DNA of 40,223 nucleotides from a virus, in the IMG/VR virus record IMGVR_UViG_3300047356_000069, positions 1 to 40,223 of that record; one strand, written 5' to 3'. The notes under the pieces were generated by a model that did not search any database, had not been told where the DNA came from, and saw only the letters and a list, made by a program, of their open reading frames with translations. The position numbers and the translations under genes are program-made. Below, piece by piece: positions 1 to 40,223 of the stretch. How positions within the stretch are numbered: position 1 is the first letter of the stretch; each line of letters begins with the position of its first letter.

Positions 1-250
1 GTTAAACAGAGTGTGGACTTTATTAAGACGCACATTAGCACTGTTCAAGATATTGGACAAATAGCAAGCCAGATTGATGACCTGTTTACAGGTGAGAAAC
101 AAATCCAACAAGCCAGAAACAAAAAGTCTGGTGCAGGACTTGGAGATCAGTTTGGGGTAGATACTGTAGCAAAAGAAGTCATAGATGCTAAACTCGCAGC
201 AGAGAAATTGCAGGAAGTAGCCACTATGGTTGACATGCGTTTTGGTCACG
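1..250. repeat. Contig-end overlap, left copy
   Basis: Bases 1-250 are repeated at 39974-40223 with a single difference (A at 123, G at 40096). The overlap starts and stops inside a coding sequence and preserves its frame, so it reads as redundancy of a circular or circularly permuted assembly rather than the physical terminal repeat of the virion DNA. Unique length is 39,973 bp. Confidence 0.95.
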
Positions 251-462
251 GTACTTGGAAAGGTATTCTAACTGAACGAGCTAAAAGATTACAAGAACAA
301 CGAGAAGCTGAAGCTAAAGCTAGGCGATATAAGATACAGAAAGATAAGGAATTTGAAGAGACTATGAAAACTGTTGTGTTAGTTACTGCTATCCTAATAA
401 TAGCCATAGGTCTTTTTATAACCGTTATGGTTTCTGTAGCGAAAGCGATGAGTTATGTTTAA
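1..462 (+). CDS. Membrane-anchored conserved phage protein (3' part; starts at 39935)
   Basis: The reading frame is open from base 1. Its true start is the ATG at 39935 at the other end of the contig, so the whole protein is about 166 residues, beginning MEPISTALAG. The middle is charged and probably helical (EKLQEV and later KRLQEQREAEAKARR). A single hydrophobic segment near the C terminus (TVVLVTAILIIAIGLFITVM) predicts a C-tail membrane anchor. It lies between a small holin/XhlA-like gene (39722-39925) and a holin-like gene (481-864), so a lysis-related or virion-associated role is possible. I recognise it as a type seen in marine podophages downstream of tail genes, but no function can be assigned. 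Confidence 0.85.
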   Translation, partial: VKQSVDFIKTHISTVQDIGQIASQIDDLFTGEKQIQQARNKKSGAGLGDQFGVDTVAKEVIDAKLAAEKLQEVATMVDMRFGHGTWKGILTERAKRLQEQREAEAKARRYKIQKDKEFEETMKTVVLVTAILIIAIGLFITVMVSVAKAMSYV

Positions 463-480
463 AGTATTAGGACAACAGTT

Positions 481-864
481 ATGATGAGTGTACTACTACA
501 GGGATTGTTTGGCGTAGCCAGCAGTGCCGTGGAAGGCTTTGTTGAGACAAAGAAAGCCAAAGCAAAGCAGAAGTTAGTTAAGATAGAAGCAGAAACCTCT
601 CTTATGGAGAAGAAGATTTCTGGTGAGATTGACTGGGATAAGGCAGCAATAGATGGTGCAAAGGATAGCTGGAAGGATGAGTATTTAACAATTTTGTTCA
701 GCATACCCTTGCTACTTTGTTTCTTGCCCTTTACCGTGGAGTACGTAGAACGAGGCTTTGAGGCTTTGTCTATGACACCTGACTGGTATCGTTATACCTT
801 AGGTATTATCGTATCAGCTAGCTTTGGTATTAAGGGTGCAACTAAAATGTTTGGAAAAAAGTAA
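481..864 (+). CDS. Holin-like protein (3TM gene-transfer-agent holin type)
   Basis: The 127-residue protein has a charged, helical N-terminal half rich in Lys and Glu. Two hydrophobic segments follow (about residues 75-92 and 103-120) with the pattern FLPFTVEYVERGFEAL...TPDWYRYTLGIIVSASFG, which resembles the 'holin of 3TMs' family known from gene transfer agents and phages. Such proteins permeabilise the inner membrane to release the muralytic enzyme. AGGA at 469-472 lies 8 bases before the ATG at 481; a second ATG at 484 is the alternative. The next gene overlaps by one base, so the lysis and packaging genes are probably cotranslated. The family call comes from the C-terminal pattern alone. 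Confidence 0.65.
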   Translation: MMSVLLQGLFGVASSAVEGFVETKKAKAKQKLVKIEAETSLMEKKISGEIDWDKAAIDGAKDSWKDEYLTILFSIPLLLCFLPFTVEYVERGFEALSMTPDWYRYTLGIIVSASFGIKGATKMFGKK

Positions 865-1076
865 TGAAGATACCTACAAAACCTAAAAATACTAATAAGT
901 ATAAAAAAAAAGTAATGCTTGATGGTGATACAGCTTATAACATAGCTAATACTTTATCACAGGGTATGGCTGGTGCTGGTTTAACTGCTGGTGGTTACTA
1001 TGCTAGTAAAGCTATTAAGGGAACTATTAGAGGTTTTAAAAGCATAGGAAAGACTATGGGAAGAAAACCAAAATGA
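864..1076 (+). CDS. Small basic hypothetical protein
   Basis: This is a 70-residue, strongly basic protein (Lys-rich N terminus, C terminus GRKPK). Its centre is rich in Gly and Ala (GMAGAGLTAGGYYASKAIKG), a possible membrane-active or flexible segment. The start overlaps the stop of the holin-like gene by one base and its stop overlaps the start of the small terminase gene by four (ATGA), so it sits in a tightly coupled string. No family is recognised. The overlaps and the absence of competing frames support it being real. Confidence 0.7.
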   Translation: MKIPTKPKNTNKYKKKVMLDGDTAYNIANTLSQGMAGAGLTAGGYYASKAIKGTIRGFKSIGKTMGRKPK

Positions 1077-1288
1077 CAGAAAAAGAACTGATGGATACCT
1101 TGCATGATGCAGTCACTAAAGAACTGCTTATGCGAGTACAGAGTGGAGAAGCAACTGCAAGTGAACTGTCAGTAGCTGTCAAGTTTCTTAAAGACAATGG
1201 TGCTTCTCTTGATGTAATTACAGCAGAAAGTCCTATGGCTAACCTTCTACAAGACCTACCGTTTGAGGTTGGAGAACAGCTACAATGA
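1073..1288 (+). CDS. Terminase small subunit (T7 gp18-like DNA maturase A)
   Basis: The 71-residue protein contains ELLMRVQSGEATASELSVAV followed by KFLKDNGASLDVI, the characteristic pattern of small terminase subunits of T7-like phages. The subunit recognises the packaging site on concatemeric DNA and stimulates the large terminase. At 71 residues it is shorter than T7 gp18 (about 89), lacking mainly the terminal extensions. It is linked by ATGA overlaps to the genes before and after and lies just upstream of the large terminase, the usual T7-like order with a spanin-position gene between them. Identification rests on the motif plus gene order. Confidence 0.8.
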   Translation: MTEKELMDTLHDAVTKELLMRVQSGEATASELSVAVKFLKDNGASLDVITAESPMANLLQDLPFEVGEQLQ

Positions 1289-1575
1289 AACAGGTAGCCC
1301 ACAAGTTAAATGAAAGTTCAGAAGTTACCATACCCCTACGCAACTTAATTAGTATGATTGCCTTTACAGCCGTATCAGTTTGGGTTTATTTCGGGTTGAC
1401 AGAGCGAATTTCTTTTTTAGAACACAATCTTGAATTAGCTATGGCTGAAGTAGAAGAAAACGATCAGTGGATTGATGCTTTTCAGCCACCTAAGAATGTA
1501 CAAGATACTATTGAAAAAGTACACCAGTTAGAAATAGACATAGAAAAAATAAAGTTTGTACTTGGGAATAGATAA
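1285..1575 (+). CDS. Membrane/coiled-coil protein in the position of the Rz-like spanin
   Basis: The 96-residue protein has one hydrophobic segment (about residues 20-40, LISMIAFTAVSVWVYFGL) and then a long acidic coiled-coil-like region (ISFLEHNLELAMAEVEEN and DTIEKVHQLEIDIEKIKFVL). This is inner-membrane spanin (Rz) topology, and the gene lies between the small and large terminase genes, exactly where T7 encodes its Rz-like gp18.5. I looked for an overlapping Rz1-type lipoprotein with a lipobox and did not see one, so the spanin call rests on topology and position. It overlaps both neighbours by 1-4 bases. Confidence 0.5.
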   Translation: MKQVAHKLNESSEVTIPLRNLISMIAFTAVSVWVYFGLTERISFLEHNLELAMAEVEENDQWIDAFQPPKNVQDTIEKVHQLEIDIEKIKFVLGNR

Positions 1576-3245
1576 TGGTTAATGTACCAGAACAACTTAA
1601 AGACTTTAGAAACTTTACATACCTTGTATGGCAGCATTTAGGTCTACCTGAGCCTACTGAGATACAATATGACATAGCACACTATCTTCAGGATAGCCCC
1701 AAGCGTTGTATCATTGAGGCTTTCCGTGGTGTAGGTAAGTCCTACATCACTGCTGCTTACGTAGTACATCAACTACTCCTAGACCCACAGCTAAAGTTTA
1801 TGGTTGTGTCAGCGTCTAAGGCACGTGCTGATGACTTCTCTACATTTACTCAGCGTATCATCATGGAACTCCCTATATGCCAGCATCTGGTTGCTAGAGA
1901 GGGCCAGAGATGGTCTAAGATAGCCTTTGACGTAGCACCTGCTAAAGCCTCTGGTAGCCCCTCAGTGAAGTCTGTAGGAGTCACAGGACAGCTTACAGGT
2001 AGCCGTGCAGACATAATCATTGCTGATGACGTAGAAGTCCCTAATAACTCTATGACACATATGATGCGAGAAAAGCTTGGGGAGACTGTTAAAGAGTTTG
2101 ACGCTGTTTTAAAGCCTGATGGTAAGATTATATACCTTGGTACACCACAGAATGAGATGTCTCTATACAATGCCCTACTAGCACGTGGATACGAGATGAG
2201 AGTATGGCCTGCTAGATACCCTAGCCTAGAACGCGCAGAGAAGGCTTATGGGGGTAGGTTGGCTCCTCTCCTGTATGATTCTATGCAAACTAACCTAGAG
2301 GCCGTGTATGGGCTTCCTACAGACCCTAAACGATTTGATGACACAGACTTACTAGAAAGAGAACTAAGTTATGGTAGAAGTGGCTTTGCTTTGCAATTTA
2401 TGTTGGATACTTCACTATCTGATGCAAACAAATACCCCCTTAAACTAAGTGACTTAATGATCTACTCCTGTGATAAAGATACTGCACCTGAAAAACTAGT
2501 GTATGGTATCTTTAAGCCTCTTAACGAACTGCCCAATGTAGGACTAGCAGGGGACAAGTTCTACGCCCCTGAGGACACCATAGGCAGGGCTAACTACACT
2601 GGTAGTGTTTTAGCCATTGACCCCTCTGGTAGAGGCTCTGACGAGACAGCATACGCTGTTGTTAAGATGTTAAACGGTTTCCTACACGTGGTTGACTGTG
2701 GTGGTGTTGAGGGTGGCTATAGTAATAGTACGCTGCAACATCTAACAGACTTGGCTAAGATACATCAGGTAAACATGGTGTTGGTTGAGAGTAACTTTGG
2801 TGATGGTATGTTTACTGAACTGCTAAAGCCTTACTTACTAAAGACCTATCCTGTGACGATGGAAGAAGTTAGACATAGTAAGCAGAAGGAACACAGAATA
2901 ATAGATACCCTAGAGCCTGTTATGAACCAGCACAGGCTGGTGGTAGACCCTAAGGTAATACAAAAGGACTATGATAGTACTCAACACATGCCACCAGATA
3001 AGGCTGCTAAGTATATGCTAGCCTATCAGATGACACGTATAACAAAACAAAGAGGGGCATTAGCACATGACGATAGACTTGACGTACTTGCTATGGCAGT
3101 GCAGTACTGGTCAGACCAGATGGCTGCTGATGCAGATACAGAGATACGAACAAGAAAAGAAGAATTACTTGAGGAAGAACTAGACAAGTTTATGGATGGT
3201 TTTAACTTTGGAAATAAACCTAGAGAATCCTTAGGGTTTTTCTAA
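1575..3245 (+). CDS. Terminase large subunit (T7 gp19-like)
   Basis: This 556-residue ATPase-nuclease packages DNA into the prohead. Walker A is AFRGVGKS at residues 49-56, followed by ITAAYVVHQLL. The segment VTGQLTGSRADIIIADDVEV matches the T7 gp19 stretch ending in the Walker B acidic residues. The C-terminal RNase H-like nuclease domain begins at VLAIDPSGRGSDETAYAVV. Near the end, AHDDRLDVLAMAVQYW is another family pattern. Length is close to T7 gp19 (586 residues). The start overlaps the preceding stop by one base (TAATG). The stop codon lies inside the first copy of the proposed phage promoter, so late transcription ends and restarts here. Confidence 0.97.
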   Translation: MVNVPEQLKDFRNFTYLVWQHLGLPEPTEIQYDIAHYLQDSPKRCIIEAFRGVGKSYITAAYVVHQLLLDPQLKFMVVSASKARADDFSTFTQRIIMELPICQHLVAREGQRWSKIAFDVAPAKASGSPSVKSVGVTGQLTGSRADIIIADDVEVPNNSMTHMMREKLGETVKEFDAVLKPDGKIIYLGTPQNEMSLYNALLARGYEMRVWPARYPSLERAEKAYGGRLAPLLYDSMQTNLEAVYGLPTDPKRFDDTDLLERELSYGRSGFALQFMLDTSLSDANKYPLKLSDLMIYSCDKDTAPEKLVYGIFKPLNELPNVGLAGDKFYAPEDTIGRANYTGSVLAIDPSGRGSDETAYAVVKMLNGFLHVVDCGGVEGGYSNSTLQHLTDLAKIHQVNMVLVESNFGDGMFTELLKPYLLKTYPVTMEEVRHSKQKEHRIIDTLEPVMNQHRLVVDPKVIQKDYDSTQHMPPDKAAKYMLAYQMTRITKQRGALAHDDRLDVLAMAVQYWSDQMAADADTEIRTRKEELLEEELDKFMDGFNFGNKPRESLGFF

Positions 3246-3260
3246 CCTGTACCTCTTAGG
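3241..3260 (+). promoter_or_regulatory. Candidate phage RNAP promoter, copy 1
   Basis: TCTAACCTGTACCTCTTAGG overlaps the terminase stop codon. Its first 14 bases are identical to the copy behind the RNAP gene (9452) and differ at one base from the copy behind the RNR gene (18123). The spacing from the conserved 5' end to the first G resembles T7-class promoters. It would drive transcription across the long non-coding region, possibly for replication priming or early genes. Confidence 0.6.
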
Positions 3261-3280
3261 CTAGACCCCTGTTACATAGT

Positions 3281-3326
3281 ATAGTATAGGTATATGTTAA
3301 AATATGTTTAACTATACCTTTACTAT
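3281..3326. repeat. Long AT-rich inverted repeat
   Basis: The left arm 3281-3301 and the right arm 3307-3326 are almost perfectly complementary. The inner part is GTTAAA/TTTAAC and the outer part ATAGTATAGGTATA/TATACCTTTACTAT, with one bulged T and one mismatch around a 5-base loop. It has no U-tract and almost no G+C, so it is not a typical intrinsic terminator. It lies 40 bases behind the promoter-like copy downstream of the terminase gene. Possible roles are a protein-binding dyad, a replication or packaging element, or an RNA-processing hairpin. Confidence 0.75.
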
Positions 3327-3407
3327 GTTATGCTTTGTGTAACACAGACGTTGTAGTTATTCTAATAGAGGAGTAACACAACCGTGCTAAAAGAATAAGG
3401 CAAAGAT

Positions 3408-3596
3408 ATGGAAGTAATATGGACACTATTATTAACTGTGTGTATGGATAACGGATGTTTAACACAAGATATACAGTGGTTTGAAGATAAACAAGAATGT
3501 ATTAAAATGAAAGTAGTACATGAGGATATACTTCCTGACGGACATTGGAAGACAGTGGACTACAAGTGTACTATTAAAGGATCACTAGAGATTTAA
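3408..3596 (+). CDS. Small cysteine-containing hypothetical protein
   Basis: The 62-residue protein has a short hydrophobic N terminus (VIWTLLLTVC) and then a soluble part with four cysteines in all (C12, C17, C31, C53) and a conserved-looking WFEDKQECIKMK segment. Exported or membrane-attached topology is plausible. It lies alone after the terminase gene, where T7 encodes gp19.5, but shows no clear similarity to it. The ribosome-binding site (AAGG, about 9 bases upstream) is weak. No function is recognised. Confidence 0.6.
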   Translation: MEVIWTLLLTVCMDNGCLTQDIQWFEDKQECIKMKVVHEDILPDGHWKTVDYKCTIKGSLEI

Positions 3597-3599
3597 ATT

Positions 3600-3628
3600 T
3601 TGCTAAAAAATCTGAGGGGGTATATAAT
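3600..3628 (+). promoter_or_regulatory. Candidate host sigma70-type early promoter
   Basis: TTGCTA (3600-3605), a 17-base spacer and a perfect TATAAT (3623-3628) point toward the early genes. The -10 box lies inside the loop of an inverted repeat (GAGGGGGT 3614-3621 with ACCCCCTC 3646-3653), so a protein binding the dyad, or a hairpin in single-stranded DNA, could affect initiation. This is the best host-type promoter I can see in the window. Confidence 0.6.
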
Positions 3629-3653
3629 AGGATAGAACGCGTGACACCCCCTC
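3614..3653. repeat. GC-rich inverted repeat around the early promoter -10 box
   Basis: GAGGGGGT (3614-3621) pairs perfectly with ACCCCCTC (3646-3653) across 24 bases that include TATAAT. A second perfect 6-base dyad, CGCGTG (3638-3643) with CACGCG (3656-3661), is interleaved. Neither is followed by a T run, so termination is unlikely and an operator-like or packaging-site role fits better. Confidence 0.6.
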
Positions 3654-3700
3654 GACACGCGCAACCTTTTAGTATAACACACTTCACCATGGTTTGTCAA

Positions 3701-3790
3701 TGTCAAACATTTGACAACAGTGTCAAACATATGACGCCTGAGTGTTGCAGATGTGCAACATGTGTGACATTTGTGCAACATGTTTGTGTC
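3701..3790. repeat. Iteron-like repeats with 20-bp period
   Basis: TGTCAAACAT occurs at 3701 and 3721. TGTGCAACATGT occurs at 3752 and 3772. Both pairs are exactly 20 bases apart. Related dyads are TGTCAAA/TTTGACA (3701-3716) and TGTTGCA/TGCAACA (3743-3760), and a related TGTGTGACAT begins at 3761. A 20-base period puts the sites on the same face of the helix. A strongly AT-rich tract follows, the arrangement expected for an origin or for terminal short repeats such as those beside the T7 terminal redundancy. Confidence 0.6.
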
Positions 3791-4043
3791 TCTCTCTATC
3801 TATTTTTTTGCTATACTTATTATATGCGAAACAATTTTTAACACTATCAAACTTTCTTTCTAATTTTTTCAACTACTTATCATTTTTTATCTATTTTTTT
3901 GCATTTTGTTGTTGCTATACATTTTGCTTTGTGCTTAACTCTAAGCATCAAAGGACGCACTGCCAAGGCAGACAATCTTGATAGGGCAAAAGAAAGCGCA
4001 AAAGAGATACGTTCAACCTTGCTAGCCCATTCTAAAAAAGAGT

Positions 4044-4072
4044 TTGACAACCTAAACAGAATACACTAGTCT
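4044..4072 (+). promoter_or_regulatory. Possible second early promoter
   Basis: A consensus -35 box TTGACA (4044-4049) is followed after 17 bases by TAGTCT (4067-4072), a weak -10 box. It lies 36 bases before the first early gene. The weak -10 keeps confidence low. Confidence 0.35.
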
Positions 4073-4107
4073 TTAACAATCGAAACAAACAAAAGAAAGA
4101 TAAACAA

Positions 4108-4311
4108 ATGAAAACCAAAACATTTAAAATCATGGGTAAGACACTAGCAGTTTATGGGTATCGTCCAAGAGTAGCAAAGAACCGCTTTGGTGTCGGCAAG
4201 GGTAGCACGTTTATGGGCTTGCATTTCGGTAAGCAATCACACTACCTATCACTACCAGCCTTGGCTAATCGCAAGTTTGGTGGCAGCCAAGATATAACAA
4301 ACGTAGCGTAG
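4108..4311 (+). CDS. Early hypothetical protein
   Basis: The 67-residue basic protein has many aromatic and Gly residues (LAVYGYRPRVAKNRFGVGKG, HFGKQSHYLSLP). It is the first gene of the early region, downstream of the candidate host promoters, where T7-like phages place host-takeover proteins. It has no recognised domain, no membrane segment and only a weak purine-rich ribosome-binding site. Function unknown. Confidence 0.65.
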   Translation: MKTKTFKIMGKTLAVYGYRPRVAKNRFGVGKGSTFMGLHFGKQSHYLSLPALANRKFGGSQDITNVA

Positions 4312-4326
4312 TTGACAATCTATTCG

Positions 4327-4359
4327 GGTGGTGGTAGACCCTTAGCTATCACCACCACC
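4327..4359 (+). terminator. Hairpin between early genes (possible weak terminator)
   Basis: GGTGGTGGT (4327-4335) pairs perfectly with ACCACCACC (4351-4359), with a possible TAG/CTA extension inside the loop. An A-rich rather than U-rich stretch follows, so it may be an RNA-processing or mRNA-stabilising hairpin instead of a terminator. Confidence 0.35.
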
Positions 4360-4375
4360 AACAAAAGGGCTTGAC

Positions 4376-4486
4376 ATGTTAGACTTTATTATCGTATTTA
4401 CATTCGTGCTAGGCACAACAGGCTTTGCCTTGTATCTAGCTAGCATGATTGCTGCAATCTGTAACGACTATTTCAAGGGAGAATAA
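4376..4486 (+). CDS. 36-residue single-pass membrane protein
   Basis: The frame encodes 36 residues, MLDFIIVFTFVLG followed by TTGFALYLASMIAAICN, almost all of it one hydrophobic segment, with a charged tail DYFKGE. GGGC in AAAAGGGCTTGAC provides a ribosome-binding site 6-8 bases before the ATG. The gene ends 4 bases before the next start. Small membrane proteins are common in phage early regions. Function unknown. Confidence 0.6.
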   Translation: MLDFIIVFTFVLGTTGFALYLASMIAAICNDYFKGE

Positions 4487-4490
4487 GACA

Positions 4491-4715
4491 ATGGCAAAAG
4501 GTTACAACGGTTATCCATCATGGAACGCATGGAACGTATCACTTTGGATTAACAATGATGAAGAATTGTATCGGATGGCATATCGTGCCGTGAATGAATT
4601 AGGATATATCAACGGTCATAAATTATTATGTGCAAAGTGGCTTGACAATACTACGCCGGATGGTGCAAAGTTCAACAAGCGTTCAATCAAACTAGCAATC
4701 AGGGATATAGTATAA
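4491..4715 (+). CDS. Early phage protein with WNxWNVSLW motif (DUF7249-like)
   Basis: The 74-residue protein begins MAKGYNGYPSWNAWNVSLWI, a pattern seen in a widespread small phage family of unknown function (I recall it as DUF7249). It contains several Trp and Tyr residues and a C-terminal basic helix (NKRSIKLAIRDIV). ATG 4491 is chosen because AAGGGAGAA lies just upstream; an in-frame TTG at 4449 would add residues inside the preceding gene. The stop overlaps the next start by one base (TAATG). Confidence 0.75.
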   Translation: MAKGYNGYPSWNAWNVSLWINNDEELYRMAYRAVNELGYINGHKLLCAKWLDNTTPDGAKFNKRSIKLAIRDIV

Positions 4716-5164
4716 TGAGACAAGTCAGTAAATATTCAGCTTTCGCCTTTCTTGATCGTATCGTGAAAAGAACAGGTAAGAACACAGAAATCACACGCAC
4801 TGGATTTGTTGAGACTAACAACAAAACAGGTGAGACAACGACAAGCGAAGCCTTCTACATGCAGTTACATGGTAATAGCATCGCCTGTCTACAACCAACT
4901 GAAGGTGGCTATAATGTCAAACGATCCAAGGCTGTCCATATAACCTTGGCAGGATGGAACACAGTAACGACACGCGAAAGGCTCAACACGTTGCTGCGTG
5001 TAATGGGAAAGAGTAACTTGCACATCGTCCAACATAAGCACAAGCCATGCCTTGCCACCTTTGAAGGTAACAAGAGATTGCTTCATCCTCTTAATGACCA
5101 ACGCTGGTATGATGTAACAGAACTGGAACATATCGCACATGCCATGCGAGTGGAGGCAAAATAA
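4715..5164 (+). CDS. Early hypothetical protein
   Basis: A 149-residue soluble, basic protein (KRTGKNTEITRTGFVE, NTVTTRERLNTLLRVM, HIVQHKHKPCLATFEGNKRL). It has no membrane segment and no family I recognise. Its start overlaps the previous stop by one base, so it is translationally coupled to the WNxWNV protein. The Arg/Lys-rich composition could suit nucleic-acid binding, but that is a guess. Confidence 0.75.
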   Translation: MRQVSKYSAFAFLDRIVKRTGKNTEITRTGFVETNNKTGETTTSEAFYMQLHGNSIACLQPTEGGYNVKRSKAVHITLAGWNTVTTRERLNTLLRVMGKSNLHIVQHKHKPCLATFEGNKRLLHPLNDQRWYDVTELEHIAHAMRVEAK

Positions 5165-5251
5165 AAAAAAAAACGATTGACGCTACAATAATATGATGGT
5201 ATCAATCGTCTACTAGATAACACAACAACAACAGAAAGAGAATACAACACC
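5164..5251 (+). promoter_or_regulatory. Possible promoter with overlapping operator-like dyad
   Basis: A run of A (5164-5173) precedes TTGACG (5177-5182), a 17-base spacer and TATCAA (5200-5205), a moderate sigma70-type match upstream of the gene at 5252. A perfect 7-base dyad, CGATTGA (5174-5180) and TCAATCG (5202-5208), overlaps both boxes, as would be expected if a dimeric repressor or activator bound there. Confidence 0.4.
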
Positions 5252-5392
5252 ATGCAACAGGTAGTTTCACAAAACAAAACAGACTTAACAAACGAAATCT
5301 TTGACGTACTGATTGAGTACCTAACACAAGAAGAAGCAAGCTACGCAGCCGACAAGCTGGCAGACATAGCACTAGACAAGAAGGGGGGCTAG
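5252..5392 (+). CDS. 46-residue acidic early protein
   Basis: The frame encodes 46 residues: MQQVVSQNKTDLTNEIFDVL, then IEYLTQEEASYAADKLADIA and a LDKKGG tail. It looks like two short amphipathic helices. The gene lies 44 bases downstream of the possible promoter at 5177-5205 and ends 2 bases before the next ATG, with its GGGGGG acting as ribosome-binding site for that gene. Function unknown. Confidence 0.6.
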   Translation: MQQVVSQNKTDLTNEIFDVLIEYLTQEEASYAADKLADIALDKKGG

Positions 5393-5394
5393 TC

Positions 5395-5604
5395 ATGGGT
5401 ATGTACATAGACACGGCCTATCCAGACATAACACAAGACGCAAGGCTTGCTAGTATTCTAACCAAGATGAAGGCATTGCAAGTCCAGATAGAAGATGCTG
5501 AGTGGGAAGGCATGGCATCACAGGATGTAGTAAACATGAGGCAACAGCTATCAGGTCTAAAGGCTAGGCATAATGATGGCGCAACATATGAACCACTGTT
5601 TTGA
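5395..5604 (+). CDS. Early hypothetical protein, predicted coiled coil
   Basis: The 69-residue protein has a long helical centre with heptad-like hydrophobics (ASILTKMKALQVQIEDAEWE and VVNMRQQLSGLKARH), suggesting a small dimeric coiled coil. A strong ribosome-binding site (AAGGGGGG) precedes the ATG. No known family is recognised. It is one of a run of closely packed early genes. Confidence 0.7.
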   Translation: MGMYIDTAYPDITQDARLASILTKMKALQVQIEDAEWEGMASQDVVNMRQQLSGLKARHNDGATYEPLF

Positions 5605-5616
5605 GAGGGCTTGACA

Positions 5617-5847
5617 ATGATAACACCTAGACCACCAGAAAAAACATGGGCAAATGCCAAGCTATATAGGTGTGACCTATACGATTCACGCTGGCCTGTG
5701 TGTGGCACTCGCCTTGTATGGGTTAACGTAGGCTGGAAGTGGGTAAGACTATGCACACCAGTACAGCATGACAAGTGGAAGATCAGACGCAGTGAGTGGG
5801 ATAAGATACCACATGAACTATTTGTAAGGGAACAACACAATGGATAA
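5617..5847 (+). CDS. Early hypothetical protein rich in Trp and Arg
   Basis: The 76-residue protein has many Trp and Arg residues (WPVCGTRLVWVNVGWKWVRL and KWKIRRSEWDKIPHELF). ATG 5617 is preferred because GAGAGGG lies about 8 bases upstream; an in-frame TTG at 5611 is too close to that site. The short pre-start sequence GGGCTTGACA also precedes the gene at 4376, so the two leaders look alike. It overlaps the next gene by 8 bases. Function unknown. Confidence 0.65.
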   Translation: MITPRPPEKTWANAKLYRCDLYDSRWPVCGTRLVWVNVGWKWVRLCTPVQHDKWKIRRSEWDKIPHELFVREQHNG

Positions 5848-6145
5848 ACAACTACACCTATACCTAATGGATGATGTAGGCAATGACTACATGCTATCAC
5901 TAGCTTACATAGATGGTGAACATTCCATCACACTACTGAAAGCCTATGATGACAGGGGCAACAGCTACGTCACACAAGGCAAGCCATTCCATACCGATAA
6001 TCTGGATGAGTATTTTCAGGTGATCCATGATGCCTATGATGGTGAGTTTTCTATCTTTCTTAATCATTATGAGATAGAGCTTGACAGTAGTAATGATAAC
6101 GTGGTAAGTCTGGTGGTAGACAATGAAGATAACACCAGTACATAA
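5840..6145 (+). CDS. Acidic early hypothetical protein
   Basis: The 101-residue protein is strongly acidic (VIHDAYDGEFSIFLNHYEIE and DSSNDNVVSLVVDNEDN) and mostly beta-like in pattern. Small acidic early proteins of T7-like phages often inhibit host nucleic-acid-binding enzymes (DNA mimics such as Ocr are an example), but no sequence similarity was seen, so this is only a possibility. It overlaps the previous gene by 8 bases. Confidence 0.7.
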   Translation: MDKQLHLYLMDDVGNDYMLSLAYIDGEHSITLLKAYDDRGNSYVTQGKPFHTDNLDEYFQVIHDAYDGEFSIFLNHYEIELDSSNDNVVSLVVDNEDNTST

Positions 6146-6179
6146 GGCAGTGATGCAATCAAGAAGAAGGGGTAGCACA

Positions 6180-6362
6180 ATGAGTAGGGTATTAATTGAT
6201 GTAGTTACTATACAAGAGTTTAAATTAATGGTTGAGTATGATATGAACATCATACAAGATGAAGCCGACAAGCTAACATTCCTTGCTAGCCTGTATCGCA
6301 GGGCAGGGGTATTGAAAAGTAATTATCCAGAAGATTTGTTTAGGGAGATTGACGATGCCTAG
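6180..6362 (+). CDS. Early hypothetical protein
   Basis: The 60-residue, mainly helical protein (SRVLIDVVTIQEFKLMVEYD, KLTFLASLYRRAGVL) has no recognised domain. ATG 6180 is chosen because AAGAAGGGG lies 8 bases upstream; an in-frame ATG at 6123 would overlap the previous gene by 23 bases. It overlaps the following gene by 8 bases. Confidence 0.65.
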   Translation: MSRVLIDVVTIQEFKLMVEYDMNIIQDEADKLTFLASLYRRAGVLKSNYPEDLFREIDDA

Positions 6363-6492
6363 TTATTTAGTGACAATCACATCAACAATATTAGTTGAAG
6401 AAGAGAATGAGACAGAAGCCGAAATAACAGCAGCAGGTATGTTTGATTTTGGTAGTGCTGAGTTTGAAACAGAGGAGATTTGCAGTGATTAA
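6355..6492 (+). CDS. 45-residue acidic early protein
   Basis: The frame starts at ATG 6355 inside the end of the previous gene, behind AGGGAGATTGACG. It encodes 45 residues, MPSYLVTITSTILVEEENET and EAEITAAGMFDFGSAEFETE, ending EICSD. It is very acidic, with an N-terminal beta-strand pattern. Its GAGGAG near the end serves as ribosome-binding site for the next gene. Function unknown. Confidence 0.6.
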   Translation: MPSYLVTITSTILVEEENETEAEITAAGMFDFGSAEFETEEICSD

Positions 6493-6691
6493 CTACAAGC
6501 ACCAGCTAACACGCAACAAGTACGATGATGCCTATATCATGGGATATCACAACGGCTATCACGCTGTGAAGTACGACAACCAGTATGATAAGAATGATCA
6601 GGCTCAGTATCATATCAAGTTTAGGCATGGGTATGTTGAGGGTAAGATGCAAAGAGTAAGAGAGGATAAGCAAGATGTCGATAGGCTTTAA
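6485..6691 (+). CDS. Early hypothetical protein rich in Tyr and His
   Basis: The 68-residue protein has repeated GYHNGYHAV and QYDKNDQAQYH-like segments and a FRHGYVEGKMQRVRED tail. The GTG at 6485 is preferred as start because GAGGAG lies 7 bases upstream; an in-frame TTG at 6443 has no such site. It overlaps both neighbours (8 and 17 bases). The YIMGYHNGYH motif resembles small phage proteins of unknown function. Confidence 0.6.
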   Translation: MINYKHQLTRNKYDDAYIMGYHNGYHAVKYDNQYDKNDQAQYHIKFRHGYVEGKMQRVREDKQDVDRL

Positions 6692-6857
6692 GCAATGCGA
6701 GATGTGTGGGGATGGTGTGGCAGAGGCACTATACGCAGTCGATGGTATGATAGAGTATTACTGCCATGAGTGTGAGATGCAGTGGGCAGAGGAACCAGTA
6801 GCTATACAAGAAACATCACATGAACGATGGATGCTACATAACTATGGTGAGGTATGA
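6675..6857 (+). CDS. Zinc-ribbon-like small protein
   Basis: The 60-residue protein has two CxxC pairs, CEMC at residues 8-11 and CHEC at residues 30-33, separated by 18 residues. This is the arrangement of a small treble-clef or zinc-ribbon fold. The C-terminal half is acidic (MQWAEEPVAIQETSHERW). Zinc-ribbon proteins of phage early regions may contact host RNA polymerase or nucleic acid, but the target here is unknown. It overlaps the genes on both sides. Confidence 0.7.
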   Translation: MSIGFKQCEMCGDGVAEALYAVDGMIEYYCHECEMQWAEEPVAIQETSHERWMLHNYGEV

Positions 6858-7012
6858 TGGAAGGTTTTGTTTGGGGTATGCTTAGTCTGGTTATGCTATC
6901 AGGTATGCTAGCTACTATCAACGACAATGAATCGTGGTTAGGTATGCAGCTTGCTTGTTTGTTTGGTTTAATCATAGGCGTACCAATCCTATCAGTAATA
7001 CTATACATGTAA
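6854..7012 (+). CDS. 52-residue two-segment membrane protein
   Basis: The frame encodes 52 residues starting MMEGFVWGMLSLVMLSGMLA, with a short loop TINDNESWLG and a second hydrophobic segment (MQLACLFGLIIGVPILSVIL). Two membrane spans separated by an acidic loop are clear. The start overlaps the previous stop (ATGATGG; 6857 is the alternative start), and GGTGAGG is its ribosome-binding site. It is the last small gene before the RNA polymerase genes. Confidence 0.6.
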   Translation: MMEGFVWGMLSLVMLSGMLATINDNESWLGMQLACLFGLIIGVPILSVILYM

Positions 7013-7025
7013 CAGGGGTGTGGCT

Positions 7026-7799
7026 ATGGGGTACAGTTTAGAACAACAGCTTGAATTAGAACGAGAAATGCTGGACGCTGGCATCAACAGGTTCAGGCGT
7101 GTGATAGATGAGGCAGTAGGCAAGGGTAAAGAGACACGCACACTGCATGGCAGGACTATGATTGCCACAGTGGTAGGCTCAGTAGCTGAAGGGGTAAAGC
7201 AAGTACAAGACACACCCACCAGCAACAGGGATGTGGCCTACAAGAAGCTGCAAGGCATGAAGCCTGACGCTGTAGCATACATAGCCCTAGTCTCTATGGT
7301 TGATGGCATCAGCAAGGCTCAAGCCTTGGTTAAAGTAGCAAAGAATATTGGTGTCAACATAGAGATGCAAGACAGGCTAGAGAAGTGGATCGAAGCAGAG
7401 GGAGATGTAGCAAGGAACACAATCAAGAAGGCCAACGAGAAGGGTACGACAGCTAGACGCTACGGCCTGACTAACAAGATGAACAAGGATGGATACAAAC
7501 ATCTAGCATGGACAGGTGATCAACGTATCCATGTAGGCATGAAGCTGGTTGATGTAATCATCAAGAACACAGGGCTAGTCAGACTGGAAAGGCTATCGAC
7601 TAGCAGAAATAAAACGACTACTTATCTTAGGGCAACACCCATCACAGAGGAATGGGTCAAGGCATTTAATTCACACATGGAAGTATCAAGACCACGATGG
7701 ACACCATGTATCGTACCACCCAAGGACTGGACAGACACAGAGGGGGGTGGATACTACGCAGATTTCTTAGACCCATTAAGTATAATCAGGAGAGGATAG
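7026..7799 (+). CDS. T7-type RNA polymerase, N-terminal domain subunit (split gene)
   Basis: The 257-residue protein matches the N-terminal domain of T7 RNA polymerase throughout. MKPDAVAYIALVSMV aligns with KPEAVAYITI of T7 (residues 110-119), RIHVGMKLVDVIIKNTGLVRL with HVGVRCIEMLIESTGMV, and PCIVPPKDWTDTEGGGYYAD with the T7 block CVVPPKPWTGITGGGYW (271-287). It stops after PLSIIRRG, near T7 residue 298-300. In T7 this domain binds the AT-rich part of the promoter and opens the DNA. ATG 7026 follows AGGGG by 7 bases; an in-frame GTG at 7020 is less well placed. The catalytic part is a separate gene starting one base after this stop. Confidence 0.93.
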   Translation: MGYSLEQQLELEREMLDAGINRFRRVIDEAVGKGKETRTLHGRTMIATVVGSVAEGVKQVQDTPTSNRDVAYKKLQGMKPDAVAYIALVSMVDGISKAQALVKVAKNIGVNIEMQDRLEKWIEAEGDVARNTIKKANEKGTTARRYGLTNKMNKDGYKHLAWTGDQRIHVGMKLVDVIIKNTGLVRLERLSTSRNKTTTYLRATPITEEWVKAFNSHMEVSRPRWTPCIVPPKDWTDTEGGGYYADFLDPLSIIRRG

Positions 7800-7800
7800 T

Positions 7801-9450
7801 ATGAAGGCACACATGACCAAGCTGAAACAGCGTGACCTATCCCAAGAGTTCGACTGCTTGAACACACTGCAACACACACCATGGCAGATCAACAGGCCAG
7901 TGCTTGAGATCATCCGTAACATGTGGGACAGTGGACAAGAGTGGGCAGGACTACCAGCCAGAGAGGACAGGCCACTACCTAGCTACCCATTCAACAAAGA
8001 ACCAGCAGCCATGGATGAGGCAGAACGCAAGCTGTTCAAGGACTGGAGTAAGAAACGTAACGAGGTGTATACCTACAACAACAAGACTGTAAGCAAGCGC
8101 ATACAAGTGGAACGCACACTACAGATAGCTGAACAATACAGCAAGTACGATGAGTTCTATTATGTATGGCAGAATGACTTTCGTTCTCGCAAGTATCCAG
8201 CCAGCACATTCCTGTCACCACAGGCAGCAGACTGGAGTAAGGGATTGATGACCTTCAAGGTAGACAAGGCCATCAACAATTGGGATGACGCACGATGGTT
8301 GTGTATTCATGGTGCTAACCTATACGGCAACGACAAGATCACACTAGACCAGCGTGAGGGTTGGGCGTGGGATATAGCAGATGAGGTTAAGCGTGTGGCT
8401 GACAACCCATACGACAACAACTGGTGGCTGGATGCAGACAAACCCTTTCAGTTTCTTGGGTGGTGCTTAGAGTTTGCTGGCCTAGTCAAGCATGGCTGGG
8501 GGTATATGTCCAACCTACCTGTGTCTGCTGACGGAAGCTGTAACGGACTGCAACATCTATCAGCTATCCTACGTGATGAACGTGGTGGTAGGGCAACCAA
8601 CCTACTAGCATCTGATATACCTCAAGACATCTACACTGAGGTAGCAGAGGAAGCCATGCGTAACATCACCAAGGATGCAGACCAAGGCGAAATTCTAGCG
8701 AAAAAATTTATAGAGTTTGACATCGACAGGTCTCTAACTAAACGGTCAGTGATGATTGTACCATACAGTGGCACGATACACTCATGTCGTACCTACATTG
8801 AGGAAGCTATGCGTGATAAGATTGAGAAGGGAACACCAGATATATTTGGTGATGACCTATTTGATGCTACCATCTACCTAGCTAGACATGTGTGGGATGC
8901 AATCAACGGTGTGATTACAGCAGCACGACAAGTCATGGACTACGTTAAGGATGTCGGTGCTGTCTACGCCAGTCATAACAAGCACATGGAATGGGTAACA
9001 CCAACCAACTGGCTGGTCATGCAGAATTACAATGACGTAGAGAAACGTAGGATCACTAGCCTAATTAATGGTAACACAATACAGCTAGTACTCAACAGAG
9101 ATATACCTAACCAAGTAAGCAAGCGGCGTACTGGTTCAGGTGCTAGCCCTAACTTCATCCACTCTATGGATGCAGCAGCTATGACTAAGACTATCAATAC
9201 CTGCAAGCAGCAGGGTATCAGACACTTTGCCATGGTACACGACAGCTATGGTACACACAGTAGCGAGATGCCAAGGCTGTCTGATGTATTGAGACAAGAG
9301 TTTGTTCAGATGTATACTGAACATGATGTGTTGACAATGCTAAGACAACATGCTATTGTCACACTTGGAACTGAGGACGTTCCAACACCACCAAAGAAGG
9401 GTAGTTTAGACATCAACAACGTATTGAAATCACAATACTTTTTTGCCTAG
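7801..9450 (+). CDS. T7-type RNA polymerase, catalytic subunit (split gene)
   Basis: The 549-residue protein begins where T7 RNA polymerase residues about 302-305 would be and carries the whole polymerase body. DGSCNGLQHLSAILRDE holds the motif A Asp at residue 244 (T7 D537). RSLTKRSVM..PYSG has Lys 314 and Tyr 322 (T7 K631, Y639) in motif B. MVHDSYGT has Asp 481 (T7 D812) in motif C. The C terminus YFFA corresponds to the T7 FAFA foot. AGGAGAGG 5-12 bases upstream of ATG 7801 gives an independent start, and the frame is +1 relative to the N-terminal gene. Together the two chains total 806 residues against 883 in T7. It should transcribe the middle and late genes. Confidence 0.95.
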   Translation: MKAHMTKLKQRDLSQEFDCLNTLQHTPWQINRPVLEIIRNMWDSGQEWAGLPAREDRPLPSYPFNKEPAAMDEAERKLFKDWSKKRNEVYTYNNKTVSKRIQVERTLQIAEQYSKYDEFYYVWQNDFRSRKYPASTFLSPQAADWSKGLMTFKVDKAINNWDDARWLCIHGANLYGNDKITLDQREGWAWDIADEVKRVADNPYDNNWWLDADKPFQFLGWCLEFAGLVKHGWGYMSNLPVSADGSCNGLQHLSAILRDERGGRATNLLASDIPQDIYTEVAEEAMRNITKDADQGEILAKKFIEFDIDRSLTKRSVMIVPYSGTIHSCRTYIEEAMRDKIEKGTPDIFGDDLFDATIYLARHVWDAINGVITAARQVMDYVKDVGAVYASHNKHMEWVTPTNWLVMQNYNDVEKRRITSLINGNTIQLVLNRDIPNQVSKRRTGSGASPNFIHSMDAAAMTKTINTCKQQGIRHFAMVHDSYGTHSSEMPRLSDVLRQEFVQMYTEHDVLTMLRQHAIVTLGTEDVPTPPKKGSLDINNVLKSQYFFA

Positions 9451-9451
9451 T

Positions 9452-9471
9452 TCTAACCTGTACCTATAGCC
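9452..9471 (+). promoter_or_regulatory. Candidate phage RNAP promoter, copy 2
   Basis: TCTAACCTGTACCTATAG starts 2 bases after the RNAP stop codon and ends in TATAG like the T7 consensus (10 of 18 positions equal to the T7 promoter core by eye). The expected start is G 9469, about 35 bases before the SSB start. It would let the phage polymerase drive the replication genes. Confidence 0.7.
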
Positions 9472-9503
9472 TAACTAACTTTAACAACTAAGGAGAAGTG
9501 ATA

Positions 9504-10124
9504 GTGATTATCATTAAAGGCAAAGCCCAATGGGCAAAAGTATTTGACCCTGATACACGGTTCGTACCAGAGGGAGAGTACTCAACACAGGTCATCGTAC
9601 CTGAGGCAGAAGCAGCAGCAGTGTGTGAACAGCTTGATGGAATTATCCAGACTAAATTCCAAGAGGCTGTCAAGGACAACCCGAAACTCAAGGCAGTCCT
9701 GTCCACAGCTACACCCTACAGCAAGGAACTAGACGACAACGGTGATGAGACTGGCAACCTAGTGTTCAAGTCTAAGCTGAAGGCACGTATCAAGTCTAAG
9801 TCAGGCGAGACATACACACAGAAGCCATCAGTGGTGGATGCCAAGAAGACACCGATGGATAAGTCTATTGCTGTCGGCAATGGATCAACAGTTAAGATTG
9901 CTGTCGAGCCATTCCCCTATGTGATGCAGTCAACCAAGCAGGTAGGTGTATCACTACGACTGAAGGCAATGCAGGTCATTGACTTGGTAGAGTATGGTGC
10001 GCCAGCATCTATCTTTGATGAGGAAGATGGGTATGTTGCACAGGCTGTAGCCAAGGACAACAGTAATGACATGTTCGATGATGAACCTACTGCTGGTACT
10101 GCCGATGACGAAGGGGACTTTTGA
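9504..10124 (+). CDS. Single-stranded DNA-binding protein (T7 gp2.5-like)
   Basis: The 206-residue protein has the gp2.5 layout. A beta-rich core includes LVFKSKLKARIKSKSGE and PSVVDAKKTPMDKSIAVGNG, matching the T7 stretch VVDSKGKKMEDVPIIGGG. A very acidic C-terminal tail ends DDEGDF, like the DGDF end of T7 gp2.5 that contacts polymerase and helicase. GTG 9504 is preferred because AGGAG (9491-9495) lies 8 bases upstream; GTG 9498 is too close. The T7-like promoter copy lies just upstream. The last 20 bases overlap the endonuclease gene. Confidence 0.9.
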   Translation: MIIIKGKAQWAKVFDPDTRFVPEGEYSTQVIVPEAEAAAVCEQLDGIIQTKFQEAVKDNPKLKAVLSTATPYSKELDDNGDETGNLVFKSKLKARIKSKSGETYTQKPSVVDAKKTPMDKSIAVGNGSTVKIAVEPFPYVMQSTKQVGVSLRLKAMQVIDLVEYGAPASIFDEEDGYVAQAVAKDNSNDMFDDEPTAGTADDEGDF

Positions 10125-10464
10125 GGCAAGGGTCATTGCAGACCTAGATGAACGTGGCGTTCCTTATGTGTATGAGCCAGAGAAGCTGGCTTACTATGTG
10201 GAACGTCACTACATCCCTGACTTATCAGTAGGCACAATGATAGTAGAACTGAAAGGTTATCTAAGACAGGATAGCCAACGCAAGATGAAGGCAATCAAGG
10301 CACAGTATCCTGACTTGGATGTACGCTTTGTCTTTCAGAAAGCCAGTGCTACTATTCAGGGTGCTAAGAAAAGAAAGGATGGGTCTAAGATGACTTGCGG
10401 AGAGTGGGCAGACCGACAAGGTTTTGTCTGGGCAGAAGGAACTATACCTAAGGAGTGGTTATGA
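10105..10464 (+). CDS. Endonuclease I / Holliday junction resolvase (T7 gp3-like)
   Basis: The 119-residue protein matches T7 endonuclease I: GTFEARVIADLDERGVPYVYE at the N terminus, then IPDLSVGTMIVELKGYL with the PD...(E)xK nuclease core. Glu 7, Asp 39, Glu 48 and Lys 50 correspond to the T7 residues E20, D55, E65 and K67. The enzyme resolves branched DNA and degrades host DNA. It is slightly shorter than T7 gp3 (149) because the basic C-terminal tail is absent. ATG 10105 overlaps the SSB gene by 20 bases; in-frame ATGs at 10066, 10078 and 10081 are possible, but homology starts only after 10105. Confidence 0.9.
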   Translation: MTKGTFEARVIADLDERGVPYVYEPEKLAYYVERHYIPDLSVGTMIVELKGYLRQDSQRKMKAIKAQYPDLDVRFVFQKASATIQGAKKRKDGSKMTCGEWADRQGFVWAEGTIPKEWL

Positions 10465-10712
10465 GTGTCATTGATGTAAAGGAAGAATGGGTATCTGAAG
10501 TAGATATGAACACTGAGTTCGGTGCTTATGGGCTGAGTGTATCAGTCTATGTAGACCAGCATGAACTAGCAGAACATGTAAGCTATTACGACATGGCACA
10601 TGCTATGCTATCTGATGACATCAAGTATGATGATGAACTAATCATGGAGATAGTACACGGACTTGAGAACACAGTACAAACCCTAAGACATGGCTTGGGT
10701 AATGGAAGATAA
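10461..10712 (+). CDS. Hypothetical acidic protein between endonuclease and primase genes
   Basis: The 83-residue acidic protein (MSVIDVKEEWVSEVDMNTEF, MLSDDIKYDDELIMEIVHGL) has no recognised family. ATG 10461 follows AGGAG by 5 bases, and the start overlaps the endonuclease stop by 4 bases. Its end overlaps the primase-helicase start by up to 23 bases. Its position in the replication operon suggests a replication-associated role, which is not otherwise supported. Confidence 0.7.
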   Translation: MSVIDVKEEWVSEVDMNTEFGAYGLSVSVYVDQHELAEHVSYYDMAHAMLSDDIKYDDELIMEIVHGLENTVQTLRHGLGNGR

Positions 10713-12312
10713 CAGTACATTCATCAGGCATGAAGCCTGTGAATCTTGTGGCAGTAGTGATGCCAATGCGTTGTATAGTTCTGGCAATCACTACTGCTTT
10801 GCGTGTGAGAAGTTTACACCAGCAGAAGGAAATAGTATGGAACCAGTACGAGATACGGTTAGCATTGACACTAAGTTCTTGCAGCCTATACCTACACAGC
10901 TAGCCAAGCGCAAGCTAACAGAGAAGACACTAAAGCATTGGGGCTACGGTGTAGCTGAGTACCACGGTAAGAAGGTACAAGTAGCCAACTACTACAACAA
11001 GGACAACCACGTTGTAGCACAGAAGGTACGCCACCCTAACAAGGACTTCACTGTTATTGGTAGCCTCAAGGATGCTGGCCTGTATGGTCAACACCTATGC
11101 CGTGATGGTGGTAAGATGATTACCATTGTCGAGGGTGAGGTGGACGCACTATCAGTCAGTCAAATTTTTGACAACAAATATAGTGTGGTCAGTGTACCAA
11201 ATGGTGCAGCAGGTGCAAAGAAAGCAATAGCCAAGTCAATCGAATGGCTATGCAAGTACGACAAGATCATCCTTATGTTTGATCAGGATGAGGTAGGACA
11301 GGCAGCAGCTATTGAGTGTGCCAAGATACTACCACCAGACAAGGCAAGCATTGCCAGCCTACCCCTCAAGGATGCCAGCGAAATGTTACAGGCTGGTAGA
11401 ACTGAGGAAGTAATCAGGGCAGTGTGGGGTGCTAAGACCTACAGACCTGACGGTATCGTAGCTGGTACTGACTTGTGGGATGTGGTGACAGCAGTGGATG
11501 ATCGTGTGTCTATACCTTACCCCTACTCAGGCATGAATGAGAAGGTAGGTGGTTGTCGCAAGGGTGAGATCGTAACGCTGACAGCAGGATCGGGAATTGG
11601 GAAGTCACAGCTAGCACGTGAGTTAGCACATGGTCTTATCCAGTCAGGTCAGACAGTGGGTTACATAGCACTAGAGGAGAACGTCAAGCGTACTGCCTTA
11701 GGTCTTATGTCAATCGAACTCAACAAGCCTTTGCATCTAGGTGAACTAGATATCAATGACAAGGAGTTACGTGATGCCTTTGATGCAACAGTTGGTTCAG
11801 GTAGAGTATATCTCTATGATCATTGGGGCAGTACTGATAGTGACAACCTGCTATCCAAGATACGCTACCTTGTTCGTGGTTGTGGTTGCGATTTTATTGT
11901 ACTTGATCATATCAGTATCGTTGTTAGTGGGCTAGAAGGTGGAGATGAAAGACGTATCATTGACAACACTATGACAGCTATGCGTTCTCTTGTTGAGGAA
12001 CTTAACTGTGGTATGATACTTATCTCACACCTCAAGCGTCCGTCTGGTGACAGAGGACATGAGGATGGCGCACAGACTAGCATGTCACAACTACGTGGCA
12101 GTGCTGCAATCGGTCAGCTTAGTGACATCGTGATTGGATTGGAAAGGAACCAGCAAGACAAGGAACGTCCAGACATAAGCAACGTCAGGGTGTTGAAGAA
12201 CAGATGGTCAGGTGAGACTGGCCTATGCAACAGCCTTCAATACATTAAGGACAGTGGACGTATGGTTGAAGTATTCTTTGATGATGAGGAAGAACCAGAC
12301 GTAGAATTTTAA
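10690..12312 (+). CDS. Primase-helicase (T7 gp4-like)
   Basis: The roughly 540-residue bifunctional enzyme primes lagging-strand synthesis and unwinds the fork. The zinc-binding domain is CESCGSSDANALYSSG...CFAC, very close to T7 gp4A CDNCGSSDGNSL. The TOPRIM primase core has TIVEGEVDALSVSQ and MFDQDEVGQAAA. The RecA-like hexameric helicase has Walker A AGSGIGKSQLARE, Walker B FIVLDHISIV, and SQLRGSAAIGQLSDIVIGLE with ERNQQ, as in T7. The acidic C terminus (FFDDEEEPDVEF) resembles the T7 tail that binds DNA polymerase. ATG 10702 (protein start MEDNS) is an alternative closer to the T7 N terminus. Confidence 0.95.
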   Translation: MAWVMEDNSTFIRHEACESCGSSDANALYSSGNHYCFACEKFTPAEGNSMEPVRDTVSIDTKFLQPIPTQLAKRKLTEKTLKHWGYGVAEYHGKKVQVANYYNKDNHVVAQKVRHPNKDFTVIGSLKDAGLYGQHLCRDGGKMITIVEGEVDALSVSQIFDNKYSVVSVPNGAAGAKKAIAKSIEWLCKYDKIILMFDQDEVGQAAAIECAKILPPDKASIASLPLKDASEMLQAGRTEEVIRAVWGAKTYRPDGIVAGTDLWDVVTAVDDRVSIPYPYSGMNEKVGGCRKGEIVTLTAGSGIGKSQLARELAHGLIQSGQTVGYIALEENVKRTALGLMSIELNKPLHLGELDINDKELRDAFDATVGSGRVYLYDHWGSTDSDNLLSKIRYLVRGCGCDFIVLDHISIVVSGLEGGDERRIIDNTMTAMRSLVEELNCGMILISHLKRPSGDRGHEDGAQTSMSQLRGSAAIGQLSDIVIGLERNQQDKERPDISNVRVLKNRWSGETGLCNSLQYIKDSGRMVEVFFDDEEEPDVEF

Positions 12313-12330
12313 CTAGTGCGGAGACACAGT

Positions 12331-14037
12331 ATGGAATACATATGGGACTTAGAAGCAGACCATCTACTTAAAGAGGTGACACAAGTTTGGTGTCATGTCT
12401 TCAGGGATGTACACACTGATGAGGTACACACCTTTGACCCAACACAGACGCAAGAAGCATTGGAGTTTATGGACAATGCAAAGACCTTGATTGGTCACAA
12501 CATCATCGACTACGACTTGCGTGTGATGAAGAAGCTACACGACTTTACCTTCAAAGGTAAGGTAGTAGATACGTTGGTATACTCTAGGACAATCTGGCCT
12601 CACCTAAAAGAACTAGACTTCACTATGTACAGCAAGGGTAAGTTCCCTGCTAACATCATTGGTAGTCATAGCTTGAAGGCTTGGGGCGTAAGGCTAGGAG
12701 AATTAAAAGGTGACTTCAATAATCATAGCGAAAGCTTTGCAGCATACACCACCGAAATGTTGGAGTACTGCATCCAAGACACAAAGGTTACGCAGAAACT
12801 ATACGAGAAAATTCTCAGCAAAAATTTTAGCAGCGATGCGTTACATCTTGAACAAGTAATCCACACGCTGCTGATAGGACAAGAGGAAAGAGGCTTTGAC
12901 TTTGATGTTGAGGCTGCACAAGAACTGTATGCTAGCCTAGCTGGACGCAAGGCTGACATCGAACAACAGTTGGTAGACACGTTTGAGCCTACCATCATTG
13001 AGTTAAAGACAAAGACTAAGACCATCCCATTCAACCCTGCATCACGGCAGCAGATTGCTGACCGACTGATCAAGCGAGGGTGGGAGCCTACAGTATTCAC
13101 TGACAGTGGTGAGCCTAAGGTAGATGAGACAGTGCTGGAAAGCATTGACATGCCAGAGGCTAGACTGCTACAGGAATACTTACTACTAAACAAACGCATA
13201 GGCCAACTAGCTACTGGCAAACAGGCATGGCTCAAGCTAGAGGAGAACGGCAGACTACATGGTAGAGTAAACCATATGGGTGCTGTCACATCTAGGTGTA
13301 CCCACGCCAACCCCAACCTTGGGCAGGTACCCAGCGTTGGTGCAGCCTATGGCAAGGAGTGTCGTTCCTTATTCGTTGCACCCAAGGGCTACAGCCTGTT
13401 AGGTGCTGACGCATCAGGTTTGGAACTACGCTGCCTAGCACACTATATGGCTAGGTATGATGACGGTAACTATGCTAACGTAGTGTTAGACGGTGACGTA
13501 CATACCACTAACCAAGAAGCTGCTGGTCTTCCCACACGTTCCAATGCCAAGACATTCATCTATGGATTCTTGTATGGTGCAGGTGATGAGAAGATTGGTA
13601 AGATCATAGGCAAGGGTGCGAAGGAAGGTAAGCGTATTAAGAAGAAGTTTCTTAGCCAGCTACCTGCACTCAAGAAGCTGAAGGATGCAGTATCCCAAGC
13701 AGCAGATGATCGTGGTTACATCAAGGGACTAGATGGTAGGCACACACCTATCCGACACAGCCACGCAGCACTCAACAGTTTGCTTCAAGGTTGTGGTGCA
13801 ATCTTATGTAAGACTTGGTACGTATTCATAGCTGATGCTATCAAGAAGGCAGGACTAGATGCTACTATCGTAGCGTTTGTACATGATGAAGTTCAACTAG
13901 TAGTAAAGGAAGGTCAAGAAGATGAGACAGGAAGACTTATTCAACAGTGTATGCGAGATGTCGAACACCACTACGGATTCAGATGTAGACTCGACAGTGA
14001 GTACAAGTACGGACGCAACTGGTCAGACACGCATTAA
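12331..14037 (+). CDS. Family A DNA polymerase lacking the T7 thioredoxin-binding loop
   Basis: The 568-residue replicative polymerase has an intact 3'-5' exonuclease domain (Asp 6 and Glu 8 in IWDLEADHLL; later IGHNIIDYDLRVM and YCIQDTKVT). The polymerase domain has motif A GADASGLELRCLAHYM (Asp 360), motif B THNQ-like NAKTFIYGFLYGAGDEKIG, and motif C FVHDEVQLV (Asp 519). T7 gp5 has 704 residues. The largest loss is the thumb insertion: T7 has about 72 residues between ETF and FNPSS, and here only 15 (residues 219-233) separate DTF from FNPAS. ATG 12331 follows a GGAG site; an in-frame GTG at 12316 is less likely. Confidence 0.95.
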   Translation: MEYIWDLEADHLLKEVTQVWCHVFRDVHTDEVHTFDPTQTQEALEFMDNAKTLIGHNIIDYDLRVMKKLHDFTFKGKVVDTLVYSRTIWPHLKELDFTMYSKGKFPANIIGSHSLKAWGVRLGELKGDFNNHSESFAAYTTEMLEYCIQDTKVTQKLYEKILSKNFSSDALHLEQVIHTLLIGQEERGFDFDVEAAQELYASLAGRKADIEQQLVDTFEPTIIELKTKTKTIPFNPASRQQIADRLIKRGWEPTVFTDSGEPKVDETVLESIDMPEARLLQEYLLLNKRIGQLATGKQAWLKLEENGRLHGRVNHMGAVTSRCTHANPNLGQVPSVGAAYGKECRSLFVAPKGYSLLGADASGLELRCLAHYMARYDDGNYANVVLDGDVHTTNQEAAGLPTRSNAKTFIYGFLYGAGDEKIGKIIGKGAKEGKRIKKKFLSQLPALKKLKDAVSQAADDRGYIKGLDGRHTPIRHSHAALNSLLQGCGAILCKTWYVFIADAIKKAGLDATIVAFVHDEVQLVVKEGQEDETGRLIQQCMRDVEHHYGFRCRLDSEYKYGRNWSDTH

Positions 14038-14509
14038 CCCAAAGACAGGCAGACCTTTCTTCTATAAGGATAATCCAGAAGCAGTTAGAAAGCGTGATGC
14101 CAACAGAATGTATGTGAATGGTAAAGAAATTTCTAAGAAACATCCATTACACAAAGCAGGACGTTATAAATCTTTCAATGATGCAGCCTTCTCTAGTCTT
14201 GAGAACTATGAACGTAGTACTGAGGGCATGGTCTACATCATTACCAATCCAGCGTGGCCTAAGTGGGTTAAGATTGGTATGGCTGTTGATGCTGACGATA
14301 GGTGCAACGGCTACCAGACAAGCAGCCCCTTCCGTGACTACGAGGTAGTAGCCACTATCAGCACTAACGACAGACGTAAGGCTGAGGCTATCGCACATCA
14401 GATAGCAGATGGCATGGCTAGTGATCGTAGGAACGAATGGTTTAAGCTAAAGAAAGCACAAGCAAGACAGGTATTAGTACAAGTAGAGGAGAAGTTAAAT
14501 GGACTTTGA
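13958..14509 (+). CDS. T5orf172/GIY-YIG-like protein
   Basis: The C-terminal half of this roughly 183-residue protein (about residues 88-175) reads GMVYIITNPAWPKWVKIGMA, then DDRCNGYQTSSPFRDYEVV and EWFKLKKAQARQVLVQVEEKL. This is the T5orf172 (MUG113) version of the GIY-YIG nuclease fold. The N-terminal part (NPKTGRPFFYKDNPEAVRKR) looks like a DNA-binding or linker region. It starts inside the last 80 bases of the DNA polymerase gene in another frame; in-frame ATGs at 13922 and 14108 are alternatives. The role is unknown: possibly a nuclease acting on DNA, or a selfish insertion beside the polymerase gene. Confidence 0.75.
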   Translation: MSNTTTDSDVDSTVSTSTDATGQTRINPKTGRPFFYKDNPEAVRKRDANRMYVNGKEISKKHPLHKAGRYKSFNDAAFSSLENYERSTEGMVYIITNPAWPKWVKIGMAVDADDRCNGYQTSSPFRDYEVVATISTNDRRKAEAIAHQIADGMASDRRNEWFKLKKAQARQVLVQVEEKLNGL

Positions 14510-14681
14510 TTTTGTATGGAAGCTGCTACTAACCTGTTCCTTTCTTAGTGTCAGTATTTGTCTCAGCATCAAGTGGATTGTTGAGGCATACTTAGACTAC
14601 GTGCAGGTACAGACAGGACTACGCATCCTACGTAAACAGGAAAAAGAGAAGGATATACACGATGACCCTACTGCTTATTGA
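14499..14681 (+). CDS. Small membrane protein
   Basis: The 60-residue protein has one N-terminal hydrophobic segment (VWKLLLTCSFLSVSICLSIKW) and a charged cytoplasmic tail (RILRKQEKEKDIHDDP). A good ribosome-binding site (AGAGGAGAAG) precedes the ATG. It overlaps the previous gene by 11 bases and the exonuclease gene by 20. No family is recognised. A membrane anchor within the replication operon is unusual but not unprecedented in podophages. Confidence 0.65.
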   Translation: MDFDFVWKLLLTCSFLSVSICLSIKWIVEAYLDYVQVQTGLRILRKQEKEKDIHDDPTAY

Positions 14682-15390
14682 TGGAGACATCATTGCTTAC
14701 AAGGCAGCTATGTCTGCCGAAACACCAGTGAATTGGGGTGATGGTCATTGGACATTACATTGCTTTGAAGATGACGTAGCCATACGTATCTCTGACCAGA
14801 TCACTAAGCTAACAGATGAAGCACCTGTGCAGGATTGCATTGTTGCTTTATCAGACAGCGATAACTATCGTAAGAAGGTTGCACCTTACTACAAAGCTAA
14901 CCGTAAGAAAACTCGTAAGCCTATGCTACTTCCGTATGCTAGGGAATATATGATGAGTAAGTATAACACAATTATATATAAAGGATTAGAAGCTGATGAT
15001 GTTCTTGGAATATTGGGTACATCAAACCCTGACACTATTATCTGGTCTGAAGACAAAGACCTACTCACTGTGCCAGCAAGGCATTGGCTTAACGGTGAGG
15101 TTGCTACGATCACTGAAGAAGAAGCTGACTACAATCTCGCCTACCAAACTCTGGTTGGTGACAGTACAGATAACTATAGCGGCTGTCCAACTGTTGGTCC
15201 CAAGACTGCTAATAAACTTTTGTCTAATGGTTGTGGCTGGGATAAAGTGGTTGCTGCGTTTAAGGCTAAAGGTTTATCTGAAGAAGTAGCACTAGAGAAC
15301 GCACGACTAGCACGTATACTACGTAATGGTGAATATGATACAGACACAGGAGAGGTAAAGCTATGGCAACCACATTTGGTATCCCGCTAG
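14662..15390 (+). CDS. 5'-3' exonuclease (T7 gp6-like, FEN/RNase H fold)
   Basis: The 242-residue protein follows T7 gp6 in order: LLIDGDIIAYKAA, DNYRKKVAPYYKANRKKTRK (T7 has NWRKE...YKANRK), GLEADDVLG, WSEDKDLLTV and a helix-hairpin-helix-like GDSTDNYSGCPTVGPKTANK. It ends ARLARILRNGEYD with LWQP, as in T7. The Asp-rich metal sites of flap endonucleases are all present. It degrades host DNA and removes primers. It is somewhat shorter than T7 gp6 (300). AAGGA lies 8 bases before the ATG, and the end overlaps the DUF3310 gene by 28 bases. Confidence 0.92.
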   Translation: MTLLLIDGDIIAYKAAMSAETPVNWGDGHWTLHCFEDDVAIRISDQITKLTDEAPVQDCIVALSDSDNYRKKVAPYYKANRKKTRKPMLLPYAREYMMSKYNTIIYKGLEADDVLGILGTSNPDTIIWSEDKDLLTVPARHWLNGEVATITEEEADYNLAYQTLVGDSTDNYSGCPTVGPKTANKLLSNGCGWDKVVAAFKAKGLSEEVALENARLARILRNGEYDTDTGEVKLWQPHLVSR

Positions 15391-15689
15391 GGCATGAACA
15401 ATACATGAAATCTAAAGCAGCAGAGTTAGAACCCAAGTGGAAAAAAGAGGATAGGGACATGGTAAACAGTCCTGCCCACTACACTCAAGGTGACATAGAA
15501 ACTTGGGATTATATTGTAGATGTAGTTGGTGAGTACAACGCTATCTTTGTAGCACAGGCACAAATAATCAAGTACACAGGACATCGTTTGATGAACAAGA
15601 GTAATCCTATTCAGGATGCTGAAAAAGCTGCATGGTATCTCAAGAAGATGATTGAGTTGCTAGAAAAAACAAAGGGAGTAAACTGGTAA
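15363..15689 (+). CDS. DUF3310 protein (related to T7 gp1.7 nucleotide kinase C-terminal domain)
   Basis: The 108-residue protein has the family signature NSPAHYTQGDIETWDYI, then AQAQIIKYTGHRL and PIQDAEKAAWYLKKMIELL. DUF3310 domains occur in T7 gp1.7, a nucleotide kinase, and in many phages next to nucleotide-metabolism genes. Here it sits between the exonuclease and the MazG-like and RNR genes, which fits a dNTP-supply role, though kinase activity cannot be read from this small domain alone. GGAGAGG precedes the ATG, and it overlaps the exonuclease gene by 28 bases. Confidence 0.85.
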   Translation: MATTFGIPLGHEQYMKSKAAELEPKWKKEDRDMVNSPAHYTQGDIETWDYIVDVVGEYNAIFVAQAQIIKYTGHRLMNKSNPIQDAEKAAWYLKKMIELLEKTKGVNW

Positions 15690-15907
15690 TGAGTACTGAA
15701 TTACATCCAGACATTGTAAAGTTCACAGCAGAGACTTATGATGAAGACGGAAATAAAACAACAAGCTCTCATCAGATGTTTGTAACTGAGGGTAATCTAC
15801 ATGATTACCTCTACCATTTCAAATCATTCTTACAAAGTGCAGGGTTTAACTATGTAGATAATGTGTATGTAATTAAAAGTGATGGTGAAGAGGTAGGTGA
15901 AGAATGA
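15689..15907 (+). CDS. Hypothetical protein in the nucleotide-metabolism block
   Basis: The 72-residue acidic protein (DIVKFTAETYDEDGNKTTSS, NVYVIKSDGEEVGEE) has a beta-hairpin-like pattern and no recognised family. The start overlaps the DUF3310 stop by one base (TAATG) and its end overlaps the MazG-like gene by 4 bases, so the four genes are probably translationally coupled. Function unknown. Confidence 0.7.
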   Translation: MSTELHPDIVKFTAETYDEDGNKTTSSHQMFVTEGNLHDYLYHFKSFLQSAGFNYVDNVYVIKSDGEEVGEE

Positions 15908-16227
15908 TGAACTTCTACGAGTATCAGATAGGTGCGTTGAAGACAGCCGTGTACCCTAAGAAGTATGCTGTATCCTATGCAGCTTTAGGTCTTGCTGAAG
16001 AGGCGGGTGAGGTAGCAGGTAAGATTGCTAAGATGATGCGTGATGAGATACCAATGCAGGATCAGAAGCAAGCTATTGCAGCAGAAATGGGTGACGTACT
16101 ATGGATGTTAGCAGCACTAGCCCATGACTGTGGCCTGTCACTACAGACTATTGCAGAGATGAACGCAGAGAAACTAAAGAAACGACAAGAGGCTGGAACA
16201 CTACACGGAGAGGGAGACAATAGATGA
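15904..16227 (+). CDS. MazG-like nucleotide pyrophosphohydrolase
   Basis: The 107-residue single-domain protein has the MazG metal-binding pattern: GLAEEAGEVAGKI (EExxE) and, about 30 residues later, EMGDVLWMLAALA (ExxD). MazG proteins hydrolyse nucleoside triphosphates, and phage versions are common in marine viruses, where a role in adjusting host nucleotide or (p)ppGpp pools has been proposed. The gene is coupled to the RNR gene by an ATGA overlap. Start 15904 or 15907 (two consecutive ATGs). Confidence 0.88.
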   Translation: MMNFYEYQIGALKTAVYPKKYAVSYAALGLAEEAGEVAGKIAKMMRDEIPMQDQKQAIAAEMGDVLWMLAALAHDCGLSLQTIAEMNAEKLKKRQEAGTLHGEGDNR

Positions 16228-18122
16228 GTAGCAATTACCTACCAACAGACTATCAGACATTCATTGCTACTAGCAGGTATGCACGATGGTTAGAGGATGA
16301 GAACAGGCGAGAGACTTGGCCTGAGACAGTGCAACGATACATCAATTATATTGCTACCACTGGTCTACCAGCTAAAGACTTAGAAGAGATTGAAGAAGCT
16401 ATCATCAGCCTTGAGGTCATGCCTTCCATGAGGGCATTGATGACAGCAGGTGTGGCAGCAGACCGTGATAACACCTGTATCTACAACTGTAGCTACCTGC
16501 CAGTAGACCACATCCGTGCCTTTGATGAGGCTATGTTTATTCTATTATGTGGTACAGGTGTAGGCTTCTCAGTAGAGCGTCAGTCTATTACTAAGTTACC
16601 TGAAGTACCTAATCAACTTGAGTATGGTAATCCACCCATCACAGTTAAAGATAGTAAAGAGGGTTGGGCCACTGCACTACACTCTCTCATCTCTACATTG
16701 TACTCAGGTATTATCCCTAAGTGGGACTTGTCTGCTATTCGTCCAGCAGGTGCTAGGCTTAAAACTTTTGGTGGTAGAGCTAGTGGACCAGAACCATTGA
16801 ACGACTTGTTTAACTTTGTGGTAGACAAGTTTAAAGGTGCAGCAGGACGTAAGCTAACTAGCATTGAGTGTCACGATATCATGTGTAAGATTGGTGAAGT
16901 GGTAGTAGTAGGTGGTGTACGCCGTTCAGCTATGATTAGCCTATCTAACCTTAGTGATGGACGCATGGCACATGCTAAGTCAGGTCAGTGGTGGGAGAAC
17001 GAGGGTCAACGTGCGTTGGCTAATAACTCTGTAGCCTACACAGACAAGCCTGACATGGAAGGGTTCATGCGTGAGTGGTTGTCACTAGTTGAATCTAAGT
17101 CTGGTGAACGTGGCATCTTCTCACGTACAGCAGCAGACAAGCATGTAGAAATGAATGGGCGTAGAGAGACAGGACATGAGTGGGGAACCAACCCTTGTTC
17201 TGAGATTATCCTACGTCCTTACCAATTCTGTAATCTAACAGAGGTTGTTGTTAGGCAGGGTGATGACCTAGATAGTTTAACACGTAAGGTACGCCTAGCT
17301 ACCATCCTTGGCACAGCACAGTCTACCTTTACTAAGATGCCTTACTTACGTAATATTTGGCAGAAAAACACAGAAGAAGAACGACTGCTTGGTGTATCAC
17401 TAACAGGAATTATGGATAACTACTTACTGTCTAAGACCTCTGATAGTAAAATATGGTTAAAGAAGATGAAACAAATTGCCATTGATACTAATGCAGATTA
17501 TGCAGAGCGTCTTGGTATTCCTGCCAGTGCAGCTATCACCTGTGTCAAACCCTCTGGTACTGTGTCACAGCTAGTAGATAGTGCATCAGGTATTCACGCA
17601 CGGCACAGCGAGTACTACATCCGTACTGTACGTGGGGATAACAAAGACCCACTGACACAGTTTATGAAGGACAGCGGTATCCCTGCTGAACCTTGTGTAA
17701 TGAAGCCTGACTCTACTACAGTGTTTAGCTTCCCTACTAAGTCACCTTCTGGTGCTGTTACTCGTAACGATATGACTGCTGTAGAACAATTAGAACTGTG
17801 GAAGAACTATGCGCTACACTGGTGTGAACATAAACCATCTGTAACTATCACAGTCAAAGATGCAGAGTGGATGGTAGTGGGTGCATGGGTCTATGAGAAC
17901 TTTGACATATGTTCAGGTATCTCGTTCCTTCCTCATAGTGACCACACATATGCACAAGCACCCTATCAGGATATAGATAAGGAAACATATGATGATCTCA
18001 AGGAACAAATGCCTGATGCTATTGATTGGTCAGCTTTGTCGTTGTACGAAAAAGTGGATACAACAAGTGGTAGTCAGACGTTAGCTTGCACTGCTGGTGC
18101 TTGTGAACTTGTTGACATATAG
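16224..18122 (+). CDS. Adenosylcobalamin-dependent ribonucleotide reductase, class II monomeric
   Basis: The 632-residue enzyme reduces ribonucleoside triphosphates to dNTPs. The active site NPCSE has the thiyl Cys at 325 with Asn 323 and Glu 327. The redox pair is Cys 336 (QFCNL, 11 residues after the thiyl Cys, exactly the 408/419 spacing of the Lactobacillus leichmannii enzyme) with Cys 85 or 89 (CIYNCSY). The C-terminal shuttle pair is CTAGAC. No second subunit or class III activase gene is nearby, as expected for class II. Activity would need host or environmental cobalamin. The enzyme is shorter than the Lactobacillus one (about 739). A strong AGGGAG site precedes the start. Confidence 0.94.
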   Translation: MSSNYLPTDYQTFIATSRYARWLEDENRRETWPETVQRYINYIATTGLPAKDLEEIEEAIISLEVMPSMRALMTAGVAADRDNTCIYNCSYLPVDHIRAFDEAMFILLCGTGVGFSVERQSITKLPEVPNQLEYGNPPITVKDSKEGWATALHSLISTLYSGIIPKWDLSAIRPAGARLKTFGGRASGPEPLNDLFNFVVDKFKGAAGRKLTSIECHDIMCKIGEVVVVGGVRRSAMISLSNLSDGRMAHAKSGQWWENEGQRALANNSVAYTDKPDMEGFMREWLSLVESKSGERGIFSRTAADKHVEMNGRRETGHEWGTNPCSEIILRPYQFCNLTEVVVRQGDDLDSLTRKVRLATILGTAQSTFTKMPYLRNIWQKNTEEERLLGVSLTGIMDNYLLSKTSDSKIWLKKMKQIAIDTNADYAERLGIPASAAITCVKPSGTVSQLVDSASGIHARHSEYYIRTVRGDNKDPLTQFMKDSGIPAEPCVMKPDSTTVFSFPTKSPSGAVTRNDMTAVEQLELWKNYALHWCEHKPSVTITVKDAEWMVVGAWVYENFDICSGISFLPHSDHTYAQAPYQDIDKETYDDLKEQMPDAIDWSALSLYEKVDTTSGSQTLACTAGACELVDI

Positions 18123-18142
18123 TCTAAACTGTACCTATTAGC
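18123..18142 (+). promoter_or_regulatory. Candidate phage RNAP promoter, copy 3
   Basis: TCTAAACTGTACCTATTAGC starts 1 base after the RNR stop codon and matches the copies at 3241 and 9452 at 13 of the first 14 positions. It lies ahead of the structural module, as class III promoters do in T7. Confidence 0.65.
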
Positions 18143-18156
18143 GAAAGTTAAAGAAA

Positions 18157-18336
18157 ATGAAAGTACTTGGATACACACTAGGTATTACTACGGCTTTACT
18201 AAACCAACTTCAGGAACTTTATCCTAATAGGCTTCCACTTGAACAAGTAACCTCTGAGGAATTAGCGTTTCTCAGAGGCCAACAGTCAGTAGTAAATAAG
18301 TTAAACGAATTATACAACGAAGAATATGAGGATTAA
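18157..18336 (+). CDS. Small hypothetical protein at the start of the head module
   Basis: The frame encodes 59 residues: MKVLGYTLGITTALLNQLQE, then LYPNRLPLEQVTSEELAFLR and a helical acidic end NKLNELYNEEYED. It starts about 15 bases behind the third promoter copy and ends 3 bases before the next start. The ribosome-binding site (AAAGAAA) is weak. No family is recognised; gene order would fit a small virion or assembly protein near T7 gp6.7/gp7. Confidence 0.6.
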   Translation: MKVLGYTLGITTALLNQLQELYPNRLPLEQVTSEELAFLRGQQSVVNKLNELYNEEYED

Positions 18337-18339
18337 AAT

Positions 18340-18570
18340 ATGGGTGGATTGTTTTCTCCTAAGATGCCACGGCCTTTACCAGCCCCAGCAAGACCAGCAA
18401 CAGCAGTAGCTAAAACTCCTGACCTTGAACTACAAGAAGAAGATATAGAGATTGAAGGACAAAAGAAAAAGAAGGGTAAGAAAGCCCTACGTACAGATGT
18501 AATTGATAGTATGGGAACACAGACAGCTAGTGCTGGTTCTGGTCTACAAATTCCTACAGGGGGTCAGTAA
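18340..18570 (+). CDS. Small virion protein resembling T7 gp6.7
   Basis: The 76-residue protein begins MGGLFSPKMPRPLPAPARPA, similar to T7 gp6.7 (MCFSPKIKTPKM), and has a Lys-rich block (GQKKKKGKKAL) like the GRKGLK of gp6.7. It ends ASAGSGLQIPTGGQ. The next protein ends GGSGGSGLNIPK, so the two share a basic block plus a Gly-rich GSGL(Q/N)IP tail. T7 gp6.7 is packed in the virion and ejected. Position before the portal gene supports this call; similarity is short. Confidence 0.65.
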   Translation: MGGLFSPKMPRPLPAPARPATAVAKTPDLELQEEDIEIEGQKKKKGKKALRTDVIDSMGTQTASAGSGLQIPTGGQ

Positions 18571-18571
18571 A

Positions 18572-18895
18572 ATGGGTGCGCCAGCTAGACAAGTTAAGAA
18601 GGCTGTTAAGAAAATTGAGAGGGCTGTTAAGAAACCACTAAAGAAAGTAAGTTATGCTGTAAAAGGTGGTAAAGCAAAAGCACGTGGTGGTCCACGTGGT
18701 GTAGCACAGGCAGCAGCGGCAACACCATCTACAGCAGCAGCCAAGCAACAAGAAGAAGAAATGCAAGCTGCAATAGAAACAGAAGGTGTACAGCGTAGGC
18801 GTAGAAAGAAAGGCAAGAAGCAACTTGTAGCAAAACCAGCAGCTTCTGTTGATGTAGGTGGTAGTGGTGGTTCTGGCTTAAATATACCGAAGTAA
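18572..18895 (+). CDS. Small basic virion/tail-assembly protein resembling T7 gp7.3
   Basis: The 107-residue protein begins with a repetitive basic helix (ARQVKKAVKKIERAVKKPLKK), followed by an Ala/Gly-rich centre, an acidic-to-basic step (IETEGVQRRRRKKGKKQL) and the tail GGSGGSGLNIPK. T7 gp7.3 has the same order: VKKAVKKVTKSVKKV, then GGKKSLSVARSSGGGINI. gp7.3 is a tail-assembly protein that is ejected with the DNA. The gene lies directly before the portal gene, as in T7. Confidence 0.75.
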   Translation: MGAPARQVKKAVKKIERAVKKPLKKVSYAVKGGKAKARGGPRGVAQAAAATPSTAAAKQQEEEMQAAIETEGVQRRRRKKGKKQLVAKPAASVDVGGSGGSGLNIPK

Positions 18896-18905
18896 GGATT
18901 AGACT

Positions 18906-20441
18906 ATGGAAATGGAACTAGGTACAGTAGCTAAACGCTACAGCCAATTGGAAGGTGAACGTGATACCTTTCTTGAACGAGGGCGAGAGGCAGCTAGACT
19001 AACTATCCCTACTCTGTTACCAGAGGAAGGACACAATTCGTCCTCAACATACGCTACACCCTATCAAGGTATTGGTGCTAGGGGTGTAAACAATTTAGCA
19101 TCAAAATTATTGATGGCTCTCCTACCACCTAACACACCTTTCTTTCGCCTCACTATTGATGACTTTGACTTGCAAGAACTTGCAGGTGACAATCGTGGTC
19201 AGGTAGAAGAAGGGTTAGCACGTATTGAACGTGCAGCCTTGGCAGAAATTGAAGGTAAAGCAGTTCGTGTTCCTGTGTTTGAAGCACTAAAGCTTCTCAT
19301 TGTATCAGGTAATGCGCTTTTATTTAAAGACCCAAAGGGACAGATGCGTGTGTATCGTCCTGATCGTTACGTAGTTAAGCGTGACATGATGGGGAACGTG
19401 CTAGAAATTATTACAAAAGAATCAGTAGCGGGTATTATGTTGCCAGAGGCAGCACAAGCTGTCATTACAGCAGGTGATACCCCAATGAAGAACCACCACC
19501 TATATACCAAGGTTTGCCGTACTAAAAAAGGATGGGAAACTGAACAAGAGGTAGCAGGTATATCCATTGAGGAGTCCAAGGGTACTTATAAAGTAGACCG
19601 CAATCCTTTTATCCCATTACGGTTTATCCGTATTGATGGTGAGGACTATGGGCGTGGCTTCATTGAAGAATATTTAGGAGACTTACGTAGTCTTGAAGCA
19701 CTAACTAAGGCTATTGTTGAAGGCAGTGCCGCATCAGCAAAGCTACTATTCTTGGTACGTCCTAATGGTACAACCAAGACTAATCAGCTATCGAAAGCAC
19801 CTAATGGTGCGTTTGTTACTGGTGATGTTAATGATGTCTCAGCTATGCAAGTACAGAAGTCGGGTGATTTTCGTGTTGCATTAGAAACTATGCGTATGAT
19901 TAACGACAGATTGGCTGCGGCCTTCCTGTTGAATAGTGCTGTACAGCGTAATGCTGAACGTGTCACAGCCGAAGAAGTACGTTTTATGGCACAAGAACTA
20001 GAGACTGCGCTTGGGGGCGTGTACTCAGTTCTATCACAAGAGTTTCAGTTGCCTATGATTAACTTGCTGTTGACCTCATTAGAGACACAGGGCAAGATGC
20101 CTAAGATGCCAAGGGACAGTGTTAAACCTACTGTCGTAACTGGTATTGAGGCTTTAGGGCGTGGGCAAGACCTTAACAAACTTGCTGCTTTCTTACAGTA
20201 TCTTCAGCCACTTGGTCCTGAAGTTATCCAAAGTGAGATGAACCTTGGTGATTACATAGACAGACTTGCAGCATCTCTTGGCATTGATACGTCAGGACTT
20301 ATTAAGTCAGACGAACAGAAGCAACAAGAACAGATGATGCAGCAGCAGATGATGCAACAACAAATGTTAGAACAAACAGCAGCAGGTATGGCACAGGGTG
20401 CTGCACCACAGCTAGCTAAAGGCGCAGTAGAAACGGAGTAA
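18906..20441 (+). CDS. Portal (head-tail connector) protein, T7 gp8-like
   Basis: The 511-residue protein begins VAKRYSQLEGERDTFLERGREAARLTIPTLLP, the standard opening of T7-type portals, and has GARGVNNLASKLLMALLPPNTPFFRL soon after. It ends with a Gln/Met-rich helix (KQQEQMMQQQMMQQQM). Twelve copies form the ring through which DNA is packaged and ejected. Length is close to T7 gp8 (536). It precedes the scaffold and capsid genes in the normal order. Confidence 0.95.
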   Translation: MEMELGTVAKRYSQLEGERDTFLERGREAARLTIPTLLPEEGHNSSSTYATPYQGIGARGVNNLASKLLMALLPPNTPFFRLTIDDFDLQELAGDNRGQVEEGLARIERAALAEIEGKAVRVPVFEALKLLIVSGNALLFKDPKGQMRVYRPDRYVVKRDMMGNVLEIITKESVAGIMLPEAAQAVITAGDTPMKNHHLYTKVCRTKKGWETEQEVAGISIEESKGTYKVDRNPFIPLRFIRIDGEDYGRGFIEEYLGDLRSLEALTKAIVEGSAASAKLLFLVRPNGTTKTNQLSKAPNGAFVTGDVNDVSAMQVQKSGDFRVALETMRMINDRLAAAFLLNSAVQRNAERVTAEEVRFMAQELETALGGVYSVLSQEFQLPMINLLLTSLETQGKMPKMPRDSVKPTVVTGIEALGRGQDLNKLAAFLQYLQPLGPEVIQSEMNLGDYIDRLAASLGIDTSGLIKSDEQKQQEQMMQQQMMQQQMLEQTAAGMAQGAAPQLAKGAVETE

Positions 20442-20444
20442 CAC

Positions 20445-21209
20445 ATGGCAGATGCCGTAAACACTTATCAAGAAGAACCAGCAGAGTCACGACAACATGT
20501 TGACGCTATGCTGGCTAAGGTTGAGGGTACTCAAGTAGACCCTGAACGTCCAGAATGGTTGCCTGAAAAGTTCAAATCACCAGAGGATATGGCTAAAGCC
20601 TACTCTGCACTAGAAGGTAAACTAGGTAGTAATTCAGAAGCTGAGGCTCAACAAGAAGCAGACAGTCAGACAGAAGATGTTAGTCAGACAGCAAACGAGG
20701 TTTCTGAGTTACTTGATGAAAGAGGACTAGACTTTGACGTATTCCAACAGGAGTATGCAGAGAATGGAACTCTATCAGACGAAGCATACCAAGCCCTAGA
20801 GGAAGCTGGCTTTCCAGAAGCTATGGTTGACTCATGGATTGAAGGTCAGAACGCTGTTGCGGCTCAGATGACTTCTAATATGCAGTCCCTTGTTGGGGGT
20901 GCTGAGGAATACTCTGCTATGGTACAGTGGGCAGCAGACAATCTTCCTGAGGCAGAGGTTGATGCTTTTAATGCTACAATGGAAACGCAAGATGCAAACC
21001 TAATTCAGTTTGCCATCCAAGGTCTAAGCGCAAGGTATCGAACTAATGCGGAACCTTCCCTACTTCAAGGTGGGACAGGTGAAGTGTCAGGTGGGAAGTT
21101 CAATAGCAATGCAGAATTAACTGCTGCTATGCGTGACCCCAAATACGCGCAAGACCCTGCCTACAGGCAAGCAGTCGCTGATAAGTTGGCTCGTTCCAGC
21201 CTGTTCTAA
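20445..21209 (+). CDS. Scaffold / capsid assembly protein, T7 gp9-like
   Basis: The 254-residue protein is highly acidic and helical, with Gln/Glu-rich stretches (EAEAQQEADSQTEDVSQ). It has the typical scaffold opening RPEWLPEKFKSPEDMAKAYSALEGKLG and a basic C terminus (DPKYAQDPAYRQAVADKLARSSLF) of the kind that contacts the capsid protein. It directs prohead assembly and then leaves. It lies between portal and capsid genes. Confidence 0.92.
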   Translation: MADAVNTYQEEPAESRQHVDAMLAKVEGTQVDPERPEWLPEKFKSPEDMAKAYSALEGKLGSNSEAEAQQEADSQTEDVSQTANEVSELLDERGLDFDVFQQEYAENGTLSDEAYQALEEAGFPEAMVDSWIEGQNAVAAQMTSNMQSLVGGAEEYSAMVQWAADNLPEAEVDAFNATMETQDANLIQFAIQGLSARYRTNAEPSLLQGGTGEVSGGKFNSNAELTAAMRDPKYAQDPAYRQAVADKLARSSLF

Positions 21210-21474
21210 CATTGTTGCATGGGGTTGGGGGAGAAATCCCCCTTCCTTCTAGTTACATTACGGTGTGCCTAGAAGGGATCACATCCCAAGACCTTACAGG
21301 AATGTGCAATCCGCACTGTAGGGTGTAGAAAGGATTGTTAACTCTAACTAACACGAAGCTAACATAACAAACGATTACCCCTGACCCCTTGCGAGGGACA
21401 ATCTTGGAGAAAGGATGTAGTGTAATGCAGAGTGTACTTAACTCAACATTATACTCACTAAGGAGTAATTACAA
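21210..21474 (+). promoter_or_regulatory. Structured untranslated leader of the capsid gene
   Basis: These 265 bases between scaffold and capsid genes hold four stems: GGGGGA-GAAA-TCCCCC (21227-21242), CCTTCTAG/CTAGAAGG (21245-21252 with 21269-21276), GGGAT-CAC-ATCCC (21275-21287), and CCTTACAG/CTGTAGGG (about 21293-21325, one G-U pair). Further on, CCCTTGCGAGGG forms another. TCTAAC at 21205 is a weak partial match to the phage promoter. A good ribosome-binding site (AAGGAG) precedes the capsid ATG. Likely an RNA-processing or stabilising leader for the most abundant mRNA. Confidence 0.6.
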
Positions 21475-22590
21475 ATGGCACAAGCTGCTTCAAATCCGGC
21501 CTATAGCGTAAGCTTCCAAGGCCAGAATAACAATACAGGTGACGTACGTGACCTATTTCTCAAGCTGTATGCAGGGGAAGTCCTGACAGCCTTTGAGGAA
21601 AAGAAAGTCCTTATGGACAAAGTACGCACTCGTACAATCTCAAAAGGTAAGTCTGCATCATTCCCAATGACAGGCCGTGCATCTGCTGAATACTTGACCC
21701 CCGGAAACGAAATTACTGGTGGACAATTACGTGCAGGTGAACGCATCGTCACAATTGATGACTTGCTAATCTCAAGCCAGTTCATTGCTAACATTGATGA
21801 AGCCATCAACCACTACGATGTACGTTCAATCTACTCAAAGGAAGCTGGTATCGCACTAGCTAATGAGGCAGACAAGAACGTAGCACGTATGCTTGTGAAG
21901 GCTGCTTTGTCTACCAACGCAACTCGCGCTGCTGGTCTTGTTCAAGACTACAAAGCCTTTACCGAAGAAGACTTTACAGATAACGTCAACATTGGTGCAG
22001 CTACCGCTGACTCAACAGATGCTGCCAAGCTTGCTAAAGCTATCTTTGACGCACGTAAAGAGATGGAAGTCAAGAACGTACCTACTGATGGTGCTGTTGT
22101 TGTACTTGCACCAGATCAGTACTACGCTCTCTTGGACGTAACTGATGGTAACAAGCTTGTCTACATGAACAAGGACTTTGGTGGTAATGGTTCAATTGCA
22201 TCAGGCACAGTACCTTCAATTGCTGGGATGCCTGTCATCATGTCAAACCACGCCAAAGTATCTAACCTGTATGTGAACTTCACCACAAGCGATGCTAACG
22301 AAGGTAAGACATCTGACAATGCACCCCTAGCAAACACTGCTGGTTCTGGACGCACAACACACTATGACCTACCGACTGCTGCTGTAGACGGTGCTGACAT
22401 GGTGGCACTTGCTTCTAAGTTCCGTGGCTTTGTCTTCACACCAGACGCTGTTGCTACTGTCAAGCTTCTTGACCTTGGCATGGAGTCTGAATACCAAATT
22501 AATCGTCAAGGCACATTGATGGTGGCAAAATACGCAATGGGGCATAACGTCCTGCGTCCAGCCGCCTGTATCGGTCTGTCTGAGGTTTAA
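21475..22590 (+). CDS. Major capsid protein, T7 gp10-like
   Basis: The 371-residue protein has the T7-type capsid order: DVRDLFLKLYAGEVLTAFEEKKVLM, TRTISKGKSASFPMTGRASA, YLTPGNEITG, then IDDLLISSQFIANIDEAINHYDV. The C terminus is LRPAACIGLSEV. This is the HK97-fold shell protein; length is near T7 gp10A (345). There is no sign of a frameshifted long form as in gp10B: the downstream region is a terminator. The GC-richer, codon-preferring style fits high expression. Confidence 0.96.
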   Translation: MAQAASNPAYSVSFQGQNNNTGDVRDLFLKLYAGEVLTAFEEKKVLMDKVRTRTISKGKSASFPMTGRASAEYLTPGNEITGGQLRAGERIVTIDDLLISSQFIANIDEAINHYDVRSIYSKEAGIALANEADKNVARMLVKAALSTNATRAAGLVQDYKAFTEEDFTDNVNIGAATADSTDAAKLAKAIFDARKEMEVKNVPTDGAVVVLAPDQYYALLDVTDGNKLVYMNKDFGGNGSIASGTVPSIAGMPVIMSNHAKVSNLYVNFTTSDANEGKTSDNAPLANTAGSGRTTHYDLPTAAVDGADMVALASKFRGFVFTPDAVATVKLLDLGMESEYQINRQGTLMVAKYAMGHNVLRPAACIGLSEV

Positions 22591-22597
22591 TAAACTT

Positions 22598-22628
22598 GGG
22601 GGTAGCTTAACGGCTACTCCCTTTTTTT
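22598..22628 (+). terminator. Intrinsic terminator behind the capsid gene
   Basis: GGGGGTAGC (22598-22606) pairs with GCTACTCCC (22613-22621; one G-U pair) across a 6-base loop, followed by seven T (22622-22628). It occupies the position of T-phi in T7 and probably reduces, rather than stops, transcription into the tail genes. Confidence 0.9.
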
Positions 22629-22641
22629 ATTGGATGGTGTT

Positions 22642-22833
22642 ATGAAAAACCTAAAGATTAAGAAGTCACGTGTGAACGAGGCAGGTAACTACACCAAACC
22701 TACCATGCGTAAACGTATGTTCAACAGTATTAAGTCTGGAAGTAAGGGTGGTAACTCAGGCCAATGGTCTGCTAGGAAAGCACAACTACTAGCAACACGT
22801 TATAAGAAAGCAGGTGGGGGCTATACATCGTGA
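22642..22833 (+). CDS. Small basic conserved phage protein (post-capsid cluster, 1)
   Basis: The 63-residue protein, MKNLKIKKSRVNEAGNYTKP with a centre MFNSIKSGSKGGNSGQWSAR and end KAGGGYTS, is strongly basic. I have seen this GQWSARKAQLLA(T)RYKKAGGGY pattern in many marine phage genomes without a known function. ATG 22642 follows GGATGGTG; it is the first gene behind the terminator. The stop overlaps the next start. Confidence 0.8.
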   Translation: MKNLKIKKSRVNEAGNYTKPTMRKRMFNSIKSGSKGGNSGQWSARKAQLLATRYKKAGGGYTS

Positions 22834-23066
22834 AAAAGCCTCAGGAAAGTTTAAAGAAGTGGACAAAACAGAAATGGCGAACAAAGTCTGGAAAGAAATC
22901 CAGTGCTACTGGCGAAAGATATCTACCTTCTGCTGCAATAAAGAGCTTATCTGCTGCGGAGTACGCAGCTACAACTGCTGCGAAACGAAAAGGTAAGCAG
23001 CAAGGTAAACAGTTTGTAAGACAACCCCTCAAGATTGCTAAAAAAACAGCACAGTATAGGAAATAG
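22830..23066 (+). CDS. Small basic conserved phage protein (post-capsid cluster, 2; DUF5872-like)
   Basis: The 78-residue, very basic protein reads KPQESLKKWTKQKWRTKSGK, then TGERYLPSAAIKSLSAAEYA and KQFVRQPLKIAKKTAQYRK, a pattern I associate with DUF5872. The start is GTG 22830, overlapping the preceding stop (GTGA), with GGTGGGGG upstream. Its charge suggests nucleic-acid binding or packaging with DNA, but no function is known. Confidence 0.7.
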   Translation: MKKPQESLKKWTKQKWRTKSGKKSSATGERYLPSAAIKSLSAAEYAATTAAKRKGKQQGKQFVRQPLKIAKKTAQYRK

Positions 23067-23068
23067 AT

Positions 23069-23182
23069 ATGCCAAATGTAGCAGGTAAAGAATATAAGTA
23101 TACTAAAAAGGGTATGGCACAGGCTAAGGCTGCGGCTAAGAAGACTGGTGCTACCATAAAGTATAAGAAGAAAAAGCCATGA
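23069..23182 (+). CDS. 37-residue basic protein (post-capsid cluster, 3)
   Basis: The frame encodes 37 residues: MPNVAGKEYKYTKKGMAQAK, then AAAKKTGATIKYKKKKP. This is a known type of tiny Lys-rich phage protein (V-G-K-x-(Y/F)-x-YTKKG-A). It starts 2 bases after the previous stop, with only AGGAAA as ribosome-binding site, and its last 4 bases overlap the next start (ATGA). Function unknown. Confidence 0.7.
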   Translation: MPNVAGKEYKYTKKGMAQAKAAAKKTGATIKYKKKKP

Positions 23183-23445
23183 GTACAGGTGTAGCTTTAT
23201 CAATAAAGAAGGGTGAAAAACTTTCTACCAAACAAGGCGCAGGACTCACTGCAAAAGGTAGGGCTAAGTACAACAAGGCAACAGGTTCTAAGCTAAAAGC
23301 CCCCGCACCTAACCCAAAATCAGATAAAGAACAGGGACGTAAAAATTCCTTCTGTAAGCGTATGGACGGTGTACGTAAAAGGGCTAAAAATAATGACAGG
23401 GCAATAGCATCAATGAAACGATGGAACTGTCCACAGGTATCATAG
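23179..23445 (+). CDS. Small basic conserved phage protein (post-capsid cluster, 4; DUF6321-like)
   Basis: The 88-residue protein has GAGLTAGRAKYN-type sequence (GAGLTAKGRAKYNKATGSKL), KNSFCKRMDGVRKRAKNNDR and the end MKRWNCPQ, which I associate with DUF6321 phage proteins. Two Cys residues (FCKRM and WNC) are typical of the family. It is coupled by ATGA to the 37-residue gene and lies 9 bases before the tail tubular A gene. Function unknown; a structural or DNA-associated role is inferred from context. Confidence 0.75.
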   Translation: MSTGVALSIKKGEKLSTKQGAGLTAKGRAKYNKATGSKLKAPAPNPKSDKEQGRKNSFCKRMDGVRKRAKNNDRAIASMKRWNCPQVS

Positions 23446-23454
23446 GTAAACGAC

Positions 23455-24039
23455 ATGGCAGGAACAACACAATTAGATGCAGTCAACACAATGCTTTCTG
23501 CCATTGGCGAAGCACCAGTTAGTAGTCTTTCCTCTGGCTTGATTGAAGCAGAGATTGCAGAGACTATCCTTAACACAGTTGACAGAGAAGTACAGTCTAT
23601 GGGCTGGCACTTTAACACAGAATTAAACAAGAATTTTTCACAAGATACTAATGGAGAAATTATTTTACCTGCTAACATTCTTAAAGCAGATGCAACCCTA
23701 GTGGCAAACAGTCCTAACTTAGTACAACGTGGCCTAAAGATGTATGACAGAAAGAACCACACGTTTAACATTGGTAAAAATGTTGGGCTAGATGTAGTGG
23801 TTCAATTAGAATTTACTGATGTACCTGAGGTAGCAAAGATGTACACGATACTACGTGCTACACGTATCTTTCAAGATCGTGTGGTAGGTTCAGCTACCCT
23901 ACATGGTTTCCATGAAAAGGACGAAAATCGTGCCTTAATGGAACTAAGAGAATTTGACAAATCTGCTGACGATGATAACATATTTGATAACTATGATACA
24001 TTTAGCATCATTGACAGGCAGGGACGGAGAACAATGTAA
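23455..24039 (+). CDS. Tail tubular protein A (T7 gp11-like, gatekeeper)
   Basis: The 194-residue protein begins TQLDAVNTMLSAIGEAPVSSL, the hallmark of T7 gp11, followed by VDREVQSMGWHFNTE and DVPEVAKMYTILRATRIFQDR. The gp11 ring joins the portal to the nozzle. Length matches T7 gp11 (196). The stop overlaps the next gene by one base (TAATG). Confidence 0.95.
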   Translation: MAGTTQLDAVNTMLSAIGEAPVSSLSSGLIEAEIAETILNTVDREVQSMGWHFNTELNKNFSQDTNGEIILPANILKADATLVANSPNLVQRGLKMYDRKNHTFNIGKNVGLDVVVQLEFTDVPEVAKMYTILRATRIFQDRVVGSATLHGFHEKDENRALMELREFDKSADDDNIFDNYDTFSIIDRQGRRTM

Positions 24040-26387
24040 TGGCACTAATTAGTCAATCCATTCCTAACCTAATTAACGGAGTATCACAGCAGCCCCCTTC
24101 CCTACGCTTGTCTACTCAAGCAGAGGTACAGGAAAACGGATTGTCTAGTGTTGTTTCTGGACTATCTAAACGTCCACCTACACTACATATTGCAGACTTA
24201 GGTGTTATTAGTAACTTAGATAAAGCTTTTATTCATACCATCCGTAGAGATGAAAACGAACTATACTCTATGGTGGTAGATACAGCAGGAACTATCCGTG
24301 TGTTCGACAAGGACGGTACAGCTAAAACAGTTACTAACAACGCTGCTTCTTACCTATCAGGGCTTACAGACCCTAGTAAGGAACTGTCTGCTGTTTCTAT
24401 TGCTGATACAACATTCATTCTAAATAAGAACAAAATAGTTGCTAAAGATACTACAACCAGCACAGCACGTGGACCAGAAGCACTGGTCTATGTTAAACAG
24501 GCTGACTATTCTTCTACATATACTTTAGTACTTACTAAATCAGGTGCATCATCTACCGTATCATTCGCTACTAAATCTAGTACTCAATCCAGCACAGCAC
24601 TAACACAAAACGCAGAACGTGGTGCATCAACAGACTTGATTGCTACAAACTTAAATACATTCTCAACCGCTGTTATTAATACAGGTTTTTATGATAACCC
24701 TGTTAATGCGTCACTTAGTGCTTCTGCTTTAGGACTTACTGTTACAAGATATGGCTCAGTTCTTCATATACAATCTAATGATACTACAGACTTTCAAGTA
24801 ACAGTAGCTGATTCCCACGGTGGAGATCATTTACTTGTGTTCAAAGATGAAACACCTGACTTTAAGAAGCTGCCTGTTGAGGGGCCAAATAACTTTTTAA
24901 TTAAAGTATCTGGCGATAACCAGAAAGCACAGGATGATTTCTATGTTAAGTTTGCTGATGGTGTATGGAAAGAAACAGTAGCGCAGAATATCTTAATTGA
25001 CATTGATGCTGCTACTATGCCACATAAACTTACTAAACAAGCGAATGGTACATTTATCTTTAGTGAGGTATCCTACGAATCACGTAAAGTAGGTGATGAT
25101 GACACTAATAGCTATCCTTCTTTTATAGGATTTTCCTTAGCTGATATTTTCTTTCACAGAAATAGACTTGGTGTACTAGCTGATGAAAATGTTATCTTCA
25201 GTAGGGCAGGTGAGTTTTTAGACTTTGATTTTTTCCGTAAGTCTACACTTACAACTGTGGACAGTGATCCCATTGATGTAGCAGTTTCCTCTAACAAGGT
25301 AAACATTCTAAAACATGCTATACCATTTAACAATACACTGCTGTTGTTCTCAGAACTAACACAGTTTAAAGTAACGGCTGATCCTGTACTTACCCCTGAG
25401 ACTATCAATGTATCTAGCACTACAGAGTTTGAGGCTTCACTGAGAGCCAAGCCAGCGGCTGCTGGTAGATTTGTATACTTTGCTAGTAAGCGTGGTGCGT
25501 GGTCAGGGATGTGGGAATACTACGTTGATTCTGACACTGACACTAATGATGCTGCTGAAACTACGTCACACGTACCAGAGTATCTGGATGGTGAAATTAA
25601 AAAGATTGAGGCATCGTCTAACGAAGACATGATACTTGTACAGACTACAGGTGAAACTCAAGCAGTCTATGTCTACAGGTACTACTGGAAAGGCAGAGAG
25701 AAGCTACAGGCTTCTTGGTCTAAGTGGACGTTTGGTGACGATGTACTGTCTATGTCATTTAACTTGGCTGACATTATGTTACTTGTTAAACGTGGTAATA
25801 ACTTATTCCTAGAAAAAATTAACCTATCAGTAGATGACGCTACTCAGTATACTACAGGTAAGTTTCCTATTATGCTAGACAGGCGTGTACAGCTAGAGAC
25901 AAGTGGACTTACTACTGTACCTTATACAGATAGTAACTTGACTTATGTCAATCAACGTGGTAAAGTAATTACAGTAAATAATGTAGCAGCCCTGCTTAGT
26001 GCATCAGAAGTAGTCTATGCAGGTATACCCTACACATTTAAGTACCAGTTCTCTGAGCCAGTAATTAAACAAGAAAACAGCCCTATTACAACAGGTCAAT
26101 TGCAGCTAAGAAACTATGCAGTTGTCTACAATGACACAGGTTTCTTTGACGTTAAGGTAACACCTCTAAAACGTGCTACTTATACTCGTAGCTTTACAGG
26201 CCGTATTGTTGGTGCTTCTACTAACATCCTAAACCAAGCAGCTATTGATTCAGGTACATACCGCTTTGGTGTTATTGGTAAGTCTAGTGATATTGATGTT
26301 GTACTAGAAAGTAGTAGTCACTTCCCTTGTGTATTTCAATCAGCAGAGTATGAAGCTTTCTTTAATCTGCGTTCACGGAGAATGTAA
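24039..26387 (+). CDS. Tail tubular protein B (T7 gp12-like nozzle)
   Basis: The 782-residue protein begins ISQSIPNLINGVSQQPPSLR, the conserved gp12 opening. Other family features are KRPPTLHIADLG, FIGFSLADIFFHRNRLGVLADENVIFSRAG and the C-terminal FQSAEYEAFFNLRSRRM. It forms the hexameric tail nozzle on which the fibres sit. Length is close to T7 gp12 (794). Coupled to tail tubular A and to the gp13-like gene by one-base overlaps. Confidence 0.96.
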   Translation: MALISQSIPNLINGVSQQPPSLRLSTQAEVQENGLSSVVSGLSKRPPTLHIADLGVISNLDKAFIHTIRRDENELYSMVVDTAGTIRVFDKDGTAKTVTNNAASYLSGLTDPSKELSAVSIADTTFILNKNKIVAKDTTTSTARGPEALVYVKQADYSSTYTLVLTKSGASSTVSFATKSSTQSSTALTQNAERGASTDLIATNLNTFSTAVINTGFYDNPVNASLSASALGLTVTRYGSVLHIQSNDTTDFQVTVADSHGGDHLLVFKDETPDFKKLPVEGPNNFLIKVSGDNQKAQDDFYVKFADGVWKETVAQNILIDIDAATMPHKLTKQANGTFIFSEVSYESRKVGDDDTNSYPSFIGFSLADIFFHRNRLGVLADENVIFSRAGEFLDFDFFRKSTLTTVDSDPIDVAVSSNKVNILKHAIPFNNTLLLFSELTQFKVTADPVLTPETINVSSTTEFEASLRAKPAAAGRFVYFASKRGAWSGMWEYYVDSDTDTNDAAETTSHVPEYLDGEIKKIEASSNEDMILVQTTGETQAVYVYRYYWKGREKLQASWSKWTFGDDVLSMSFNLADIMLLVKRGNNLFLEKINLSVDDATQYTTGKFPIMLDRRVQLETSGLTTVPYTDSNLTYVNQRGKVITVNNVAALLSASEVVYAGIPYTFKYQFSEPVIKQENSPITTGQLQLRNYAVVYNDTGFFDVKVTPLKRATYTRSFTGRIVGASTNILNQAAIDSGTYRFGVIGKSSDIDVVLESSSHFPCVFQSAEYEAFFNLRSRRM

Positions 26388-26842
26388 TGAAAGTCCATGT
26401 GAGAGATAGTGTCCAGTCTGATGTAGACTACCTAGCTTCTAACCTTAGAGAAGAAGACAGACTAGAAGTGCTAGCCTCACATGGTAATATTAAAGAAGCA
26501 TTACAGGATGGACTAGATGATTCTGAGGAGTGTTACACTATCATAGTAACAGATACAAACGAAATTGCAGGTATGTATGGATTGTGTGAGATGGATGACA
26601 TGGTAGCAACACCATGGCTATTAACTAGCCCAGCAATACATAAAGTATGGCTACCTTTTCTACGACAATCTAAGCAGTGGGTTGCTGAGGCTAACCTTAG
26701 ATACCCTGTGCTTACTAATGCCTGTGATGAACGATACCACGTAGCTTTAAAGTGGTTAAGGTTTGTAGGGTTTACTTTTATTAAACGCCATGAAACGTAT
26801 GGCGAAGGGGATAAACCCTTCTTAGAATGTGTGAGGATATAA
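26387..26842 (+). CDS. GNAT-fold internal protein (T7 gp13-like)
   Basis: The 151-residue protein has an N-terminal VRDSVQSDVDYLASNLREED, a central VTDTNEIAGMYGLCEMDDMV, and a C-terminal NACDERYHVALKWLRFVGFTFIKRHETYG. This pattern is that of acetyltransferase-fold (GNAT) proteins and of T7 gp13 (LKTIGAVFHEEYTRDG). gp13 is needed for virion morphogenesis; enzymatic activity is uncertain. Position between tail tubular B and the gp14-like gene fits. Confidence 0.8.
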   Translation: MKVHVRDSVQSDVDYLASNLREEDRLEVLASHGNIKEALQDGLDDSEECYTIIVTDTNEIAGMYGLCEMDDMVATPWLLTSPAIHKVWLPFLRQSKQWVAEANLRYPVLTNACDERYHVALKWLRFVGFTFIKRHETYGEGDKPFLECVRI

Positions 26843-26843
26843 A

Positions 26844-27548
26844 ATGGACCCAATGACTATGATGATGATCGGTAGCACTGCTATCGAGTTTCTGGGTGCT
26901 AGTTCTAAAGCTAAACAAGATGAAGCACGTTATCTACAAAACCGTGTAAACGCTGCCGCTGCACGTGACCTAAAGATACAATCTCTTAATACACGTATGA
27001 TCCAAGAAGGTGAAGCAGCATCAGCACAGAAACAAGAATTGTCACTTGAAGCCTTACGAAGACAAGAGAGGGCAGCAGTAGCCGCAGGTGAATCAGGGGT
27101 TTCTGGTTCCTCTGTAGACAGAACAGTATCAGAGTTTGAGACTGCACGTTTGCGTGGAGTTACCACAGTCAACGCACAGACAGAAGCCTTACGTAATCAA
27201 ATTGAATTAGAAAAGATAGGTGCTAGTGCTGAGGCTGTAAATAGAATTAACTCCCTTCCACGTGGACAAGCACCTAACTTTCTAGCCTATGCTGTCAAAG
27301 CTGGCGCACAAGCTTATGCTGGTATGAAACAGGCAGAAGCTATGGACCCTAAGAATATTGCAAAACAAATGGTGGACGTACAAACTGAGGTAGGCAAGAT
27401 AGTACCAACAGTTGTCCCTAGTCTACCTTCAGCATCTAGTATAAGCTGGTCAGGTGGACCTACTATGTCAGCAGCTAGTGGCTTTTTACCAAACTCATTA
27501 GGTGCAAATGTACTTAATCAGAGTGGCAATGTCACACTCTTTCAATAA
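26844..27548 (+). CDS. Internal virion protein (T7 gp14-like)
   Basis: The 234-residue protein has a Met-rich hydrophobic start (MDPMTMMMIGSTAIEFLGAS), then a long Ala/Glu/Arg-rich helix (RRQERAAVAAGESGVSGSSV and ARLRGVTTVNAQTEALRNQ). These are gp14 features: this protein is ejected first and forms the outer-membrane part of the DNA channel in T7. Length is close to T7 gp14 (196). The AGESGVSGSSVDR motif recurs in the family. Confidence 0.85.
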   Translation: MDPMTMMMIGSTAIEFLGASSKAKQDEARYLQNRVNAAAARDLKIQSLNTRMIQEGEAASAQKQELSLEALRRQERAAVAAGESGVSGSSVDRTVSEFETARLRGVTTVNAQTEALRNQIELEKIGASAEAVNRINSLPRGQAPNFLAYAVKAGAQAYAGMKQAEAMDPKNIAKQMVDVQTEVGKIVPTVVPSLPSASSISWSGGPTMSAASGFLPNSLGANVLNQSGNVTLFQ

Positions 27549-27557
27549 GGATAGATC

Positions 27558-30500
27558 ATGGCTAAACAAAGAGTACAGGTAGCACCTTTACAAGCTACGG
27601 CTGCTGTAAGGCCAACGGCTGCACCAGTGGAGACATATACTAGACCTGCTGAGAAACAAGTATCAAACCCTTTAGCTGAGTTTGTTAATGCCATTACACC
27701 TGCTATTAAAGCAGATGCTGAAATAAAAAGACAAAGGCAGCAGCAACTAGGCAGAGAAGTACAAGCAGGTATTGCAGAAAAGCAAGCCTTTCAAGCAAAG
27801 ATTGCTGTAACAGATTTGTTATCTGAGTCAGTAAATCAGTACGAACAAAACAAAGAATTTTACCTTGAAGCTGGACCAGAGAAAATAGCTGCTGATAGAC
27901 AGTCTTATTTTACAGATTACTTAACAAAGCTTGAAGATGCTGGAACTAACCCAGCTATTATGACAGCAATTAAGCAAGACTTAGAACTAGGTACTGTTAA
28001 GTTCTTTTCCGATCCTGCTGCTGGGTATAATCAGGCTAAAGCTACATATGATTTAGATAAGGCAGATGCTGTAGTACTTAATCAAATTACAAAGATTACT
28101 ACAGACCCTGATATGCCTAGAGAGGCACAGGCACAGTTTATCAACAGCCTTGTCTCAGACTACTTTAAAACAGGTAGAGATAAAAAAGGCTTCAACGATA
28201 AGCTTATGGATTTAGCAGACAAGCAGTCTGGTATGCTAGGTGAAACATCCCTAACAGACTGGTTACAGTCACCTGAATCATTAAACCGTTTTGGTGTGGC
28301 TGAGTATGCTGATGCAGTAACTCGTATCAAAGGCAACGAAGCTAGTATGGCTAAGAAAAGAGCCAAGGCTGGTGAAGATGCTTACTTTGCAGATACCATA
28401 AACCAGCGTTTAGCAAGCTATGTAAAAACAGGACAACAGGGTGATCTAGCTATTGGCACTGAGATGACACATCCAGTGACTGGTACAACAAGAAAGATTA
28501 CAGCAGAAGATGTACAAACTGCTTACGAAGCTAACAATGCAAAAGAACTAGAAGCAAAGCTAGCAGTAACGCAGGACATTGTGAACGCAGCTAGCCCTGA
28601 GTTTAGGCGTGGTGATCCATCAGCTAACCCTGCTGCTGTAGAACAGGCACACTTAGTTAAATCATTTGATGAGTTCTACACACCCTTTCAGGTTATGCCT
28701 ACACAGTATAAGAACGCAATTAGCAGTGGTGCCTCAGTACTAACTACTTCTACTGGTAATCCAGAAAAGGATATGCAGTTAGCATCACAGGCTTTTGCTG
28801 CTTATCGTACTGTAGAGAGTTTATCATCAGGTCTAACTAAGCGTAGTAAGACGTTGAAAGAAGATGACTTACTGCGTATGCGTACCCTAGATATTTTATC
28901 TGGTCCTGCTGGTAGAGAGTTTGATCAAGCACTAAATGCAGTGCAGGGTGAACTATATAAAGATGCAGGTTCACGTGTAACTCTTGATAAGATGTTAGAC
29001 GCAACAGATGATTCATGGTGGTCTGGTTCTAAGTACAACGACATAGAAAACCCAGCAGAAGTATTAGCACAGTTTAAGGATGTTGTACAGGCTTTGGTAA
29101 GGGCTGACGGTATGTCTGCTGAAAAAGCTATGGAACTAGCGGCTGGCTATCTTGAAGAAGACTGGCTGGTAGTAGAAAGTACCAACGGTATTAAACGTGC
29201 TGTGCCTCTGTTAAACACAGACATCAAGCAGTATGCAGGTCAAGAGAAAGCAGCGGCTGACTATCTGAATGAAGCCATGCTAGTACCTGAGATAAACAGC
29301 TTAGTTAGAAGTGTACGTGGCGAGGGTGCTGGCCTTTCTATGAAAGTAAATCCTTCTAACCCTAATGCTGTAGACATCATTATTGAGGCTGAAGACGGTG
29401 CTGCACCACCCTTTGTTATTGACACTGTAGCTTTCTCTGAATTAGGTACACTATCTAAAGAGATGATGGTTGAACGTCTACGAGTAGAGGCTAACAGAGA
29501 ATCAGAGTTTGAAGCCAACAGAGGTGTGTTTACAACTATTGATCTAGCTGACTTAGGTAATCTTGATGATGATGAGATAGAAGCTAGAACAGGTATTGCA
29601 CCTGATGAAGCTAACGCACTGCGAGAGGTACGTGCATCATTAAATAAAATGATAGGTGTATCCCCAGAGGATGAGGCTATTAAGGCTGAGAACGAAGCCC
29701 TTATGGTTCTACGTACTCAGGCTGAAGCTGAAGCAAGCGAAGCTGATGAGGCTAATCAGGTGGAAGAAAAGCCTTTCTTTGAGGTTGGTGAAGTAAACCT
29801 AATGAACGCTTTTACTGATATGTTTAAAGACAAGAAGGTAAAGGAAAGTGTTATTAGTAAGGCTAAGGAACAGGGCATACCTGATGATAAAGCTGAAAGT
29901 TTCTTTGCTAGTCTGGTAGATTCAGCAGGTTCTTTCTTTGTAGGTGATGAAGCACAAGCGGCTACACTACCTAGTGAAACAGCACCTAGCGAAACCACTA
30001 GAACAATATTTAAAGATCAAACAGGAAAAGTAGCAGACATGACAGGTAACACCGTTGCAGAAAAAGCAGGTAATCTAATTAAGTCCCAAGAGGGGTTTGA
30101 GCCTTCACCTTACAAGGACGGTAAAGATCGTTCAGTAGGTTACGGTTTCTATTTACCTGCACTAGAACCTGATGAACTAGCTTTAATTGCTGATGTAGAA
30201 AACATTACACAAGAAGAAGCTGATGCAGTTATGGAACTGAAGACTAGGAAGATTAGTACCTTCTTAGCTGATGAGATTACTAACTTTGAAGCACTACCTG
30301 AGGAAACTCAGCTAGGTGTAATGAGTATGGCTTATCAATTAGGTGCGCCTAATCTTCCATCTAGCTGGCCTAGCTTTATGAAGGCTATCAAAGAAGCTGC
30401 ATCTGCACCTGAGGGTTCAGCAGAACAAACAGCAGCCTTAGAAGAAGCAGCGTTCAACATGCTTTACAATCGTAAGGCAGATGGTTCTACTACCAAAACA

Positions 30501-30560
30501 AAGTGGTATCAACAGACACCTAACCGTGCGGAAGAAATGGCTGCGGCTGTAAAAGGATAA
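27558..30560 (+). CDS. Internal virion protein (gp15-position) with C-terminal lysozyme domain
   Basis: This 1000-residue protein lies where T7 has gp15 (747 residues). Residues 1-830 are helical and rich in Ala, Glu and Gln (internal core type). Residues about 838-940 form a GH24-type lysozyme: NLIKSQEGFEPSPYKDG, then DRSVGYGFYLP and later MSMAYQLGAPNL. Glu 845 and Asp 854 are 9 apart, as E11 and D20 of T4 lysozyme, and Ser 859 lies near the T26 position. In T7 the muralytic domain is instead at the N terminus of gp16. It probably opens the cell wall at entry. Confidence 0.85.
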   Translation: MAKQRVQVAPLQATAAVRPTAAPVETYTRPAEKQVSNPLAEFVNAITPAIKADAEIKRQRQQQLGREVQAGIAEKQAFQAKIAVTDLLSESVNQYEQNKEFYLEAGPEKIAADRQSYFTDYLTKLEDAGTNPAIMTAIKQDLELGTVKFFSDPAAGYNQAKATYDLDKADAVVLNQITKITTDPDMPREAQAQFINSLVSDYFKTGRDKKGFNDKLMDLADKQSGMLGETSLTDWLQSPESLNRFGVAEYADAVTRIKGNEASMAKKRAKAGEDAYFADTINQRLASYVKTGQQGDLAIGTEMTHPVTGTTRKITAEDVQTAYEANNAKELEAKLAVTQDIVNAASPEFRRGDPSANPAAVEQAHLVKSFDEFYTPFQVMPTQYKNAISSGASVLTTSTGNPEKDMQLASQAFAAYRTVESLSSGLTKRSKTLKEDDLLRMRTLDILSGPAGREFDQALNAVQGELYKDAGSRVTLDKMLDATDDSWWSGSKYNDIENPAEVLAQFKDVVQALVRADGMSAEKAMELAAGYLEEDWLVVESTNGIKRAVPLLNTDIKQYAGQEKAAADYLNEAMLVPEINSLVRSVRGEGAGLSMKVNPSNPNAVDIIIEAEDGAAPPFVIDTVAFSELGTLSKEMMVERLRVEANRESEFEANRGVFTTIDLADLGNLDDDEIEARTGIAPDEANALREVRASLNKMIGVSPEDEAIKAENEALMVLRTQAEAEASEADEANQVEEKPFFEVGEVNLMNAFTDMFKDKKVKESVISKAKEQGIPDDKAESFFASLVDSAGSFFVGDEAQAATLPSETAPSETTRTIFKDQTGKVADMTGNTVAEKAGNLIKSQEGFEPSPYKDGKDRSVGYGFYLPALEPDELALIADVENITQEEADAVMELKTRKISTFLADEITNFEALPEETQLGVMSMAYQLGAPNLPSSWPSFMKAIKEAASAPEGSAEQTAALEEAAFNMLYNRKADGSTTKTKWYQQTPNRAEEMAAAVKG

Positions 30561-30564
30561 CATA

Positions 30565-33500
30565 ATGGCTGAGATTTCTAAGGAAACACAAGAGAAGTTG
30601 GGATTCGGTAAACCTTTACCTAGTCCCTTTGTCTCACGTATAAGTGAAAACTCTCTTGAGGCTATGAAACGTCAGGAAGAAATCTCTAACGAACAGACAG
30701 ATTTCTCTACGTTGTATAGCAAAGCAAGAGAAGAAGAACACATTGATGCTATATATTCTCGTAATAAATATAGATTCTCAGCCAATCCTTACAATCCTGT
30801 AACAGAGATTACTACTGAAATGTCCGATGCCCTCACTGCGGGGTTGACAGACGAAAGAGCCATCGAAGATATATTTGATGCAGCTAGGTCTGAGAGTCTT
30901 GACTATGCTATGACAATGGCAGAGGACTATCGTAAGACTGATAAGAACAGAACGGAACTAGCTGCTGCTGGTTGGAGAGGTATAGGAGCTACAATTTTAG
31001 CTGCTATGACTGACCCGACTGAGGTAGCAGGTATTATTGGAACCACGGCTGCTGTGTCAGCTATCAGTGGTCCTGCTGCGCCTGTTACTGGTACAGCTAC
31101 GGCTGTCGCTGGAACTGCTGTGCAAGCAGGTAGATCACTAAAGAAGGGTTATAACGTATATAGAGCCTTGAAGATAGGTGCTGGATTAGGTGCAGCAGAG
31201 GCAGCAGTGTTTGAAGGTATACGTGCTTCAATGAAGTACGATATTGATGGCGGTGATGTCATGCTTGCTGGACTATTTGGTGCAGGTCTACAAGGCGGTG
31301 TAAGTGCCGCTGGTATGGCCTTTGCTAAACGAGCCAAGGTACATCAGCTAGCACAGCGTAGTGCGCTTGGTGAGGTTCTTACGCCCGATGAACAGGCTTT
31401 CTTAAAGGGTAACTCAGGTGAAGAACTGACTAACAAAATAATTGCACAAGAAGCTGCAACAGGTGACTTTGCTGGACTAGGTACTAAGTCTATCAATGAG
31501 ATTACAGCAGAACAAGCACGTACTGTATCCTTCCAGAGAGGCAGCAATGCCTTTACCAAGGCCGTTAGACTAGATGCTTTACGTAGCTTGGTATCTCCTT
31601 TTGTTAGAGCCAAGCAATCGTCTAACGGATTTATACGCCTTGGTGCAGATAAGCTGGGATTGAATAGTACAGGTAACAAGTCAGGTGAGGTGGTAAATCC
31701 ATCTGCATCTGAGGTTAAGGCTTACCTAGAAAGTAAGTACCGCACAGGCTTTGCACGTAGCTTAACAGTAAACCGTAAGGCTTGGATGGCAGGTAGTGGT
31801 GGTACAGTACAAGACTTTAACGTATTAGTATCTAAAGCTATGCGTGATCCCAATGCTATTGTGCCTACAGAGGTGCGTAAAGTAGCAGACGATGTACATA
31901 AGCAGCAAAGAGAACTAGGAAACTTAGCTATTAAGAATAATGTAGCAGGTTTTACTACAGGTATCTTAGACAACCACCCTAACTATCTACCTAGACTTTT
32001 TAGTGATAATGGTATTACTAAGATACGTGCTAAGTTTGGCGATGACAACGTAGCTGTAACAGACTTGGTAGAAAAAGCTATACGTTCTGGACAGCCTGAC
32101 ATTGAGGATGCTGTACGTAGGGCATTAACTACTAGCAAAGGTAAGCGTGTAACTCAAAAGGCAATCAATACTTACATTCGTAAGATGGCTACTGGTTATG
32201 CTAAGACAGTAATGTCACGGCCTTTTAAGAAGGGCGGTAACGTAGGTGGATTAGACCTATCAGTGGAAGATTTGACTGCTGCCTTAAAGAAAGAGGAACT
32301 AGATGAAGACGTTATCATTGGTGTACTAGAAGCAGTAACTAAGTCTAAAGGACTACGCGCACATAAACGCGCACAACCTCGCTTAGTATTGGATGAGAAT
32401 GTAACAATTAACGCTAAGACTGTTAATGGTGATGTAGAAGAACTGTCTTTCTCTGAGTTACTAGAGAACGACATTGAAAACCTACACAATGCTTACGTAT
32501 TCCAAATGTCCAGTGGTATAGGACTAGCACGTAATGGTATTAACACTAATGCGGCTGGTTCATCCTTTGATGATTTCTTAGCTAAGATTAAGCAAGAGAA
32601 CGTAGAACAAGGTATAACAGGCACTGAAGCAGAAGTAAAAGCTTTAGAGTATATGTATAATGGTATTACTGGTCAACACGTATTCAAGCAGGATGTTAGT
32701 GATGGCGTAAGACGCTTTAACAGACGTATACGTGAGTACAGTTTTATTACTAACATGGGCATGTCAGGTATGGCAGCTATGATGGAGTTGACTAACTCTC
32801 TGTTAGAGTACTCACTACCAGTCTTACTACGTACCGTGCCTCAGTATCGTAAACTTTATAGTAAAGCAGCTAACGGTCAGCTTGATGATAAGTTGTTACG
32901 TGAACTAGAAGTAATGACAGGACTAGGTGGTGATGTAGTTACGTCCAAGTTTAATCGTGCCTCTCGTTTTGAGGGTGGCGATATGGATGCAGCTATGATG
33001 CCTGAGGCTGTAAATTTCCATGACGAACTACTTGGTAGGGCTAGAGAGAAAGTCTCTATACTCTCAGGTTTGTCAGGCGTGACAATGAGCCTACGCCGTA
33101 TGTCTATGCTAAACTATTCTTCACAGTGGACTAGGGCAGCAGCACAAGGCAAGCCACCATTCTCAAAGATCAAGATGGAACAGCTTGGTATTGATGAGGA
33201 TGTAGCATCAGCTATCTTTGCTAATATTAAGAAACACGCTACTACAAGAAACAACGGCAAGGTTTTACAGTCTTTAAACATAGATAAGTGGGATATTAAA
33301 TCTGCTAAGGGTGTTTCAGGTGAGGATGTGAGAGAAGCTTTTTCCATCTCTGTTTATAGAGAAGCTACTCAGAACGTACAGGAAATGAACTTAGGTTCTG
33401 TGAATGGTACACTGCGTAGTGAATGGGGTAAGACTATTTGGCAGTTTCTTAGCTTTCCATTAGCAGCTTTAGAACAACAAACAATGCGTATGGGTGTTCG

Positions 33501-33918
33501 TGCTAGACATGGTGATATTGTCGTAGGTAAGGTTATCATGGGTAGCATGTTCATGGGTTCTCTTATGTACATGGCAAAAGTACAGATGGCTGCGGCTGGA
33601 CGTAGTGATGCCGATGAGTACATCAAAGAACGTATGAGTATGAAAAACCTGACTAAAGGCTCACTAGAACTTATTGGTGTGGCTAGTGTGTTTGGATATA
33701 TTGCACAGGTTACAACAGGAATGATGGGTGGTAACTCGTATGCTACTACACCACCAGCCTTGTCAATGGCATCTAACGCAATACAAACACTAGGAAACTT
33801 TGCAGAAGGTGACATGACTGAATCAGAATGGCGTAAGTTTTTAAGGCTTGCCCCCTTTTCATCTTTATATGTTGTCAAGCAGGGACTAAATAAAGTAGCT
33901 AATGAAGCAGCAAACTAA
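30565..33918 (+). CDS. Large internal virion protein (T7 gp16-like)
   Basis: The 1117-residue protein is the last of the core genes and follows the gp15-position gene. It has a hydrophobic, Ala/Gly-rich region (about 140-190: GWRGIGATILAAMTDPTEVA, TTAAVSAISGPAAPVTGTAT) and another near the C terminus (GKVIMGSMFMGSLMYMAKVQMAAAG), which fit membrane insertion during ejection. The N-terminal lytic transglycosylase domain of T7 gp16 (1318 residues) is not visible here. The end (FAEGDMTESEWRKFLRLAPF) is typical of the family. Confidence 0.85.
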   Translation: MAEISKETQEKLGFGKPLPSPFVSRISENSLEAMKRQEEISNEQTDFSTLYSKAREEEHIDAIYSRNKYRFSANPYNPVTEITTEMSDALTAGLTDERAIEDIFDAARSESLDYAMTMAEDYRKTDKNRTELAAAGWRGIGATILAAMTDPTEVAGIIGTTAAVSAISGPAAPVTGTATAVAGTAVQAGRSLKKGYNVYRALKIGAGLGAAEAAVFEGIRASMKYDIDGGDVMLAGLFGAGLQGGVSAAGMAFAKRAKVHQLAQRSALGEVLTPDEQAFLKGNSGEELTNKIIAQEAATGDFAGLGTKSINEITAEQARTVSFQRGSNAFTKAVRLDALRSLVSPFVRAKQSSNGFIRLGADKLGLNSTGNKSGEVVNPSASEVKAYLESKYRTGFARSLTVNRKAWMAGSGGTVQDFNVLVSKAMRDPNAIVPTEVRKVADDVHKQQRELGNLAIKNNVAGFTTGILDNHPNYLPRLFSDNGITKIRAKFGDDNVAVTDLVEKAIRSGQPDIEDAVRRALTTSKGKRVTQKAINTYIRKMATGYAKTVMSRPFKKGGNVGGLDLSVEDLTAALKKEELDEDVIIGVLEAVTKSKGLRAHKRAQPRLVLDENVTINAKTVNGDVEELSFSELLENDIENLHNAYVFQMSSGIGLARNGINTNAAGSSFDDFLAKIKQENVEQGITGTEAEVKALEYMYNGITGQHVFKQDVSDGVRRFNRRIREYSFITNMGMSGMAAMMELTNSLLEYSLPVLLRTVPQYRKLYSKAANGQLDDKLLRELEVMTGLGGDVVTSKFNRASRFEGGDMDAAMMPEAVNFHDELLGRAREKVSILSGLSGVTMSLRRMSMLNYSSQWTRAAAQGKPPFSKIKMEQLGIDEDVASAIFANIKKHATTRNNGKVLQSLNIDKWDIKSAKGVSGEDVREAFSISVYREATQNVQEMNLGSVNGTLRSEWGKTIWQFLSFPLAALEQQTMRMGVRARHGDIVVGKVIMGSMFMGSLMYMAKVQMAAAGRSDADEYIKERMSMKNLTKGSLELIGVASVFGYIAQVTTGMMGGNSYATTPPALSMASNAIQTLGNFAEGDMTESEWRKFLRLAPFSSLYVVKQGLNKVANEAAN

Positions 33919-33930
33919 ATAGGAAAACAA

Positions 33931-35139
33931 ATGGCTTTTTCATATCATAATTACGAACCAACAAACAATACTACGGATACCTTTAGTATCCCTTTTACAT
34001 TTACAGCTCAGTCTGAGATTAGTGTAACAGTAAATGGTGTGGCTCAGACAGGTCTAACTTTTCCTTCTAGCTCCACAGTACAACTAACAGCCCCTGTTGC
34101 ATCTGGCTCACTGGTACAAGTCAGACGTACCACAAGCTTGGCAGCACGTGCTATTGATTTTGCCTCAGGCTCTGTGTTGACTGAAGAAGACTTGGATGAT
34201 AGTAATATTCAGGTCTTTCACGCAGCGCAGGAATCAGCAGACCTAGCGGGGGATTCAGTTCAGTTAGGTAACGATAATAAATGGGATGCTAGTGGCAGCA
34301 TCATTAAAAACGTAGGCACACCCACGGCTAACACTGACGCAGCTACTAAAGCGTATACTGATACAGAAGTAGCTGGTGTGGTTTCTACTGCTGTTTCTCA
34401 AGCAATTGCTTCCGCTAACTCAGCCGTGACCACAGCAACAGGTAACATTATTCCTGATGCTACCAAGCTTGCCATCCATCCTATCGGTAGCCAGTACACA
34501 CTGTCAGACGGTTCTACGACTGACTACTCAGCAAAGCATTATCAAGACGCAGCTTCTACTTCAGCTACCAATGCTGCAACCTCTGAGACTAATGCAGGAA
34601 CATCCGAAACTAACTCTCAGAATTGGGCAATTAAGACTGATGACTATGCAGAGGGTACTCTAGGTTACTCAGCTAAAGCATGGGCTATTGGTGATACTGG
34701 CGGTGTAAGTAATACTGCTGGTGCTGGCCCTGCCAAAGATTGGGCTACTGAGACCACCACTAATGTGGACGGTACTGAGTATTCTGCAAAAGAGTATGCT
34801 ATTGGCGCACAGCGTAGAGGCCAAGCAGGTGGTGGTTCAGCTAAAGATTGGGCTACCTACGTTGATGGTACTAATACAGTAGATGGGACATCTTTTTCAG
34901 CTAAGTATTGGGCTACAAAAGCAGAAGAACATAAAACAGAGTTTTCTAATTTATATCATGGTCAATCTAGTACTGCACCAACTGGTAGTGAAGTAGGGGC
35001 TGGTGATCTCTGGTTTGATACGGCTAACAATGCCTTAAAATATTATGACAATAGTAATCAATGGGTAGCTATTCAAGCTGTAGACACCACAAACTTTGCC
35101 ACAAAAGGCTTCAGTATAGCCTTAGCAATCGCCCTTTAG
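33931..35139 (+). CDS. Tail fibre, T7 gp17-like N-terminal domain
   Basis: The 402-residue protein begins with the T7 tail-fibre attachment domain (about residues 1-120): FSYHNYEPTNNTTDTFSIPF, VTVNGVAQTGLTF and RAIDFASGSVLTEEDLDDSN. A coiled and repetitive stalk follows with repeats of the type YSAKxWA or SAKDWA (YSAKAWAIGDTGG, GPAKDWATETTT, YSAKEYAIGA, GSAKDWATYV, FSAKYWATKA). It ends in a short domain (GDLWFDTANNALKYYDNSNQ). At 402 residues it is shorter than T7 gp17 (553) and lacks a receptor-binding tip, so it probably serves as adaptor for the proteins encoded downstream. Confidence 0.9.
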   Translation: MAFSYHNYEPTNNTTDTFSIPFTFTAQSEISVTVNGVAQTGLTFPSSSTVQLTAPVASGSLVQVRRTTSLAARAIDFASGSVLTEEDLDDSNIQVFHAAQESADLAGDSVQLGNDNKWDASGSIIKNVGTPTANTDAATKAYTDTEVAGVVSTAVSQAIASANSAVTTATGNIIPDATKLAIHPIGSQYTLSDGSTTDYSAKHYQDAASTSATNAATSETNAGTSETNSQNWAIKTDDYAEGTLGYSAKAWAIGDTGGVSNTAGAGPAKDWATETTTNVDGTEYSAKEYAIGAQRRGQAGGGSAKDWATYVDGTNTVDGTSFSAKYWATKAEEHKTEFSNLYHGQSSTAPTGSEVGAGDLWFDTANNALKYYDNSNQWVAIQAVDTTNFATKGFSIALAIAL

Positions 35140-35152
35140 GAGTAAGTAACAA

Positions 35153-35500
35153 ATGGCACAAGATTTTATACGATATATGCTGCAAGGCGTTGGAACGGTA
35201 GCGGCTGATGTCCCCGATGGGACAAATTTTAATAGCATAGACGCATTGGTGGGTATTCATATGACCAACACATCAACAAATGCAATCACGGTTGACGCTT
35301 ATATTCAACACACAATCAACGGTGCGGCTGTCAATCACTACCTTATCAAAGGCGCACCCATTGCAGCAGGTGGTGCATTACAACTGCTTGATGGCGGCGC
35401 AAAGATAGTAGTCCAAACAGGCGATAGATTGTGGGTTAAATCAGATACTGCATCATCGTTGGATGTGTGGGTATCTGCTGTTGATGCTATTAGCACATAG
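35153..35500 (+). CDS. Small tail/virion protein
   Basis: The 115-residue, beta-rich protein (VGTVAADVPDGTNFNSIDAL, VDAYIQHTINGAAVNHYLIK, QTGDRLWVKSDTASSLDVWV) resembles small beta-sandwich proteins in tail-fibre loci of marine phages. TAGGAG behind the previous stop is its ribosome-binding site. It could be a fibre adaptor or capsid decoration; location favours the first. Confidence 0.7.
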   Translation: MAQDFIRYMLQGVGTVAADVPDGTNFNSIDALVGIHMTNTSTNAITVDAYIQHTINGAAVNHYLIKGAPIAAGGALQLLDGGAKIVVQTGDRLWVKSDTASSLDVWVSAVDAIST

Positions 35501-35509
35501 GAGTGAGAC

Positions 35510-36274
35510 ATGGGTTACATAGGTAATCAAACTACAAACGCATACACTTCTATGGATAAACAAGACATTACTGGTAACGGTGGTGCAAACTATACGCTGT
35601 CACATGCTGTTGCTAACGAACAAGAGATAGAAGTATTCGTAAACAATGTTCGTCAAGAGGGCGGCGTTGGTAAGGCGTATACGGTTTCTGGAACTGCTTT
35701 AACCATGACAGGCAACGTGTCATCTAGTGATGAATTTTATGTTGTATTCCAAGGCAAAGCGGTGGGTACGATTGTACCGCCTGATGGTAGTGTAGGCACA
35801 GCTAAGTTAGCTGATGGTTCTGTTGGCACAGCCAAGCTTATTGATGGCAATGTAACCGCCGCTAAGTTAGCTACTACCTTAGACTTGTCTGGCAAAACGC
35901 TAACTTTACCAAGCGGCTATGTAAAACAAGTTTATGATAGTGGCTTTATAAGTATTGCAACCGATAGTTGGATAACAGTCACGCATAATATTGCTTTGCC
36001 TTACACGGTTTCTGTTTTGCAAAAGGTGCTTACCAGTGGGGCTGGCGAGGATGCTGAGTATTCAGATAACGATGTTATTGAAATATCCCCAAATACAGAA
36101 ATTGGCAGCTATTCTTCAACAGGATTTCACAGCATATCAAAAGATAATTCTTTGAGGGTATGGGGTCATGCAGCGGTTGGTGGTGTTCATAATGACACTT
36201 CTTCAAGGGCAACTGGCTATTTGGTAAGGCAGACAACAAACGGAACTCGTTTCCTAATTTACAAAGCACAGTAG
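35510..36274 (+). CDS. Tail fibre protein with 10-residue repeats
   Basis: The 254-residue protein begins MGYIGNQTTNAYTSMDKQDI and has an N-terminal domain like that of the protein at 37148 (EVFVNNVRQEGG...YTVSGTALTMTG). It then has three 10-residue repeats, DGSVGTAKLA, DGSVGTAKLI, DGNVTAAKLA, typical of fibre shafts. The C-terminal part (about 145-254) is beta-rich with WITVTHNIALPYTVSVLQK and is a candidate receptor-binding tip. Confidence 0.8.
   Translation: MGYIGNQTTNAYTSMDKQDITGNGGANYTLSHAVANEQEIEVFVNNVRQEGGVGKAYTVSGTALTMTGNVSSSDEFYVVFQGKAVGTIVPPDGSVGTAKLADGSVGTAKLIDGNVTAAKLATTLDLSGKTLTLPSGYVKQVYDSGFISIATDSWITVTHNIALPYTVSVLQKVLTSGAGEDAEYSDNDVIEISPNTEIGSYSSTGFHSISKDNSLRVWGHAAVGGVHNDTSSRATGYLVRQTTNGTRFLIYKAQ
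35783..35872 (+). repeat. Three 30-bp tandem repeats in a fibre gene
   Basis: Three in-frame units of 30 bases begin at 35783, 35813 and 35843 with GATGG and encode DGSVGTAKLA-type decapeptides. The bases differ mainly at third positions, so the repeats are old and kept at protein level. Confidence 0.85.
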
Positions 36275-36283
36275 GAGACAGAT

Positions 36284-36814
36284 ATGGCTTTATCTAAAAT
36301 ACAATCAGAGTCCGTCAACCTAGCTGATGACTTTGCGTTTACTGGCACTGTTAGTGGGGCTGGTGGCGGCAAGGTTTTGCAAGTTAAGCAGACTCCTATT
36401 AACTATATCGTAAGTGCAGCACCTGCTGGTGAAGCCACATTCAACGATATTGCAGGTATGAGTGTTTCCATCACACCAGCGGCAACATCAAACAAGATAC
36501 TGGTTAGTTTTACGATTAATATAGGTCGGTCAACGGCGCAACAAAACAATTCAATCAAACTGTTGCGTGATAGCACCGAAATCGTTGGAACAGGGGCAAC
36601 CAAGAATGTATCTGGGTATCACCGATTGTATTCAAATCCAGAGATAGGTGTACTGACACTGCAATATTTAGATTCTCCATCCAGCACAAGCGCACTGACA
36701 TACAAACTACAGTGGGCAAGTGGTGGGTCTGGTTATCTTTACTTAAACAGGCGTGGAAATGACTCAAGCTATGCAACTGTTTCAACTATTACAGTAATGG
36801 AGATTGCCGGATGA
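36284..36814 (+). CDS. Tail adhesin-like protein, paralogue of 39180-39722
   Basis: The 176-residue protein has ESVNLADDFAFTGTVSG at the N terminus and a beta-rich domain with MSVSITPAATSNKILVSFTI, IKLLRDSTEIVGTGA, LDSPSSTSALTYKLQ and the end VSTITVMEIAG. The same blocks in the same order occur in the protein at 39180 (SVSITPTSTSSQILV, KLYRDSTQIA, DSPSSTSALTYKIQ, TVMEIAG). The domain is a common phage receptor-binding type. GTAGGAGACAGAT precedes the start. It overlaps the next gene by 4 bases. Confidence 0.75.
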   Translation: MALSKIQSESVNLADDFAFTGTVSGAGGGKVLQVKQTPINYIVSAAPAGEATFNDIAGMSVSITPAATSNKILVSFTINIGRSTAQQNNSIKLLRDSTEIVGTGATKNVSGYHRLYSNPEIGVLTLQYLDSPSSTSALTYKLQWASGGSGYLYLNRRGNDSSYATVSTITVMEIAG

Positions 36815-37137
36815 GACATGAAGCAATTTACGCACTATATACAGATGCTGTCTCTATCAGCGGTAATGATGATGATGCTGTCGCAACAGACGCAGATGGT
36901 AACGTAGTATCTTGGGATTCATCTGCGGTGGCAACAAAGGAAGCTGAACTATTAGCGGCGTTCAAGCTAGGCGAATTGCGTGAAGAACGTAATCGCTTAC
37001 TAGCAGAAACAGACCATTGGGTTCTTTCGGACACGGCTGATGCTACATCTGCCCAGACAACATACCGACAAGCTCTGCGTGACATCACAAACAACGCTAC
37101 GTCACTAGATGATGTAACATGGCCTACGAAACCATAA
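36811..37137 (+). CDS. Tail fibre assembly chaperone-like protein
   Basis: The 108-residue protein ends FKLGELREERNRLLAETDHW, then DATSAQTTYRQALRDITNNA and DVTWPTKP, the pattern of phage tail assembly chaperones (helix LRxxRNxLLxxTDW and end WPxxP). It would help fold or trimerise the adhesins beside it. The start is ATGA-coupled to the preceding adhesin gene, suggesting that adhesin as its main client. Confidence 0.8.
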   Translation: MRHEAIYALYTDAVSISGNDDDAVATDADGNVVSWDSSAVATKEAELLAAFKLGELREERNRLLAETDHWVLSDTADATSAQTTYRQALRDITNNATSLDDVTWPTKP

Positions 37138-37147
37138 GGAACAACAC

Positions 37148-37615
37148 ATGCCATACATAGGAAAACAGCCCCTTACTGGGCAATTTAAAATGGTAACAGT
37201 GCCTAGCGCATCTGCTACAGACACCTACGCTATGACAATAAATGGCGCACCTTACAAGCCAGCAACGGCTGAACAGCTAATCGTAAGTTTAAATGGTATA
37301 ACCCAAGCTCCTAATTCCTCGTTCAGTCTTTCGGGTAGTAATTTAATCTTCTCAGAAGCACTAAGCACATCCGACACGATTGACTATGTGTTGTCGCTGG
37401 GTGAGGTAGGCAGCAGCGTAGTGCCTACAGACGGTTCAGTGGATGTTAACAAACTGTCATCAACAATCAGCCGTGGTGGTGCAGCGCACATCAGGGTTAA
37501 CCCTAACAGCCTAACAGCAGATACAACGATTGCCAGTGGTGAAAACGCTCTTGTAGCAGGACCATTTACACTTGCAGCTACGTTGACTGTTAACGGCACA
37601 TTTACGGTGGTGTAA
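37148..37615 (+). CDS. Tail fibre-like protein with YIG N terminus
   Basis: The 155-residue protein begins MPYIGKQPLTGQFKMVTVPS and repeats the N-terminal plan of the fibre at 35510 (YIGxQ start, EQLIVSLNGITQAPNSSF, LSGSNLIFSEALSTSD, VVPTDGSVDVNKL). It ends with a short beta-helix-like strand series (ADTTIASGENALVAGPFTLA, ATLTVNGTFTVV), the usual end of marine tail-fibre proteins. It lacks the long tip domain of its paralogue. Confidence 0.75.
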   Translation: MPYIGKQPLTGQFKMVTVPSASATDTYAMTINGAPYKPATAEQLIVSLNGITQAPNSSFSLSGSNLIFSEALSTSDTIDYVLSLGEVGSSVVPTDGSVDVNKLSSTISRGGAAHIRVNPNSLTADTTIASGENALVAGPFTLAATLTVNGTFTVV

Positions 37616-37616
37616 T

Positions 37617-38078
37617 ATGAGTAAGTTATATGTAGATGAAATACATCCTAAAACCACTGGCAGTGCAGTTCTTATGCCTAACAAACCTTTAGCAAGTGTA
37701 TCAAGATCTAGCGACATGGCTGCTAACGTAACTACTTATCCAACAATCATTTTTAACCAAATAGATTTAGATGTTGGGGGTAATTACGATAGCAGTAATG
37801 GTGTTTTTACTTGCCCTATTTCTGGAATTTATCAAGTAACTTGTTTTGGAATGGATAGTACCTCAGGTGCGGCTGGTGCACTATATCTGAGACTAGAAAA
37901 GAACGGCGTTAACTACGGCTCTGACTGCGGCAGTTATTCTAGTGCTAATAGTCACGCAGGAGCTAGCGGTACATGGATGATTCAATGCAGTGTTAATGAC
38001 ACACTAGAGATTAGTTACTATGCAACCTCTGGCGTAACTGGCACTTATAGTGGCGCAACTTTTATGTTAATAGGATAG
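37617..38078 (+). CDS. Tail adhesin with C1q-like domain (1)
   Basis: The 153-residue protein starts with a short anchor MSKLYVDEIHPKTTGSAVLM. A C1q/TNF-like beta-sandwich follows: IIFNQIDLDVGGNYDSSNGVF, TCPISGIYQVTCFGM, LYLRLEKNGVNYG and a Gly-rich end TSGVTGTYSGATFMLIG. C1q-like domains form trimers and are used in phage tail tips. The start lies 2 bases after the previous stop. Confidence 0.75.
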   Translation: MSKLYVDEIHPKTTGSAVLMPNKPLASVSRSSDMAANVTTYPTIIFNQIDLDVGGNYDSSNGVFTCPISGIYQVTCFGMDSTSGAAGALYLRLEKNGVNYGSDCGSYSSANSHAGASGTWMIQCSVNDTLEISYYATSGVTGTYSGATFMLIG

Positions 38079-38087
38079 GAGGAAAAC

Positions 38088-38648
38088 ATGGCTTCAATTA
38101 TAGGAGTGGAAAACCTCCAACATACTAACGGTACAGATGCGCTTAGTGTGAACTCATCTGGAAAAGTAATTTTAAATCAAGTTGGGGCAGGAGAGTTTTA
38201 CCGCACTGGCTCATTTGCTCCTGTCTGGTCATCTGCTGGGGCAACTGATGTTACACAATCAATCACGACAGGCACATACGCTAATCAAGTTGGGCAATAC
38301 ATACGAATTGGTGATTTAGTAAATTTTAGCGGACTCATACAATCACCACCTACTTGGACATATACAAACGGTGGGGCTGCTGGGCAGGAGCTTTATATAT
38401 ATGGCTTACCTTTTAAGGGAGCTAGTTCAAACTTAGGTAATGAGCAGTGGGGTGTTTCAATAAATTATCATTCAGGACTGAGTTGGGCTTCAACTCTTAC
38501 TATTACTGGAATGGTAAGAAATGACCAAAAGTTTATTCGCCTTTTTTATTTCGGTAACTCTACCAGTGGCAATGTTGAGACTGGCCATGTTGCACTGGCA
38601 AGTTCATTTATTTACTTTTCAGGCTCGTACAGAACAGAAGAGGCATAG
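38088..38648 (+). CDS. Tail adhesin-like protein with shared N-terminal anchor
   Basis: The 186-residue protein begins MASIIGVENLQHTNGTDALS with VNSSGKVILN, the same anchor plan as the protein at 38658 (SIL.VDSIQ...GTAAM.IDSDGRVGFN). The rest is beta-rich with many Gly, Ser and aromatic residues (YANQVGQYIRIGDLVNFSGL, WASTLTITGMVRNDQKFI). It ends HVALASSFIYFSGSYR. TAGGAGG at the previous stop is its ribosome-binding site. A receptor-binding role is inferred from context. Confidence 0.7.
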   Translation: MASIIGVENLQHTNGTDALSVNSSGKVILNQVGAGEFYRTGSFAPVWSSAGATDVTQSITTGTYANQVGQYIRIGDLVNFSGLIQSPPTWTYTNGGAAGQELYIYGLPFKGASSNLGNEQWGVSINYHSGLSWASTLTITGMVRNDQKFIRLFYFGNSTSGNVETGHVALASSFIYFSGSYRTEEA

Positions 38649-38657
38649 GAGATACAT

Positions 38658-39167
38658 ATGACAAGTATATTAAAAGTAGACTCCATCCAAACTGCGGCGG
38701 GTACTGCGGCTATGACGATTGATAGTGATGGGCGTGTCGGCTTTAACAACCCTATTTTATTTTGGGGACAGCTTTCTAACGTCTCCCCATTCGCACCAAC
38801 ATCGGGTGACCTTTTGTCTTTCCGTGACGATGTTGATACAGCTAGCGGTTGGAACTCAAGTAACAAGTATTATGTCGTTCCCAAAGCTGGTTACTACGAA
38901 GTGCATTGTATGCTGTTAATGAACTCTCAGGCTAATGCGGGAAATCTTGATTTCTTTATATTCAAGAACGGTAGCAGCCACTTAGCAAGGGGCTTTACTA
39001 GCGCACCCGCAACCTCTTATCAGCCAACGGTAGCTACGGTAATCCATCAATTTGCTGCTAATGACCAGATATCAATAGTATCATCAAGTACAGTAGAAAT
39101 CTGGGGGGCGGTTAATACTGTAGCAAGTGGTGATGTCAGTTCGCTTTCAATAAAGTTTTTAGGATAG
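38658..39167 (+). CDS. Tail adhesin with C1q-like domain (2)
   Basis: The 169-residue protein has the anchor MTSILKVDSIQTAAGTAAMT with IDSDGRVGFN, widespread in fibre-like proteins of marine phages. A C1q-like sandwich follows (WNSSNKYYVVPKAGYYEVHC, LDFFIFKNGSSHLARGF, FAANDQISIVSS). The core pattern resembles the protein at 37617 but is only distantly similar. TAGGAGATACAT precedes the start. The two probably bind different or alternative surface structures. Confidence 0.75.
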   Translation: MTSILKVDSIQTAAGTAAMTIDSDGRVGFNNPILFWGQLSNVSPFAPTSGDLLSFRDDVDTASGWNSSNKYYVVPKAGYYEVHCMLLMNSQANAGNLDFFIFKNGSSHLARGFTSAPATSYQPTVATVIHQFAANDQISIVSSSTVEIWGAVNTVASGDVSSLSIKFLG

Positions 39168-39179
39168 GAGACAGATATT

Positions 39180-39722
39180 ATGCCTTTAATAAAACTAAAC
39201 AATCAGTCTCGTCCAAGAACTACTGGTGAAATAATACAAGTTAAATCGGTTACTAAATCAGACACACAATCAATAGCAGGGACGACCTTTACAGATATAA
39301 TGTCTGTTTCAATTACACCAACAAGTACGTCATCACAAATACTCGTTATGTGTGACCTTAATATTACTTGTGCGTTGAGTGACAATAGCCAAACTGGTGC
39401 TAGATATAGTGGTGTAAAACTTTATCGTGACAGCACACAAATTGCTGTTAATTCTGAAGTCTCTGGTATTCAAGCTCCGGTTTGGTTTTCTGTGCAATCT
39501 ACCGAAACAACTAACTCTGGCTTTCAGCAAAACGCTGCTAGTGGTTCTTTTGTTGATTCACCCTCTTCTACATCAGCTTTGACTTATAAAATACAAGCGG
39601 CAAATACTTATAGTACTAATCACTATACTTACATCAACAGACCAAGCTATGGAGTAACTGACAATCAGTCTTACAACCACAAAGGCGTATCTACACTGAC
39701 TGTTATGGAAATCGCTGGCTGA
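39180..39722 (+). CDS. Tail adhesin-like protein, paralogue of 36284-36814
   Basis: The 180-residue protein begins MPLIKLNNQSRPRTTGEIIQ and carries the same domain as the protein at 36284, with an expanded central loop (SGIQAPVWFSVQSTETTNSG) and identical ends (TVMEIAG). Conserved core with a changed loop is what one expects of diversified receptor-binding proteins. GGATAGGAGACAGAT before the start is nearly identical to the sequence before 36284. Confidence 0.75.
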   Translation: MPLIKLNNQSRPRTTGEIIQVKSVTKSDTQSIAGTTFTDIMSVSITPTSTSSQILVMCDLNITCALSDNSQTGARYSGVKLYRDSTQIAVNSEVSGIQAPVWFSVQSTETTNSGFQQNAASGSFVDSPSSTSALTYKIQAANTYSTNHYTYINRPSYGVTDNQSYNHKGVSTLTVMEIAG

Positions 39723-39925
39723 TGAAGATATCACAGGAAGTCACACCAGAACTCCGTGTAGCCTTGGAACTTGAGGCTCACGAAAAGGAGTGTGCCGTAA
39801 GGTACGCAAGTGTAGAAGACAAACTGTCTGGCTTAGACAAGCGTCTGTGGCGTTTGGAAGCTATGATTATGGGGTCAACGGTAATAGTCGTTGGTCTTGC
39901 TGCATCCCTGTTAATGAAGCTATAA
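39722..39925 (+). CDS. XhlA/holin-like small membrane protein
   Basis: The 67-residue protein has an acidic helical N-terminal part (ELRVALELEAHEKECAVRYA), a heptad-like VEDKLSGLDKRLWRLEAMI and one C-terminal membrane segment (MGSTVIVVGLAASLLMKL). This is the layout of XhlA-type hemolysin/holin accessory proteins. T7 has its holin (gp17.5) at the same place behind the tail-fibre genes. It overlaps the previous stop by one base. Confidence 0.6.
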   Translation: MKISQEVTPELRVALELEAHEKECAVRYASVEDKLSGLDKRLWRLEAMIMGSTVIVVGLAASLLMKL

Positions 39926-39934
39926 GGAACTATC

Positions 39935-40223
39935 ATGGAACCTATCAGTACTGCCCTTGCAGGAATTGCATTAGTTAAACAGAGTGTGGACTTTATTAAG
40001 ACGCACATTAGCACTGTTCAAGATATTGGACAAATAGCAAGCCAGATTGATGACCTGTTTACAGGTGAGAAACAAATCCAACAAGCCAGAAACAAGAAGT
40101 CTGGTGCAGGACTTGGAGATCAGTTTGGGGTAGATACTGTAGCAAAAGAAGTCATAGATGCTAAACTCGCAGCAGAGAAATTGCAGGAAGTAGCCACTAT
40201 GGTTGACATGCGTTTTGGTCACG
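39935..40223 (+). CDS. Membrane-anchored conserved phage protein (5' part; continues at base 1)
   Basis: The start codon ATG 39935 follows AAGGA (39924-39928, 6 bases before the ATG). The protein begins MEPISTALAGIALVKQSVDF and runs off the contig end in frame with the sequence at base 1. See 1-462 for the remaining part and topology. The joined protein has about 166 residues and a C-terminal membrane anchor. Confidence 0.85.
   Translation, partial: MEPISTALAGIALVKQSVDFIKTHISTVQDIGQIASQIDDLFTGEKQIQQARNKKSGAGLGDQFGVDTVAKEVIDAKLAAEKLQEVATMVDMRFGH
39974..40223. repeat. Contig-end overlap, right copy
   Basis: Identical to 1-250 except G at 40096 against A at 123, a synonymous change (AAG/AAA, both Lys) that may be a real variant in the population or a sequencing error. 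It closes the genome into a circle. Confidence 0.95.

Follow-up and report, generated by a model that had tools for sequence, protein, structure and literature searches.

A predicted direct terminal repeat in a T7-like marine phage carries an array of dyads whose spacing, not sequence, is conserved among relatives

The interval between the large terminase gene and the first likely early gene of a T7-like marine phage very probably contains the direct terminal repeat (DTR) of its genome, present as one collapsed copy, and inside it lies an array of short dyads repeating about every 10 bp. Among relatives the rhythm and the ends are conserved and the letters are not. On balance we lean towards the combined reading in which the region is a collapsed DTR and its array would be a landing or holding platform for terminase, read by the spacing of the dyads and not by their exact sequence. 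We infer the terminal repeat from strong homology; the role of the array is put forward as a hypothesis, and that function, taken separately, is proposed tentatively.

The window, the whole stretch of 40,223 nucleotides analysed here, is a circular contig, as positions 1-250 recur at 39974-40223 with one mismatch. It is a circularised T7-like (Autographiviridae) genome with T7-type genes for RNA polymerase, SSB, endonuclease I, primase-helicase, DNA polymerase and exonuclease, and among isolates the CRP group of Roseobacter phages comes nearest to it in TerL (~61% identity). The repeats fall within the ~860 bp between the end of terL (3245) and the first likely early gene (4108). The features discussed below are:

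1073-1288, plus strand: small terminase subunit (TerS), 71 aa (Pfam DNA_Packaging_2, E 3e-13; phrog_891, terminase small subunit)
1575-3245, plus strand: large terminase subunit (TerL), 556 aa (phrog_38, E 1e-120)
3241-3259, plus strand: probable phage-RNA-polymerase promoter TCTAACCTGTACCTCTTAG, a recurring element in the phiOR position directly 3' of terL
3606-3622, plus strand: left terminal-repeat end element AAAAATCTGAGGGGGTA, predicted cut after 3622; it precedes five known left ends and is conserved in relatives
3623-3797, unstranded: predicted DTR, 175 bp, one collapsed copy in the circular assembly, placed by both end elements
3647-3651, plus strand: CCCCC element, terminal-repeat position 25 and 42 nt from the start of the A-run
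3671-3700, minus strand: putative leftward sigma70-type promoter TTGACA-18-TATACT, A0-like, 11/12 consensus in the window
3696-3735, unstranded: repeat block A, dyad units 3700-3710 and 3720-3730 (TGTCAAACAT, spacing 20)
3742-3781, unstranded: repeat block B, dyad units 3742-3752, 3751-3761, 3760-3770 and 3771-3781 (TGTTGCAGAT, TGTGCAACAT, TGTGTGACAT, TGTGCAACAT)
3786-3804, plus strand: right terminal-repeat end element GTGTCTCTCTCT/ATCTATT (slash, cut), predicted cut after 3797 (+/-4); it matches T7 and T3 and is conserved in relatives
3798-3930, unstranded: AT-rich start of the unique left-end DNA, presumed early host-promoter zone (GC 18-25%)

The 19-bp sequence at 3241 recurs behind the genes for RNA polymerase (9452) and ribonucleotide reductase (18123). 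With four matches of the TCTAACCTGTACCTCTTAG type against 0.21 expected, it is probably a phage-polymerase promoter standing where T7 has phiOR. The T7-type RNA polymerase itself is encoded by two ORFs, 7020-7799 (259 aa) and 7801-9450 (549 aa), which match positions 5-257 and 271-816 of phrog_414. The same split occurs in 8/8 complete relatives, the gene being single in CRP-125, HTVC019P and LUZ100, and it recalls the two-subunit RNAP II of phage N4. A GIY-YIG-like (T5orf172/MUG113) endonuclease-type ORF at 13922-14509 overlaps the end of the DNA polymerase ORF.

The placing of the terminal repeat begins from phages whose ends are known. In T7, T3, gh-1, HTVC019P and P-SSP7 an A-run (AAAAATCTGAG-like) begins 17 nt ahead of the left end; the ends of P-SSP7 were determined by experimental sequencing (PMC3350473). 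The left ends read AAAAATCTGAGTGACTA/TCTCACAG in T7, AAAAATCTGAATGGGTA/TCTCATAG in T3, AAAAATCTGAATGGTCA/CCTCTCAA in gh-1, AAAATTATGAGGGGGTA/TCGTATTA in HTVC019P and AAATGTCTGAGGTCATA/TATACGAT in P-SSP7. The left element found in the relatives of the window, AAAAATCTGAGRGGGTA, is the same element that precedes these known ends. In both the T7-like known ends and the window CCCCC starts about 25-26 nt inside the left end, and the distance from A-run start to CCCCC is 42 nt in the window and 42-43 nt in T7, T3, gh-1, HTVC019P, P-SSP7, LUZ100 and BB8 (for T7, 42 as counted from its AAAAAT, 54 if an earlier A-run is taken). On the other side, the right ends of T7 and T3 both read TGTGTCCCT/ATCTGTT and are matched by the window (..CT/ATCTRTT). 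The right end of P-SSP7 is without this element, and that of HTVC019P would shift the cut about 4 nt later, hence the uncertainty of +/-4.

Each end element occurs once in the window, and in 65 distinct relatives the two bracket a variable stretch of 136-230 bp (median 174). The window thus has, in an autographivirus, the position between terL and the early genes, the left element with its CCCCC spacing and the right element, all of which it shares with the T7-like DTRs of similar size (T7 160 bp, T3 231 bp, HTVC019P 162 bp, P-SSP7 206 bp). It differs from them in that its ends are predicted from sequence and its interior sequence is unrelated. We judge it highly probable that 3623-3797 is the direct terminal repeat of this phage, with the mature left end predicted between 3622 and 3623 and the mature right end between 3797 and 3798. 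Among metagenome contigs, one of 40 kb begins within the repeat and runs to 6 nt past its own predicted left cut, and others break elsewhere. The deposited terminal repeats of LUZ100 (L149; 37071-37100) and BB8 (L158; right end) start 12 nt and 6 nt, respectively, downstream of the position given by the A-run/CCCCC rule, and the deposited record of CRP-227 (L150) is linearised directly after AAAAAAATCTGA, adjoining the predicted left end. A literature search with the left-end letters returned only unrelated primer matches among the matches listed.

The array lies inside the predicted repeat, about 20-100 bp from the right-hand predicted cut. The first-pass annotation had described two sequence types repeating at exactly 20 bases, with internal dyads and a T-rich, easily melted tract behind them, and its description was accurate: TGTCAAACAT stands at 3701 and 3721, TGTGCAACATGT at 3752 and 3772 and TGTGTGACAT at 3761, the dyads are TGTCAAA-CA-TTTGACA and TGTTGCA-GATG-TGCAACA, and 3801-3900 is 18% GC. 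Four pairs of 10-mers recur at lag 20, where 2000 dinucleotide shuffles of 3245-4107 gave a mean of 0.002 and reached four once (1/2000). What it had missed is the base unit of about 10 bp, together with the end elements on either side of the terminal repeat. Six TGTnnnACA-like dyad units start at 3700, 3720, 3742, 3751, 3760 and 3771, which makes the 20-bp repeat distance a double step of a ~10-bp unit. A single 100-bp stretch holds five TGTnnnACA sites, a density reached in 0/2000 shuffles, and elsewhere in the genome there are at most two per 100 bp. A reading as hairpin or RNA structure was dropped, the fold z-scores being only mildly low (mean -1.6 and -1.9) and near those of the upstream flank (-1.4); no Rfam family was matched in the window.

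The AT-rich tract belongs to the left-end DNA next to the repeat. T3 and LUZ100 have their early host promoters in this position, downstream of the terminal repeat; no strong rightward promoter was matched in the window itself. On its 3' side, 3941-4100 may be a structured early leader, with complementary stretches conserved in relatives (e.g. CATCAA..TTGATAGGG). A close relative, L009, carries a tRNA gene in its early region (3855-3925), where the window has none.

The period proved to be conserved beyond the window. In 28 relatives from viral contigs, picked as mutually dissimilar in the DTR stretch, the autocorrelation of the DTR interior peaked at 9-11, 18-20, 28-29 and 38 bp (z up to 12.9), with a best period of 9.75 bp. 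Taken individually, 24/28 gave z > 2, against a mean of -0.15 and a maximum of 1.8 in coding-window controls; a clear period was absent in three or four of the 28. The first-pass annotation had staked its repeats on conservation of the period among relatives, and a period of ~10 bp is what they share. The conserved property of the array is the spacing of its dyads. The 9.75-bp period is present in the purine/pyrimidine and amino/keto classes and absent in AT/GC, so simple bendability is not the answer, and a nucleosome-like signal of AT/GC bendability was rejected. Measured from the right cut, the TGTnnnACA sites also share a common phase at 10.0 bp (R 0.65, n=52, against a null maximum of 0.47); measured from the left cut, R is 0.24. 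Part of the right-cut register may stem from the shared descent of the relatives.

The letters of the array are uncoupled from the terminase. Relatives L010 and L012 share the same TerS sequence and a TerL of 98.4% identity, and they carry four and zero TGTnnnACA sites; the identity of their DTR interiors is 0.52, against 0.47+/-0.05 for shuffled sequence. The same decoupling is seen between L036 and two relatives from other metagenomes, L053 and L056 (interior identity 0.38-0.39), and the end elements are unchanged throughout these comparisons. For L012 and L021 a mosaic was noted: the TerS and TerL of L012 are near the window's type, and its flank, terminal repeat and early region are of the L013 type, which suggests that the whole end block was recombined.

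The ~10-bp period, the right-cut register and the decoupling of letters from terminase together favour a platform read by spacing. At a concatemer junction, terminase would recognise the two end elements and then cut at about 3622/3623 and 3797/3798. T7-like phages package the right-hand end first, and the dyad array just inside the right cut would hold or position the terminase complex on this first-packaged end, in a place comparable to that of lambda cosB. If recognition is by regular dyad spacing, each lineage would be free to rewrite the letters of its array. In the window's type, block A would double as the -35 side of the leftward A0-like host promoter. Against such a platform stands the period of the arrays in T7, T3 and gh-1, which is 11-13 bp and not 10; Ninurta also falls in that range, and P-SSP7 and CRP-125 are at about 10.25. 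The lack of the period in AT/GC and the three or four representatives with no clear period likewise tell against it. The wider proposition, that T7-like terminases recognise the packaging end by a letter-independent ~10-bp dyad rhythm in register with the right cut, so that arrays can be swapped while terminase and cut elements stay fixed, is speculative, and we think it rather less likely to be true than false.

Known systems offer partial likenesses. Of the three readings suggested in the first-pass annotation, a counterpart to the short repeats that flank the terminal redundancy of T7 came closest, except that the array is inside the predicted terminal repeat and not beside it. Like the CCTAAAG short repeats of T7 and T3, it consists of short units within the terminal repeat that are echoed in the phage's own flanks; unlike them, it is concentrated near the right end, within the repeat, and its unit is TGTnnnACA at ~10 bp in place of CCTAAAG at ~11-13 bp. 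Lambda cosB and the SPP1/SF6 pac sites may be compared with it as well, as repeated elements within ~150 bp of a terminase cut, here a predicted one, on the first-packaged side; the window's clade is set apart by the decoupling of letters from TerS. The DNA-binding domain of SF6 TerS shows no preference for pac repeats, and selection by shape has been proposed; SPP1/SF6 pac repeats are poorly conserved although the TerS proteins are interchangeable (PMC4737164). A review doubts that TerS wraps DNA (PMC9611059).

The array might instead have no function of its own and be a by-product of terminal-repeat copying, through slippage or a switch of template at short dyads, with recombination accounting for what it shares with the flanks. 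The very rapid turnover of sequence, the independence of the letters from terminase and the tendency, across relatives, of array 7-mers to recur in the flanks of the same phage (p 0.003 and 0.023) are all consistent with this. Slippage alone would not, however, be expected to give a constant period of ~10 bp over unrelated units, nor to produce register with one end only, and we consider this explanation unlikely.

The repeats could also be operators or upstream activator sites of the A0-like leftward host promoter, on which a regulator of host or phage origin would act shortly after the left end has entered the cell. In favour of this, at least 11/12 consensus positions of the putative promoter are present on the leftward strand in 9/28 representatives (12/12 in L044, L045 and L122), and none reaches that level rightward. 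Its -35 box lies within block A, with two dyads 20 bp apart just upstream. T7 and T3 A0 is likewise a leftward sigma70-type promoter in the end region, that of T3 inside the terminal repeat; the promoter of the window is nearer to consensus, has its -35 box in the repeat array and is present in only some relatives. Arrays of the same period nevertheless occur in relatives without the promoter (L025, L030, L032, L048, L051, L061), and block B does not adjoin it. Clustering of the ORFs of at least 45 aa in nine complete genomes found no early protein that follows array type, and a co-inherited early regulator was rejected. An earlier suggestion of regulator sites survives for block A only, where the array overlaps the promoter, and as an account of the whole array the operator reading is doubtful.

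Sequence-specific binding sites for TerS, or for TerL, are improbable. The array adjoins the predicted terminase cut, repeated dyads are a usual form of binding site, and TGTnnnACA is common to many relatives. If TerS read letters, however, the same TerS should mean the same letters, as expected of a cosB- or pac-like site read by sequence; no such co-variation was found, identical TerS occurring with unrelated arrays in L010 and L012, and L036 against L053 and L056 behaving likewise. Comparing terminase identity with array identity led us to reject these sites. We also rejected a replication origin, most improbable here, with the repeats as its iterons and the neighbouring tract as its melting region: direct repeats of ~20-bp period do adjoin an 18% GC tract, but no Rep-type initiator was found in the subset of window ORFs scanned, the RNA polymerase, primase-helicase, polymerase, SSB and exonuclease are all T7-type, the annotated primary origin of T3 directly follows the RNA polymerase gene (equivalent here to about 9.45 kb, where there is a phage promoter), and the letters of the units change freely between close relatives.

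Whether small terminases recognise viral DNA by reading its sequence or by its shape, through wrapping, is disputed (PMC9611059, PMC4737164). The clade studied here is a natural experiment on this question, in which the terminase is constant, the candidate target has been rewritten and only the period has been kept. The ends, in turn, carry a three-part signature: an A-run with TCTGAG before the left cut, CCCCC at 42-43 nt, and ..CT/ATCTRTT at the right. Circular assembly can mislead on genome ends, as the case of P-SSP7 illustrates (PMC3350473), and this signature would allow terminal repeats to be placed in T7-like genomes that have been assembled as circles.
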